From positions 39,157 through 103,156 of the forward strand of contig CACVAS010000105.1 in assembly GCA_902727855.1 (NCBI GenBank): a DNA stretch of 64,000 nt, read 5' to 3'. The notes beneath the pieces are model-generated. The model was given only the letters and a program-made list of their open reading frames with translations. It made no database searches and was not told where the DNA came from. This stretch comes from an uncultured Sulfurovum sp. Its GTDB lineage: Bacteria; Campylobacterota; Campylobacteria; Campylobacterales; Sulfurovaceae. How positions within the stretch are numbered: the stretch's first letter is position 1; each line of letters starts with the position of its first letter. Below, one piece after another: positions 1 to 64,000 of this stretch. The position numbers and the translations under genes are program-made.

Positions 1-1091
1 ATGGCATAGGCTTTTTCTTCACGAGCCTTGTCAAGCTCTCTAAAACTATGAGAGTAGATGAGTAAATCATCATAGTGAATGGTCAATGTTTCATCATTAC
101 AGGCTATACCAGATGCACCAATAGTAGAAGCAATACGCCCCCAATTTGGATCTTCACCAAAGAGAGCAGTCTTCACCAGTAAGGAATTACTTAATGCCAT
201 GGAAGCTTTCTTAGCATCTTCTTGAGATATAGCACCTTTCACTTCAAATGCCACAAGTTTATTGGCACCTTCTCCATCTTTGAGTATCATCATAGCCAGC
301 TCAAACATGAGCTTATTTAGAGCTTGTGAAAAGGCTTCTTTGTTGTAGCTACCTGAAGTTTTATTGGCAAGTAACATTACTGTGTCGTTGGTAGAGGTGT
401 CTCCATCTACAGATATACGATTAAAAGATTGTTCAGTGGAAGCTAGGAGTACTGCATCCATGTCATCTTTAGGTATGTCTGCATCTGTGGCAACAAAACA
501 AAGCATGGTTGCCATAGCGGGGTTTATCATACCCGCACCTTTACAAATGGCTGCAATGTTAAAAGAGCTACCATCTTCAAGTGTAACAGTATAGGCTAAC
601 TCTTTTTTAAAAGAGTCTGTAGTCATGATAGCACGTGCAGCTTGATGAGAATTGTGTCCATTAAAGTCTAAAGCATCAAAGGCTGATGTGATTTTATCTA
701 TAGGTAAACGGTACCCAATAACACCAGTAGAAGACATCACTGGGTTGAGTATATTTTGTTTTTGCTTCAGGGTTGAAAAAATAGTTTCTATATCTTCGAT
801 ACCTTTTTCTCCAGTCATGGCATTGGCATTTTTAGCATTTATGAGTACAAAGTTTGTTTGAAAACCTTTAGGGTACTTTTGATAATGTTTGATAGGTGCA
901 GCTTGAAAAGTGTTTGATGTAAAAACAGCAGAAATGTCACAAGCCTCTTCACTACGTATAAAAGCTACATCTCCATCAATATCTGATATACCAGAGTTTG
1001 CAGGGTTTGTACGCATGCCAACATTAGCAGATCCAGAGTAAAATCCTTGTACCGTATCAAGGCCATTTTTTATTTCATCTATCTTAAACAA
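1..1091 (-). CDS. argJ: Glutamate N-acetyltransferase / amino-acid acetyltransferase ArgJ (3' end truncated by window edge)
   Basis: Reverse-strand reading frame absent from the ORF track (runs off the edge). Translation includes FYSGSANVGMRTNPANSGISDIDGDVAFIRS...NFVLINAKNANAMTG...GVIGYRLP...ICKGAGMINPAMATMLCFVATDADI...SVDGDTSTNDTV...GEDPNWGRIASTIG, typical of ArgJ. Likely TTG start at 1091. Confidence 0.93.
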   Translation of the reverse strand, partial: MFKIDEIKNGLDTVQGFYSGSANVGMRTNPANSGISDIDGDVAFIRSEEACDISAVFTSNTFQAAPIKHYQKYPKGFQTNFVLINAKNANAMTGEKGIEDIETIFSTLKQKQNILNPVMSSTGVIGYRLPIDKITSAFDALDFNGHNSHQAARAIMTTDSFKKELAYTVTLEDGSSFNIAAICKGAGMINPAMATMLCFVATDADIPKDDMDAVLLASTEQSFNRISVDGDTSTNDTVMLLANKTSGSYNKEAFSQALNKLMFELAMMILKDGEGANKLVAFEVKGAISQEDAKKASMALSNSLLVKTALFGEDPNWGRIASTIGASGIACNDETLTIHYDDLLIYSHSFRELDKAREEKAYA

Positions 1092-1100
1092 TTTGTATCC

Positions 1101-2231
1101 TTATATAAACTTCAACTCTTCAGGTTTTTCTTTTTTACGTATAATTTTTTTCGCTTTTCTAATACCTTCACTTGTACCAATAAGTAAAAGTTTTGATTCA
1201 GGCATAATGAGAGTTTCACCTTGAGGCATAGGTATAAACTTACCATCTTTTTGTCGTATACCAATAATGGTTACGTTAGCAACATCTCTAAAACGTGCTA
1301 CCTTTATTTTTTTGAGTACAAGCCAAGAGTTTTTTGAAACCTTTGCTTCCTCCATATCTAACGGGGTATCTTGCTTATATAAAAACTCTTCTAAAAGGTT
1401 TTCCATATCTGGGCGCGCTGCCATCGCATTGATACGTCTTGCCATCAACTTGGTAGCGGTGACTACTTTATCAGCTCCTAGTTTAAGAAGCTTTTCATCA
1501 TCTTTGTTACTTTGTGCGTTGGCAATAATTAAAAAAGGTCTTGTACGTTTTATTTCACTTTCATAGAGTCTTACAGAAGCAATAGTGGCAATGTTATCAG
1601 CAATGTTGTCAGCCAATGTAATAACCCCTTTAGCAGATGAGAGGTGTGATTTTAAAATGCCTTCTTCTGTGTGTGCTTCTGCTGTCACAAAATAGGGATA
1701 TTTGTGTTTTTTGGCTATCTCTTCCATATCTTCACGAGGGTCAACTACTACAAATGGAATATGATTTTCACGAAGTTGTTTGGTGACTTGAATGGTAAAC
1801 TCATTATGGTAACATACAACAAAGTGCTGTTTTAATCTTGCAATTTCGTAAAGCATTTTACGCTCCTTGGCTGTTTTTTGAAATTCACCTTTTTTAACGA
1901 CCTCTGCAATAATACCTACAGCAATAGAGAAAACAACAAATCCAAAAATAATGAGTGTAATAGTAAAAATACGACCCATATCCGAAAGAGGGTGTTGCTC
2001 TCCAAAACCTACAGTTGTAAAGGTAATCCCTGTTTGGTAGATAGCATCCATTAAAGGATACTGCTCTATAATCATGTATCCGATAGTACCCAATAACATC
2101 GTAAGTACAGTAAGTATAAGAGGGAGTCTAAAAGGAGCTAAGTGTCCATAATATTCGTCATTTAGTGTTATGTGGGGTTTTGGATTGTCTTTCCATCCGA
2201 AAAAACGTTTTAATTTTTTGGTAAACTTCAT
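1101..2231 (-). CDS. Potassium channel protein: ion-channel TM region (TVGFGE filter) plus TrkA-N/RCK domain
   Basis: GITFTTVGFGEQHPLSDMGR pore motif, then HFVVCYHNEFTIQVTKQL RCK domain and TrkA-C-like end. Confidence 0.9.
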   Translation of the reverse strand: MKFTKKLKRFFGWKDNPKPHITLNDEYYGHLAPFRLPLILTVLTMLLGTIGYMIIEQYPLMDAIYQTGITFTTVGFGEQHPLSDMGRIFTITLIIFGFVVFSIAVGIIAEVVKKGEFQKTAKERKMLYEIARLKQHFVVCYHNEFTIQVTKQLRENHIPFVVVDPREDMEEIAKKHKYPYFVTAEAHTEEGILKSHLSSAKGVITLADNIADNIATIASVRLYESEIKRTRPFLIIANAQSNKDDEKLLKLGADKVVTATKLMARRINAMAARPDMENLLEEFLYKQDTPLDMEEAKVSKNSWLVLKKIKVARFRDVANVTIIGIRQKDGKFIPMPQGETLIMPESKLLLIGTSEGIRKAKKIIRKKEKPEELKFI

Positions 2232-2287
2232 GATAAGAGAGTATATCTTCTCTTATCTTAAAAGGTTTAGTAGTAACAAACAGAGCG

Positions 2288-2497
2288 TTAGTTAGCTACT
2301 GCCTCTTTTGCTGCTTTCTTCTTCATAGTTCTAAGTGTTGAAGCTGCAACTTTAACTCTTTTAGTTGTTCCATCTTCTAGAGTGATTTTTACAGATCTTA
2401 AGTTAGGAAGTTGTCTTCTTTTTGTTTTGTTATTTGCGTGAGAAACGTTGTTTCCTACAAGTGGCCCTTTGCCAGTAATTGCACATCTTCTTGCCAT
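2288..2497 (-). CDS. rpmB: 50S ribosomal protein L28
   Basis: [33 protein letters not shown] signature. Confidence 0.97.
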
Positions 2498-2836
2498 AAT
2501 ATGTCCTTCATAAGTAATACCATTATTGTTAATGGTGAATATTTTGTGGGATTATAGGGGATTTTTGTATAAAATTTGCTTAAGTTTCTTGTGTTTTCTT
2601 TGGCATCTTTCCTCTTGGTTTGAATTGTGGCGTTTTTATTCTCTTCTACCCCAAGGGCATTTCCTCACTTTTTTCACGGCATTTTTTTAGAAAAAACGAA
2701 GCAAAAAAGCGTCGTGCTTCTCGAATCGCTTCGCTTACAAGGGCGTTCACCACGACGAGGCATGCTTTGCATGATTAATGGAAGACACTGTGTGTCTGTG
2801 TTATAATTAACCTAAATTATTTAATGTAGGATAGTA

Positions 2837-3478
2837 ATGCAAGTAGCTCCAAGTATTTTATCGGCAGATTTTGGACATTTGGCTCGTGATGTTGAAGCCA
2901 TTTGTGAGGGTGGTTGTGACCTTGTACATGTAGATGTGATGGATGGACATTTTGTGCCAAACCTGACTATTGGTCCAGTTGTGGTTAGTGCTGTAGCAAA
3001 GGCAGCAACAAAACCTTTAGATATCCATCTAATGGTAGAAAATAACACATTTTTTGTAGACCTTTTTGCACCATTGAAGCCAGCGTTTATCTCTTTTCAT
3101 ATAGAAGAAGAAAAACATCCTCATAGACTTATTCAGAAGATACGATCATTAGGAATACGCCCGGCAATTGTGCTTAACCCACATACTCCACCAGAGTCCA
3201 TAGAGTTCCTACTTGAAGATGTAGATATGGTACTTCTTATGTCTGTAAACCCAGGTTTTGGTGGACAAAAGTTTATTTCATCAGTCGTAGAAAAGGCACA
3301 AAGATTAAAGTCTCTCATTGAGAAAAAAAATCCAAAATGTCTCATTGAAGTAGATGGAGGTGTTAGCGATCAAAACATACACCTTTTAAAAGAAGCTGGT
3401 GTAGATGTGGTAGTGGCTGGTTCATTTGTTTACAAGCATCCTAAGGGAATTAAAACAGCCATTGATGCGTTAAAATAA
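2837..3478 (+). CDS. rpe: Ribulose-phosphate 3-epimerase
   Basis: MQVAPSILSADFGHL...HVDVMDGHFVPNLTIGP...MSVNPGFGGQKFI...VDGGV. Confidence 0.97.
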   Translation: MQVAPSILSADFGHLARDVEAICEGGCDLVHVDVMDGHFVPNLTIGPVVVSAVAKAATKPLDIHLMVENNTFFVDLFAPLKPAFISFHIEEEKHPHRLIQKIRSLGIRPAIVLNPHTPPESIEFLLEDVDMVLLMSVNPGFGGQKFISSVVEKAQRLKSLIEKKNPKCLIEVDGGVSDQNIHLLKEAGVDVVVAGSFVYKHPKGIKTAIDALK

Positions 3479-3480
3479 TG

Positions 3481-3552
3481 TAGGGTGTTGTCCCCTGACA
3501 ACACCAAATAGGTATAGAATACAAATGGTGTTGTGAGGCACAGCACCCTACG
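3481..3552. repeat. REP-like composite palindrome (TAGGGTGTTGTCCCCTGACAACACC ... GGTGTTGTGAGGCACAGCACCCTACGG)
   Basis: Two hairpin arms in the rpe-trpF intergenic region. The outer ends TAGGGTG/CACCCTA are complementary. The arm recurs at 48210-48238. Confidence 0.8.
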
Positions 3553-3561
3553 GAGAAAGAC

Positions 3562-4155
3562 ATGTTAAAAGTTAAAATATGTGGGATTACCAATTTACAA
3601 GATGCCTTGCATGCAGTTAAATGTGGTGCAGATGCATTAGGGTTTGTATTTTATCCTAAATCCCCACGTTACATTACCCCTACTATGGCTAAACAAATTA
3701 TAGACAAACTCCCACCTTTTGTAGAAAGAGTAGGACTATTTGTGAATGAAAGTGTAGAACACATTGATAGGGTATGCCAAGCGTGTGATATTTCACGTGC
3801 TCAAATACATTTTGATGTTGATGAAGCATTTTTAGACACCATTGGACTAGCAACATTGCCTGTAGTACGAGCTGAGTCTGCCCAAGATGTACATAGGTTT
3901 GAAAATACATACCGTTTGGTTGATGCTTTTAGTGAAGCCTATGGAGGTACGGGGAAGCGTTTAAATCTTGAATGGTTTGAAGGTGTGGACTGTTCCAAAA
4001 TTATTTTAGCAGGTGGACTTACGGAGCAAAATGTTTCAGAAGTGAAAGCATTTGGGTTTTATGGTGTAGATGTAAGTTCAGGTGTAGAGTTGACAAAAGG
4101 TCAAAAAGATTCTCATAAAGTAAAGCAGTTTATAGACAATGCAAAAAGTTTTTGA
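3562..4155 (+). CDS. trpF: Phosphoribosylanthranilate isomerase
   Basis: MLKVKICGITNLQDA...GADALGFVFYPKSPRYI...ILAGGLTEQNV...GVDVSSGVE. Confidence 0.96.
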   Translation: MLKVKICGITNLQDALHAVKCGADALGFVFYPKSPRYITPTMAKQIIDKLPPFVERVGLFVNESVEHIDRVCQACDISRAQIHFDVDEAFLDTIGLATLPVVRAESAQDVHRFENTYRLVDAFSEAYGGTGKRLNLEWFEGVDCSKIILAGGLTEQNVSEVKAFGFYGVDVSSGVELTKGQKDSHKVKQFIDNAKSF

Positions 4156-4930
4156 AGAACTGACGATAGCCTTTCGCAAGTATAATGGTGTCCTCTGCCA
4201 AGAGACGTACCAGGATATTGCAGAAAAGCATTGTACATTATTGGAAGATAGTGACACCATCCTTATACTGTTACAAGCTTCTGGCTACCCCATTGTAGAA
4301 GCAGAAGATGGCTATAGACTTTTAACATATTTTACCCCATACCACGAACAGAAATATTGTGTCATAGACATAGAAACCAATGGTTCCAAACCAGGCACCT
4401 CACAGGTCATTGAAATAGGTGCGGTAATGCTACAAAATGGAAAAGTTATCGACTCTTATGAAACCTTTGTAGAGTGTGCCTTTTTACCAGAATACATTAC
4501 TAAAATAACTGGCATAGAACCTACAGACCTTATAGATGCACCCAGTCGTAAAGAAGCATTGACTGGACTGCGTCATTTTATGCAAGATAGTATATTTGTC
4601 GCGCATAATGCAAACTTTGATTATAGTTTTCTTAATGCTTCTTTTGAGCGTTTTGGCTTAGGTAACATAGGTAACCCTAAACTTTGTACCATAGATTTGG
4701 CACGAAGAACATTTGAGAGTGAGCGTTATGGATTAGCCTACCTCATAGATTTTTTAGAGATAGAAACAGCCACACACCATCGTGCCTATTCAGATGCTGT
4801 TTGTGCAGCTAAAGTGATGGAGAAGTCAGTGAAAACATTGCCGCAGTATGTCTTGACAGCAGATGAACTTTTAAGGTTTTCTATCTCATCTAAAAAAGAG
4901 AGAAGACTCAAAAAAGAGAAAGAAGATTAA
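4139..4930 (+). CDS. 3'-5' exonuclease, DNA polymerase III epsilon-like
   Basis: CVIDIETNGSKPGTSQVIEIGAV...FVAHNANFDYSFL...HHRAYSDAVCAAKV (DEDDh exonuclease motifs). Confidence 0.9.
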   Translation: MQKVFEELTIAFRKYNGVLCQETYQDIAEKHCTLLEDSDTILILLQASGYPIVEAEDGYRLLTYFTPYHEQKYCVIDIETNGSKPGTSQVIEIGAVMLQNGKVIDSYETFVECAFLPEYITKITGIEPTDLIDAPSRKEALTGLRHFMQDSIFVAHNANFDYSFLNASFERFGLGNIGNPKLCTIDLARRTFESERYGLAYLIDFLEIETATHHRAYSDAVCAAKVMEKSVKTLPQYVLTADELLRFSISSKKERRLKKEKED

Positions 4931-5583
4931 TTATTTTCTTTCCCTAAAATATGATGTAAAAAAAGTATCTGTGCAAAGACAGCTGCAAAGATATTGAGTA
5001 TAGGTATATAGTTAAAGCCTGCGGCAATCATAGAGAGCATGGTTGTTCTTTTTGTTTTGTCTTTTAACGTTCTTTTGTCCTCAATGAAGAGACTACTCAC
5101 ATCATAAATAGTTGGTGCCTTCAGGAGTATAGACCATATCCATAACATATATACAGCACCTAAAAGTGGCACAAACATCATAGGGAACGTAAATATAAAA
5201 AGTACAAAAGCAATCAGTGCAGACTTCAAACTTAAAACAGTAGAGGTCGTAACGTTTGGACTACCAGTCACTTGTATCTTAGGGTAGTGTTTTTTTGCCA
5301 ATTTTATCAGCAATGGTTCTATCATAAAAGAAGTCACTACCGATATTGTAATGACAAATATCAGATAAGAGATTGCGACAGAGGCTACTGATGCACCTGT
5401 TGTCTTAAGCCAATCCCATGGCAACCAAGAAAGATAGCTGCCAATAAATGTATGTATAGTACTCTGCGTAGACCATAATATTAAAGCAGTAATGACTAAA
5501 GAGATAAGCCCTACTTTAATGACAAAAAGTAGTACAGTAGCAGAGAGTATGTCTTTAAAACTTTTTCCTATGGTTCGTGTCAT
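4927..5583 (-). CDS. EI24/CysZ-like integral membrane protein
   Basis: Multiple TM helices and conserved C-terminal region (AAGFNYIPILNIFAAVFAQILFLHHILG). Confidence 0.7.
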   Translation of the reverse strand: MTRTIGKSFKDILSATVLLFVIKVGLISLVITALILWSTQSTIHTFIGSYLSWLPWDWLKTTGASVASVAISYLIFVITISVVTSFMIEPLLIKLAKKHYPKIQVTGSPNVTTSTVLSLKSALIAFVLFIFTFPMMFVPLLGAVYMLWIWSILLKAPTIYDVSSLFIEDKRTLKDKTKRTTMLSMIAAGFNYIPILNIFAAVFAQILFLHHILGKENN

Positions 5584-6107
5584 GAGAGATACTCATTTTT
5601 AAATGTGACATAACGTGTAGCAGAAGCATAGAGCTCTGCCACTTCTTCATCGGTGAGTTGACGTACAACTTTGGCAGGACTTCCCATAATGAGACTTCTA
5701 GGAGGAAACTTTTTGCCTTTTGTCACAAGTGAGGAAGCACCTACTATAGACTCTTTTCCTATGACTGCACCATCGAGTATAGTGGCACTCATGCCTATAA
5801 GACAGGCGTCTTCTATAGTACACCCATGAAGCATGACTCTATGACCTACAGTTACATCGTTACCTATGATGGTAGGGTGCCCATCACTTTCGTCTGGTTT
5901 CTTATGATGGGTGACGTGAATCATACTGAGGTCTTGTATGTTGCTTCTGTCGCCTATGTGTATGTGATGCACATCTCCACGCACCACACACCCAAACCAT
6001 ACAGCAGCGTCTTCACCCATGACTGTACGTCCAATGACAGAAGCCCCTTGGGCTACCCATGCGTTTTTACCTAGAGTCGGTGTCCAATGTTTAAAGTCTA
6101 AAATCAT
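5580..6107 (-). CDS. Gamma-carbonic-anhydrase-like hexapeptide transferase family protein
   Basis: Left-handed beta-helix repeats: WFGCVVRGDVHHIHIGDRSNIQDLSMIHVTHHK...VTVGHRVMLHGCTIEDACLIGM. Confidence 0.9.
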   Translation of the reverse strand: MILDFKHWTPTLGKNAWVAQGASVIGRTVMGEDAAVWFGCVVRGDVHHIHIGDRSNIQDLSMIHVTHHKKPDESDGHPTIIGNDVTVGHRVMLHGCTIEDACLIGMSATILDGAVIGKESIVGASSLVTKGKKFPPRSLIMGSPAKVVRQLTDEEVAELYASATRYVTFKNEYLS

Positions 6108-6115
6108 ATCTGTCC

Positions 6116-8203
6116 TTACGATTCTTTGAGTATTTTTTTTGCCAAACGATTGACGTAGTCTGGTGTCTCTTTTTTGGTTTTGTCATGTATCTTAGAGACA
6201 TACTCTTCTAAAACACAGTGGTTATTGACCTCTTTGCCTAAAGGTAAAACCTTCGTATAGTTTCCGTCACTTTGAAGTTCCCAACGCAAAGAGTTGTCTG
6301 CAAGTTGAAGCCTAAGAATCTGCTCTATTTTCTGGGAAAGTTTCTTTTCCAGTATTGGGGTCATGAGTTCTATACGACGTATGAGGTTACGTGGCATAAG
6401 GTCAGCAGATGAAATGTAACAGCCTACCTTGTCATTTTTAAAATAATAGATACGCGCATGCTCTAAGTATTTACCTATGACAGAAGAGACTTTTATATTG
6501 TCAGAGACACCTTTAACCCCAGGTTTTAAACAACATATACCACGAATAATAAGGTCAATTTTACATCCTTCTTGAGACGCCAAGTAGAGTGCTTTAATAA
6601 TGTTTGAATCCACAAGAGAGTTGGCTTTTAAAATAATGTGACCCTCCAAACCATGTTGACTCTCTTGCTCTATGAGTTTAATGAGTTTCGGTTTAATTTG
6701 TTTTGGAGACATAAAAAGAGGGTCTAATGTCGTGTGCGTAGAAAAACCTGTTAAAAAATGGAAAAATTGCGTAGCATCTGTAGAAAATATTTTTCTAGAG
6801 GTAAAGTATGAGATATCGGTATATATTTTTGCTGTACTTGGATTGTAATTACCAGTGGCTAGATGTACATAACTTTTGAGTTTTGAGCCGGTACGTTTAA
6901 TGACTTGGGCAATTTTGGCATGCACTTTAAGCCCAGGGATACCGTAAACCACATGTGCACCTGCCTCTTCTAGTGCTTTGGCCCATCGTAGGTTATTTTC
7001 TTCATCAAAACGTGCTTTAAGTTCTACAAGCACCATGACTTGTTTTCCATCTCGTATCGCATCTATGAGTGCTTTGACAATTGGTGACTTTTGTCCTGCA
7101 CGGTAAAGCGTCATACGAATAGCAAGCGTCTCGGGATCTGCGGCACCTTGTTTTATGAACTGTACAACCGGCTCAAAAGAATCAAAAGGGTGGTAGAGTA
7201 AAACATCTTCCTTGTCTATGGCTTCAAAGATATTATTTGCGTCCAGTGGAGGCAGTGTTTTAGGATTAAAAGTAGGTAGTACTAGATGTGAGAGAGCCTT
7301 GTCACCCACTATTTGCCACAAAGAACCCAAATGTAAGGGGAGTGTCTTGTAGGAGTAGATGTCTTTGTCATCAAGGTTTAGGTGTGAAAGTAGAAACTTG
7401 GTTAGCTTTTTATTTGCATCTTCTCTGAGCTCTAAACGGATAAGTGAACCCTTGTTTCTCGAACGTAGTCCTTCTTCAAGAAGTTGTAAGAAGTCATCTG
7501 CTTCCTCTTCTTCTATCTCTATGTCTGCATTTCTAGTGACCCTAAAAGGTGTAGAAGCGTGTGGTGTAAACCCAGGAAAAACTTCAGAGGCAAAATGAAC
7601 AACCACGGACTCTATGGGTACAAAAGTTTGCCCAATCTGCAAAAACCTAGGAAGAATCCTAGGTATACGTATTAGCCCATGTTTGACATTTTTCAACGCA
7701 TCTTTGAGTGTAAGAGCCAGACCAAAACTAAGGTTATTTAAATGAGGAAAAGGGTGTGTTGCATCTACAGCTATGGGGATGATAACAGGGTAAATTTCAT
7801 TAAAAAATACCTCTTTGAGTGTGGCTTTTTCTTTGTCATTTAATGTGTCATAGTTTTTGATATGTACATCATTTTCATGTAGTTTAGAGACAATAGAAGT
7901 GTAACATATCTCTAGCACTTGATGCTCTTTATGTAGGTAGGTATGTATCTCATTAAGCTGTTCAAGTGGCGTGAGCTTTGCTGCACCTGTCTCTTGTATG
8001 CGTGCTTTATAGAGTGCCTTAAGACCCGCAACACGTATCATGTAAAACTCATCTAGGTTTGTACCGTAGATGGCTAAAAACTTTAGACGTTCAAGTGGAG
8101 GAAGCTTCTCATCAAGCGCTTGAGCGAGTACACGAGAGTTAAACTGAAGCCATGAGAGTTCACGGTTAAAATAGAGTTGCGACGAGTCGAGATCATGAGC
8201 CAT
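6116..8203 (-). CDS. ppk1: Polyphosphate kinase 1
   Basis: YFNRELSWLQFNSRVL...LRWAKALEEAGAHVVYGIPGLKVHAKIAQV...HLATGNYNPSTAKIYTDISYFT. Confidence 0.97.
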   Translation of the reverse strand: MAHDLDSSQLYFNRELSWLQFNSRVLAQALDEKLPPLERLKFLAIYGTNLDEFYMIRVAGLKALYKARIQETGAAKLTPLEQLNEIHTYLHKEHQVLEICYTSIVSKLHENDVHIKNYDTLNDKEKATLKEVFFNEIYPVIIPIAVDATHPFPHLNNLSFGLALTLKDALKNVKHGLIRIPRILPRFLQIGQTFVPIESVVVHFASEVFPGFTPHASTPFRVTRNADIEIEEEEADDFLQLLEEGLRSRNKGSLIRLELREDANKKLTKFLLSHLNLDDKDIYSYKTLPLHLGSLWQIVGDKALSHLVLPTFNPKTLPPLDANNIFEAIDKEDVLLYHPFDSFEPVVQFIKQGAADPETLAIRMTLYRAGQKSPIVKALIDAIRDGKQVMVLVELKARFDEENNLRWAKALEEAGAHVVYGIPGLKVHAKIAQVIKRTGSKLKSYVHLATGNYNPSTAKIYTDISYFTSRKIFSTDATQFFHFLTGFSTHTTLDPLFMSPKQIKPKLIKLIEQESQHGLEGHIILKANSLVDSNIIKALYLASQEGCKIDLIIRGICCLKPGVKGVSDNIKVSSVIGKYLEHARIYYFKNDKVGCYISSADLMPRNLIRRIELMTPILEKKLSQKIEQILRLQLADNSLRWELQSDGNYTKVLPLGKEVNNHCVLEEYVSKIHDKTKKETPDYVNRLAKKILKES

Positions 8204-8287
8204 ATGGTGTACCTACTATACTAAATATTTACACGCATTATAGCAAAATAAATCTATAGTTTTTTCCCAAAAAGCAAACGGTCATAG

Positions 8288-8659
8288 CTAGGGATAATCA
8301 TTTAAAATTTCTTTTAGAACAGTTTGTAGGTTTAATATATGTTCTGTTGTTACCTCATAAACAACTTCAGCATTCAAATCAAAATAATGATGAGATAAAA
8401 TATCACGCATGCCTGCTACTTCACGCCAAGGAATAGTTGTATAATTTTTAAAAAGTTTTTTATCTGTTTCTTTGTCAATTTTTTTGACAGCTTCACCTAT
8501 CGCTATAAGTTGCATACATATACTATCGAGTAACATCAAGCTATTGTCATCTTGTAGATAATCATCTATAGAACAAATATCACGATTTCTATGTAATATT
8601 TTTTCTGTTGCATCTATCATATGATGAAGTAAATCAATGACTATTTCTTTATCATACAT
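8288..8659 (-). CDS. HepT-like toxin (DUF86), partner of upstream MntA-like protein
   Basis: RxxxxxH motif context WREVAGMRDILSHHYFDLN. Overlaps the nucleotidyltransferase gene. Confidence 0.9.
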   Translation of the reverse strand: MYDKEIVIDLLHHMIDATEKILHRNRDICSIDDYLQDDNSLMLLDSICMQLIAIGEAVKKIDKETDKKLFKNYTTIPWREVAGMRDILSHHYFDLNAEVVYEVTTEHILNLQTVLKEILNDYP

Positions 8660-8942
8660 AGATGGCTTCTTTTTCTATCCGCTCTTTTAAGAGGTTGTTC
8701 ATTCTGTCTCTCATTTGAACAATGTCTACATGGGTATTAAAATATTCTTCTATATCATTTTTTATAGCAATTAGTCCAAACATTGTACTTTTATTTAAAT
8801 CTACAACGATGTCTATATCACTTTTAGATGTGGCTTGATTACGTGCGTATGACCCAAATATACCTATATTTTTTACATGATACATTCTTTCAAATCTCTC
8901 TTTATTTTGTGTTAAATAATCTAAAATTTGTTTTTGTGTCAT
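8652..8942 (-). CDS. MntA-like minimal nucleotidyltransferase antitoxin
   Basis: GSYARNQATSKSDIDIVVD (GSx10DxD). Confidence 0.9.
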   Translation of the reverse strand: MTQKQILDYLTQNKERFERMYHVKNIGIFGSYARNQATSKSDIDIVVDLNKSTMFGLIAIKNDIEEYFNTHVDIVQMRDRMNNLLKERIEKEAIYV

Positions 8943-9103
8943 ACTTGAATCCTCATAGCTTCATTTCATGTATTATATCAAAAACCTTGTTTGTTTTTTA
9001 GTTTGGAGTATGATAGGCATTCTGTAGCTTGGATACTACAAACCTATGTGAGTTCTTTCACAGTCTCATGACGGATGGGAATGAGCTAGGTTTTCATATT
9101 GCC

Positions 9104-9652
9104 TTAAACTTCTATATCTACATCAGTACAAAATAAATGTATTATATCATTTGCCAGTTTCTTATTACTTGACATAATTTCTATCTGTATTTTCTCTTTT
9201 ATCTTAAAAATCGAAACATCTGAACTATCATTATCATTCTTTATATAGATGAGACATTGTTTACTAGCTATCTTTTCATATGATTTTTTGTACTCATAAT
9301 TTAATTCTATGTCTTTAATATGATTTTCTTGATTTAAAAATGGAAATAAGTTAAGGGTAAGTACATCAGTACCTTTATTTTGGTCTATACTTGTAAACAA
9401 AAAAGAAGTTGATCTGTGGTTTGTAAATTCATATGTATCAATTTGTTTTCTAAAAGGTAAAGCTGAAAAAGTATCTTGTATTGGTATACCTTCTTGACTC
9501 ACAGACGACAAATGCATATTGTCTGGTATAAGGATTTCAATATTACTGATATAAATCTTTTTTAAATAAAAAGCTCCTTTTATATACAAAATTGCATAAA
9601 TGATACAAAATATGAGTATTACTGATAGTATACGAATGATATTTTTTATCAT
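9104..9652 (-). CDS. Membrane-anchored hypothetical protein, candidate immunity protein of the adjacent RHS protein
   Basis: N-terminal TM helix. Start overlaps the RHS gene stop by 4 nt, so the two are likely translationally coupled. Confidence 0.5.
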   Translation of the reverse strand: MIKNIIRILSVILIFCIIYAILYIKGAFYLKKIYISNIEILIPDNMHLSSVSQEGIPIQDTFSALPFRKQIDTYEFTNHRSTSFLFTSIDQNKGTDVLTLNLFPFLNQENHIKDIELNYEYKKSYEKIASKQCLIYIKNDNDSSDVSIFKIKEKIQIEIMSSNKKLANDIIHLFCTDVDIEV

Positions 9653-12600
9653 CTTAAAGGTACCGAAAGTATTGGTCTGTGTAATAAATCCAATATTTTT
9701 TTGTCAATTTCAAGAATTCTTTGTTTACAATCATTTTGTTCATCTTCTGTACAACCGCAGTTCAATAAAATATCATGCACTAATTTATCTCTTCCTAGAC
9801 GAAGATAATGTGTATAGAGACTATATTCAATACCTCCTCTTATATCAAGAAAAAAATCTAGAGTAACTGCACCTGCTATTAAGAGATTAACATATAACCC
9901 ACTAGGATCCACAAAATTCACAGGATCCCCCAAAACATACCCATACAAATTCGAGTCACCACCACTAAACCCAATAGGATCTTTAGCTGTCCACTTACCA
10001 ACATACGCGTCATAATCTCTATACCCAAAGCGTGTTAGTTTTGTATCTGTATCATACAATCCACCTGCAAAACCAAATGGTACTTTGAAGTCTGGGTTAC
10101 TGTCTTTGAGTATGTTTCCGTAGGTGTCGTAGGTTATCTCTTTTATGTTTTGTCCATAGGCATTGGTAACGACTCTTAATGTACCCACTTGGTCGTAGTG
10201 TAGGTAGTAGGTTTGGTTGTGCATGGTCATGCTAAGTGGCATACGTCTGTCACTGTACGCAAAGCGTTGGAGTAAGGCATCATCTTTGTCGTAAATAGCT
10301 AGCAAGGTGGTGAGGTCTTTCCATAAGTATTTTTCTACTACTTGACCATCTATGAGTTTGGCTACTCTTTGGTTAAGGGCATTGTGTTTGTAAGTGATGG
10401 TTTGGCTAGGAGTGATGACCTCTTTTAACTCTCCACGGCTACCATACTCATAGGTTGTTGTACCCTCAGGTGTGACTTTCTCTTGGAGGTAGCCATCATT
10501 ATCGTAACGGTAGGTGTTATCTCCATAGACTTCTAGTTGGTCATCTAATGTGTAAGATGCTACGGTAGTCACACCGTGCACGGTAGCAGAGGCTCTGTTA
10601 CCATTGGCATCATAGCTGTAGTGTTCTACCAGTTTCCCGCTATCTTTTACATGGGTAAGCCTATTGCGTTTGTCATAGGTGTATGTAAAGCTATGTGCCC
10701 CAGCACCACGTGAATTTTCATATTTCCACTGTATTTGTCCTGCTTTATTTTCTTGGGTGTAGTTAAAGTACTGAAAACGATTATCATAATACCAGTGTGA
10801 CCCATAACCATAATAGGCATCTGAGTAAGTGACTTGAAAGTTCCCCTCTTTGTACATGGTGTAGTTACTCCAAGGGCTATAGATTCGTTTTATGTGTATG
10901 TCACCGGCTTGTGTCATTTCATTGTCTAGGTTATAGAGGTAGTTTGAGGTTTTACCTGCGTAGGTTATGCTCTTTGTTAAAAAGTCATTGTTATAGCTAT
11001 AGTTTATAGTCTCTTCCAATAGACCACTTTGTACTATAGAAGTGAGTAGTGTTCCATCATACGTAAACTGCATATTTTCAATGCCAGATGTAATGTTACT
11101 AGGGTTAGATTGACAGTCATATTCATAGTCTGTTCTACCTTCAGGGTAGAGAATAGAGTCTATGTTACCGTTACTATAGTGATAGTCTATAGTTTTGTTG
11201 CTTGGTTTAATGACTTGCGTGACTCTTCTCTGCTTGTCATAGTGGTAGGTAGTGGCTTTTTGTAGGGGGCTAGTGTAGTTGGTACGTTTGTTTACACCAT
11301 TGTAAGCAAAGTCATGTTCTGTGGCTGAAGGTGTAATGAGTGTGGTCATGTTACCATTTTTGTCATACACATACTGTAGTGTATGGCTATTGGCATAGCG
11401 TATTTCATTCACTCTACCAAGTACATCATAAGCATAGGTTGTTGTCTTACCTACTGGGTCGGTGACTGTATGTAAATGACCATCTGCATCATAGGTGTAC
11501 CGTGTGATCCTACCTTTAAACTTCTCTTGGATGACTCGCCCTTTGTTGTCGTACTGGTAGTATGTTGCATAGTCGGTAAATGGTTTTACTTTAAAAAGAG
11601 GTTCACTTTTGATGATATGTCTGTTTTGTGCATCATAGGTGATGGTGGCTTTTTTACCCTCTGGTGTGAGTGTTGTTTGTGTCTGTGTATCATAGTCTCG
11701 TGTGAGTGTTTGGGTTTTGTTGTTTGTTGTGGTGGTACGGGTGATGCGTTGGGCATTATTTTGGTAGTCTATGTTGTATGTACTTTCTTTACGTAAGCCA
11801 CTAGGTGTTGTAACACTGTTAGAAGTAAGTACTTTATGTTGGGTAAAGGTATCTTTGTAAAGCGTGCCATCGTTATTTTTTCTGTACTGTTTTATGGTTT
11901 TCATGCCACAACTTTGTGTGCTACTCATGCTGTTGTCTATGGCAGTCTCATAGTGTATGACTTCACCCGAAGGGAGTATCTTGTCTGTTTTGAGTATGCC
12001 GTTTGTGACAAAGTGGTTTTTGTAGACAATGGTGTCGCCACTAGCACGCACTACAGCATTTGAACCATAGGTAGGGTTAGAGGTCGACGTAAAGTTCCAT
12101 TCTCCTTCTTCTGCGTCTATGACTTTCACAATATGTCCAAAGGTATTGTAAAAATGTAAAAATCTGTTGCCATTGGGTTCATGTTCTATGGTCATGAGAT
12201 GGTTCTCATATTCAAAACTATAGGAGCTTGTATCTTCGTACTGTACTTCTGTTAAATCACCGTTATTATCTATGCTTAAAAGTGTTCTTTGTCCCGTTGG
12301 AGCAGTGATTGACGTGACTAACCCCTCACTGTCTCGTTCTAAAGTGGTTATTTGTCCATAAATATCGTTAACTGTTACCAGTTTACCCATATTGTCGTAC
12401 CCAAAAGTGTTTATCTTCTCTTTTGTGTAGACATTTTGCGTATAGAGTAGTTGCCCCATAGTATTGAAAATCATCTCTTTTGAGCCAGTTTTGACTAGGC
12501 TTACATTGCCATCGGTCATGGGTTCTACTACATACAGTGAGCCAGAACCGTAGTAAAGTTTGTTGTCTCGAAGCTGTGCATGTGCACTTATGCTCCATCC

Positions 12601-13869
12601 ATGGGCTATGGTTGTGTCGTCTTTGTTGCTAGAAGCGTAGTGTAGTTGCATAGAGCTACCAGCTATGGCTATGTCTTCATGAAAAGCATTGTTATGTGGT
12701 GAGACATAAGAGCTTATGGGTTCATCTGTCTCTTTAGGACAAATGCTTGTAAGGCATCGGTATTCATCTTTACACTCTACGCGTCTTTGTTGTTGCTCGT
12801 AGTTGGGGTAAGTGGCACAGGTTGAAGTGCCATTTTCTCCTTCCACCCAAGACAATACCACAGACTGGTTCTCTGCTTTTGGAGGAAAGTCTGTGTTAGG
12901 CTCCGTACAAGTAGGAGGTGCTAAACATAAAGCGTTCACACAACAGTTAGTTCTGCTTGTTGAATGCCATGCACCATTGGCATCTTCACATACTTGGTCT
13001 GCTTGTATGCTTTGGTCTGCCTCCATACAGCTATTTTTACTGTTTATAATCTCCAAACCTTTAGGGTAATTATATGTTTCATCAGGCTCGGTACAGTCAT
13101 CGTCTCTACAAACAGGCGGTGTACTGTTCATGTCTAAGGTTTCATCTTCATCACACACAGGTGTAGAGACATAACATCTCTTATTTTCCCCACAACAGCC
13201 TGTAGTCCACGACTGTACGAGTACACCAGATGCATTGGCATCTGTACACGCTTCAGATAAAGTATCGTCTTCATCTTCACAAGATACAGAATCCACAAGT
13301 TCCCAATGGGTAGTGTTGGTGTCTTCTGGAGGTGCTGGAGTTGGGTCGGAGGGCTGAGGGCAGTATTTACATCTTTTTCTGATTCTACAGTCATATTTTG
13401 ATTCTTCTATAGTTCCATTTAAATCAAAACATGCTACTTCATATTCTTTCCCTTGACTGTTAATATTATTATCATAGTCTGTAACAAACCATGGACCGAA
13501 ATAATGATATTCTTCTTCATCATTTGGAAATTCCATATCTTCTTCTGTACAGACACAATGTTCATGGTGTCCTACAAGTGCATAATGTGTTGTTGTTATA
13601 TATGGATTATTATCAATATAAGTAATTTTTCGTTTAAAGTAACGTCTAGAACTATTTCTAATGCAATCATAATATTCTTCTTCAGGTAGTGCATTTTGAG
13701 TCCATATACCTGTTGTCCATTCTCTATGATGTTCAGGATAAAGCAGTTTCCAGTTATCTGTATAACAAAAACAGTTGTCGTATCCAGGTTTATTTGTTTC
13801 TATAGAATGCAAGTAATCAATATTTAATATCAATGCAAATATAAGTCCTAAAAGTATCTTCTTCATCAA
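9649..13869 (-). CDS. Secreted RHS/YD-repeat protein with Cys-rich N-terminal region and variable C-terminal tip
   Basis: Signal peptide (MMKKILLGLIFALILNIDYLHS), many YD repeats (YTYDADGHLHTVTDPVGKTTTYAYD...), RHS core end (FGYRDYDAYVGKWTAKDPIGFSGGDSNLYGYVLGDPVNFVDPSGL). Confidence 0.93.
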   Translation of the reverse strand: MMKKILLGLIFALILNIDYLHSIETNKPGYDNCFCYTDNWKLLYPEHHREWTTGIWTQNALPEEEYYDCIRNSSRRYFKRKITYIDNNPYITTTHYALVGHHEHCVCTEEDMEFPNDEEEYHYFGPWFVTDYDNNINSQGKEYEVACFDLNGTIEESKYDCRIRKRCKYCPQPSDPTPAPPEDTNTTHWELVDSVSCEDEDDTLSEACTDANASGVLVQSWTTGCCGENKRCYVSTPVCDEDETLDMNSTPPVCRDDDCTEPDETYNYPKGLEIINSKNSCMEADQSIQADQVCEDANGAWHSTSRTNCCVNALCLAPPTCTEPNTDFPPKAENQSVVLSWVEGENGTSTCATYPNYEQQQRRVECKDEYRCLTSICPKETDEPISSYVSPHNNAFHEDIAIAGSSMQLHYASSNKDDTTIAHGWSISAHAQLRDNKLYYGSGSLYVVEPMTDGNVSLVKTGSKEMIFNTMGQLLYTQNVYTKEKINTFGYDNMGKLVTVNDIYGQITTLERDSEGLVTSITAPTGQRTLLSIDNNGDLTEVQYEDTSSYSFEYENHLMTIEHEPNGNRFLHFYNTFGHIVKVIDAEEGEWNFTSTSNPTYGSNAVVRASGDTIVYKNHFVTNGILKTDKILPSGEVIHYETAIDNSMSSTQSCGMKTIKQYRKNNDGTLYKDTFTQHKVLTSNSVTTPSGLRKESTYNIDYQNNAQRITRTTTTNNKTQTLTRDYDTQTQTTLTPEGKKATITYDAQNRHIIKSEPLFKVKPFTDYATYYQYDNKGRVIQEKFKGRITRYTYDADGHLHTVTDPVGKTTTYAYDVLGRVNEIRYANSHTLQYVYDKNGNMTTLITPSATEHDFAYNGVNKRTNYTSPLQKATTYHYDKQRRVTQVIKPSNKTIDYHYSNGNIDSILYPEGRTDYEYDCQSNPSNITSGIENMQFTYDGTLLTSIVQSGLLEETINYSYNNDFLTKSITYAGKTSNYLYNLDNEMTQAGDIHIKRIYSPWSNYTMYKEGNFQVTYSDAYYGYGSHWYYDNRFQYFNYTQENKAGQIQWKYENSRGAGAHSFTYTYDKRNRLTHVKDSGKLVEHYSYDANGNRASATVHGVTTVASYTLDDQLEVYGDNTYRYDNDGYLQEKVTPEGTTTYEYGSRGELKEVITPSQTITYKHNALNQRVAKLIDGQVVEKYLWKDLTTLLAIYDKDDALLQRFAYSDRRMPLSMTMHNQTYYLHYDQVGTLRVVTNAYGQNIKEITYDTYGNILKDSNPDFKVPFGFAGGLYDTDTKLTRFGYRDYDAYVGKWTAKDPIGFSGGDSNLYGYVLGDPVNFVDPSGLYVNLLIAGAVTLDFFLDIRGGIEYSLYTHYLRLGRDKLVHDILLNCGCTEDEQNDCKQRILEIDKKILDLLHRPILSVPLR

Positions 13870-13950
13870 ACTCTCCCAAATTTAAATAATCATTCGGAAA
13901 AAGTATAACACAAAATAATGTGTGTTTACAAAGACTAAACTTTTGTTTTA

Positions 13951-14310
13951 CTATACTGTTTCTATATCTTTGATGAGTGCATTTATATTGGTTTTAAGTG
14001 TAGGTAGGTGATTTGTTATAATATCCCAAAGTTCATCTGCGTCTATACCAAAATAGTTATGTGAAACAAGGTTGCGAAAATCTTTTATTTCTCTCCATGG
14101 AATATGAGAGTAGCTTTCTTTAAATTGAGGGCTTATTCTTTCAATCATCTCACCAATATTGATAAAGTGTATCATCGTCGCATCAAAACTTTTGCTGTCA
14201 TGATAAAAGTCATCAGCATTTTTACTTGAACTTGAATAAAGGTTTATTTTTTCAATAGACTCAATGATGGTTTTGAGAGCTAAAAGTTCTTTAGACATAT
14301 ATGACATCAT
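13951..14310 (-). CDS. HepT-like toxin (DUF86)
   Basis: WREIKDFRNLVSHNYFGID. Overlaps the adjacent nucleotidyltransferase gene. Confidence 0.9.
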   Translation of the reverse strand: MMSYMSKELLALKTIIESIEKINLYSSSSKNADDFYHDSKSFDATMIHFINIGEMIERISPQFKESYSHIPWREIKDFRNLVSHNYFGIDADELWDIITNHLPTLKTNINALIKDIETV

Positions 14311-14593
14311 TTCCTATAGATTGTCTAGCTAAAGGTTTTAAATATTTTTCTCGTGCGATATCTACTTTTTTATTAAAATAACTTTCTAGTTCTTTTTTTA
14401 AGGCAAGTTTTTTTCTGTAGACATCTGTGACATTTTTATCTAATTCTATAATGATGTCTATATCACTATCTTCATGAGCTTCTTCACGTACAAATGAACC
14501 AAAAAGCCCTAGTTTTACTAGACCAAATTTTTGAAAAAATTCTTCTTTATGCTGTGATAAATAGAAAAGAATATCTGATTTTGTCATGTTCAT
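14291..14593 (-). CDS. MntA-like minimal nucleotidyltransferase antitoxin
   Basis: GSFVREEAHEDSDIDIIIE. Confidence 0.9.
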   Translation of the reverse strand: MNMTKSDILFYLSQHKEEFFQKFGLVKLGLFGSFVREEAHEDSDIDIIIELDKNVTDVYRKKLALKKELESYFNKKVDIAREKYLKPLARQSIGNDVIYV

Positions 14594-14657
14594 TCACTTT
14601 AAACTTTTTATCATTATAGCATATTGTATGCTATGGATAGACACATAGGTCTGTCCC

Positions 14658-16631
14658 CTACAACTTCTTCACCTTAGCTATCTCATCTCTAAGCCTTGCG
14701 GCATCTTCAAAGTCTAGGTTTTTGGCGGCTACTAGCATTTTGGCTTTGAGCTCTTTTACAAGTTGTTGTCTTTCTGCTTTGGGCATTTTGTCTAGTTTGC
14801 TTTGTTTGTTGTAGAGTTCTCCCGCATCTTCTACTTTTAAGTCAGCATCTAAGTCACGTAAGGTGGTTTTGGGAGTGATACCATGTTCTTTGTTGTATGC
14901 CATCTGTTTTTCACGGCGTGCTTGGGTCGTTTCTATGGTAAATGCCATAGAGTCTGTGACTCTTTTGGCATACATAAGTACTTGTCCGTTGGCATTACGT
15001 GCGGCGCGTCCAGCTGTTTGTACAAGGGCTGTACGTGAACGTAGAAACCCTTCTTTGTCTGCGTCGAGTATGGCAACAAGGCTTACTTCTGGTAAGTCAA
15101 GTCCTTCTCTAAGGAGGTTAATGCCTATGAGTATGTCAAACTCACCCAAACGTAAAGAGCGTATGGTTTGGTTACGTTCTATGGCGTCCATGTCTGAGTG
15201 CATGTGTCTACACTTTAGCCCTAGGTCGTTGTAGTAGGTACTAAGCTCTTCTGCCATTTTTTTGGTGAGTACGGTGATGAGTACACGTTCACCTTTAGCT
15301 ATGACTGGTTTCATGCGGTCATGTAGGTTTTCTACTTGGTAGGTGGAGTCTATGACCTCTATGGGAGGGTCCAGTAGCCCTGTAGGACGTACGACTTGCT
15401 CTGCCACCACAGAAGAGAGTTCCGTTTCTAGCTCATTGGGTGTTGCTGAGACAAAGAGATAGTGGGGAGCTTTGTCTATGTATTCTGGAAACATGAGTGG
15501 ACGGTTGTCTAGTGCAGAGGGTAGTCTAAAGCCATGGTCTACCAGTACCTCTTTACGGCTTCTGTCCCCTGCGTACATCCCTCTAAATTGAGGTAGGCTT
15601 ACATGAGATTCATCGACTATGACAAGGTAGTCATCGTGCATGGCTTCAAAGTAGTCCATCATGGAGTAGGGTGTCTCTCCAGGTGCTTTTCCAGTGAGGT
15701 GACGAGAGTAGTTTTCTATCCCTTTACACATACCCGTAGCTTCTATCATCTCTAGGTCAAACTCGGTGCGTTGTTTGAGTCTGTTGTGTTCTATCATCCT
15801 GTCTTGAGACTGGTAGTAGGAGAGTCTCTCATCTAGCTCAGTCTCTATGCTTTTGACTGCGCGTGCTAACTTCTCTTTACTCACAATGAACTGGTTGGCA
15901 GAGTAGATGGTTGCTTCTTTTTTACTTTCTTGTTTCTCACCAGTCAGAGAGTTAAACTCATAGACGGCTTCTATTTCGTCACCAAAAAACTCTACACGCG
16001 TCGCAAACTCTTCGGAGTAGGCAGGGTAGATGTCTACCACTTCACCGTTGACTCTAAAGTTACCACGGTCAAAAAACTCGTCATTGCGTTTGTAGCCCAT
16101 GTCTACGAGTCTAAGTAGCAGAGCCTTTTGGTTGTACTCTTCACCCACTATAAGTTTTTGTACAATGCTTTTGTAGTCTTCTGGACTTCCCAACCCATAG
16201 TTTGCCGAGACTGAGGCTATGACAATGACATCATCATGGCTCAGTAAAGAAGCTGTGGTACTTAAACGCAAACGCTCTAACTCCTCGTTAATGGAAGAGT
16301 CCTTTTCTATAAATAGGTCTTGTCTAGGCAAATAAGCTTCAGGCTGGTAGTAGTCGTAGTAGCTGATGAAGTACTCAACATGATTGTTGGGAAAAAAACT
16401 TCTAAACTCAGAGTAGAGTTGTGCTGCGAGTGTTTTGTTGTGGGTCATGATAAGCGTTGGTTTCTTGGTACGTTCTATGACCTTTGCCATGGTGTAGGTT
16501 TTACCAGAACCTGTCACCCCAAGAAGCGTTTGGTATTGATGCCCTGCTTCAATGGACTTAGAGAGTGCATCTATAGCAGTGGGCTGGTCTCCTGCTGGCT
16601 TGTATTGGCTTGAAACGATGAAATTTGGCAT
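14658..16631 (-). CDS. uvrB: Excinuclease ABC subunit B
   Basis: Start most likely [20 protein letters not shown] (ATG at 16631), not the upstream ATG of the ORF track. [27 protein letters not shown]-terminal UVR motif. Confidence 0.97.
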
Positions 16632-16705
16632 AAAACTCTTCACTTTTTGATTATTTTTGTTATTATAACGAGAAAGAATATTATTACAATTTAGATGGAG
16701 TGAAA

Positions 16706-16927
16706 ATGTCTGCATTACAACGTTTACAAGAAAAGATACTAGAATTAAAAGAAGAGTATCAATCTTTAAAAAAAGAAAATATACAACTGCAAAACCAATT
16801 AAAAGATGTAGATGTTGGTGACACAGAATCTTTGAAATCAGAAATAGCAACATTAAAAGAAGAACAACAACAAAAAGATAAAGAGATAGACAAGATCATA
16901 CAGCAAGTAGAAGCACTACTCGCGTAA
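16706..16927 (+). CDS. Short coiled-coil protein, ZapB-like
   Basis: [33 protein letters not shown] heptads. Immediately upstream of the ZapA-like gene. Confidence 0.6.
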
Positions 16928-16950
16928 CCATATCTTATAGAAGGAACCCC

Positions 16951-17172
16951 ATGAAAAGTGTAGCACTCACAGTATCTGGTAACAGATATGAAATAAAACT
17001 AGATGATGAATTTGCAGACTTTGTGAACGCAGATTTAAAAGAAGCAGGTGTAAACCTAAACACAGACAACAAAGCAGACAAACTCTTAAAAGCATACTTG
17101 CGTTTAGCAAAACAAGTGACAAGCCATGAAAATGAGATGGAACTTTTGGTAGAGACACTAGACAATTGGTAA
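16951..17172 (+). CDS. ZapA-like cell division protein
   Basis: MKSVALTVSGNRYEIKLDDEFADFVNADLKEAG..., small protein beside a coiled-coil gene. Confidence 0.5.
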   Translation: MKSVALTVSGNRYEIKLDDEFADFVNADLKEAGVNLNTDNKADKLLKAYLRLAKQVTSHENEMELLVETLDNW

Positions 17173-17285
17173 TAACATTGGTGACATTTTGTCAATAGAG
17201 CACAATCTTTACACTATTTTATGTTACAATGTCGTTCAGATTGGTTATTGAACCAATACTATTTTAAACTTAACAGGAGTTACAC

Positions 17286-17831
17286 ATGAACAATGTAAAT
17301 AAAATGAGACGTGGTTTTACAATGATAGAATTAATTTTCGTTATTGTAATTATTGGTATTTTAGCAGCGGTTGCTATTCCGAAACTTAATGCAACAAGAG
17401 ATGATGCAAAGGTTTCAGCATGTATTAGTGATTTGACAACATTGCTTACAGACTTAAATACATATTATACATCTCAAGGTAGCTTTTCACCTCCAGGAGC
17501 AGCAGCAAACATACCAGCAAATATGCAGTTAATTACAAAAGTAGAATTATTTGAGAATACTCAACTAGCAAGTAATGGTAGTGCTGGAGATTATAGTTAT
17601 TCTTGTCAAACACCAGGTGTTGGTGGGGCAGCAGGAACAGAGGCTGTGAACTATTCATTTGCTACAGTAGCAGACCCTGCAGGGAATGTAAGGATTGAAA
17701 TGACTGCAACAGCAGCAACTGATGTACAAGGTACAGTTGATGGAGACTTAGGACAACTACTTACATTGAAAAACCAAGCAAGTACAGCAGGGGTTATTCA
17801 TTATATTGGTGGTTTAAGAGTTAAAAGATAG
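17286..17831 (+). CDS. Type II secretion/type IV pilin-like prepilin
   Basis: RRGFTMIELIFVIVIIGILAAVAIPKLNATRDDA class III signal/N-methylation motif. Confidence 0.9.
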   Translation: MNNVNKMRRGFTMIELIFVIVIIGILAAVAIPKLNATRDDAKVSACISDLTTLLTDLNTYYTSQGSFSPPGAAANIPANMQLITKVELFENTQLASNGSAGDYSYSCQTPGVGGAAGTEAVNYSFATVADPAGNVRIEMTATAATDVQGTVDGDLGQLLTLKNQASTAGVIHYIGGLRVKR

Positions 17832-17924
17832 AATTTGTTATCTTACAATTAAAAACATTATCTATCTTGTCAAAAGATAAGATAGATAATTCTACTCTTC
17901 TTTCTTAAATAATGGATACCTAAA

Positions 17925-18446
17925 ATGTATAACAAAAACCAAAAAGCTTTTACGATGATAGAACTTATTTTTGTGATTGTAATCATTGGTATTTTGGCTG
18001 CGGTCGCTATACCAAAACTTAATGCTTCTCGTTATGATGCTAAGGTTTTAGCAGTGGTACTTCAAGCCAAACAACTACTACAAGATGTCCATACTTTTTA
18101 TACCTCACAAGGGAAAAGTGCCTATGTTTCAAATGCCACTAAAATTGGTATGGTGACAAGTATACCTTTACATCTTGATGTTGCTTGCTCTAAACCAAGA
18201 CCAGAACAAAGATGGTATGGTAAGACAATGTATCTGTGTGAAGATGGTGTACCAGTATTAATGATTACAATGACAAATGATACAAGTTTAGCACAGCAAT
18301 CTATATTTTATAAAGCATATAGTTCAATTACCAATCAACTGATTATGGAGTTATCTAGAGATACAATGTTTACTACGTTAACAAACCCTACTGAACCTGA
18401 TGGTACAAAAAAATATATTATAAGTGGCATAACAGTTAAACGATAG
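17925..18446 (+). CDS. Type II secretion/type IV pilin-like prepilin
   Basis: QKAFTMIELIFVIVIIGILAAVAIPKLNASRYDA. Confidence 0.9.
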   Translation: MYNKNQKAFTMIELIFVIVIIGILAAVAIPKLNASRYDAKVLAVVLQAKQLLQDVHTFYTSQGKSAYVSNATKIGMVTSIPLHLDVACSKPRPEQRWYGKTMYLCEDGVPVLMITMTNDTSLAQQSIFYKAYSSITNQLIMELSRDTMFTTLTNPTEPDGTKKYIISGITVKR

Positions 18447-18509
18447 ATGACGTTAATCACAACTTTGTTATAATCAGTCAAATAATCTCTTTTGATAAAA
18501 AGGAAAAAA

Positions 18510-18944
18510 ATGCAAAATAGAAAAGCATTTACGATGGTAGAACTTATTTTTGTTATAGTCATCATAGGTATACTCTCGGCCGTTGCCATACCTAAACTCG
18601 CAGCCACGCGTGATGATGCTGTCATAACAGTAGGTGTGAATACTTTAGCATCAGTACGTAATGCCATAGCAACTGAAAGACAAAAACGTATCCTTAGAGG
18701 GGATTTTACAGGTATTACTAATTTAGATAATGATGGTGATAACACTCGAATATTTACATCGTTTAATACCGATAACAGGGATAATAATAATTCAATTTTA
18801 GAATACCCTGTAAAACAAGGTACAAATGCTGGTGAATGGCAAGTCAGCGGTACTACATATACTTTTTATTTTACAGGTGGTTCTTGTGCCTTTACTTTGG
18901 CTAATAATAGATTATCTGGTAATTGTCCGCAAATGGGATTATAA
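18510..18944 (+). CDS. Type II secretion/type IV pilin-like prepilin
   Basis: NRKAFTMVELIFVIVIIGILSAVAIPKLAATRDDA. Confidence 0.9.
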   Translation: MQNRKAFTMVELIFVIVIIGILSAVAIPKLAATRDDAVITVGVNTLASVRNAIATERQKRILRGDFTGITNLDNDGDNTRIFTSFNTDNRDNNNSILEYPVKQGTNAGEWQVSGTTYTFYFTGGSCAFTLANNRLSGNCPQMGL

Positions 18945-19061
18945 GTTTTTTTGTTTCTATATTTTATATGAGAATACATTGTCAAGCTTCTGCAACAAAC
19001 CTCTCAACAAAAAATAACTATATAATTACGCTACAATACATAAAAAAGGCAAGGTCATGTC

Positions 19062-19601
19062 ATGTTAGCCATAAAAAACAAGTATCTTCCTAATTATACC
19101 TATGATGACTATGTGTTATGGGAAGGGAATTGGGAGCTTATTTATGGTGTGCCGTATGCTATGGCTCCTGCTCCGATGATAAAACATCAAGCTATTAGTA
19201 ACAAAATAGCATGGCAACTTCAAGATGTTTTACAAAAGTGTGAAACCTGTCAAGCGCTACTCCCCATAGACTGGAAAGTAGACGAAACCACCACTGTACA
19301 ACCAGACAACCTTGTCATTTGCCATACCCCTCAAGAAGAAGCCTACATTAACAAAGCACCTAAAGTCATTTTTGAAATACTCTCTAAGTCTACAGCCATG
19401 GTAGACAAAAATTTAAAATATGAACTCTACGAAAGAGAGGGTGTAGCATACTACATCATCGTTGACCCTAAAGAGTCTATTGCAAAAGTCTATATGCTAA
19501 AAGAAGGTAGATACATCAAAGTATGTGATGCCCATGAAGAGCGTGTAGAGTTTGCCTTAGAAGGGTGTGCTTTTGGTTTTGACTTTTCTAAGATTTGGTA
19601 G
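19062..19601 (+). CDS. Uma2-family (DUF820, PD-(D/E)xK fold) protein
   Basis: YTYDDYVLWEG...WELIYGVPYAMAPAP...VQPDNLVICHTPQEEAYINKAPKVIFEILSKST...KYELYEREGVAYYIIVDP. Confidence 0.9.
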   Translation: MLAIKNKYLPNYTYDDYVLWEGNWELIYGVPYAMAPAPMIKHQAISNKIAWQLQDVLQKCETCQALLPIDWKVDETTTVQPDNLVICHTPQEEAYINKAPKVIFEILSKSTAMVDKNLKYELYEREGVAYYIIVDPKESIAKVYMLKEGRYIKVCDAHEERVEFALEGCAFGFDFSKIW

Positions 19602-21505
19602 ACAAGCCCATAGTGAAATATTATGAAGTAGTACTGCTTAGGTCTTCTGCACCTACCTTAACTTACGTCTTTTCTGAAAGTATAGCTACAGGTACTGTAG
19701 TGACTGTACCACTAAAAACCACCCATAAAGAAGCAGTTGTTGTTAGAGAGGTTGATAAACCAAGCTATGAAACAGCCCAAATTTTAGATATTTCAATTAA
19801 ACAGTATAGTACAGAACAGATGGCGTTAGCCAAGTTTATTGCTGAGTATTATTTTTCCTCTTTTTCTGAGGCTATTTCTTTGTTTTTGCCGTATGGTAGG
19901 GGGCGATTGCTATCGCACCAATATAACGATGAATCAAATGATACTATAGCATCTAATAGTAATGGTGTGATGGCAATCACCCCCTACGCAAACCTAAGTT
20001 TATCACAAGCACAACAACAAGCCTACGAAGAAATTTTAAAAAAAGAGAGATCTCTACTTTTTGGTGTGACAGGTTCTGGGAAAACAGAAATTTTCATAAG
20101 CTTGTTTACCAAGATGATAGCAGAGGGAAAAACTTCTATATTTTTGATGCCTGAAATTTCACTTACCCCGCAAATGGAAAAACGTCTTAAGGTCTATTTT
20201 GGTGATGGGGTAGCAATGTGGCACTCTAAACTGACAAAGAAGAAAAAAGCGTCTATCTTAGAAGGTATTGAACAAGGGTCTGTACACATTGTTGCAGGGG
20301 CTAGGTCTGCGTTGTTTGTGCCTTTAAAAAACCTAGGACTCATAGTAGTCGATGAAGAGCATGACGACAGTTACAAGTCTATGACACGCCCACGCTACCA
20401 TGCACGTGATGTGGCTGTGCTTATGGGGCAAAAACTAGGTGCAAAGGTGTTACTGGCATCTGCCACACCAAGCATTACTTCGTACTACAAGTATGATGTG
20501 GTGAAACTCGCAAAGCCTTATGTTGAAACGAAAAAACAATACATTTTTACCACAGGCAACAAACTTGACCACACCATACTCAAAGCCTTACACAGTAACT
20601 ACAGCAAACAAGAACAGTCGCTACTTTTTTTGCCTACTAGAGGTAATTTTAAGTATTTGTATTGTCAAAGTTGTGGAAAGACGCACCTTTGTCCTTACTG
20701 TTCGGTGGGTATGGCACTGCATAGAAATAAAAAACATATGAAGTGTCACTACTGTAATTTTACGGAAATGATTGTAGATACCTGTACGCAGTGTGGACAT
20801 AGCCCTTTAAGTTCTGAACGCATGGGTACACAAGAGGCGATTGAGATTATAACAGACGCCATAGAGGGGATAGAAGTAGAGCAGTTTGACAAAGACAGCA
20901 TTACAACAACGAAGAAGCTCAAAGAGGCGTTAGGACGTTTTTCTGAAGGGAAGAGTCATTTGCTTTTAGGTACACAGATGCTAAGTAAAGGGCATGACTA
21001 TGCGAACATCACGCTGAGTGTCATCATGGGGCTTGATTACATTTTAGGACTTGCAGACTACAGAGCTAGAGAGCGTGCCATGTCACTACTCTTACAAATA
21101 GCAGGAAGAAGTGGAAGAAGCAAGGCTGCGAGTGTTGTGGTGCAAACGGGTGACGCCGAGTTTTTCAAAAACTACATAGCAGACTATGAGACGTTCATCA
21201 AAGATGAGTTACTTTTTTTGGAGATGGCAGACTACCCACCTTTTGTCTCTTTGGCTCGTATATTGGTGGCACACAAAGATGAAGCCAAAGCTGCAAAAAT
21301 AACACTAGACACGGTAACAAAACTCAAAGCCTTTAAAGAGCTAGAAATAGTAGGTTCTGGTAAAGCACCCGTAGAACGCATTGCCAATAAGTTTAGATTT
21401 CACATATTACTCAGAAGTAAAAATCGTGTACCTTTACTTAAAGCGTTGCATAGCGTTGACTGTAGAGAAATAGAGATAGACTTTGACCCAGTCGAGTTTT
21501 CGTAG
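19595..21505 (+). CDS. priA: Primosomal protein N' (replication restart helicase PriA)
   Basis: [26 protein letters not shown], zinc-binding CQSCGKTHLCPYCSVGMALHRNKKHMKCHYC. Confidence 0.96.
   Translation: MVDKPIVKYYEVVLLRSSAPTLTYVFSESIATGTVVTVPLKTTHKEAVVVREVDKPSYETAQILDISIKQYSTEQMALAKFIAEYYFSSFSEAISLFLPYGRGRLLSHQYNDESNDTIASNSNGVMAITPYANLSLSQAQQQAYEEILKKERSLLFGVTGSGKTEIFISLFTKMIAEGKTSIFLMPEISLTPQMEKRLKVYFGDGVAMWHSKLTKKKKASILEGIEQGSVHIVAGARSALFVPLKNLGLIVVDEEHDDSYKSMTRPRYHARDVAVLMGQKLGAKVLLASATPSITSYYKYDVVKLAKPYVETKKQYIFTTGNKLDHTILKALHSNYSKQEQSLLFLPTRGNFKYLYCQSCGKTHLCPYCSVGMALHRNKKHMKCHYCNFTEMIVDTCTQCGHSPLSSERMGTQEAIEIITDAIEGIEVEQFDKDSITTTKKLKEALGRFSEGKSHLLLGTQMLSKGHDYANITLSVIMGLDYILGLADYRARERAMSLLLQIAGRSGRSKAASVVVQTGDAEFFKNYIADYETFIKDELLFLEMADYPPFVSLARILVAHKDEAKAAKITLDTVTKLKAFKELEIVGSGKAPVERIANKFRFHILLRSKNRVPLLKALHSVDCREIEIDFDPVEFS
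19897..19987. repeat. REP-like palindromic element inside priA (left arm TAGGGGGCGATTGCTATCGCACCA, right arm TGGTGTGATGGCAATCACCCCCTA)
   Basis: Same arms recur at 21503-21599 just downstream. Here it is in frame (GRGRLLSHQYNDESNDTIASNSNGVMAITPY). Confidence 0.85.
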
Positions 21506-21599
21506 GGGGCGATTGCTATCGCACCACATCATTCAATTTTACATAAAACAGAACACTCGCCGCAAGGGCTAAAATGGTGCGATGGCAATCGCCCCCTAC
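21503..21599. repeat. Second copy of the TAGGGGGCGATTGC..GCAATCGCCCCCTA palindromic element; supplies the priA stop codon
   Basis: TAGGGGGCGATTGCTATCGCACCA ... TGGTGCGATGGCAATCGCCCCCTAC inverted arms. Confidence 0.9.
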
Positions 21600-21650
21600 A
21601 GTTAATATGTTTTAGATAAAATAAAGCAATTATATTCTCAAAGGTCTCAA

Positions 21651-22712
21651 GTGAAAGAACGTGTAAAAACAAAAAAAATCTATGTGGGAAATGTTGCTGT
21701 AGGCGGAGATGCACCCATAAGTGTACAGTCGATGACCTACTCAGACACACACAATGTTGCAGCCACGGTAGAGCAGATAAATAGACTACATTTTGCTGGA
21801 GCAGACATAGTACGTGTGGCTGTACCAGAGATGGAAGATGCTTATGCGTTAAAGGCTATTAAAGAGCAAATCTCACTGCCATTGGTTGCAGATATTCATT
21901 TTAACTATAAACTTGCACTTGAAGCTGCAAAGTGGGTGGATTGTATTCGTTTAAATCCGGGTAACATAGGTGAAAAAAACCGCATAAAAGAAGTGGTAAA
22001 AGCGTGTCAAGACAGGTCACTCCCCATCCGTATAGGTGTCAATGCTGGAAGCTTGGAAAAAGAGTTTGAAAATAAATATGGTGCAACGGCTGAGGGGATG
22101 GTTGCAAGTGCAGAGTATAACATTAAGTTTTTAGAAGATTTGGGATTTACAGACATCAAAGTATCGCTTAAGGCCTCCGATGTAGAAAGAACGGTTGATG
22201 CGTACCGTATGTTACGTCCTAAAAATGAGTACCCATTTCATTTGGGCGTGACTGAAGCTGGGACTATATTTCATGCAACCGTGAAGTCGTCTATAGGGCT
22301 TGGTGCTTTGTTACTTGATGGTATAGGAGACACAATGCGTGTGTCTATTACCGGTGAGTTGGAAGAAGAGATAAAAGTAGGTAAAGCTATACTGAAAGAC
22401 TCTGGACGTGTAAAAGATGGACTAAACATCATCTCTTGTCCTACCTGTGGGCGGATAGAGGCTGACTTGGTCACAGCAGTAGCCGAGGTAGAAAAACGTA
22501 CTGCGCACATTAAAACACCTATGGATGTCTCAGTGATGGGGTGTGTGGTCAATGCCATTGGTGAAGCAAAACATGCAGATGTTGCGATAGCTTACGGTAA
22601 AGGTGCAGGGCTTGTGATGTTAAAAGGTGAAGTGGTTGCAAGACTCCCTGAAGATCAATTGGTCGATAGGTTTGTATCTGAGGTTGAGGCCTTTGCAAAG
22701 GAAAATAGCTAA
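21651..22712 (+). CDS. ispG: 4-hydroxy-3-methylbut-2-enyl diphosphate synthase
   Basis: [19 protein letters not shown]...RLNPGNIG...ISCPTCGR...[24 protein letters not shown]. Confidence 0.97.
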
Positions 22713-24148
22713 TGGAGAATATGTACAATCTCAATATTGAGCGTGCTGTACTCTCTGCGATTATTTTTGACCCTGAAACTTATGAGGAAATAGCTGCTAA
22801 GCTTATGAGTCATGATTTCTATTTGCCTTTTCATCAGCATGTATTTACTGCTATGGAGGATTTGAGTAGAGAAGAAAAACCTATAGACGAAGAGTTTTTA
22901 CGTACTAAACTAGTGACCATGGGTAAGTTTGATGAAGTAGCGATGCTGGACTTGCTCTCTGCGAATCCTATATCGAACACCAGTGCATACTTGAGTGAAA
23001 TAAAAGCAAAATCGAGTAAGCGTGCCTTGGCTACTTTGGCAACAGAGATTAAAAAAGTCACCATTGAAGATGATCTGCCTGCTGAAGAAGTGATGAACTT
23101 GGTAGAGAAAAAACTCTACGAAATCACACAAAATAATACCAATAATGACTTTAGAGAATCAAAAGAGATAACCTTAGCGATGATGGATGAGATAGAACGT
23201 CTAAAAGCACTGGGTAACTCTAAACTTGTAGGAACAGACACAGGATTTAAAAACCTTAATGACAAGACCTCTGGGTTTGGTAAAGGGGATTTGGTTATCA
23301 TAGCGGCAAGGCCTGCAATGGGTAAGACGGCACTGGTACTTAACATGGCACTCAAAGCCATAGAACGTAATGAAGGTGTGGCATTTTTCTCGTTAGAAAT
23401 GCCTGCTGAGCAGCTTATGTTAAGGCTACTGTCTGCAAAAACCTCCATACCTCTACAAGCTTTAAGAGTGGGAGATTTAAAAGATGAACAGTGGTCACAA
23501 CTCTCTGCTGCGACACAAGACCTTTCTGAAAAGAAACTTTTTGTAGATGATGGTGGGTATGCAACCATACATCATGTACGTTCTAAGTTACGTAAACTCA
23601 AAACACAACACCCAGAGATAAGTGTTGCCGTAATTGACTACTTACAACTAATGAGTGGAGATGGAAGAGAAGGAAGACAGCAAGAGGTCTCAGAAATATC
23701 TAGAGGGCTCAAGCAGTTAGCCCGTGAACTTCAAATTCCTATCGTTGCACTTTCTCAGTTAAACCGTGGGGTTGAGAGTAGAGAAAATAAACGACCAATG
23801 CTTTCTGATTTGCGTGAGTCTGGAGCTATTGAGCAAGATGCCGATATTATTCTTTTTGTCTACCGTGATGATGTCTATCGTGAAGCACAAGAGAAAGAGA
23901 AAGAGATGAAAGCCAAAGCTGAAGGTAAAGAATACACTTCTACTTTTGCAACAAAAAAAGAAGAAGATGCAGAGATTATCATAGGGAAGCAAAGAAATGG
24001 ACCTACGGGTACAGTCAAACTTGTGTTCCAAAAAAACTTTACGAGATTTGTCGATGCCTCTATTGCACCAGCATTTGAAATAGAGTATGAAGATGCAGAT
24101 ATACCGATGCAAGAGACACAATTTAACGTAGATATACCGACCATATAG
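22712..24148 (+). CDS. dnaB: Replicative DNA helicase
   Basis: NLNIERAVLSAII...VIIAARPAMGKTALVLN...FFSLEMPAEQL...VIDYLQLM...LSDLRESGAIEQDADII. Confidence 0.97.
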   Translation: MENMYNLNIERAVLSAIIFDPETYEEIAAKLMSHDFYLPFHQHVFTAMEDLSREEKPIDEEFLRTKLVTMGKFDEVAMLDLLSANPISNTSAYLSEIKAKSSKRALATLATEIKKVTIEDDLPAEEVMNLVEKKLYEITQNNTNNDFRESKEITLAMMDEIERLKALGNSKLVGTDTGFKNLNDKTSGFGKGDLVIIAARPAMGKTALVLNMALKAIERNEGVAFFSLEMPAEQLMLRLLSAKTSIPLQALRVGDLKDEQWSQLSAATQDLSEKKLFVDDGGYATIHHVRSKLRKLKTQHPEISVAVIDYLQLMSGDGREGRQQEVSEISRGLKQLARELQIPIVALSQLNRGVESRENKRPMLSDLRESGAIEQDADIILFVYRDDVYREAQEKEKEMKAKAEGKEYTSTFATKKEEDAEIIIGKQRNGPTGTVKLVFQKNFTRFVDASIAPAFEIEYEDADIPMQETQFNVDIPTI

Positions 24149-24156
24149 AGTCATCT

Positions 24157-25428
24157 GTGCAACTAGAAAAGCCTAAACTCTTTCCTAGAAAAAAAGAGTT
24201 TTTATGGGTTATGGCTATATTGATGGTTGTCATAAGTCTACGACTTTATTTTCAGTATGACAGTTACACAAATTTCATTTCGAAACCTTTTTACTATACA
24301 AAAGCTACAGTGTTAACTGCCTATGAAAAGAGTAAACATGGTAAAAGCTATAGGGTACTTAAATTAAAGTCAGATGAGGGTTTTACTTTCTATACCACAA
24401 CCCATAGAAAAGAGAACTTTAAACATAAACGTTTACGTTTACAGATATTTCCAAATAGTAGCATAGGCTTTACCGACTACCTGGGTACATTTTATGTCAA
24501 GTCAAAAATAAAGCATCAAGAAAAAATAACCCCGTCTATGAAAGAAAATTTATTACAAAAAGTTTCTTTACAACATGAGAGTAAAAGTTTACAAGATTTT
24601 TACAATGCTATTTTCTTTGCAACCCCATTAGATAAACAATTACGTGAAAGTATTGCTAAACTAGGGGTAAGTCATTTGGTTGCATTATCTGGCTTTCATT
24701 TAGGTATATTGTGGGCAGTGGTCTATGGTGTGTTACTTTTGCTCTATAGACCATTACAACAAGCATGGTTCCCTTATAGACATGCTTTGTTTGATGTGGG
24801 TATGGTTGCCATGGCTGTTTTGGGGTTTTATGTATGGTTTGTAGATGCTCCTCCTTCTTTACTTCGCTCTTATGCTATGGTCTTTGTGGGTTGGAGTGTA
24901 TTGTTACTTGGGATGGAACTTCTTAGCTTTACATTTTTGACAACTATTCTATTGACACTTATGGCACTCTTTCCTTCTCTGGTAGTGTCACTTTCATTTT
25001 GGTTTTCTGTTGCAGGAGTATTTTACATTTTCTTACTCTTGCAGTATACAAAGAAATCAAATAAATGGGTGATTTCATTTCTTTTTATACCATGGGGTAT
25101 TTTTGTGTTGATGCTTCCGGTGGTACATACTTTCTTTGGTGTGACAAGTTATTATCAACTTTTTTCGCCATTGTTGTCTTTGTTGTTCGTACCCTTTTAT
25201 CCTTTAGTCATACTTTTGCATCTACTGCAGCTAGGGGATCTTTTTGATGATGCGTTGCTGTGGCTCTTTAGCTTACCTAAAGAGAGTGTAGAAGTGTATT
25301 TACCTCTATGGTTGATGTTGGGGTATGTTGGGTTGTCTATAGGCGCTATTTGGCGTAAATCGTTATTTTATGTTGTTTTACTCTTGGCAAGTTTATATAT
25401 GTTCTATCTCTTCATCCCTATTGAGTAA
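24157..25428 (+). CDS. ComEC/Rec2-family competence membrane protein
   Basis: LGVSHLVALSGFHLGILWAVVYGVLLLLYRPLQ...DAPPSLLRSYAMVFVGW; polytopic. Confidence 0.88.
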   Translation: MQLEKPKLFPRKKEFLWVMAILMVVISLRLYFQYDSYTNFISKPFYYTKATVLTAYEKSKHGKSYRVLKLKSDEGFTFYTTTHRKENFKHKRLRLQIFPNSSIGFTDYLGTFYVKSKIKHQEKITPSMKENLLQKVSLQHESKSLQDFYNAIFFATPLDKQLRESIAKLGVSHLVALSGFHLGILWAVVYGVLLLLYRPLQQAWFPYRHALFDVGMVAMAVLGFYVWFVDAPPSLLRSYAMVFVGWSVLLLGMELLSFTFLTTILLTLMALFPSLVVSLSFWFSVAGVFYIFLLLQYTKKSNKWVISFLFIPWGIFVLMLPVVHTFFGVTSYYQLFSPLLSLLFVPFYPLVILLHLLQLGDLFDDALLWLFSLPKESVEVYLPLWLMLGYVGLSIGAIWRKSLFYVVLLLASLYMFYLFIPIE

Positions 25429-26226
25429 GTCACAAAATTTTAAGCCATGTATAAAGATGGCCCATGAAATGTAAATCCATAAAAAGAAAAAGAGTAGGGT
25501 ACTGACTGAACCATAAATACTCTCATAGGTTTTGTTATGTACTACATAGAACACAAAACCCATTTTAGAGAGAAACCAAATAAGAGAAGCAATAAAAGAA
25601 GAGATAGCGGCTGCTTGAATATCAATATGAATATTTGCAGAGAGTTGATACGCAACATAAAAGGTCATCCATGTCATTAAAAAAGGTAAAAAAGTAAAAA
25701 TATGTATAGATGAGGTAATCTCATTGGCATCTAAATAGACCTGTGCAAAAGAGGAAATATAATAGGAAAGTCCCAAAATAGTAGGAATAAGTATAAGCAG
25801 CAAAAGGTATGTTTTAGAGGCTTTCCATAGGGAACGAGAAGCGGTATTAAAGATATCATTCACGATGTAGTCGTAGTTTTTAAAAAACATAATCACAGCA
25901 AAAGTCACGTAGCCAGCACCAATATAACCTAGCTTGTCGGTACTTTGCATAAATGTATTGATATATTCCATAACGACTTTAGAGTCTGTAGGCATAAGAT
26001 TTGAAAAGATGAGCGTTTCAATTTTACTATAGACTGAGTCAAAGATGGGCATAGAGGTAAAGACAGAAAAGACAATGACCATCAGTGGTAAGATAGAAAA
26101 GAGTGTAGACCAGGCAAGACTAGAGGCATAATGCCCCAACTTGTCATCAAAAAGGTCTGAAAAAAAATCTCGTATAAAGAGATAATAGTTTTTAAAAATG
26201 ACCTTAAATTGAAAGTTGTGCTTCAT
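25393..26226 (-). CDS. YihY/BrkB-family inner membrane protein
   Basis: YASSLAWSTLFSILPLMVIVFS...SVSTLLFFFLWIYISWAIFIHGLKF. Confidence 0.88.
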   Translation of the reverse strand: MKHNFQFKVIFKNYYLFIRDFFSDLFDDKLGHYASSLAWSTLFSILPLMVIVFSVFTSMPIFDSVYSKIETLIFSNLMPTDSKVVMEYINTFMQSTDKLGYIGAGYVTFAVIMFFKNYDYIVNDIFNTASRSLWKASKTYLLLLILIPTILGLSYYISSFAQVYLDANEITSSIHIFTFLPFLMTWMTFYVAYQLSANIHIDIQAAAISSFIASLIWFLSKMGFVFYVVHNKTYESIYGSVSTLLFFFLWIYISWAIFIHGLKFCDLLNRDEEIEHI

Positions 26227-27617
26227 TAGTTAGGCAGACCCATTTTCCCTGGGTTTAAAATGTTGTTTGGGTCAAAAGATTTTTTGATATCTTTAAATAA
26301 CTGTATTTCCATGTCGTTAAATGCTATGCCCATAAATGGTGCTTTAGAAGTACCTATACCATGTTCACCAGAGAGAGTACCACCCATGTCAACAACCATT
26401 TGAAATATCTCTTCTATGGCTTGATGTCCACGATGTAACTCTTCTTCGTTAGAACCATCTACGACCATGACGTTGACATGAATGTTTCCATCACCTGCAT
26501 GACCAAAACATGGCACTTTAAAGCCATATTTATCACCAATGGCATAAATGGCGTTGAGTGCTTCAGGTAACATAGAGCGTGGTACAGAGATGTCTTCGTT
26601 TAGCTTTTTAGTACCAAATATGGTAATAGAAGGTGAAGCATTACGTCTTGCATACCAGAGTTTGTCTCTATGTGCTTTGTCATTTGCGACAATAAACTCT
26701 TGGGCGTTGTTTTCTTTAAATGAAGCCTCTAAGGTTTCTAGTTGAAATGCTACCTCTTCAGGCACGTTGCCATCTACATCACCTATGAGTAGTGCGCCTG
26801 CATCTTCTGGTAGTTCAACACCTAGTTTTTCTTTAAGTGCTTGTACCACAAGCGCATCCATAAACTCCATAGCCACAGGGTTTGCACCAGATGAGAGTGA
26901 CTTGAAGACTGCGTTCATCGCATCTTCAACCGATGGGAAAATACCCATGTACCCTTTGGTATATTTAGGCAAAGGGATGAGCTTCAGTGTAATTTCAGTG
27001 AGTACTGCCAGTGTACCCTCAGAAGCTATGAGAATACCTGCAGTATTGTAACCTGCCACATCCTTAATGGTACGTTTACCTGCACGTATGACATCACCAT
27101 TGGCACGTACGGCTTTTAGCGCCATGACATAGTCTTTGGTAAGACCATATTTAGCTGCTCTCATACCTCCTGCATTTTCAGAGACATTTCCTCCTAGGGT
27201 TGAGTACTCTTCACTTGCAGGGTCTGGTGGGTACATGAGTCCTACTGCTTCAACAGCTTTTTGTAAGTCCATATTAATGACACCTGGTTGCACAACAGCT
27301 ACCATGTTTTGCATGTCTATCTCTAGTATCTTATTCATATGCTTTTCCATACCTAAGATAATGCCACCATTGGTTGGTAATGCACCACCAGTGAAGCCTG
27401 AGCCAGCACCACGTGGCGTGATGACTATATGGTGTTCGTTACAGTACTTTAAAATAGCAGAAACATCTGCTTCATCCCTTGGAAATACGACTGCCTCAGG
27501 TTCATAGCGTGTGCGTGTAGCATCATAGGAGTAGGCTATGAGATGTGCTTTGTCAGAGTAGACGTTATCGTCACCTACAATCTGCTTAAAATGTTTTATA
27601 TGTTTTGTGTCTAACAT
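26226..27617 (-). CDS. glcD: FAD-binding (glycolate/D-lactate) oxidase subunit GlcD-like
   Basis: PRGAGSGFTGGALP...YPPDPASEEYSTLGGNVSENAGGMRA...HAGDGNIHVN...SGEHGIGTSKAPFM. Confidence 0.93.
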   Translation of the reverse strand: MLDTKHIKHFKQIVGDDNVYSDKAHLIAYSYDATRTRYEPEAVVFPRDEADVSAILKYCNEHHIVITPRGAGSGFTGGALPTNGGIILGMEKHMNKILEIDMQNMVAVVQPGVINMDLQKAVEAVGLMYPPDPASEEYSTLGGNVSENAGGMRAAKYGLTKDYVMALKAVRANGDVIRAGKRTIKDVAGYNTAGILIASEGTLAVLTEITLKLIPLPKYTKGYMGIFPSVEDAMNAVFKSLSSGANPVAMEFMDALVVQALKEKLGVELPEDAGALLIGDVDGNVPEEVAFQLETLEASFKENNAQEFIVANDKAHRDKLWYARRNASPSITIFGTKKLNEDISVPRSMLPEALNAIYAIGDKYGFKVPCFGHAGDGNIHVNVMVVDGSNEEELHRGHQAIEEIFQMVVDMGGTLSGEHGIGTSKAPFMGIAFNDMEIQLFKDIKKSFDPNNILNPGKMGLPN

Positions 27618-27618
27618 G

Positions 27619-28299
27619 TTACAGTTGGCTCATGATGTCATAAAAGTTTTGTTTGTTACTTAAAGAGAACATACCCGATTCAATCTCATCAAAACGCATA
27701 AAAAATGGTGCTTCACCTTTTGCTGGTAAGTTAGAGAGTACTTTAGTCCCAACTGTTTTACCAGAGATTGGATCTAGAAGTTTAGCACTGCCATTATTGA
27801 CGATATAAATAAGACCTACCTGATAGGTTTTGGCAAAGTTACGTAGGTTAGACTTTGTAGGAACTTGATCACCTTGTTTTGCTAAAAAAAGTGCAAATAT
27901 ATCTGGGTGAATCCAGTTCTTGTTGCTTGAAGCAGTAATTTTGGCATAGGTTTTAGCATTTGGTGCCAAGAGTAATACATTTTCATAAAGGTATCCACCA
28001 ATGACTTTATCACCTACTGAAATGGGTGTCTTGATAGTAGGAAGATTTTCATGATGTATGACATCATGAGAGAGTTGCTTAATACTATGTGGACTTTGCT
28101 GTTCAATACGTCCTGTAATAGCTTGTAAATCATTGCCATAATTGTGCACAATGACTCCACTCATACCATTGACAGGAAAGGCATGGTTTAGTGTAACAGT
28201 ATTTTCTGTTACATCAGATACGGTAGTTTGTACAGTTTGAGGGAAAAACCCTGCAAAGAGAGGGAGTGCCAAAAGGCAGGTAAGTGCTATTTTACGCAT
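27619..28299 (-). CDS. Plasminogen-binding-protein N-terminal-domain (PgbA-like) family protein
   Basis: Signal peptide MRKIALTCLLALPLFAGFFPQTVQTTV. Recognised as the Campylobacterota PgbA-N family located next to a csd3-like M23 gene. Confidence 0.65.
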   Translation of the reverse strand: MRKIALTCLLALPLFAGFFPQTVQTTVSDVTENTVTLNHAFPVNGMSGVIVHNYGNDLQAITGRIEQQSPHSIKQLSHDVIHHENLPTIKTPISVGDKVIGGYLYENVLLLAPNAKTYAKITASSNKNWIHPDIFALFLAKQGDQVPTKSNLRNFAKTYQVGLIYIVNNGSAKLLDPISGKTVGTKVLSNLPAKGEAPFFMRFDEIESGMFSLSNKQNFYDIMSQL

Positions 28300-28408
28300 A
28301 GCTATCCTTTGATTAAATGTTTATCAACGATTATACAAGTTAAAGATAAGAATTTGCTTTAATAAATTCAGTTATAATGCTGTGAAATAAGAGATATAAC
28401 GGAGCACA

Positions 28409-29644
28409 ATGCAATATATTTTAATCTTTTTTTTAATGTTTACTTCTTTGTTCGCAGCGAAAGTTACAGAGTCTAAATGGAAGGAAGGTCAGACATTTTC
28501 AGAATATTTAGAATCACGAGACATCTCTACAGCACTTTTAAATGATATCTCTGAAGATGATCAAAAATTTCTTTCCGATATTGGTGGTAATAATAGTTTT
28601 TATGAGTTAAAAGATAATCGGGGCAGATTGCTTCAGGTACTTATACCTATAAGTGAGGTGATGCAAATACATCTTGCTAAAAAACATAAAGAGCATCGTT
28701 ATAGTTTTGATATTATTCCTATCGAGTATGAAATCAAAGAATATTATGCCAATGTGAACATTACATCAAACCCGTATACTGATACATTTAAAACAACCAA
28801 AAACAAACAAGTAGCAGAACGTTTGAGTATAGCACTTTCAGATGTTGTGAATGCAAAAAAGTTACATAAAAATGATGAAATCAATGTACTCTATACGCAA
28901 AACTTAAGAATGGGAAAACCCTATTTAATGCCAGATATCAAAGTGGCAAGAGTAGTCATGAGTGGAAAAGAACAATTTGTCTACGTAGATGAAGATGGTG
29001 ACGGCTTTGGGCAAGTAGGAAAGTCTGTGGCCTATACTGTGACCGGTAAGAAAAAAGTAACGTATACTAAAAAAGTGTCACAAAATAAAAAAAATTCACG
29101 TTTTGGTATGCCTCTACGGAACATACGTATTACCTCACACTTTACCTATAGAAGATGGCATCCTATTTTAAAACGTTATAGACCCCATCACGGTACAGAC
29201 TTTGGTGCTAAGAGTGGTACACCACTGTTAGCTGTAAATGCAGGTAAAGTCAGTTTTTCTGGATGGATGGGTGGCTATGGGAATGTAGTCAAGATAAGAC
29301 ATGCAGGTGGGTATGAATCACTTTATGCGCACCAGAGTAGACGACGTGTCAAAAGAGGTCAAAGGGTGAAAAAAGGACAGATTATTGGTTATGTGGGTAG
29401 CACAGGTAGAAGTACTGGCCCACATTTGCACTTTGGACTTAAGAAACGTGGTAGATGGGTAAACCCTATGAAAGTTTTACGTAAAAAATCGATTAAAACT
29501 TCTGTGTTGAAAAAGTTTACCAAGTATGAAGATGTCAAAACAACAAAATATAAAACAGTTGCCATAGAAGGCACAAAAGAGAATAAAGTGAAACTTTTAA
29601 ACTATGTCAAAAACAATACCCCATCGCATGTCTGGAGTCACTAA
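28409..29644 (+). CDS. M23-family metallopeptidase (Csd3/HdpA-like murein peptidase)
   Basis: HHGTDFGAKSGTPLLAVNAGKVSFSGWMGGYGNVVKIRHAGGYESLYAHQSR...STGPHLHFGLKKRGRWVNP. Confidence 0.93.
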   Translation: MQYILIFFLMFTSLFAAKVTESKWKEGQTFSEYLESRDISTALLNDISEDDQKFLSDIGGNNSFYELKDNRGRLLQVLIPISEVMQIHLAKKHKEHRYSFDIIPIEYEIKEYYANVNITSNPYTDTFKTTKNKQVAERLSIALSDVVNAKKLHKNDEINVLYTQNLRMGKPYLMPDIKVARVVMSGKEQFVYVDEDGDGFGQVGKSVAYTVTGKKKVTYTKKVSQNKKNSRFGMPLRNIRITSHFTYRRWHPILKRYRPHHGTDFGAKSGTPLLAVNAGKVSFSGWMGGYGNVVKIRHAGGYESLYAHQSRRRVKRGQRVKKGQIIGYVGSTGRSTGPHLHFGLKKRGRWVNPMKVLRKKSIKTSVLKKFTKYEDVKTTKYKTVAIEGTKENKVKLLNYVKNNTPSHVWSH

Positions 29645-29646
29645 CC

Positions 29647-30225
29647 ATGCAAAACAAAATAGAAAATTTCCAGTTACAGCCTTTGAAAGACCCAAAATTT
29701 ATACGTAGCTCTTTTGCAACATACAGACAAAATGGTAAAGATAAAAACTGGGAGATTGTAGAAGCACATGACTCTGTAGCAATACTCATCTACCACAAAG
29801 AGAGAGATGCTTTTGTTTTAGTAAAGCAGTTTAGACCCGCAGTCTATATACAAAATAACAATGGACTTACCGTTGAACTTTGTGCAGGCATAGTAGATAA
29901 AAATCTTTCTTTAGTGGAGATAGCCAAAGAAGAGATAGAAGAGGAGTGCGGGTATGCTGTAGTGGCAGAAAATATAGAAAAAATCACCTCTTTTCACACC
30001 TCTGTAGGTTTTGCAGGTTCAAAACAAACAGTTTATTATACAGAAGTAGATGAAGGTATGAAAGTCAGCGAAGGTGGAGGCATCGATGATGAGCAAATAG
30101 AGGTAACGTATCTTCCTATATCTGAAGCAAAAGCGTTCATCTACAATGAGAGCATTGCAAAAACACCAGGGTTGATGTTTGCTTTTATGTGGTGGTTTGG
30201 TAGAGACACAAAGCATGTAAGCTAA
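29647..30225 (+). CDS. NUDIX hydrolase (nucleotide-sugar/ADP-ribose pyrophosphatase-like), 3' end overlapping the island junction
   Basis: VELCAGIVDKNLSLVEIAKEEIEEECGY (degenerate Nudix box). C-terminus GLMFAFMWWFGRDTKHVS. Confidence 0.92.
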   Translation: MQNKIENFQLQPLKDPKFIRSSFATYRQNGKDKNWEIVEAHDSVAILIYHKERDAFVLVKQFRPAVYIQNNNGLTVELCAGIVDKNLSLVEIAKEEIEEECGYAVVAENIEKITSFHTSVGFAGSKQTVYYTEVDEGMKVSEGGGIDDEQIEVTYLPISEAKAFIYNESIAKTPGLMFAFMWWFGRDTKHVS

Positions 30226-30449
30226 GGGATGTAACTCAAGCCTAGTTGAGCGAAAATAGGTTAGAAAGCTTCAGCTCTCTTTTGAGATGTCTGGGTTGTA
30301 GAGTGGTGACATATTATTTATTGTCCTTAATACTTTCACCCATACGACTACACACATCTTACACAAAGTAGACTATTTTTGATGTGTGTTCATTCATTTC
30401 TATGTATTTGTAATGTATACTTATTTTAGTTTATTGTGAAGGGAAGCTC

Positions 30450-30851
30450 ATGGCGACAGAAAATAAATTAAAACATTTAGAGTTTATACAAAATGTGATT
30501 TCTAGAATGGCTAACAATTCATTTTTGTTAAAGGGTTGGAGTCTAACATTGATTGCTGCATTATTTGCATTAAATAAAGATGGCTTAGATGCCAAGATTA
30601 TAACTATTGGAATATTTATAATCTTCTTTTTTTGGATTTTAGATGCTTATTTTTTACGTCAAGAGAGAATATTTCGTAAAAGATACGATACAGTAAGTAA
30701 ACTAAGTGACGATGATATAGACTTTTCTATGAAGCCAGATTTGCCTATAAAGTCTGACGATGATATCGTAAATGTATTTTTCTCTATCACTCTAAATTTA
30801 TTTTATATTCCTTTGATTATTGCTATTAGCCTCATGGGTTATTTTCTATAG
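30450..30851 (+). CDS. Small membrane protein (about 3 TM helices) heading the TIR cassette
   Basis: HLEFIQNVISRMANNSFLLKGWSLTLIAALFALNK...IIFFFWILDAYFLRQERIFRKRYD...LFYIPLIIAISLMGYFL. 7 nt upstream of the TIR gene. Confidence 0.75.
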   Translation: MATENKLKHLEFIQNVISRMANNSFLLKGWSLTLIAALFALNKDGLDAKIITIGIFIIFFFWILDAYFLRQERIFRKRYDTVSKLSDDDIDFSMKPDLPIKSDDDIVNVFFSITLNLFYIPLIIAISLMGYFL

Positions 30852-30857
30852 ATAAAT

Positions 30858-32312
30858 ATGAACGATAATAAAAAGATATTTATCTCGTATAGTCATACTG
30901 ATGAAGCTTATATGAAAATCATTCAGTCTGCTATTACAGGAAATTCTTATCATAATAATGTCTTTACAGATAGGTCAATAAAGTTGGGCAAGAATTGGCA
31001 TAATATTATTTTAGATGAGATTACAAATAGTGATTTAGTATTACTCCTGATTAGTACTAATTTCTTTAATTCAAAGTATATTAAAGAGATTGAAATGCCA
31101 CTATTCATCAGACAATGTGAGGAAAAACAAACTCATATTATACCAGTTCTTTTAACTGCATGTTCTTGGGATACCTATGATTGGTTATCAGGTAAAGGGA
31201 CTTCTAATCAAGGCTTTCCAAAAGACATGCAACCATTAAGTAGTTTTTCAAATGAGTCTTTCCATGACTATGGTAGATGTCCAAAGATTAAAGAACAAAT
31301 GGCATTTCTGGTTGAGAAAATTGCACATGTGTTCCATATAGAAGCGCAGACTACTGCCATCAAAGATTTTTTATTAGACTTCTATAAAGATAGACAAGAA
31401 GATTTAGTAAAAGTGTTATTTAAATACTTGGTATTACCTAACAGGGCTGAGTATAGAAGATTAGAAAACAGTTCCATTGAGAGCTTAGTAGAAGTATTAA
31501 TGAGTAGGCAGGATTGTCTATCTTGTGTACTTCAGTGGCTTAATAAAAGTGATAACTTCTCTACACTTTCAAAATATGATAATTGTGAAGAATTAGAGAA
31601 AAGCGTAAAAAGTAAGTTCTCTATAGAGTCACTGTATATTTTATTAGAAAAAAATAGAGCTAATAACAAATTTTCTGTTGAAATATATTCTAAATATTCA
31701 GATGGTACTATAGAGCTTTCGCCTCTAAGCAATAATAAATATAAAAGTTTTTATGACTATCTAAATAATGAATTAAGTAAGTTATATAGTTCACAGAAAC
31801 GTGCTAAAAAAATAATAGATGTATATCTTGTGATACCAAGTTCAGAAATAGTTTCTTTTGATATAGATAAACTTAAAATAGATGAGCAACCAATTTTAAA
31901 GAAAACGCACATATCATTTAAGCTATGGGAACGGTACAAAAATTTTGACTTTTACAGTGCACGACAAGATTGGGAATTTAATACAGAAATAAAACAAAAA
32001 AATGAAAATAAATTGTGTATAGATGTACTTTATGCTGAAAATGATTTATCAGAAATCAATAGTTTTGATGATGATAGACATATTATTATTTCGGGTGAAA
32101 GAGAACCTAAAGAGATTCGAGAATACGACATTGCATTTGCAACGCTTAATCATGAACAAGATATTGATTATAAAGAATACAAGGTTAGTGCATTAGAAAC
32201 CCCAATTTATAAGCATCAAACTAAATGTAAAAAGTTACGCTTTATTAATGACTCATATTTTGATGCAGAGCTATTTAATAATGCGATAAATATCATTACT
32301 GATACTAAATAG
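30858..32312 (+). CDS. TIR-domain protein with C-terminal region resembling VMAP-C of ternary conflict systems
   Basis: KKIFISYSHTDEAYMKIIQ...FTDRSIKLGKNWHNIILDEITNSDLVLLLISTNFFNSKYIKEIEMPLFI (TIR). C-terminal VYLVIPSSEIVSFDIDKLKI...ISFKLWERYKNFDFYSARQDWEF. Confidence 0.85.
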   Translation: MNDNKKIFISYSHTDEAYMKIIQSAITGNSYHNNVFTDRSIKLGKNWHNIILDEITNSDLVLLLISTNFFNSKYIKEIEMPLFIRQCEEKQTHIIPVLLTACSWDTYDWLSGKGTSNQGFPKDMQPLSSFSNESFHDYGRCPKIKEQMAFLVEKIAHVFHIEAQTTAIKDFLLDFYKDRQEDLVKVLFKYLVLPNRAEYRRLENSSIESLVEVLMSRQDCLSCVLQWLNKSDNFSTLSKYDNCEELEKSVKSKFSIESLYILLEKNRANNKFSVEIYSKYSDGTIELSPLSNNKYKSFYDYLNNELSKLYSSQKRAKKIIDVYLVIPSSEIVSFDIDKLKIDEQPILKKTHISFKLWERYKNFDFYSARQDWEFNTEIKQKNENKLCIDVLYAENDLSEINSFDDDRHIIISGEREPKEIREYDIAFATLNHEQDIDYKEYKVSALETPIYKHQTKCKKLRFINDSYFDAELFNNAINIITDTK

Positions 32313-32322
32313 GAGACACACA

Positions 32323-33354
32323 ATGAATAAAGACTGGTATGTATATAACAACACAAATAGTTTTGAGAAAGATGCACTTGCTAAGCGTGTAGATAAGATG
32401 CCTCCATGGCGTGATAAGGCAGAAAAAGCAGAAGATGTAGAAAAAGTTGAAACAAAAAATAACTACTACTACACTTCTAACGATGCTTTAGAGCTGGCGA
32501 TTAATACTGCGATTTATTTGCGTCGTCCGCTACTTGTGACAGGTAAGCCTGGGGTAGGTAAGAGTACTTTAGCTAAAGCCATAGCACAAGAGCTGACAGG
32601 CAAAGAACCACTTAAATGGCATATCACCTCTAAAAGTGAGCTCAAAGATGGGCTCTATGCCTATGATGGATTGGCAAGATTGCACGATATACAGATGAAG
32701 CGTCTCTACACTGAGCTCAAAGATGAAGATGAAGAGGCAAAACACTATCGCAGTCACGATGTTTCTATGAAAAACTATCTTACGCTTAACCCTCTAGGTG
32801 AGGCATTTTTGAGTAAAGAGACACGTGTGGTACTCATAGACGAGATAGATAAAAGTAACATTGACCTACCCAATGACTTGTTGCATGTCTTTGAAGAGCT
32901 AGAGTTTCTCATACCAGAAGTCAAGAGAACCAACAGAGCATTAACACTAAATCTTGAAGAGACAAATGAAGATGTAACTATTCCTGCTAGTGGTTGGGTG
33001 AAGTGCCAAGAGGACTTTCCTATCGTCATCATGACGAGCAATGGTGAACGAGACTTCCCCGCAGCCTTTTTGCGTAGATGTATCTGTGTAGATATGCACT
33101 TGCCAGATGGAGATGAAGCAAAAAAAGAAGAGCTATCAGAGATGATAGAAAATCACCTAGGCACGCTTGAAAGTAGTAAGAAAGATAGTTTAGGTAACTT
33201 GATAGATGAATACATAAAGATGATAAAAGAAGATAATCCTCTGCCTACCAATGACCAGCTCCTCAACGCTGCATTTTTACTACTCAACAATGATAGCAGT
33301 GATGAAAATTATCAAAAAGCTTTAGAGAAGATACTACTACAAGAGAGCAAATAA
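32323..33354 (+). CDS. MoxR-like AAA+ ATPase
   Basis: RRPLLVTGKPGVGKSTLAKAIAQELTG (Walker A), RVVLIDEIDKSNIDLPNDLL (Walker B), VIMTSNGERDFPAAFLRRC (sensor 1/R finger). Confidence 0.93.
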   Translation: MNKDWYVYNNTNSFEKDALAKRVDKMPPWRDKAEKAEDVEKVETKNNYYYTSNDALELAINTAIYLRRPLLVTGKPGVGKSTLAKAIAQELTGKEPLKWHITSKSELKDGLYAYDGLARLHDIQMKRLYTELKDEDEEAKHYRSHDVSMKNYLTLNPLGEAFLSKETRVVLIDEIDKSNIDLPNDLLHVFEELEFLIPEVKRTNRALTLNLEETNEDVTIPASGWVKCQEDFPIVIMTSNGERDFPAAFLRRCICVDMHLPDGDEAKKEELSEMIENHLGTLESSKKDSLGNLIDEYIKMIKEDNPLPTNDQLLNAAFLLLNNDSSDENYQKALEKILLQESK

Positions 33355-33366
33355 GGAGAGTCTAGC

Positions 33367-35547
33367 GTGAAGAGTCATTTAGATGCTATAGCACTTTTGG
33401 AGTTGGATTTTGTCTATGGGCTTTTACAACCTAAAAAGATACCTACTCCTAGTCAAGAGAGTGACATCGTAGCTTTTGCTAGTGCCCCATTATCTACAGC
33501 CACCTCACAAGAGTCATACAACTATGTGTCACACAAGATTGTTATAGAAAAAGCTCAAAAAGCCATAGGCTCTTTTGAAGATGAGGGCTCTACCAAGCGT
33601 GTATCTATACCCCTCAAAGAGAATCGACCTCAAGAGATGCCAGATATCCTCAGACAGTTTGAATCATATAGAGTAAAGCTTGAGAGAGAACATGAAAACC
33701 ATCTAAACGAATCTAAAACGGCAGACATCTATACTATGACAGATTTGTTAACACCTTATTTTTTAGATACGCAAGAATATGGGGCACGTTTTCATATACA
33801 TCTACTAGAAGATAGTAATAGTTCTATGTTTTTGTGGGCAGAACATGTGGCACATTTCTTGAAAAGTATACAACGCTCCAAGGCTATAGTGTCATTTAGT
33901 TATTATCAGATAGATACTACTGAGGGTACATCCCAAGTATATCTAGGTCACACCAAGCAAAAAGTTAAGAGACCTCTATATGCCTCAAGCCCACAAAATA
34001 CACTGACGTTTGTACTAAGCGACCACATAGGCTTGGCATGGCAAAATCCTACTATTTACAAGAGTCTAAAAGCATGGAGTGAGCATAGCTTTGTGGCTAT
34101 GGTCTCTATGTTGCCAGAGTATATGTGGAGTCGTTCGAGTCTACGCAAGGGCTTTAGTATGTACACCCATAGCGCTTTACACATGGGCACAAATGATAGC
34201 TTAAAACCCGAGTATGATTTTTTTGACACACAAAATTTAAAAGAGCATCTCACTATCCCTGTGTTGGCATATGATGACAGCTCTTTTGCCCACTTGGGTA
34301 GGCTCTTGACCAAAGAGAAAAAACAGTGGATACATACCTATATATTTACCACCAGTGATGAGACACAACACAAAAAGACCAAAGAGTCAAAAGATAGAGA
34401 GCCTAAAGAGCGTGTAGAGAGTTACCTAGCTACCGCTACATCCAATGCTAGGAGACTTGCTATCTACGCTTCTGTGTTGCCACTGCACTATGACGTACTG
34501 CGTCAGCTTATCAGCAAAAAAGAGCTAGGCGATACCTTGGATGCTTTTGCCGAGTTTTACTTTGGTGGGTTACTAGACAAAGAGAAGTCAGAAGGCAAAG
34601 TCTATGACTTTTATGCTGGTGTACGTAGAGAGCTATTACACTACATAGGCATGGATGAAGCAAAAGAAATTTTTGTACTACTAGATGGTGCTATACGGCA
34701 AGCACTAGACATCAACTACTCTTTGATAGATTTACTCTATCTCAACCCAAAGTCTACTTATCTAGGAGATGAAAAAGACCACAAACTAGCCGAAATGCTA
34801 CTAGAGATACTCTCTGAGATAGGACTGTTTTATACTACAGCCAAAGAGAATTTAGCAGTATCCAAAGATACAATACACTTAAACACCAACTCCTTCCAAA
34901 TGGGAAGCGAAGATGGTAGAGACAATGAGAAGCCTGTACATACAGTGACCTTTGAGCATGACTTTGCCATAGCCAAGTACCCCGTGACCTTTGCAGAGTA
35001 TGACCTCTACTGTGAAGATACAGGAGCCAAGAAGCCAGATGATGAGGGGTGGGGGAGAGTAGACAGACCTGTCATCAATGTTAGCTGGGATGATGCTCAA
35101 AAGTACTGTAAGTGGCTAAGTCAGAAGAGTGGACAAGACTATAGACTCCCAAGTGAAGCAGAGTGGGAGTATGCGTGTAGAGCAGACACGACTACCAAGT
35201 GGAGCTTTGGAGATGATGTAGAAAAATTAAAAGACTATGCTTGGTACACTAAAAATAGTGAAAGTAAAACACAAGAAGTAGGAAAGAAAAAAGAGAACCC
35301 ATGGGGACTTTACGACATGCATGGAAACGTATGGGAGTGGTGTCAAGACAGCTGGGTAGACAACTACATAAACACCCCAAGAGACGGCACAGTACATGAA
35401 GATGAGAGTACTAGCAGTAAAGTCCTGCGCGGCGGTTCGTGGCTCAGCTATGGTAACGGGTCCCGCTCCGCCTATCGCTTCAGCAGGTACGTTGATAGCC
35501 TTAGGATCAATATTGTTGGGTTTCGTCTTCTCAGAACTTTACCTTAG
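33367..35547 (+). CDS. SAV_2336-like (vWA-like) protein with C-terminal FGE-sulfatase/C-type-lectin-fold domain; DGR-type variable 3' end
   Basis: FHIHLLEDSNSSMFLWAEHVAHFLKSI...TLTFVLSDHIGLAWQNPTIYKSLKAWSEHSFVAMVSMLPEYMWSRSSL (SAV_2336 pattern); NSFQMGSEDGRDNEKPVHTVTF...WGLYDMHGNVWEWCQDSW...VLRGGSWLSYGNGSRSAYRFSRYVDSLRINIVGFRLLRTLP. Confidence 0.88.
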   Translation: MKSHLDAIALLELDFVYGLLQPKKIPTPSQESDIVAFASAPLSTATSQESYNYVSHKIVIEKAQKAIGSFEDEGSTKRVSIPLKENRPQEMPDILRQFESYRVKLEREHENHLNESKTADIYTMTDLLTPYFLDTQEYGARFHIHLLEDSNSSMFLWAEHVAHFLKSIQRSKAIVSFSYYQIDTTEGTSQVYLGHTKQKVKRPLYASSPQNTLTFVLSDHIGLAWQNPTIYKSLKAWSEHSFVAMVSMLPEYMWSRSSLRKGFSMYTHSALHMGTNDSLKPEYDFFDTQNLKEHLTIPVLAYDDSSFAHLGRLLTKEKKQWIHTYIFTTSDETQHKKTKESKDREPKERVESYLATATSNARRLAIYASVLPLHYDVLRQLISKKELGDTLDAFAEFYFGGLLDKEKSEGKVYDFYAGVRRELLHYIGMDEAKEIFVLLDGAIRQALDINYSLIDLLYLNPKSTYLGDEKDHKLAEMLLEILSEIGLFYTTAKENLAVSKDTIHLNTNSFQMGSEDGRDNEKPVHTVTFEHDFAIAKYPVTFAEYDLYCEDTGAKKPDDEGWGRVDRPVINVSWDDAQKYCKWLSQKSGQDYRLPSEAEWEYACRADTTTKWSFGDDVEKLKDYAWYTKNSESKTQEVGKKKENPWGLYDMHGNVWEWCQDSWVDNYINTPRDGTVHEDESTSSKVLRGGSWLSYGNGSRSAYRFSRYVDSLRINIVGFRLLRTLP

Positions 35548-35584
35548 CTTCGGCTAGCTCAGCTACCGAGGGCTTGGGTGTTTT
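35411..35584 (+). repeat. Putative DGR variable region VR1 (variable core 35443-35514) plus conserved 3' flank and TTCG hairpin
   Basis: Near-identical to 36541-36705 except for 22 differences concentrated in a 72-nt core. Confidence 0.82.
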
Positions 35585-35591
35585 TGGCTCG

Positions 35592-35613
35592 TTCCACAAC
35601 TCCAGTTGTGGAA
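35592..35613. repeat. Palindrome TTCCACAACTCCAGTTGTGGAA
   Basis: 10-bp perfect stem with CC centre. Exact reverse complement of the copy at 35726-35747. Confidence 0.85.
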
Positions 35614-35724
35614 TGCACATCGGTACTAGGGGTACAAAACACAGATGCTATTGCTAGTTGTTTAGGTGGCTAAAAAGAGCTTATGAGAGATAAAGATATT
35701 TTGGTATGGTTAATACTGATAGAG

Positions 35725-35748
35725 GTTCCACAACTGGAGTTGTGGAAC
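35725..35748. repeat. Palindrome GTTCCACAACTGGAGTTGTGGAAC
   Basis: 11-bp perfect stem with GG centre. Inverted partner of 35592-35613. Confidence 0.85.
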
Positions 35749-35789
35749 TAGAGGAAGTTCACTACCTCCTCGGCATAGCCGTAAACGCT

Positions 35790-35817
35790 AGTAGTGTCAG
35801 CTTTGGTTGGCACTACT
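35790..35817 (+). other. Hairpin AGTAGTGTCA-GCTTTGGT-TGGCACTACT upstream of the second FGE gene
   Basis: 10-bp stem with one G.U pair, ending 17 nt before the ATG. Confidence 0.6.
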
Positions 35818-35834
35818 CATCATAAAGGTACAAC

Positions 35835-36668
35835 ATGAAAAACAACGACAAATCCTACAAAGAACCCCAAATGGTAGAGATACGGCACATACGCAAAGAG
35901 CGTAGCTTTACATTAGAGATGGTGCATACAGAGGCAAAGGGTCGTAGCTTTATGATGGGTAGTGAAGATGGACATGACAATGAAAAGCCAGTACATGAAG
36001 TAAGCTTTACATATGACTTTGAGCTGGGTAAGTACCCCGTGACTATAGAGCAGTATATGTACTTTGTACACGACACAGACTCTCATTACCCTGAGTGGCT
36101 AGAAGAGGGGAACAAGTACAACATAGAGACAGGAGATAATGACTACTATAAAAAGCTAGACCTACTGAATCTAGAGCGTCAAACTACCCCTATAGTAGGT
36201 GTGAACTGGAAAGATGCAGTGGCATACTGTAAGTGGCTAAGCGAAAAAAGTGGACAAGACTACAGACTACCAAGTGAAGCAGAGTGGGAGTACGCTTGTA
36301 GGGCAGGTACACCTACCAAGTGGAGCTTTGGCGATGATGAGGAAGAGCTAGAGAACTACGCATGGTATAACAAAAATAGTAAGGGCAAGACCCAACCCGT
36401 AGGCACAAGAGAACCAAACCCATGGGGACTCTACGATATGCATGGAAATGTATGGGAGTGGTGCCAAGATAGCTGGGTAGACAGCTATGATAACACGCCA
36501 AGAGACGGCACAGCATATAAAAATGAGAGTACTAGTAGTAAAGTCCTGCGCGGCGGTTCGTGGGGCGACGATGATATCAACTCCCGCTCCGCCTATCGCA
36601 GCAGCTGGGACGATGATTACATTAGGTGCAATTATGTTGGGTTTCGTCTTCTCAGAACTTTATCTTAG
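35835..36668 (+). CDS. Stand-alone FGE-sulfatase-fold (C-type-lectin-like) protein; DGR-type variable 3' end
   Basis: RSFMMGSEDGHDNEKPVHEVSFTYDFELGKYPVTIEQY...WGLYDMHGNVWEWCQDSWVDSYDNTPRDGTAYKNESTSSKVLRGGSWGDDDINSRSAYRSSWDDDYIRCNYVGFRLLRTLS. Confidence 0.92.
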   Translation: MKNNDKSYKEPQMVEIRHIRKERSFTLEMVHTEAKGRSFMMGSEDGHDNEKPVHEVSFTYDFELGKYPVTIEQYMYFVHDTDSHYPEWLEEGNKYNIETGDNDYYKKLDLLNLERQTTPIVGVNWKDAVAYCKWLSEKSGQDYRLPSEAEWEYACRAGTPTKWSFGDDEEELENYAWYNKNSKGKTQPVGTREPNPWGLYDMHGNVWEWCQDSWVDSYDNTPRDGTAYKNESTSSKVLRGGSWGDDDINSRSAYRSSWDDDYIRCNYVGFRLLRTLS

Positions 36669-36705
36669 CTTCGGCTAGCTCAGCTACCAAGGGCTTGGGT
36701 GTTTT
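36541..36705 (+). repeat. Putative DGR variable region VR2 (variable core 36564-36635) plus conserved 3' flank and TTCG hairpin
   Basis: Pairs with VR1 (35411-35584). Stop codon lies inside TAGCTTCGGCTA hairpin at 36666-36677. Confidence 0.82.
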
Positions 36706-37066
36706 GTCATTTGGGTTTTGACATTTGTCTTTTGGAAAGCCCCGCAGGGACGCGACAAAATCCTATGAAGTGACCATGCATCTTCTGTTTGTCATACCTA
36801 CCATACAATCACCAAGGAACATAGCCTACCAAAAACTCCTCTTTTTGGTAAACAGAGTTTGATGTTTGCTTTTATGTGGTGGTTTGATAAAAAATAAAGG
36901 TCTCAAACAAACTTATAACTCAACATGTCCCATTTTTGATTCAATTAATCAGACAATAACTTTTCATACATTATAAGTTTTATATATAAGGATGATATGC
37001 ATTTCGTTTAGATAAGATGATAAAATATTTTAATATTCAAACATAATTATAAGATTGGAGCTATGA

Positions 37067-37522
37067 ATGTTTTTCGGATTATTTACACCAAAAAAAAAGA
37101 GTCGTATACCACTATTTGATGCAAAACTTATTAAAAAATTTCATCATGATCATATTAAATTAGTAAAAAGCATTGGAGATATTAATAAAGCTTTAGAACA
37201 AGGTAATTCACATAAGGTAAAAAAGCTTCTTCTGCGTCTACGTATGGAGATATTGGGTCACTTTATGGAGGAAGACATTAAATTATATTGGTATTTAAAA
37301 GATTACTATAAAGATGAAGAAAATGCAAACTCTCTTGTAAAAACTTTCGATACTTCTATTAAAATGATACAAAAAGATGTTATTAAGTTTTTAGATTATT
37401 ATACCCAAGACTATGTACCTCTAGATATGGAGTTTCAACAAAAATTTGATATGATGGTTTCTAAATTGGCTTCAAGAATAGAGTCGGAAGAATCAAACCT
37501 TTATCCTTTGTATCAAAAATAG
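37067..37522 (+). CDS. Hemerythrin-like/four-helix-bundle protein
   Basis: HHDHIKLVKSIGDINKAL...ILGHFMEEDIKLYWYLKDYY...ESNLYPLYQ histidine/acid spacing. Confidence 0.65.
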   Translation: MFFGLFTPKKKSRIPLFDAKLIKKFHHDHIKLVKSIGDINKALEQGNSHKVKKLLLRLRMEILGHFMEEDIKLYWYLKDYYKDEENANSLVKTFDTSIKMIQKDVIKFLDYYTQDYVPLDMEFQQKFDMMVSKLASRIESEESNLYPLYQK

Positions 37523-37555
37523 TTTTAAGCTAGTAGTATACATACTAGTTTAGAC

Positions 37556-38431
37556 TCAATCATCACAATACCTTTGTAATAAACAATTATATGCATCTAT
37601 GCGTCTATCACGTAAAAATGGCCATATATCTCTTACCTCTTTTTTACGGTCATGGTCTATATTTGCATAGACAATAGCTTCTTCTTGGGAACCAGCTTGG
37701 GCTAGCATTTCACCTTGAGCACCACAAACAAAAGAGTTACCCCAAAACCTTGTGCCAGTCATCACACCTGAACTGTCTGCTTCAAAGCCTACACGGTTGC
37801 AACTTAGTATAGGAATGGCATTGGCAATGGCGTGGGAACGTTGTATGGTGATCCAAGCGTCCAGTTGTCTGTTTTTTTCTTCGTCACTATCTTCATCAAA
37901 CCATCCTATGGCTGTAGGGTAGATGAGTATTTGGGCACCTTTTAGTGTCATGATACGTGCTGCTTCAGGGTACCATTGATCCCAACATATCAGAACACCT
38001 AGTGTACCCACACTTGTTTGTATGGGTTCAAAGCCAATGTCACCCGGTGTAAAATAAAACTTTTCATAAAACCCTGGGTCATCTGGTATGTGCATTTTAC
38101 GGTACTTACCTGCTACTGTACCATCTTTTTCGAAGACAACGGCAGTGTTGTGGTAGAGCCCAGCTGTGCGTTTTTCAAAGAGAGAGGTGACTAAAACAAT
38201 GTTATTGGTTTTTGCGACCTTTGCCCAGTAGGCTATGTCATCATCAAAATGATTGGCATAGGCAAAAAACGTTGTATCTTCACTTTGACAAAAATACTCT
38301 GTTTGGTGAAGTTCTTGTAGCACCACAAGGTTAGCGCCACTTTGTGCTGCCTCTTCTATTTTTTCGGTAGTTATTTGTATGGTTTCTTGTTGAGTGTTAT
38401 GAAACTTTTGTTGTATCAATGCTACTTTCAT
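37556..38431 (-). CDS. aguB: N-carbamoylputrescine amidase
   Basis: VVLQELHQTEYFCQ...KYRKMHIPDDPGFYEKFYFTPGD...GVLICWDQWYPEAAR. Next to agmatine deiminase. Confidence 0.93.
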   Translation of the reverse strand: MKVALIQQKFHNTQQETIQITTEKIEEAAQSGANLVVLQELHQTEYFCQSEDTTFFAYANHFDDDIAYWAKVAKTNNIVLVTSLFEKRTAGLYHNTAVVFEKDGTVAGKYRKMHIPDDPGFYEKFYFTPGDIGFEPIQTSVGTLGVLICWDQWYPEAARIMTLKGAQILIYPTAIGWFDEDSDEEKNRQLDAWITIQRSHAIANAIPILSCNRVGFEADSSGVMTGTRFWGNSFVCGAQGEMLAQAGSQEEAIVYANIDHDRKKEVRDIWPFLRDRRIDAYNCLLQRYCDD

Positions 38432-38502
38432 GTCTTTGTTACTTTCATCTCTTTTTTTAACCTTTATCGAAATAGTAAAAAGTGACTAGTCACTTGAGTG
38501 GG

Positions 38503-39507
38503 CTAATAGGCCACCTGCATTGTAGAGCAGTGTAAGCTTCCACCTTGTTCTATGAGTTTGAGACAATTAATAGGAATAATCTCTTTATCTGGAAACAGTT
38601 TTTTAAATATCTCATGCACTATTTTATCATTATTATCACTATAGGTAGGATAAAGAAGTGCATGATTGGTAATGAGAAAATTTGCATAGGTAGATGGAAG
38701 TCTCTCATTTTGGTTATTCACTATAGCCTGTGTCATAGGTAGAGGTATGAGTGTATAGGGTTTATTTTCTACTGTACGAAATGACTTGAGTTCTTGTTCC
38801 ATAGCCTCAAGGACATGGTAGTGTTCATCATCTTTGTCATCACATTTAACATAGACTATTGTCTCTTTATTGACAAAGCGAGCCAATGTGTCAATATGTG
38901 AATCTGTGTCATCTCCTACTAAATGTCCTCTATCTAACCACAAAATACGTTGTGTTCCTAAAGTATTTTTTAACTTTTTTTCTACAGTTTCTTTGCTGAG
39001 TCCTCCGTTTCTGTTGGAGTTACATAGACATTGTGTTGTGGTTAACAGTGTGCCAGCACCATCGCTTTCTATAGAACCTCCTTCAAGCACAAAGTTTATA
39101 CTTTCTAAAGGAGTTGTTCCCATGTAACCTTTTTTGTGTAAAGATTGATTGACACTGTTGTCAAGCTTAGCATTAAACTTACCTCCCCACCCATCAAAAG
39201 TAAAGTCTAGTAATTTGTTCTGCTCATCTTCCTTGATACTAATGTAGCCATAGTCACGTATCCAAGTGTCATTGGTAGGTAGTTCAATAAATGTTAGATT
39301 ACGGGTTGAACAAAAGAGTGATGAAGTCTTCTTTTTATCTTTACAAATAATGTAAACAGCTTGGGTGTAAGCAATGGCTTGCGCTATACGTATAAAGGGG
39401 GAAAGTGCTGACTTCAATTCACCTTCTTTTGCCCAATCTGTCTCTTCATGAGGAAAGCTCATTAAGACACATTGTTGCTTTTCCCATTCTGCAGGCATGA
39501 CTCTCAT
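38503..39507 (-). CDS. aguA: Agmatine deiminase
   Basis: MPAEWEKQQCVLMSFPH...NDTWIRDYGYI...EGGSIESDGAGTLLTT...GHLVGDDTDSHIDTLARF...GGSLHCSTMQV. Confidence 0.94.
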   Translation of the reverse strand: MRVMPAEWEKQQCVLMSFPHEETDWAKEGELKSALSPFIRIAQAIAYTQAVYIICKDKKKTSSLFCSTRNLTFIELPTNDTWIRDYGYISIKEDEQNKLLDFTFDGWGGKFNAKLDNSVNQSLHKKGYMGTTPLESINFVLEGGSIESDGAGTLLTTTQCLCNSNRNGGLSKETVEKKLKNTLGTQRILWLDRGHLVGDDTDSHIDTLARFVNKETIVYVKCDDKDDEHYHVLEAMEQELKSFRTVENKPYTLIPLPMTQAIVNNQNERLPSTYANFLITNHALLYPTYSDNNDKIVHEIFKKLFPDKEIIPINCLKLIEQGGSLHCSTMQVAY

Positions 39508-39554
39508 TTTTGACCCTTTGTGACTAATGTGCAGTTTTTAGATATAATCTTTAT

Positions 39555-40559
39555 ATGGCATTTATTAAAATAAACAAACAACATTTCTATCATAATCTTA
39601 ACCAAATAGCACTTCAAACTGGCTCAGTAGATAAAATTGCTATTGTACTCAAAGACAATGCGTATGGACATGGACTAAAGACAATTGGCAAACTTGCATC
39701 AGAGTTTGGTGTTAAACATGCTGTGGTACGTACCACCAAAGAAGCGAGAGAAATTGCGTCTTTCTTTAGCACTGTATTGGTGTTGGGAGATGAAATCATC
39801 CAAGATGAAAAACTATCATTTACTATTAACTCCATAGAGGCAATAGACAAAGCAGAGGTGGGTGCACGTGTGGAACTTAAAGTAGATACAGGGATGCATC
39901 GTAACGGTATAAGCATAGATGAACTGGATGATGCACTTAAGGGCATTGAGCAAAAAGAACTGAAACTCGTGGGAGTGATGACACACTTTAGAAGCGCCGA
40001 TGAATTGAGTTCTGAATTGTTTTGGCAACAAAAAAGGTTTGCGTCTGTGTGTAAAAAAGTAAAAAAAGCAGGCTTCACAGAAGTAAGAGTACATTCACAC
40101 AATTCTGCAGCCATACTAAGAACAAAACACTTTAATGAAGATTTGGTACGTGTAGGTATAGGTGCTTACGGATACAATGAACTTCCAAGCTCCTTTGACA
40201 CCATTACTTTAAAACCAGTGATGGAGCTTTGGGTAAAGAGAGTCTCTACACGCCTGTTACAAAAAGGTGAACGCATAGGTTATGGAGGTACTTTTACAGC
40301 TTCTCACGCTATGGAGGTTTCTACCTATGACTTAGGTTATGGTGATGGCTGGTTTAGAGCAGACACTATGCAACCTTTTAAAACAGCAGAGGGTTTAGAG
40401 ATTTTAGGAAGAGTCTCGATGGATTTCATTTCACTAGAAAGTACTAAAGATGAGGTGTGCATAGTCAGTAACGCACAAGATGCTGCCAAGCAGCTAGGTA
40501 CCATCTCCTATGAAGTGACAACGGCTTTAAACCCTCACATACAAAGAGATGTAGTATAG
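39555..40559 (+). CDS. alr: Alanine racemase
   Basis: [14 protein letters not shown] (PLP lysine), [19 protein letters not shown]. Confidence 0.94.
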
Positions 40560-40567
40560 GTTTTAGT

Positions 40568-41641
40568 ATGTTTAAATTTTTATTTAAAATGGTATTACTT
40601 TTGATTTTACTAGGTTCACTTGCCTTACTCTATACACGACACTATTATTTTATCCCTACGCAGATACAGCAAGACCCTTTACCAAAAGTACAAACTTTAG
40701 TTGCACAAGAGAAATATAGTGATGCTTATGAGTATTTAGATTACTTTATGCAGTTTGACTATATGAAAGATAATGAAGAGGCAAAAAAAGTTCATGAGAG
40801 TCTGAGTTTAAAACGTAACTCTTTTGAGTACAAGAAAGATAAAATACTAGAAGGCATACTCACAGGTACTAGCGATGAGTTAAGTGGGCAAGTCTCAGCC
40901 ATTGGTTCAGACTTTTTTCTTTTTGGTGACATACGTGACTTGGTGATACAAGGTAAAAACTATTTTAACAAAGAAGAGGTAGATGGTGTACTTGTTGGGC
41001 TTTCAAGTGTTGGTCTGGTGGCAAGTGCCAGTACACTTTTGAGTGCAGGTGCAACCACCGCTCCAAAAGCAGGGGTAAGTGTACTAAAGTTGGCACGTAA
41101 ACAAAAATATATGCCAAATTGGTTGGCAAAGTTTATTACCAAAGAGGCAAAAGTGGTTGCCAAAACAAAGAATATTAAGAGTGTTAAACCTCTCTTAGAG
41201 AGTGTGCAAGTACTTTACAAAAACGCAGGACTTCAAGGGAGTATGAAGTTACTTTCAAAAAGTAAAAACCTGATGCACCTTTCAACAATCTCTAAATACG
41301 CAAAACGTTTTGGAAAAGAGAGTCATGTTTTGCTAAAAACAACCAATGGAAGCATACTTAAGCATTTACCAAATGTAGGAAAATCTACGACGAAAAATAT
41401 AAAAGTTGCATCAACATTCGGTGAGGGTGGTTTAAAGTCTCTTAGTAAAGTAGGAGATAAAAATTTCATAAAAAGCATTAAAACCTATAAGAGTATTGGA
41501 AAAGTTGGATACAAAGGTGAATACCTAAACATTTTACTTAAAGGTCTGAACATGGTAAATGACATGATTTTATGGATGAGTTCACTTATTGCAGGTCTTT
41601 TTCTTGTACCATGGAGGCTTAAAAGAAGAACTTTAGCCTGA
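40568..41641 (+). CDS. Hypothetical membrane protein
   Basis: Long ORF, N-terminal TM, C-terminal TM (MILWMSSLIAGLFLVPWRLKRR). No family recognised. Confidence 0.7.
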   Translation: MFKFLFKMVLLLILLGSLALLYTRHYYFIPTQIQQDPLPKVQTLVAQEKYSDAYEYLDYFMQFDYMKDNEEAKKVHESLSLKRNSFEYKKDKILEGILTGTSDELSGQVSAIGSDFFLFGDIRDLVIQGKNYFNKEEVDGVLVGLSSVGLVASASTLLSAGATTAPKAGVSVLKLARKQKYMPNWLAKFITKEAKVVAKTKNIKSVKPLLESVQVLYKNAGLQGSMKLLSKSKNLMHLSTISKYAKRFGKESHVLLKTTNGSILKHLPNVGKSTTKNIKVASTFGEGGLKSLSKVGDKNFIKSIKTYKSIGKVGYKGEYLNILLKGLNMVNDMILWMSSLIAGLFLVPWRLKRRTLA

Positions 41642-41704
41642 TATATTATTTTTTTAAATATTAAATGATAAGATAGTGTATCTATAAACATAAAAGGAGC
41701 AAGT

Positions 41705-42106
41705 ATGAAAACGTTTGAGAATGATGATTTAGGAAAGTTGATTTTAAGACTCATGATAGGGGGTCTTATGCTTTTTCATGGTGTGGCAAAGTTACAAAAT
41801 GGTGTTGGTTTCATAGAAGATAAACTTCTGGATCATGGACTACCGACGGTCATAGCCTATGGTATCTATATCGCAGAGGTGGTGGCACCTATACTGATTA
41901 TTTTAGGTTTAAAAGTAAGACTCTCTGCATTTACTATTGTCTTTGCAATGATTGGTGCTATCTATCTGGTACATATGAACGACATTTGGACACTCTCAAG
42001 AGGTGGTGCATGGGGTATAGAAGTACAACTCATGTTTTTACTGGGTGCATTAGCCATTATGTTCCTAGGATCAGGCAAATATGTAGTGCAAGGGAAAGGC
42101 TCCTAA
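41705..42106 (+). CDS. DoxX-family membrane protein
   Basis: LGKLILRLMIGGLMLFHGVAKLQNGVGFIEDKL...GIYIAEVVAPILIILGLKVRLSA. Confidence 0.9.
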   Translation: MKTFENDDLGKLILRLMIGGLMLFHGVAKLQNGVGFIEDKLLDHGLPTVIAYGIYIAEVVAPILIILGLKVRLSAFTIVFAMIGAIYLVHMNDIWTLSRGGAWGIEVQLMFLLGALAIMFLGSGKYVVQGKGS

Positions 42107-42378
42107 GTACTATATAAATGTAAAAATAGATTAAGGTTGTCTATCGTTGTAATTGGGATGGTGAGGGGAATTAACCCCTGTACAGACATAGCTACTATTT
42201 CAGTAATACTCGGTTACACCGAACGTTACTAGCGATATAACACAATTAAAAAATATAAGTGTCAGTAGATAATGGGCGTTACTTACTGACAATTTGACTG
42301 ACAGTTGGTACTCTAGAGAATTTTTGTTAATCTCATTTACGATACAATATAGCATACTAAAAAATACGAGGATAGAGT

Positions 42379-42789
42379 ATGACAGCAATAATGAATAATA
42401 CCAGTTCATATCTTGATTTTTTTGATATTGCTCTTGATGCTTATGAAAATAAAAAAACAGATGTCTATAGAAAAATTATGACTACTTTGATTGCATCATA
42501 CAAAACACTTTTACATGATATTGAGATAGAAAATAATGATTTAGAATCTGTAGAACACCTTACTATTAGTGAAGAGGATTTAGATACTTTTTATGATGCG
42601 ATGTATAATATGGTTGATTTAATTAAACTGTTAAAAAAATATCTTGAACCTGTTAAAAATAAAGATGGTCTATTTAGCGACTTGCACCAAATAGCAGAGA
42701 AGTTACATGAAGCCATTATGCTACATATAGATATTGTTTCTACACAAGAGGTTAAAGGGATACAAAGCCGTTACGCTAAAGCCAGTTAA
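42379..42789 (+). CDS. Hypothetical protein, possible antitoxin partner of the downstream RelE-like gene
   Basis: Overlapping stop/start with 42789..43076. No family recognised. Confidence 0.6.
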   Translation: MTAIMNNTSSYLDFFDIALDAYENKKTDVYRKIMTTLIASYKTLLHDIEIENNDLESVEHLTISEEDLDTFYDAMYNMVDLIKLLKKYLEPVKNKDGLFSDLHQIAEKLHEAIMLHIDIVSTQEVKGIQSRYAKAS

Positions 42790-43076
42790 TGACTATAGAA
42801 CATTCAAAAGATTATCTTCGTACATTAAAACGCATTACAAAAAAACGTACCTTATCCTCTGCTCTTATTGATACTGCAATTGAATTGTATCTTGAAGATA
42901 AAACAGATATACGTTTACAATTTAAGCACATTACTTGTAAACGTGATAAAAATAGACATTCTATCCGTATATCTAATACACAATACAGAATTCTAATGTC
43001 AATTACTAATGATATAGCACTTTTAGTATGTATATGTGACCATGATGATTATGACTTGAGAAATAAAAATTGTTAA
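42789..43076 (+). CDS. RelE/ParE-superfamily-like toxin
   Basis: LQFKHITCKRDKNRHSIRISNTQYRILMSITNDIALLVCICDHDDYDLRNK pattern. Confidence 0.6.
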   Translation: MTIEHSKDYLRTLKRITKKRTLSSALIDTAIELYLEDKTDIRLQFKHITCKRDKNRHSIRISNTQYRILMSITNDIALLVCICDHDDYDLRNKNC

Positions 43077-43241
43077 AACAATGAAACAATTATTTACACT
43101 CCCGAGATTGCACAGATGGCAGGACATACTACTACTCAAATGATTATACAAAATTACGGAAAGTACATTAAAGGTGAACATCTAAAGATAGATAAGAGTT
43201 TGAAGTTATTTACTGACAAATCCACTGACAGTATCGCCTAA
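43077..43241 (+). pseudogene. C-terminal fragment of tyrosine recombinase/integrase
   Basis: Frame reads NNETIIYTPEIAQMAGHTTTQMIIQNYGKYIKGEHLKID... (GH..T..MI..Y box), no start or upstream catalytic residues. Confidence 0.8.
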
Positions 43242-43264
43242 ACCACGTGTTTTAGGGCTTTAAA

Positions 43265-43651
43265 TGGTGGAGATGAGGGGAATTGAACCCCTGTCCTAAA
43301 ATAGATAGAACCATGACTCTACATGCTTAGACGGTGTTGTTAAGTCTCATCTGGTTTTGTACCACACTCAAAACTTTTCCAGACCAGCTAAAATTCTCAC
43401 AATGAGGCATAGCTTCCTCAAAGCATAGTCACCAGATGTGATACCCAAATGCCGTTTATAGGCTCCGATTAAGATGACACTCCTCGGTAGGGCAGTCCTC
43501 CGCGTGAGCGGGGTTAAAGACTTACGCTACTGCGTAAGCTGGACGGTAATCTGTATTGTTTGCGTTTAAATGCGAGTGAGCCGCGTAACGGAATTGCTCA
43601 GTCCGACATGCACATAGCCCCGACTACTCCAGTCGAAACCAAGTCATCCCC
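43265..43651 (-). ncRNA. ssrA: Transfer-messenger RNA
   Basis: Reverse strand starts GGGGATGACTTGGTTTCGACTGG and ends GGGGTTCAATTCCCCTCATCTCCACCA. Tag ORF GCAAACAATACAGATTACCGTCCAGCTTACGCAGTAGCGTAA = ANNTDYRPAYAVA. Confidence 0.97.
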
Positions 43652-43751
43652 ATAGATATTGGCATAAACATAAACGTGGGGATTCTAACACTTTTACATT
43701 ATTTTGTCAATAGGCTATAATGCGATACATTATTGATAAATAGGACATGCA

Positions 43752-45080
43752 ATGACATTAACAACGAAAGTACTTGTAGCAATGGGACTGGGCATCATAG
43801 TAGGATTGACAATCAATCTTACAGGCATAGGCGTAGAAGGTAGTTTTATAGATGAGTACATAGTAGGTGGGCTTTTTTATATAGTAGGGAAGATGTTCAT
43901 CACGGCACTTAAAATGCTGGTAGTCCCTTTGGTTTTCTTTTCTCTTATTGCTGGGGTACTGGGTATTGGAGATGTCAGAAAACTAGGAAGTGTAGGGTTA
44001 AAGTCATTTGGACTTTATATGCTCACTACCGCTATAGCCATAGCCACAGCTATTGGTTTAGCAGCAGTGGTGATACCATTTTTCAGTACACCTACAGCCA
44101 GTGCTACAGCCTTTACTGGTAAAGAGGCTCCACCTATTTCAGATGTTTTGATAAACATCATTCCTAACAATGTTGTTGATGCCTTTGCATCGGGTAATAT
44201 GTTACAGATTATCTTCTTTTCAATTTTACTTGGTATTTCACTGCTTATGGTCGGTAAAAAAGCAAAAAGTTTAGCTGAAGGTGTTGAGGTGATGAATGAA
44301 GCAATGATGAACATGGTCAACATCGTTATGTCCGTTGCACCTTACGCGGTGTTTGCACTTTTAGCTAAAGCAGTTGCAGAGTTAGGGTTAGATTTACTTG
44401 CACAGTTAGCAGTGTATGTGGTGGTACTCATAGTGGCACTTTTGTTCCACTTGTTTGGTACATTGATGTTTATTTTAAAACTATTTTCAGGACTTAGCCC
44501 TAAACGCTTCTTAACGAAAATACGTGACGCGCAAGTTTTTGCTTTTTCAATGGCATCTTCCAATGCGACGATACCTGTGACTTTACGTACAGTGACAAAA
44601 CGTATGGGTGTTGACAACTCAGTTGCTTCCTTTACTGTACCCTTCGGTGCAACGATCAACATGGATGGTACAGCTATTATGCAAGGAGTGGCAACGGTAT
44701 TTATAGCCAACGTCTATGGTGTTGACTTGGGCATAAGTGGCTATCTTACTGTTATCTTGATGTCTGTACTTGCCTCCATTGGTACAGCAGGTGTACCAGG
44801 AGTAGGACTCATCATGCTCTCTATGGTATTTGTGCAAGTGGGGTTACCGGTTGAAGGCATAGGTCTTATTTTGGGTGTTGACAGACTTCTTGACATGGTA
44901 CGTACCTCTGTCAATGTCACAGGCGACGCGGTGGTTACTTGTGTAGTAGCCAAAAGTGAAGATGAGTTAGATGAAACTGTATTTACAGATGTCAATGCTG
45001 GTTTGGTAGAAGAGCTAGAAATAGACGATGCTTCCGAAGAAGCTTTGGCTGAAGTGGTGCATAAGGTGGAGAAAGGTTAA
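43752..45080 (+). CDS. Dicarboxylate/amino acid:cation (Na+ or H+) symporter (DAACS family)
   Basis: ALKMLVVPLVFFSLIAGVLGIGD...FSMASSNATIPVTL...PFGATINMDGTAIMQGVATVFIA...GTAGVPGVG. Confidence 0.95.
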   Translation: MTLTTKVLVAMGLGIIVGLTINLTGIGVEGSFIDEYIVGGLFYIVGKMFITALKMLVVPLVFFSLIAGVLGIGDVRKLGSVGLKSFGLYMLTTAIAIATAIGLAAVVIPFFSTPTASATAFTGKEAPPISDVLINIIPNNVVDAFASGNMLQIIFFSILLGISLLMVGKKAKSLAEGVEVMNEAMMNMVNIVMSVAPYAVFALLAKAVAELGLDLLAQLAVYVVVLIVALLFHLFGTLMFILKLFSGLSPKRFLTKIRDAQVFAFSMASSNATIPVTLRTVTKRMGVDNSVASFTVPFGATINMDGTAIMQGVATVFIANVYGVDLGISGYLTVILMSVLASIGTAGVPGVGLIMLSMVFVQVGLPVEGIGLILGVDRLLDMVRTSVNVTGDAVVTCVVAKSEDELDETVFTDVNAGLVEELEIDDASEEALAEVVHKVEKG

Positions 45081-45146
45081 TCAATCGTAAATCTATATAT
45101 CCTTTTTATTGTGATATAATAATCATATATAAAAAAAGGATTATAA

Positions 45147-45410
45147 ATGTTACAAATTGGTATATCTGATATAAGTAAAAATCCAGCTATTATTGATAAA
45201 CTTGATGATGTTGCAGAGATTTTAAATAAAAAGACAAAAAAAGTAAAAGGTTTATTTATCCCAAATAAGTATTTGGATGCTTTTGATGAGGTACTTAAAG
45301 AGATTGAGTATCAAAAATTTAAAGAGAGAAACAAGACCTTGAGTAAAATGTCTAGCGAAGATGATACGGTCGATGATACAGTTTTGGACGGCATAGAAGA
45401 TGCATATTAA
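45147..45410 (+). CDS. Antitoxin partner of MazF-like toxin
   Basis: Small ORF overlapping the downstream MazF/PemK gene. NPAIIDKLDDVAEILNKKTKKVKGLFIP. Confidence 0.7.
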   Translation: MLQIGISDISKNPAIIDKLDDVAEILNKKTKKVKGLFIPNKYLDAFDEVLKEIEYQKFKERNKTLSKMSSEDDTVDDTVLDGIEDAY

Positions 45411-45762
45411 AAGAGGCGAAATTTATCTAGCAAATCTAGGCAATGTCAAACATACGGATATAGGGAAGATAAGACCTGTACTTATATTTCAAAATGATAA
45501 TTTAAACCGAATGATATCTGATGGTTTGTATGCAGATGTTATAGTGATCCCTCTTAGCTCACAAATAAAAAAGAATGATTTTACAGTGCATATTAAAAAA
45601 AGAGATAGACTAGAAAAAGACAGTACTTTGTTATGTAATGCTGTCAAGATGATACATGCAAAACGACTGATGCTAGATGATGGTATTTTAACAACACTAA
45701 ACAATGTTGAGATAAAAAATGTTGAGGCTAGGGTCTCTTTGGTTTTTGGGATGGATGCTTAA
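45400..45762 (+). CDS. MazF/PemK-family toxin
   Basis: IKRGEIYLANLGNVKHTDIGKIRPVLIFQND...DVIVIPLSSQI. Confidence 0.9.
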   Translation: MHIKRGEIYLANLGNVKHTDIGKIRPVLIFQNDNLNRMISDGLYADVIVIPLSSQIKKNDFTVHIKKRDRLEKDSTLLCNAVKMIHAKRLMLDDGILTTLNNVEIKNVEARVSLVFGMDA

Positions 45763-45912
45763 GCTATAATGCTCCCTTTTTTCAAGACCAGTAAAACAAC
45801 TTTTCTTATTACATCCTCTCATGATCCAGTTTCCAACAGTTTGCCTCCTCGAAAGTCTAAATTATTGATTTATTGATAATATATATAACCCCAGTTATGC
45901 TATACTCATACC

Positions 45913-46269
45913 ATGAAAAATAAAATAAAATCTTTCTTATCTTCACAAGATGAAGTACAATTTGCCTACCTTTTTGGCTCTTATGCTAAAGGTGACCATA
46001 CAAATAAAAGTGATGTAGATATAGCAGTCTACCTTAGAGATACAAGTCTTGACAGTAGGTTAGAAGTGCATCATGCATTGGAAGTGTTGTTAAAAAAGAA
46101 AGTGGATTTAGTAGTGCTTAATGATGTGAAGAATATGTATCTTTTAGAAGCTATATTGAGAGACGGCATATTACTTAAAGATGCAGACGAACGTGCATTT
46201 TTTGAGGTAGAAAAAAACCATGCCATCATAGACTTTAAAAATTTTAAGAGATACATAGATGCAGCATAA
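45913..46269 (+). CDS. MntA-like minimal nucleotidyltransferase antitoxin
   Basis: GSYAKGDHTNKSDVDIAVY. Confidence 0.9.
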   Translation: MKNKIKSFLSSQDEVQFAYLFGSYAKGDHTNKSDVDIAVYLRDTSLDSRLEVHHALEVLLKKKVDLVVLNDVKNMYLLEAILRDGILLKDADERAFFEVEKNHAIIDFKNFKRYIDAA

Positions 46270-46669
46270 AATAGAACATAAAATGAGAAAAGTTGCTTAC
46301 TATGTGACTTTACTTGAAGAATACAAAGATGACTGTAAAAGCAGATTTGAAAAAGACCCTATGTTTGAGGGTGCATTGTTGCATTATTTATATCTGGCAA
46401 GTGATGGGTGTATTGCTATTGCAGAAATGATGTTGAAGCATAAAGGGCTTGGTTCGGCAGACAGTTATTATGAGGCTATCGATACATTGGGTGAATATGA
46501 TATATTGCCAAGAGAGTTCGCCTATGGCTTTGCTAAAATAGCATCGTTTAGAAACTTTTTAGCTCATGATTATGAAAAGATAGATTACATTGTTATATGT
46601 GAAGAAGCATTAGAAAAACTAGAAGATATAAAGATATATCTTGGGTACATACAAAACAAGCTAGCCTAG
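46259..46669 (+). CDS. HepT-like toxin (DUF86)
   Basis: FAKIASFRNFLAHDYEKID. Overlaps the nucleotidyltransferase gene. Confidence 0.9.
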   Translation: MQHKIEHKMRKVAYYVTLLEEYKDDCKSRFEKDPMFEGALLHYLYLASDGCIAIAEMMLKHKGLGSADSYYEAIDTLGEYDILPREFAYGFAKIASFRNFLAHDYEKIDYIVICEEALEKLEDIKIYLGYIQNKLA

Positions 46670-46672
46670 GAG

Positions 46673-48184
46673 CTAAACTCCCAAGCTCTCCACCAATTTT
46701 GCAGCAGAGCCAGCCTTAGCATTATGAGGTTGATACAAATAGTTATGTACTTTTTGGGGTATCTCTTCGGGGATTGTAAGTGCTTCGAACTCCTCTTTGG
46801 CGGACTGTTTGGCTTTAAATAGGGCCATTTGCACACGGCTGTAAAAATTGGCTGCACCTTCACCTGATGTTTCAACGCTCAAGAAGTTTGCTGAAGGAAA
46901 ACGGTTAGTGACTAATGACTGTACACCATCACTTACTGCAGAGCTTGGCATACATCCAAAAGGCTTCACAGAGATAGTTAAGTGTGAAAGATTGTCTTTG
47001 ACTGACTCGATGAGATGGGCTACTTCTAGGTGACCTTCGCCTCCTTCACAGTCAAGGGTATAGTATTCCTCACTAAGGGCTGCTAGTTTCTCCATATTTG
47101 GTATTTCATAGTCATGTAAACCTATGGCTTTGGCATAGATGCCAAAATGGGTTTTGACAGCAACTTTCGCTAGTTTAATGAGCACTCTACTTTTAACAGT
47201 GGAAAAGTCCACTTTTTTGTCAGTTTCAACTTCTAGTGTTTCTTTTTTAAGTAGTTTTCGTTCTGCTTCCCAGATGCTCAGCATTAAGCGGTTCATGACA
47301 GGTTGAGGGATACACTCAGCACCTTCAGATTCTAAAAACCTATGGAGGTTGTAGTTACCATCACCCTCTGTCATCGCTGCCCAAAACTCACCCATGACTA
47401 AGACTTTCGCTTTTGGTTGTAGACGATTGAGCTTTACATTTGCGAGTATTTTACGACAATTCCAAAGCGTTTTTGTAAGGTTTCTCTTCTCTTCAAAAGC
47501 CTTGGAGATAAGCAGACGACAAGACTCCATTGCTTTGTCTACAGAACCAGTTTTTACCTCGTAAGGGCGCATTTTGTAGCCTAGTAGGTTTATAATGTCA
47601 CCAATAATAATCGCTTTTACCAGGGTAACAAAAAATTTAGGAGAAAGATTTAAAATTTGTTCCATTTCATCGTCACCTTGAAAAATACCCTTATCATGTT
47701 CAAAAGAGGTAATACGAAAGCCATCAAAACCTGCATCACGTAGAGCTTTTTTATATTCAGTAATGTACATACCAAATCGACAAGGCCCACAACCACCAGC
47801 AGTGAGAAAGACATATTTGGAGACTATCTCTTTTTCTGACAAACCCTGTTCATCACGAAGTTTTTGTAGATAGTTTACTAGGTTTCCAACGGTAAAATAT
47901 GTTGGGTTACACTGCCCTCTGTTGCCAAATGCCTTACCTGTTTGAAAAGATTCAAAATTAGGATTGGGTAAGGCGACAAAATTTTCACCTATGGAAGCTA
48001 GGGCGCTTTCTATGAGTTTGTCTTGTAAAATGGTGAGACCACCTACAAGCATAATGGTTTCACTTTTGGGTACATAAGTGATAGTCTCTTTTGGGGCGTC
48101 ATGCCATTGGGTTGCTGTTTGTCCTATGAAACTTAAATCACCATTTTTGTCTGACATTTTTACGGTACTGCATGCTGCACTCAT
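46673..48184 (-). CDS. 2-hydroxyacyl-CoA dehydratase-family protein (BcrB/C, HgdB-like)
   Basis: FLTAGGCGPCRFGMYITEYKKALRDAGFDGFRI...VLVMGEFWAAMTEGDGNYNLHRFLESEGAECI. Overlaps the activase gene. Confidence 0.85.
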   Translation of the reverse strand: MSAACSTVKMSDKNGDLSFIGQTATQWHDAPKETITYVPKSETIMLVGGLTILQDKLIESALASIGENFVALPNPNFESFQTGKAFGNRGQCNPTYFTVGNLVNYLQKLRDEQGLSEKEIVSKYVFLTAGGCGPCRFGMYITEYKKALRDAGFDGFRITSFEHDKGIFQGDDEMEQILNLSPKFFVTLVKAIIIGDIINLLGYKMRPYEVKTGSVDKAMESCRLLISKAFEEKRNLTKTLWNCRKILANVKLNRLQPKAKVLVMGEFWAAMTEGDGNYNLHRFLESEGAECIPQPVMNRLMLSIWEAERKLLKKETLEVETDKKVDFSTVKSRVLIKLAKVAVKTHFGIYAKAIGLHDYEIPNMEKLAALSEEYYTLDCEGGEGHLEVAHLIESVKDNLSHLTISVKPFGCMPSSAVSDGVQSLVTNRFPSANFLSVETSGEGAANFYSRVQMALFKAKQSAKEEFEALTIPEEIPQKVHNYLYQPHNAKAGSAAKLVESLGV

Positions 48185-51100
48185 ACTAAGGCTCCTTCTT
48201 TGTGTGTATGGGTGTTGTCAGGGGACAACACCCTACGGTTTGTTATTTTTGTTAACAGTGTTTGTTTATACTGATCAAGGGTATAGGCAAATGTTTTTAC
48301 ACGTATTTTTATGGATCCGCCAGGTTTATTTGCATCAATGTCATGCAAGGTGAGGTGAGGGGTACGTGAAGCACCAAGTATCTTGTCGATGATAGCATAT
48401 GTTGGTGCATCATGTCCACACTTAAAGCTACTTAAATCAAGTACTGCCACGTTTGGATGTCGCGCGGCAAATTTGGCTGCCCAAACTTTTTGCGCAGAGT
48501 TGGTAGAGTAGTTCTCTGCCCAAACATCACGTATGTCATAGGCAGATGCGACACGCTCTGATTGTATATCTTCTTTAAAATACTGCGCTAAGTAGGTTTC
48601 ATCTTTAGGGATGGCACGCATTGAGATCGTTTTAAACCCAAGAGATTGAAACTCATCAAGTACTTCATGGTTCATACCAGGATCAGAGTGGTAAGGACGC
48701 CCTAGAAGTAAAATAACTACTTCATTGTTGGCTACGACATTGTCTAGTATCTCTTTACCCTCACGCATAATATCTGCATCATTTTTATCTAGTGCTTTCC
48801 AAGCTTGTTCTACTGCCCAGTTACTCTCATCTTCTGTGATACGTAGTTTGTTTTTCCATGTTGAAAAGAGTTGTTTTTTGAGAAGTTGTTTATTGTCAAA
48901 ATTAAGAGGGTCTTCAACATAGGTGATGTTTTTCTCTTCAAAGAGATTTTTTTCTTTAGTAAAAGCAGAGTATACCACTTTAGGTGTACCAGAGATGATG
49001 GGACAAGAGGTCTGCCCCATAGTGTGTTTTACATAGCCTGGCAGTTCAGTAACTGCAGGGAACCACATATACTCAAAGTTTTTGCGTGCAAATTTTTTTT
49101 CATAAAGCAGTGCATAGACATGAGACTGTGCTACTTTAGCAGGGTAACATGAATCTACTGAACCATACTTCGCACCTTCTAAGTACATGTCTTCATTTGA
49201 AAAATCAGAGAAGATAATGTTTTTTTCACTTACTTCCAAAGCTTCAAGGTAGGTACGTAAAAAAGGAGCTAATGAGTAAATGTTTAAAACTTTGGGAATG
49301 GCTATTTGTACTTCACGTCTGTACGCACGTGCATGTTTGTCTGAAGTGTTAAAAGGTCTGTTTATCTGTTTTCTCAGTGTTGGTCCCCAACCACCCAACG
49401 TCACTGTTACCTTTTGTTCTGAAACCTTTGTAGCACTTGTAGGCAATGTTTCTACATTATAGTTGGACTTAAAAAGTTCATACGACTCTTTTTTCACAAG
49501 ATTTGGGGTGTTTTGTTGTAAGTCTTTTCTAGAGTCTTTGAGTATTTTAAGTGCTTCGTGTGACTCTACTGTACCTTCTTCACAAGAGAAACCTGCAATG
49601 TATCTTACAACTTCTGAACTAGGTGTTTTTGTGTCTATAAAGGTACGTGAACAGTTAATGCTACAGAAGTTACAACGTGTTGACTCGTCTGTTTTGGAGG
49701 TGTAGGTCATTTGTAAGGCTTCATCCATACCAGAAAAAGTTGCATAGCCACGTGTGGCTACGACATCTTTAGCTTCTAGAGCAGCACCATAGGCACCTGC
49801 TTCACCTGGGTGAGGGTGTACGTCAACACGTGCATGAGGTACCTTTTCTTTGATGTAGTCTACTTGAGCTTTAAGTGCTGCTTGGTTGTACTGTGTTCCA
49901 CCTTGAAGTACAAAATGGTCTCCAAATGCCGCTAAGTTTGGTGCTTGTACAACATACTGCCAAACATTCTTAGGCAGTACTTTTGAAATACCTGCAAAAA
50001 GTTCTTCTTTGGTGTAGCCCTCTTTTTGAAAATTGACACGATCAGAGTCTAAGAACACAGCACAACCATAATTAAACAATGGTGCTTGTTTGGCAGCAAA
50101 GGCAATGTCAGCAAACCCTTCTACGGGTACACCAAACTGTTTGGCCATGCTTTGCAGTAAGGTTCCATTGCCGGCAGAACATTGATTAGAAAGGCGGAAG
50201 TTTTTCATCATACCATTTTCCATAAACAATACTTTGATGTCTTGACCACCAATGTCACAAATCACATTGATGCTCTCTCCAAACTCTTTTTGAGCAGACT
50301 TCATGTGCGCAATGGTCTCGATGATGTTTGCATCAGCATTTAAGGCACCTTCTAGAACATCTGCAGCATACCCAGTGACCCCTAGCCCTTGTATGTCATA
50401 AAAATTGTGAGGGTCATGTGCTTTTATTTTTTCTAGTAGTTCTAAAGTATCTACAATAGGGTTACCTTTAGAGAGCTGGTAGACTTTTAAAAGCATCTCT
50501 CCTTGCTCGTCACACAGTACAGCTTTAGAAGAAGTTGAGCCTCCATCTATACCTAAGAAACACGTAGTTTTTTGGGTGATTACAGGTGGCACAAAAGGGT
50601 TAATAGCATAGTCATTTTTAAAAGCCTCCAACTCTTCATGGCTGTCAACAAGAGGGCTATCGTTGTTGTCACTGTTGGTGTTGCCACCTGTGTCTACCAT
50701 GGTTTTGAGTTGTATAAGTCCAGTAAAGGGTTTGTCGTTGTTTGCTTCGCCTTCACCGAAGATAACAGCACCCAAAGCTGCATAGTATTGGGCATTGTCA
50801 GGTACATTGACAAGTTCATTGATTTTAGCCTTGTCATAGTCAACACCCCGTTCATCCCATATTTCAGCAATACGCATACGCCAACACTCTTGTAGAAAGG
50901 GTAAATAGGTATTTGGACCACCAAGTAAGAGTACATTTGGCATGAGTGTATTACCACGTGTGAGTACAGTGAGATTTTGCATCACAATGGCATCTGCAAG
51001 TGAGTTCATAATTTCATCACTAGGTACAGAAGTTTTGACAAGGTTAACAATGTCTGTCTCTGCAAAAACACCACATTTAGCGGCTACATGGTGAAGCTTG

Positions 51101-51612
51101 TCTGTTTGAAAGACCAGTTTTTGCACATCTTCACTCTCCATACCTACTTTCATGGTACATTTTTCAATCGTAGCACCCGTACCTGAAGCACACTTGTCAT
51201 TCATGGATGTAAGTACAGACTTTTTCCCGTCTTCACTCTGCTTAAAGTGGATAATTTTCGCATCTTGTCCACCCAGCTCAACAACTGCTCTTACATCAGG
51301 ATGGTTATGCTCAACAGCGAGTACAACGGCATTGACCTCTTGTACAAAACGTGCATTAATAGTAGGGGCAATACGAGTAGCACCAGAACCTGTGATGTAG
51401 ACTTTGTCTAGTTTATTATAGACATCTGTGTGTGTTCTTGCGAGCTCTTCTAAAAGTTTTAAGAGGGTTGGGGCTTGTTTAGTGTCGTGTGGGGTATAGG
51501 CTTTGGCTACAATATTAAAAGCTTCGTCACATACCACATACTTGACAGTCGTAGAGCCTATGTCTATGCCAAGAGCATAGGTTTCTTTGGGGGTTTGCAT
51601 TATTTTGGTCAT
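48181..51612 (-). CDS. Acyl-CoA dehydratase activase-related protein (two BadF/BadG-type ATPase domains plus DUF2229-like region)
   Basis: ALGIDIGSTTVKYVV...DKCASGTGATIE...FLGIDGGSTSSKAVL...NQCSAGNGTLLQSMAKQFG. Confidence 0.92.
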   Translation of the reverse strand: MTKIMQTPKETYALGIDIGSTTVKYVVCDEAFNIVAKAYTPHDTKQAPTLLKLLEELARTHTDVYNKLDKVYITGSGATRIAPTINARFVQEVNAVVLAVEHNHPDVRAVVELGGQDAKIIHFKQSEDGKKSVLTSMNDKCASGTGATIEKCTMKVGMESEDVQKLVFQTDKLHHVAAKCGVFAETDIVNLVKTSVPSDEIMNSLADAIVMQNLTVLTRGNTLMPNVLLLGGPNTYLPFLQECWRMRIAEIWDERGVDYDKAKINELVNVPDNAQYYAALGAVIFGEGEANNDKPFTGLIQLKTMVDTGGNTNSDNNDSPLVDSHEELEAFKNDYAINPFVPPVITQKTTCFLGIDGGSTSSKAVLCDEQGEMLLKVYQLSKGNPIVDTLELLEKIKAHDPHNFYDIQGLGVTGYAADVLEGALNADANIIETIAHMKSAQKEFGESINVICDIGGQDIKVLFMENGMMKNFRLSNQCSAGNGTLLQSMAKQFGVPVEGFADIAFAAKQAPLFNYGCAVFLDSDRVNFQKEGYTKEELFAGISKVLPKNVWQYVVQAPNLAAFGDHFVLQGGTQYNQAALKAQVDYIKEKVPHARVDVHPHPGEAGAYGAALEAKDVVATRGYATFSGMDEALQMTYTSKTDESTRCNFCSINCSRTFIDTKTPSSEVVRYIAGFSCEEGTVESHEALKILKDSRKDLQQNTPNLVKKESYELFKSNYNVETLPTSATKVSEQKVTVTLGGWGPTLRKQINRPFNTSDKHARAYRREVQIAIPKVLNIYSLAPFLRTYLEALEVSEKNIIFSDFSNEDMYLEGAKYGSVDSCYPAKVAQSHVYALLYEKKFARKNFEYMWFPAVTELPGYVKHTMGQTSCPIISGTPKVVYSAFTKEKNLFEEKNITYVEDPLNFDNKQLLKKQLFSTWKNKLRITEDESNWAVEQAWKALDKNDADIMREGKEILDNVVANNEVVILLLGRPYHSDPGMNHEVLDEFQSLGFKTISMRAIPKDETYLAQYFKEDIQSERVASAYDIRDVWAENYSTNSAQKVWAAKFAARHPNVAVLDLSSFKCGHDAPTYAIIDKILGASRTPHLTLHDIDANKPGGSIKIRVKTFAYTLDQYKQTLLTKITNRRVLSPDNTHTHKEGALV
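48210..48238. repeat. REP-like hairpin GGGTGTTGTC-AGGG-GACAACACCC inside the 3' end of the activase gene
   Basis: 10-bp perfect stem. Reverse complement of the first arm of the 3481-3552 element. Encodes RRVLSPDNTH near the C-terminus. Confidence 0.85.
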
Positions 51613-52400
51613 GTATAACCTTTATCTTTAGTGTTCAGTGCCCAAATAATCCAAATAATTCCTATGACTATATAAGGTAAACTAAGTAATTGTCCTGTAC
51701 TAAAAGGAATGTCTAATGTGTAGGCAGCTTGTCTTGTTTTGGTATATTCTATGAGAAAACGTGCAGTAAAAAGCAGTACTAAAAACAGACCTGGTAGTAT
51801 TTTAGTAGCAAAAGCAGGTCTCACTTTACGGTAGATAAAAATTAAAATAAGCATAATAGTTAAGTATGAAAATGCTTCATAAAGTTGTACAGGATGACGT
51901 GGGATAAGGTCAACACGCTCAAAAACAATGGCCCATGAGACATTGCTAGGAAGTCCAAGTATTTCAGAATTAAACAGATTTCCAAAACGTACAAAGGCTG
52001 CGGTGAGTGCACCAGGTATGGCTACACGAGAAACTATCCACATGTATGACTCGTTATAGTTACGAGCAAAAATATACATAGAGATAAAGACACCAAGAAG
52101 TCCACCATGAGAAGCTAGTCCACCTTTCCAAACATAGAGTATTTCAAGTGGGTTGGAAAGATAAAACTCTGGTTCATAGAAGAGACAATGTACAAGACGT
52201 GACCCAATAACTGCACCTACCATGAGGTAAATGAGTAAGTTCTCCACCACAGAGGGGTCTTTACCCTCACGTTTATATATCCAGTTAAGTATAAGTGCCC
52301 CAATGAAGAAAGAACCGACAAATAATAGTCCATACCAACGTAATTGAAGTGGGCCTAGATGTAAGAGCGTAGGGTCAATGTTCCAGACGAAATGTTCCAT
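51609..52400 (-). CDS. lgt: Prolipoprotein diacylglyceryl transferase
   Basis: LRWYGLLFVGSFFIGALIL...VRFGNLFNSEILGLPSNVSWAIVFE...RHPVQLYEAFSYLTIM. Confidence 0.95.
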   Translation of the reverse strand: MEHFVWNIDPTLLHLGPLQLRWYGLLFVGSFFIGALILNWIYKREGKDPSVVENLLIYLMVGAVIGSRLVHCLFYEPEFYLSNPLEILYVWKGGLASHGGLLGVFISMYIFARNYNESYMWIVSRVAIPGALTAAFVRFGNLFNSEILGLPSNVSWAIVFERVDLIPRHPVQLYEAFSYLTIMLILIFIYRKVRPAFATKILPGLFLVLLFTARFLIEYTKTRQAAYTLDIPFSTGQLLSLPYIVIGIIWIIWALNTKDKGYT

Positions 52401-52498
52401 AAAAAGTATTCCTTAGTTAATTAGGAGGATTATACTCTAAATTACTTAACGAAAAAATTGTTCTAAAAAGGTATAGATTTGTTTGTTTGAGTATATTT

Positions 52499-54274
52499 TT
52501 AAAGAGGCCAAAATACCATAATAAGAGGAATGGAAACTGCAAGTATGAGTAGCTCTAAAGGTAGACCCATTCGCCAATAGTCTCCAAATTTGTATCCGCC
52601 AGGTCCCATGATGATGGTATTGTTTTTATGACCAATAGGAGATAAAAAGGCACATGATGCAGCTACTGCAACACCCATGAGAAAGGCATCGGGATTGGCA
52701 TTGAGTTCATTCGCAAGGCTTATACCAATGGGAGCAGCAATCAACACTGTAGCCACGTTATTGAGCATGTCAGAGAGTGTCATAGTAACAACCATTAAGA
52801 GTGCTAAGACTGCGACAACAGGCCACCCCTGTGTCATTGATAAGATACTGTTGGCTATGAGTTGTGTGCCACCAGAAGCTTCAAGTGCTGCGCCTATGGG
52901 GATGAGAGAGGCGACAAGTACAATGACTGACCACTCAACAGAGTCGTACATTTGTGAAGGTGTAAGTACTTTTAAAAATCCATATATAACTACTACCATA
53001 GAGAGTGCTACTGGAAGATACACAATGCCAAAACTTGAAAGTACAATGGCAAGAGCAAATAGAGAGACAGCTAAACCTGCTTTGTCTCGTTGGATGACTT
53101 GAAGTCCTCTGTTTTCTAAGGGTAAAGCACCTAGCCATTTGGTGGTATTGTTAAGCTGTTCATCTCCTCCCATGAGTAGTAATACATCTCCTGCTTGAAT
53201 GAGAGATTTTCTGACTCTTTTGCGAAGTGTTTTCCCTTGTCTTGAGATGCCAAGTAACATGACTTCATGTCTATAGAGCAACCCAACCCCATAGGCAGAT
53301 TGACCTACAATTTGTGCATCATAGGGTATGGTCACTTCCGTCATATGTAGTGTACCTACCAGTGTCCCTTTATGTTTAGATGATTTAGAGTAAGATAGTT
53401 TGAGTTCTGAAGATAAACTTTCAAGGTTTTTCGGATTGGCTTCTATGACCAATAGATCACTTTTTCTAATCACTTCATCGAGTACATTACCAGGAAGTCT
53501 TTTACCTCTTCTAATTAAACCTACAATGAGTGTATCGTGCTTTTCTGTCAGTTGTTCGAGTTGTAAAATAGTTTGTCCAATGGCTGGTGAATTACTGTCA
53601 AAACCAATCTCGATGGTGTAGTCATCTAGATTTCTTAAATCATCAGAAGTATTTTTCTTTTGTGTCGACTCTGGCACAAGTCGCCATCCTATAAGTGAGA
53701 CAAAGACAATGCCTGCAAAGGCAGCTCCAAGTCCTACCCAAGCAAAATCAAACATACTATAGGGGTCACCAAGGGCTGTTTCACGAAATTGAGAGATAAC
53801 AATGTTAGGAGGTGTCCCAATGAGTGTAACCATACCACCTAAAATGGTAGCAAATGAAAGAGGCATAAGTGTTTTAGCAGGAGAACGTTTAGCCTGCTTT
53901 GCCGTTTGAATATCTACAGGCATAAGTAATGCCAAAGTGGCAACATTGTTCATAAAGGCAGACATCACTGCACCGAGAATACCTATGGAAGCTATATGTG
54001 CACCTAGTGATCTACTCGCATCAATAAATTTTTCTGAAAGCATCTCTATGGCACCTGATTGAGAGAGTGCTTTAGAGATGATAAGTACTAACGCAATAAT
54101 AATCACAGCAGGATGCCCAAAACCTGAAAATGCGTCTTTTTGAGGGATGACATTAAGTAATAGCCCTAAAGAAAGGGCACCAAATGCTACAAAATCATAC
54201 CGCCACTTTCCCCAAACGAGTAGTATAAGTACGCCACCCATCAACAGAAATAGTGTGATTTGTTCATAGGTCAT
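52499..54274 (-). CDS. SLC13/DASS-family permease with TrkA-C domains
   Basis: MNNVATLALLMPVDIQTAKQAKRSPAKTLMPLSFATILGGMVTLIGTPPNIVIS...SDMLNNVATVLIAAPIGISLA. Confidence 0.92.
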   Translation of the reverse strand: MTYEQITLFLLMGGVLILLVWGKWRYDFVAFGALSLGLLLNVIPQKDAFSGFGHPAVIIIALVLIISKALSQSGAIEMLSEKFIDASRSLGAHIASIGILGAVMSAFMNNVATLALLMPVDIQTAKQAKRSPAKTLMPLSFATILGGMVTLIGTPPNIVISQFRETALGDPYSMFDFAWVGLGAAFAGIVFVSLIGWRLVPESTQKKNTSDDLRNLDDYTIEIGFDSNSPAIGQTILQLEQLTEKHDTLIVGLIRRGKRLPGNVLDEVIRKSDLLVIEANPKNLESLSSELKLSYSKSSKHKGTLVGTLHMTEVTIPYDAQIVGQSAYGVGLLYRHEVMLLGISRQGKTLRKRVRKSLIQAGDVLLLMGGDEQLNNTTKWLGALPLENRGLQVIQRDKAGLAVSLFALAIVLSSFGIVYLPVALSMVVVIYGFLKVLTPSQMYDSVEWSVIVLVASLIPIGAALEASGGTQLIANSILSMTQGWPVVAVLALLMVVTMTLSDMLNNVATVLIAAPIGISLANELNANPDAFLMGVAVAASCAFLSPIGHKNNTIIMGPGGYKFGDYWRMGLPLELLILAVSIPLIMVFWPL

Positions 54275-54292
54275 GATTTTTCTTTTTAAAGT

Positions 54293-55033
54293 TTAACTAT
54301 TTATTTTTTCTTTAATCTCTTTAGCAATTTGGGAAATCTTTTTTATTTTTTGTGTATCGCTTAAACTCTCATCTAACAAAACTTTGACAAAAGCAGAACC
54401 TACGATGACACCATCTACACCTACAGCCTTATCTTTGGCTGTATTTTGGTCTACACCAAAACCTACATAAACAGGCGTATCTGAGTAGCGCTTGATAGTG
54501 CTGATGATGGGTTGTAAATCTTCAGATTTTCCTGCACCGGTAATACCTGCGTAGGCAACAAGATAGATGAACTTTTTGGCATCTGTAACAATTTGTTGTA
54601 TACGTGCTTCTGTGTCAGTAGGAGCAATGAAGTCTATGAGACTAAGGCCTGCAGCTTCAATCGCTGGTTTATAGGGTTTTGCTTCTTCTAGTGGTAAATC
54701 TGGAATAATGAACCCATTGACACCACTTTTTTGTGCTTGAGCGATGAAGTGTTCCATACCTTTATGATAGAAAGGATTAAAGTAACCCATCCATAGTGTA
54801 TCTATGTGGGGTGCAATTTTAGTAGAGGCCTCAAACAGATGTTCTAGTTTAAATCCATTTTGTAAAGCCTTGAGATTGGCCGCTTCTATCACTGGTCCAT
54901 CTGCTACAGGGTCTGAAAAAGGCATACCAAGTTCTAAGGTGTCTACACCCGCATCTGCTAGTGTTAAAGCAGCATCAATTGTAAAATCTAACGAGGGAAA
55001 ACCTGTGGTAATGTAAGCAACTAAATTCTTCAA
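54293..55033 (-). CDS. trpA: Tryptophan synthase alpha subunit
   Basis: VAYITTGFPSLDFT...VDTLELGMPFSDPVADGPVI...GFIIPDLPLEEAKPY...VYVGFGVDQ. Confidence 0.96.
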   Translation of the reverse strand: MKNLVAYITTGFPSLDFTIDAALTLADAGVDTLELGMPFSDPVADGPVIEAANLKALQNGFKLEHLFEASTKIAPHIDTLWMGYFNPFYHKGMEHFIAQAQKSGVNGFIIPDLPLEEAKPYKPAIEAAGLSLIDFIAPTDTEARIQQIVTDAKKFIYLVAYAGITGAGKSEDLQPIISTIKRYSDTPVYVGFGVDQNTAKDKAVGVDGVIVGSAFVKVLLDESLSDTQKIKKISQIAKEIKEKINS

Positions 55034-55119
55034 TATTTCCTCTTATCTAATATATTTTTAACATTATATGCTAAAATGAGTAAAAATATACATTTATACA
55101 CTAGGATGAGAAAAGAATT

Positions 55120-55932
55120 ATGAGTATTCAAACCCCTAAAATAGAAAAAAAAGTAACACTAACAACCATCGCTAAAATGAAAGGTGTAGAACCTATTACG
55201 ATGGTTACGGCCTATGATGCACTCTTTGCTCAGCTTTTTGATGGTGAAGTGGAGATGATACTAGTAGGTGATAGTCTAAATATGAGTTTTCTTGGAAAAG
55301 AAGACACTCTAAGTGCTACAATGGATCAAATGATTTACCACACACAAGCTGTCTGCAATGGTGCAAAATTGCCATTGATTGTACTAGATATGCCTTTTGG
55401 TTCGTACTCAACAGTAGATGATGCGATACATAATGCCACTAGAGCATACAGAGAAACCAATGCACAAGCTATTAAAATAGAAGGTGGAAAAGAGCGTGCA
55501 CATATTGTTGAAGCTTTAACACAAAACTCTATAGCAGTACTTGGACATATAGGGCTTATGCCACAGTTTTTACGCTCAGATGGTGGGTATAAAATACGAG
55601 GAAAAGATGCAGAAGATATCAAACATTTGCTAGAAGATGCTAAAGCGTTAGAGGCTGCAGGAGCATTTGCTGTGGTTGTTGAAGGTGTCAAAAAAGAAGC
55701 TGCACTTGCAATCACAGAAGCTATCAATATCCCAACGATTGGTATTGGGGCAGGAAATGTGACAGATGGGCAAGTACTTGTATGGTCAGATATGTTTGAC
55801 TTCTTTGAAGCCTTTACCCCTAAGTTTGTTAAGAAGTATGGTAAAGGAGCACAGATGATACGTGAAGGACTTTCCGCATATAGAGATGAAGTCAAGTCTA
55901 GAGAATTTCCAAGTGAGGCATATACCTATTAA
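55120..55932 (+). CDS. panB: 3-methyl-2-oxobutanoate hydroxymethyltransferase
   Basis: [14 protein letters not shown]...[29 protein letters not shown]...GHIGLMPQ...[21 protein letters not shown]. Confidence 0.97.
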
Positions 55933-56942
55933 TGGAACGTATGGTTGAGATAGAGCGTTTTGAAGAAGAGAGTTCTTATGAGGTCTCTTTACGTCCTAGT
56001 GGATGGGATGAATATATTGGTCAAGAAAAGATAAAAAAAAACCTTAAAGTTTTTATAGAAGCAAGTAAAAAAAGAGAAGAAGCACTAGACCACATTTTGT
56101 TTTTTGGCCCTCCTGGTTTAGGTAAAACAACCATCGCAAACATCATTGCTAACCAGATGAATACCAATATAAAAACCACTGCAGCACCCATGATAGAAAA
56201 GGCAGGCGACTTAGCTGCACTTCTTACCAATATTGAAGAGGGTGATATACTTTTTATAGACGAGATACACCGTATGTCTCCAGCAATAGAAGAAATACTT
56301 TACCCTGCGATGGAAGATTTTAGATTAGATATTATTATAGGTTCTGGTCCTGCAGCACAGACTGTAAAGATAGACCTGCCACGTTTCACACTTATTGGTG
56401 CAACGACAAGAGCAGGGATGCTCTCCAACCCTTTACGTGAACGTTTTGGTATGCACTTTAGAATGCAGTTTTATACACCTGAAGAGTTGGCAAAAATTGT
56501 AATGCAAGCTTCTCACAAGTTAAATAAGGTGTCCCTCCCTGATGCAGCTGCTGAGATGGCAACAAGAAGTAGGGGAACTCCACGTATCGCTTTGCGTTTA
56601 CTCAAGCGTGTGCGTGACTTTGCTGAGGTACTCGATGAACAAGAGATAAGCCTTGAGAGAGCACAATATGCGCTTGATCAACTAGGCGTAAATAATCTTG
56701 GTTTTGATGAACAAGATATACAACTTTTAGAACTACTAGTAAGTGCTAAAAATAAGCCTATGGGGCTTAGTACTATAGGTGCTGCCTTAAGTGAAGATGA
56801 AGGGACGATAGAAGATGTGTTAGAACCCTATCTTATAGCCAATGGCTATATAGAGAGAACAGCAAGAGGACGTATTGCTACACAAAAATCCTATGAGCAT
56901 TTTAAACTTGCTGGGGCGAAGGATGGACTCTTTAATGACTAA
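55932..56942 (+). CDS. ruvB: Holliday junction branch migration DNA helicase RuvB
   Basis: [19 protein letters not shown]...[21 protein letters not shown]...[23 protein letters not shown]. Confidence 0.97.
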
Positions 56943-57954
56943 AAGTTCTTTAATGGTGACTGCACTATTTGTCTTGGCGATTGTAGGAGCTTACTCAGTG
57001 TATGCACCTTATTTACTCTCTTTAACTGTAGCAATACTCTTAACCATGGCAACATTTAACCTTAGTAAAAAGTTAGTTGCGTGGACAAACTCAGCAAAAA
57101 TCTCTTCAGCTATCTCAACATTTTTACTCTCTTTACTCCTTTTTGCTCCTATTGTCTACTTAGCAACTATTGGGGTAGGGTATGTGACACAAGTAGACAG
57201 TGCAGGTATTAAAGAGACTGTGCACACAGTAAGAGAATACTTAGAACAAGCACCATTTTTTAATGAGTTAAGTAAGCAATATTTGAACGATGATAAAATT
57301 TCTAACTATATTGAGGAGTCAACCCACTATATCACTGCCTTAGGGTCAGCTGGGCTTAGTTTTATGAAAAACATGTTTTTTGTTGTGGTCTTTTATTTTT
57401 TCATTAATTTTTATGGAGACCGTTTCTTTGATATGGTACTAAAACTTTTACCTGTTTCTGCACCAAAAGGTTCAAAAATTATGCACGAAATCTCTGCTAC
57501 TATGGAAGTTGTTTTCTTTTCTATCATCGTAACAGCCATATTTGAGGGTATATTATTTGGTATTATTATGAGCTATTTTGGTTTTAATGGGCTACTCTTT
57601 GGTGTCATTTATGGGTTTGCCTCTTTAGTGCCTATTGTTGGTGGTATTATGGTTTGGGCACCGGTCTCTTTATATGCATTAACACAAATAGACTCCCATA
57701 CAGCTATTGTCATTGCTACGTATTCTGTAGTTATCATTTCGATTATAGCCGATACGTTTATTAAACCTATGATTATTCAAGTGATTAAAGAAGACTTTTT
57801 AAAGTGTACGGTGCAGGTAAACTCTATTGTTATTTTCTTCTCTATTTTTGCTGGTATGAGTACACATGGCTTTTGGGGAATGATTTTAGGACCAGCAGTT
57901 ACGTCGTTTTTGATTGCTATTACAAAAGTCTATGTAAACTATGCAGAGAAATAG
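56923..57954 (+). CDS. AI-2E-family transporter
   Basis: Polytopic. [24 protein letters not shown]...PMIIQ...[21 protein letters not shown]. Start inferred at MDSLMTKSS. Confidence 0.85.
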
Positions 57955-59099
57955 GGTTTAATTAGAGGGTTCTTGGTCACTAAACCAACATGGTACCCAG
58001 CCTTAATAAACTGATTGAATTTTTTATCAAGAATACAAGATGGGAAATCCATAATTTTTTTATGAAGTGTAGCATAGTTTTTATTCTGCTCATTTCTCAG
58101 TGATTCAAGAGGCGTAATATCGCCTCTATATCCGTTCTTTCTAAGGGTATTAAATCCCCATTGATAGGCTCTCATTTTCTTGACAAGATTACCAATATTA
58201 GGTGCCTTAACATAATCATACAATTCTTTCTCAATAATCCAATGTGAAGTCTCAACCTCACTCTGCCAAGTCTTAGCTCCAGGTGGAATGGTTTTATGTC
58301 TTGTAATGCCATTACGACGCACTACTTGTTTAAAGAGTGTGTCTGCTAATGCATCTCTTGTGTTAACAAATTCTGTGCCATTGTCTGTTTGTATCGTTCT
58401 AGGTACTACATCAAATCTTTTGAGGTGCGTAAGTAACATATCCACAAAGATACTAGAGTTATGTCTTGTATGCTCATGTGCCAAAGAAACAAACAATGCC
58501 CCTGTTTTTAGGTCTCTAGCAGTGTACTGGTACATAGGTAACCCATACTTTCTGTTTAAGTCTTTCTTCTTTTTGAGTGCCAATGATTGTTCTAGGTAGT
58601 TAGGTATGTCGGTTAGTTCTTTGACATCTATCTGTATCTTCTCAAAGGCTAGGTACTTTTGTTTTATGGCTCTACAGTCTTTCTTTTTCTCTGATTTTTT
58701 ATAGTGTCTCTTTAGTAACCTATTCTTTTTCCAAATAGCATAGACCGTGGCTGCTGAAGGTATCTCTGTACATCCTTGCTGGTTTAAATAAGAGACTACA
58801 TAGCAATACCCTAAGCTAGGACGTTCTTTACGAAATTTGATGATCAGTTCTCTTGTTTCGTCTTTGATTTGTAGGTGTGGTGTAATTGGGGCTTTAGAAT
58901 GGTTCTTAAGTGAAGAGATATGCCCTTTAAATCTACCTACCCACTTACGTACTGTTTTACGTGTGGTATTAAACTCCAAAGCTACTGCTGTGATGGATTT
59001 TAGATCTTTAAATCTAGCTACCATTGCTTTTCTAATCTCTAAAGGTTCTTTTGAATCCTTTAGAAAGTCACTATACGTTAAAATATTACTTGCCAACAT
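57939..59099 (-). CDS. IS481-like DDE transposase (HTH plus rve integrase core), reading out of the element at its 3' end
   Basis: HTH (TAVALEFNTTRKTVRKWVGRFKG), rve core (KIQIDVKELTDIP...RTIQTDNGTEFVN...PGAKTWQSEVETSHWIIEKELYD). Confidence 0.92.
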   Translation of the reverse strand: MLASNILTYSDFLKDSKEPLEIRKAMVARFKDLKSITAVALEFNTTRKTVRKWVGRFKGHISSLKNHSKAPITPHLQIKDETRELIIKFRKERPSLGYCYVVSYLNQQGCTEIPSAATVYAIWKKNRLLKRHYKKSEKKKDCRAIKQKYLAFEKIQIDVKELTDIPNYLEQSLALKKKKDLNRKYGLPMYQYTARDLKTGALFVSLAHEHTRHNSSIFVDMLLTHLKRFDVVPRTIQTDNGTEFVNTRDALADTLFKQVVRRNGITRHKTIPPGAKTWQSEVETSHWIIEKELYDYVKAPNIGNLVKKMRAYQWGFNTLRKNGYRGDITPLESLRNEQNKNYATLHKKIMDFPSCILDKKFNQFIKAGYHVGLVTKNPLIKPYFSA

Positions 59100-59191
59100 G
59101 TTTATTCTCCTTGACTTTTTAGTGGTTTAAGAAATCTTGGAAATATTATATCCATCTTCTTTAGGTGGATACCATGTTGGTTTAATCTACA
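57974..59191. mobile_element. IS481-like insertion sequence
   Basis: Terminal inverted repeats TGGTCACTAAACCAACATGGTACCCA / TGTAGATTAAACCAACATGGTATCCA. Flanking 14-bp direct repeat AATTAGAGGGTTCT at 57960-57973 and 59192-59205. Confidence 0.85.
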
Positions 59192-59255
59192 AATTAGAGG
59201 GTTCTATTAATGAAGTATTAAACCTATTATAGAATAATGTTACTACAAAGGATAT

Positions 59256-59939
59256 ATTATTATTAAAATACTTATTATAGAAGACGACCCAGAATTGGCC
59301 CTTATCTTAAGTGATTATCTCACAAAATATGACATGGAGGTGGTATGTGCTGAAGACCCGTATATGGGTCTTTCTCTACTTACACAACATACATTTGATT
59401 TAATTATTTTAGATCTTACCTTGCCAGGTATGGATGGACTAGAGGTTGTACCAAAAATACGTGAACTTTCAAATATTCCTATTATTATCTCCTCTGCACG
59501 TGATGATATAACAGATAAAGTCATAGGCATGGAAAGAGGGGCAGATGATTATATGCCTAAACCTTATGACCCCAGAGAGCTTGTAACACGTATTAAGACT
59601 ATTTTACGTCGTACACATCAAGTGGATGATGTAAAAGAAGAAAAAATCTTATTTGAACTAAATGCAAATGCACGTGAAATATACTTTAAAGGTGTAGCTT
59701 TAGAACTTACAGCAGCTGAGTATGATATATTGGGTATGTTGTTGCATCATAGAAATGCCTCTGTATCTAGAGAACAACTACTCTACGAGTCTGAACATAT
59801 TGCAGATGACTCATCGATTAAAAACATAGATGTGATTATCTCTAGAATACGTCAAAAGATTTCAAAAATTGATTCTGATAATATTTATATTAAACCCATT
59901 CGCGGGGTAGGGTATCTTTTAAGTGATCATATTAAGTAA
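59256..59939 (+). CDS. OmpR/PhoB-family response regulator (ArsR-like of Campylobacterota)
   Basis: Frame extends upstream of the ORF track start: IIIKILIIEDDPELALILSDYL...LIILDLTLPGMDGLE...RGADDYMPKPYDPRELVTRI. No ATG; probable ATT or TTG start. Confidence 0.88.
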   Translation: MIIKILIIEDDPELALILSDYLTKYDMEVVCAEDPYMGLSLLTQHTFDLIILDLTLPGMDGLEVVPKIRELSNIPIIISSARDDITDKVIGMERGADDYMPKPYDPRELVTRIKTILRRTHQVDDVKEEKILFELNANAREIYFKGVALELTAAEYDILGMLLHHRNASVSREQLLYESEHIADDSSIKNIDVIISRIRQKISKIDSDNIYIKPIRGVGYLLSDHIK

Positions 59940-61185
59940 ATTTTCTCATTTTATGAAAAACCTCTCTGTGAGTACTTTTATTCACATACTTTTTTCTGTG
60001 GCTATTGCCATACTTATTGCTACATTTTTACTCTTTCTCTCTTGGGACAGAGATCGTCAGAAAATAGAAGAGTTTAAGCGTTATCAGCTTATATCTATTA
60101 CCTTTCTATCACATTTACAAGAAGACCCTACAGAAGAAAAGCGACAAGCACTCTATGAAGATTTACGCGTATTGCCATTGTCAAAAACAGAAGTTAAAAG
60201 TCTCAAAAAAGAGATAGAAAATATTGGTAATACGGTATTTTCAGGTGGATCGGCTAAAGGACAAGTGCGTGTATTTGACTTACGTAATGTACGTTACATC
60301 TATGTACAAAGAATGGGTCACAACTTAATGTTTAAGGACAATAAAAAGAAGAGTTTTAATTTTGAATACGCTGTGGCGTTAGGACTATTTCTGATTGGAC
60401 TATTGCTTTTACTTTATTTGGCAGTACTTAAAAAGTTGTCACCACTTAAAAAACTCCATAAAGAGATAGAAGCATTTGCAGATGGAAAAGTAAATACAAG
60501 AATATCTTATGTTTATGATGATGAAATAGGAAAAATTGCAAAAAGTTTTGATGATGCTATTGTGCATATCCAGGAGTTATCAGCATCTAAAAACCTTTTT
60601 ATGCGTAACTTGATGCATGAACTTAAGACTCCTATTACTAAAGGTCGTATTGTCGTTGAGATGCTAGAGGATGCATCTACAAAAAAGGTATTGATACGTG
60701 CATTTGAAAGGATGAATGAACTCATATCTGAACTTGCAGAACTTGAGCGTGTGACAACCAAAAGCTTTGAACCTAAATTTGAAAAAATAATGTTAAGTCA
60801 TTTAGTAAAAAGTAGTCAAGAGCTACTTATGTCACAAAAGTCTTGTTTAAAAATTGACATCGAAGATATGGCAATGGTAACTGATAAAAAGTTAATGACT
60901 TTAGTCATTAAAAATCTCTTAGACAACGGCATAAAGTATGGTGCAGATGCTTGTGTGATGTTACAAACAAATGATGGTCAGATTGAAGTAGTGTCCCAAG
61001 GTCAGCCTTTAAAATATCCTTTAGCATACTACACGGAACCTTTTTCACAAGCAGAAAAAAGAAGTTCTGGCTTTGGTTTAGGACTCTACATTGTCCATAG
61101 TATATTGGAACGTTTAGGTTGTAAGTTAGGGTATAGGCATGAAGAGGGAAAAAATATTTTTATGGTTTTTCCCAAAAAGGCATAG
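59923..61185 (+). CDS. Sensor histidine kinase (ArsS-like)
   Basis: Two TM segments, HAMP, RNLMHELKTPITKGRIVVEML H-box, NLLDNGIKYG N-box, GFGLGLYIVHSI G-box. Start probably MKNLSVSTF. Confidence 0.92.
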   Translation: MIILSKFSHFMKNLSVSTFIHILFSVAIAILIATFLLFLSWDRDRQKIEEFKRYQLISITFLSHLQEDPTEEKRQALYEDLRVLPLSKTEVKSLKKEIENIGNTVFSGGSAKGQVRVFDLRNVRYIYVQRMGHNLMFKDNKKKSFNFEYAVALGLFLIGLLLLLYLAVLKKLSPLKKLHKEIEAFADGKVNTRISYVYDDEIGKIAKSFDDAIVHIQELSASKNLFMRNLMHELKTPITKGRIVVEMLEDASTKKVLIRAFERMNELISELAELERVTTKSFEPKFEKIMLSHLVKSSQELLMSQKSCLKIDIEDMAMVTDKKLMTLVIKNLLDNGIKYGADACVMLQTNDGQIEVVSQGQPLKYPLAYYTEPFSQAEKRSSGFGLGLYIVHSILERLGCKLGYRHEEGKNIFMVFPKKA

Positions 61186-61204
61186 GTTTAAAAGAGCATA
61201 AACC

Positions 61205-62509
61205 TTATTTTTTTAATGACTCAGCAATAAGCTCTAAAGGGTTCTTAAAGACAGTCTCTACTTCTGCGTTATTTAGTGCTTCAGAGAGCTGTACACGACA
61301 TGCCGAACACTCTGCACTGACATAGTGTGCCTTGGTCTCTTTAATCATGGCTGCCTTTGGTTTCCCCGCTGCCTCAGCAAAGTGAAACTTCTCAGTTTGC
61401 ATGGTTACCCCTCCAAATCCACAACATCTATTTGGATCACTCATCTCAACCATAGGGTAGTTAGGAGAGAGTAAATTACGAGGCTGTTCATAAATACCTT
61501 GTACTTTTCTAGCATGACATGGGTCATGGTAGGTCACAGCTTTATCAGACATGGTACCTTTTTCTGTGAGTATTTTTTGTAACTTAGTGTTGTCATCTAG
61601 CCATGCAGTAGCCATATGAATTTTTTCTGCAACTTTTTTTGCACGTGCTTCCCATTCTGGCATGTCATGGTTTTTAAAGAAGACTTGCCAGTCATGTTTT
61701 ATCATCGCCGAACAGGTAGCTTCTGGTATGAGCATTGCGTCACATTCATCCATGAAACTCTCAAAGTACTCTATGTTGGTCTTAGTCATACGCTCTACAG
61801 AGTCTACTGCCCCAGTAAAGTATGCAGGGGCACCACAACACTGTTGTTTTTTAGGTATAAATATATCAATGTTAAGTTCTTTTAAAATCTCCACTAGAGA
61901 GTCACCTATACCTACATAGTTGTAGTTGGCTAAACACCCAATAAACAGTGCGACACGTTGGTTTTTTTCTTCTTGTTTAGGTGCAGGTATCTCTTCAGGG
62001 TAGCTGTTTAAAAAGCTCACTTTAGAAAGTGAAGGGATAAGTCTTCCTTTCTTAACCATAGGCATTCTAAAACGTGCTAGCAGACCACCTTTATTTTCAT
62101 CTACTTTAAATGCACACGTTTTAAACATAAACCCAAACTTCATGACTATGTCCATGACTTTACGGTGTTCAAGTAGGTAAAAAGCAATACGTTTAAACCA
62201 TGCTATACCAAATTTATCCGCAATATCTGCACGTACTTCTTCTATAATCATGTCTGTGGCAAGAGAGTTGGGACAAACGTCTACACAGTTGGTACATAAA
62301 AAACAAGACTCAAAGATATCTTTAGCATTTTTATCGAGTTCAAGGTGCCCTTGCTGGTAGGCACCTAGTAAATCTATGAACCCACGAGGAGAAGTGGTCT
62401 CATCTGGGTTTACTTGGTGTATGGTACATACAGGGATACATTTTCCACACTTAATACAGTCATTACTGGTTTCACTAAAGTTGAAAATGTCTTCTAGTCT
62501 TTTGCTCAT
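61205..62509 (-). CDS. (Fe-S)-binding protein, glycolate oxidase iron-sulfur-subunit-like (CCG domains)
   Basis: CIKCGKCIPVCTIHQ...CFLCTNCVDVCPN...CCGAPAYFTGAVD...YHDPCHARKVQGIYEQPRNLL...CCGFGGV. Confidence 0.92.
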   Translation of the reverse strand: MSKRLEDIFNFSETSNDCIKCGKCIPVCTIHQVNPDETTSPRGFIDLLGAYQQGHLELDKNAKDIFESCFLCTNCVDVCPNSLATDMIIEEVRADIADKFGIAWFKRIAFYLLEHRKVMDIVMKFGFMFKTCAFKVDENKGGLLARFRMPMVKKGRLIPSLSKVSFLNSYPEEIPAPKQEEKNQRVALFIGCLANYNYVGIGDSLVEILKELNIDIFIPKKQQCCGAPAYFTGAVDSVERMTKTNIEYFESFMDECDAMLIPEATCSAMIKHDWQVFFKNHDMPEWEARAKKVAEKIHMATAWLDDNTKLQKILTEKGTMSDKAVTYHDPCHARKVQGIYEQPRNLLSPNYPMVEMSDPNRCCGFGGVTMQTEKFHFAEAAGKPKAAMIKETKAHYVSAECSACRVQLSEALNNAEVETVFKNPLELIAESLKK

Positions 62510-62590
62510 GTTACCTTCTCAAAGTCTTGTTCCCATGTGCTGAAGGGAAACTACGTTATTTACTCTTTATAGCTAGTCTTACTAAAAATG

Positions 62591-63523
62591 TCAATGCTTC
62601 TCATTTCGTTTTTGGTCTAGCCATACCATAATCCCTTTTTGGGCATGGAGTCTATTTTCTGCTTCAGTGAAGACAACCTCTTCATGTCTTTCAAATGTCT
62701 CTTCGCTGACTTCGTATCCTCTATAAGCTGGTAGACAGTGTAGAAAAATAGCATCAGGTTTTGCAAGGTCCATCAAATCTTCATTGACGATGTATCCGTC
62801 AAATACTTTGAGGCGTGCTTCTTTTTCTTCTTCTTGTCCCATAGATATCCAAGTATCTGTAGTCACTACATCACACCCGTTGACTGCTACTTTTGGGTCA
62901 TTTCCAAAGGAGAGTGTTGCACCTGAACTTTTTGCTATCTCTAGTGCTTCAGTCACAATAGTCTCATCACACTCATAGCCTACAGGGGTAGCCACTCTGA
63001 GTTCAAACCCAAGTTTAGCTGCAAGCATGAGCCATGAGTGTGCCATGTTGTTACCATCACCCACATAGGCAACGACTTGGTTTTTTTCTTTACCAAACTC
63101 TATCATGGTAAGGTAGTCTGTCATGAGTTGCACAGGATGATACATGTCTGTAAGACCATTAATCACAGGGACTTTAGAGTACTTAGCAAATTCTTCGAGC
63201 TTAGACTGTTCAAAGGTACGAATCATCACCATGTCTACCATACGGCTAATGACACGAGAAGTGTCTTTCATAGGCTCACCACGTCCTAGCTGTATGTCAT
63301 TACTTGAGAGGAATAAGCCTACACCACCAAGCTGGTAAATACCTGTCTCAAAGCTCACACGTGTACGTGTAGAAGACTTTTCAAATATCATACCAAGTGT
63401 TTGGTGTTCCATGTAGGGTACAAACTGACGTTGTTTGGTTTGTGCCTTTATCTTCTGTGCCAGTGTTATCATCTCTAAAAGTTCTTCTTTGCTAAAGTCT
63501 TTGAGTGTTAAAAAGTGTCTCAT
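62591..63523 (-). CDS. argF: Ornithine carbamoyltransferase
   Basis: [15 protein letters not shown]...[21 protein letters not shown]...[20 protein letters not shown]...[13 protein letters not shown]. Confidence 0.96.
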
Positions 63524-63974
63524 AGGACGCTCCTTGATACATTTAAGTATATAATGTAAAAATTAAAAGAGATTATTCTACCATAATTGGGGTTATTTTG
63601 TTCTGTGAAGCCGATTTTGATTACAGGTTAATAATCATTTCTGTTGATATTTCTATATTTTTTTTCTCTTCTTTAAGTATTACAATGTACCCGTCCTCTG
63701 TTCTTATGGTATTTCTATCAATGTCTCTTTTCATCTATTAAAAGTATTTTATATTTCTCTCCAAGTTCAGAAGTAATTTTGCTGTAAGAGGTTTGTGATG
63801 TGATAATAGTTATATTATAGTGTGTCATGTTTATCTTCTTTTCCATTCTTGTATGACGTTAAATAAAACAATCATAATAGAATCCTCTGATTAACCTCGA
63901 ATAATGCATTTAAAACCGATATTTAGCTAAAATAGAACTATTAAGAGCAACAAATATCTATCAAGGGAAAGTTC

Positions 63975-64000
63975 TATGCAACTAAGTTTCTTCGACCACG
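63975..64000 (+). CDS. 5' end of a truncated CDS (MQLSFFDH...)
   Basis: ATG after a purine-rich stretch (AAGGGAAAGTTCT). Only 8 codons visible. Confidence 0.4.

Follow-up and report, generated by a model that had tools for sequence, protein, structure and literature searches.

In-frame REP-type palindromes in priA and recurrent repeat occupation of the PriA linker in Sulfurovum

In an uncultured Sulfurovum sp., the gene for the replication restart helicase PriA carries a REP-type palindrome in frame, in the linker between the 3'-DNA-binding domain (3'BD) and the first helicase lobe, and a second copy of the palindrome lies on its stop codon. The two copies had been spotted in an initial annotation of the window, i.e., the whole 64,000-nucleotide stretch of DNA that was analyzed. 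Beyond that annotation, a comparison of priA sequences suggests that the insertion is no one-off and that the PriA linker is a recurrent, tolerated landing pad for mobile repeats of many families across the genus.

The explanation that we consider best as a whole, with a probability of roughly 0.75, is the insertion of a GTAG-type REPIN into a disordered linker that tolerates it and is rewritten repeatedly. Such a REPIN is non-autonomous and presumably depends on a RAYT (an HUH/Y1 tyrosine transposase) for its copying. It would have inserted in frame into the linker, and a second copy onto the stop. Sulfurovum PriA has no winged-helix (WH) domain at this place; the linker that is left is predicted to be disordered and varies freely in length, and insertions that keep the frame and avoid a TAG would not be removed by selection; in our own reading, they escape purging because the linker is disordered and length-tolerant. 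It would then be rewritten by whichever short repeat abounds in the genome, elements being swapped either by loss and new insertion or by recombination between alleles. We infer that neutrality, rather than benefit, explains why the inserts persist.

Two REPINs in the window and their family in the genome

Two GTAG-tagged inverted REP pairs (REPINs) are found in the window (Table 1). The arm pattern matches four times in the window and not once in 100 dinucleotide-preserving shuffles. A single arm folds as ....((.(((((....))))).)). with the GTAG free at the foot, a GG.GCGAT/ATCGC.CC stem and a four-base loop; the right arm of copy 1 reads GTAGGGGGTGATTGCCATCACACCA when inverted. The arms thus show the feature by which GTAG REPs and REPINs are recognized, an unpaired GTAG at the base of a short, imperfectly palindromic stem. 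Each pair also forms a long hairpin as DNA (z = -5.8 for copy 1 and -9.2 for copy 2), and the RNA folds reach z-scores of -8.6 and -10.9, respectively. Copy 1 comprises 92 nt or 31 codons and encodes the PriA segment GRGRLLSHQYNDESNDTIASNSNGVMAITPY. The interpretation of the priA insert as a REP-type palindrome in frame is supported, as is the initial estimate of about 31 added residues. The element begins at the G of GTAG (19896), one base before the 19897 of the initial annotation, the observation itself being confirmed. The two copies had also been described as lying in the same orientation; this holds for the whole pairs, with their identical left arms, but each copy is itself an inverted pair.

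Table 1. Position of priA and of the repeat elements in the window.
Feature	Position	Strand	Remarks
priA, replication restart helicase PriA	19595..21505	+	start TTG 19595 or GTG 19613; stop TAG 21503-21505
REPIN copy 1 (head-to-head pair of GTAG REPs)	19896..19987		in frame inside priA, residues 101-131 in the TTG reading
Left REP arm, copy 1, GTAGGGGGCGATTGCTATCGCACCA	19896..19920	+	GTAG unpaired; hairpin GG.GCGAT-TGCT-ATCGC.CC
Spacer, copy 1, 42 nt	19921..19962		
Right REP arm, copy 1	19963..19987	-	differs at three positions from the copy 2 left arm
Walker A motif GVTGSGKT	20063..20086	+	just 3' of the linker, intact; invariant columns G157-K163
REPIN copy 2	21502..21599		overlaps the 3' end of priA; the stop codon TAG lies within its GTAG
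Left REP arm, copy 2	21502..21526	+	identical to the left arm of copy 1
Right REP arm, copy 2	21575..21599	-	one difference

The genome-wide arm count and the RAYT search that the initial annotation had proposed were both positive. In the 3.1-Mb assembly (G000), 30 occurrences of the arm pattern were counted, compared to zero for the reversed pattern, and several of them form inverted pairs (including some among loci L004-L026). De novo formation of the palindromes in the linker was rejected, as the same arms are dispersed elsewhere and the controls gave none. A RAYT of 148 residues is encoded on contig C58 of this assembly (NF047646, E = 1e-42, 145 bits against a cut-off of 80; also Y1_Tnp). 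Since REPINs of the same family lie on both sides of it, at 56624-56759 and 57262-57396, the sequence anatomy is that of a REPIN with its RAYT. This RAYT would then have made the insertions. Matches of the RAYT/Y1 type number eight or nine in this assembly and 25 in another (G098). A single REP of the same family also lies in frame (RRGRLPSHQ) in a 588-codon open reading frame (L012 1501-1525; G000:C58:106361), which looks like an AddA/UvrD-type protein. In a sub-family of the REPIN, which includes the copies L027 (G000:C107:152957) and L040, the priA insert of genome G013, the right arm is longer and contains an additional CCCAAGGG...CCGTTGGG hairpin.

By its sequence, the gene encodes a complete PriA. 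NF004069 matches residues 8-636 (E = 3e-251), and the 3'BD, helicase lobes, Cys-rich region and C-terminal domain are all present in Pfam (PriA_3primeBD, DEAD, Zn_ribbon_PriA, PriA_C) and NCBIfam annotations. Motif residues that are conserved among relatives are intact. The GTG at 19613 appears more likely as the start than the TTG at 19595 because relatives align from about residue 6-8. As initially proposed, the first TAG of the second copy, within its GTAG, is the stop codon of priA. In nearly every relative, PriA terminates at the equivalent ...DPVEFS residue, whichever of TAA, TAG and TGA is the stop; therefore, copy 2 has evidently taken over the stop codon and left the protein unchanged. 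GTAGG is located exactly at the stop in 12 of 87 priA loci, including that of the window, and stems from several families. Directly 3' of the priA stop, many species (e.g., L044, L055, L056, L063) carry heptamer-like tandem repeats (GTGAATA, GTGAAGA) of the same kind as those in linkers. The window's assembly, listed as 9% contaminated, also contains a second PriA C-terminal fragment with 73% identity (G000:C125:1-153), perhaps from another organism.

The insert in the context of PriA

In an AlphaFold2 model based on 36 sequences, residues 101-130 have block means of 29-44 pLDDT between well-predicted domains, with values below 50 at residues 104-129. The insert is thus predicted to be disordered. 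Around 38 residues, likewise predicted disordered, separate the last helix of the 3'BD (90-94) from the first helicase helix (138), and a WH domain between the 3'BD and helicase lobe 1 is absent from the predicted model of the window PriA. This form of the protein fits the Campylobacterota-size model NF004069 of 612 positions. When the predicted model was compared with PriA structures, E. coli PriA with its WH domain deleted (6dcr) was among the best matches (TM 0.79/0.78), while sequence alignment to PriA structures covered the helicase part only. Given the domain order 3'BD, WH, HD1 of E. coli PriA (PMC10175261), the linker occupies the position expected of the WH domain. Unlike in 6dcr, in which the deletion was engineered, the domain is naturally absent in Sulfurovum and repeat-derived linkers are found in its place.

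Linker reuse across Sulfurovum

The linker was delimited between LF[LIV]P[YF] and LS..QQ.AY in 90 distinct priA sequences, from MAGs and a few single-contig genomes, and it is in frame and stop-free in every one of them. Recognized repeats occupy 61 of the 90 linkers, with at least six GTAG-REP families among them; the classes were set from short arm patterns after the sequences had been seen. These occupants comprise families A (GCGATNGC; n = 6), B (GGTCGG; n = 8), C (GGGTGYTG; n = 5), D (GGGGTGCC; n = 5), E (GGGGNNNACC; n = 7) and F (GCGTGGGC; n = 2), a CGTTCCC palindrome (n = 5), CGTC-type palindromes (n = 5) and three kinds of heptamer tandem repeats (n = 18). The other 29 show no recognized repeat, a class that takes in decayed cases such as L079, with a spacer like that of family B. 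GTAG is read in two different frames, of the VG and RR type. Rather than being shared by all related PriAs with ordinary conservation, the 31-residue segment of the window is missing from most relatives, and the aligned linker is highly variable. Other Campylobacterales, taken as the outgroup, have short linkers free of repeats. A scan for 14-bp inverted repeats gave 28 loci within 15.0 kb of linker sequence and 23 within 151.7 kb of other priA sequence; as it is noisy outside the linker, only the density ratio, about 12 in favor of the linker, is used.

Of 78 Sulfurovum genomes, family B is dispersed in 40, C in 47 and D in 26, and the controls gave 0. Each genome that could be matched to a priA carrying one of the families A-D holds at least three copies of that family in total. 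The median number of counted REP copies is 41 for genomes with a GTAG REP in priA versus 2.5 for the others (p = 2.6e-6, with species that are not independent). The association between a REP in priA and a strong RAYT is weak (p = 0.03), and some genomes, such as G077, have many REPs with little or no RAYT. RAYTs do not account for the CGTC and heptamer repeats.

On a quick single-gene tree built from the PriA core with the linker removed, the element class changes at least 43 times, and a palindrome is gained or lost at least 20 times. Class labels are more clustered on this tree than shuffled labels (none of 200 shuffles was as low); therefore, part of the pattern is inherited, and inheritance is observed as well as turnover. 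Some switches separate close relatives. For instance, L104 and L109 are 96.4% identical outside the linker and carry family A versus the unrelated CGTTCCC palindrome, L112 and L128 (93.2%) differ by the same switch, and L043 and L071 (90.6%) carry families B versus E. This distribution among species may reflect insertion and excision; a same-species strain pair with and without the element was not found among the genomes compared. The priA inserts of the window's genome and of G013 are 86% identical over 80 nt (element positions 1-80), compared to 77% for the best other copy, and 12 extra bases at the 3' flank are common to both. Their grouping is not rejected by an AU test on the tree (p = 0.27), and the two probably share one inherited insertion. 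Similar spacers were in the end not taken as proof that an insertion is shared, as REPINs of one family share spacers elsewhere.

Several of these properties are known from other systems. In-frame GTAG and CGTC REPs encoding 20-30 residues and REP termini that give TAG stops were described by Di Nocera et al. (2013, PMC3733652), who also listed Sulfurovum NBC37-1 with both types of repeats and reported one instance in which recB of two Xanthomonas species carries different REPs at about the same position. The elements described here resemble their GTAG REP dimers in the GTAG tag, the short stem-loop, the head-to-head dimers and the REP-flanked RAYT genes. In contrast to the single recB case, one linker receives many families genus-wide, and unrelated repeats too. 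The text of PMC3733652 does not mention priA, and our literature search found no paper on REPs in priA. REPIN/RAYT systems (PMC8049555; TnpA-REP/REPtron, PMC8266576) likewise have an inverted REP pair as their unit, a RAYT flanked by such pairs and a family spread over the genome. They usually have a single RAYT copy, whereas this assembly has eight or nine RAYT-like genes, and mobility is here presumed. Rickettsia palindromic elements (RPEs) are also palindromic repeats that lie in frame in housekeeping genes, where they are presumably translated (PMC10969869). However, RPEs are about 150 bp long and belong to Rickettsia, while in Sulfurovum GTAG REPINs with RAYT are found and one site receives many families; given the different organism and the GTAG tag, we do not file these elements as RPEs. 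In-frame REPs, TAG stops from REPs and RPEs are thus already known. What is new, as far as the literature found shows, is that many families have occupied one and the same linker throughout the genus, with fast turnover. This would amount to the rewriting of a core enzyme's interdomain linker by mobile repeats, and it offers a natural record, drawn from one conserved helicase in an entire genus, of protein segments that tolerate foreign in-frame sequence.

Other genes and alternative explanations

Repeats in frame are not limited to priA. Among 90 sampled REP sites of the genus, 18 are in-frame parts of long reading frames; the genes concerned, named by eye from their translations, include priA, folC, alaS, recG, hypF, ribD and a cca-like HD nucleotidyltransferase. 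Nine of 61 REP sites in stretches of G060, G024 and G016 are likewise in frame, about six of which look like real genes. In 12 of 30 folC loci (L371-L400), one FolC loop contains both GTAG-type ends (GTAGGG, CCCTAC), the arms being of several types; some of the remaining folC loci have LRQAQEP-type, heptamer or other repeats in the same loop. Similarly, a loop of the Cca-like protein before KLKF.FA.LCHD.GK (L401-L430) holds, depending on the species, GTAGGTCGG-type, GTAGGGTG-type or heptamer-repeat inserts. Both sets of loci were ranked by similarity to an insert-bearing query, which introduces a mild bias. Under these gene names, assigned by eye, the two loops appear to behave like the PriA linker. 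Several genomes show a further in-frame length change in the cca-like gene near query residue 308.

We weighed other accounts of the linker pattern. A single ancestral REPIN insertion, inherited genus-wide, with arms that co-evolved or were gene-converted stepwise with the genomic REPs and few new insertions, would agree with the clustering of labels on the tree and with an insertion point that is nearly the same in most species. The spacers of L043, L060 and L079, which are alike though their PriA cores are not neighbors, also fit, but this likeness is partly a family trait, common to copies at the priA stop. Such descent is quite unlikely, as GTAG, CGTC, CGTTCCC and heptamer tandem occupants are unrelated and cannot grade into each other; the switches between PriAs that are 96.4% and 93.2% identical and the two reading frames of GTAG also speak against it. 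The chance that metagenome repeats simply joined unrelated sequence during assembly is close to nil. Most genomes are MAGs, the window's assembly is contaminated to the listed extent and assemblers fail at repeats, yet the single-contig genomes G016, G024 and G060 show the same, and priA continues in frame on both sides, with no frameshift or stop in any linker. An assembly artefact was therefore rejected as largely refuted.

Inserts may instead be kept as useful, either as a palindrome acting in priA mRNA or DNA (pausing, stability, regulation) or as a peptide serving PriA. The strong hairpin in the coding RNA, the occupation of the linker in most species, the recurrence of GTAGG at the stop and the earlier record of in-frame REPs in replication and repair genes (PMC3733652) point in this direction. 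Nonetheless, we regard such a benefit as very improbable: nearly a third of the linkers (29 of 90) lack a recognized repeat and 18 have heptamer repeats instead of a palindrome, the encoded peptides vary in sequence and length, the insert is predicted to be disordered, and similar insertions occur in the functionally unrelated FolC, Cca-like protein, AlaRS and RibD. Finally, core enzymes such as PriA, FolC and the Cca-like protein might hold a defined set of recurrent landing loops at which elements are actively exchanged, with a transposase or recombination preferring these sites beyond selective tolerance, which we hold to be unlikely. The reuse of the linker makes it testable whether REP/RAYT elements insert randomly and are filtered by selection, as in the REPIN insertion and tolerance that we favor, or prefer certain sites.

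Two minor observations concern the region upstream of priA in the window. A run of three genes encoding type IV pilin-like proteins (FTMIELIFVIVIIGIL) is located at 17286-18944 and is probably a tandem duplication. Just before priA, at 19062-19601, an open reading frame of 179 amino acids resembles, as judged by eye, a Uma2-type protein.
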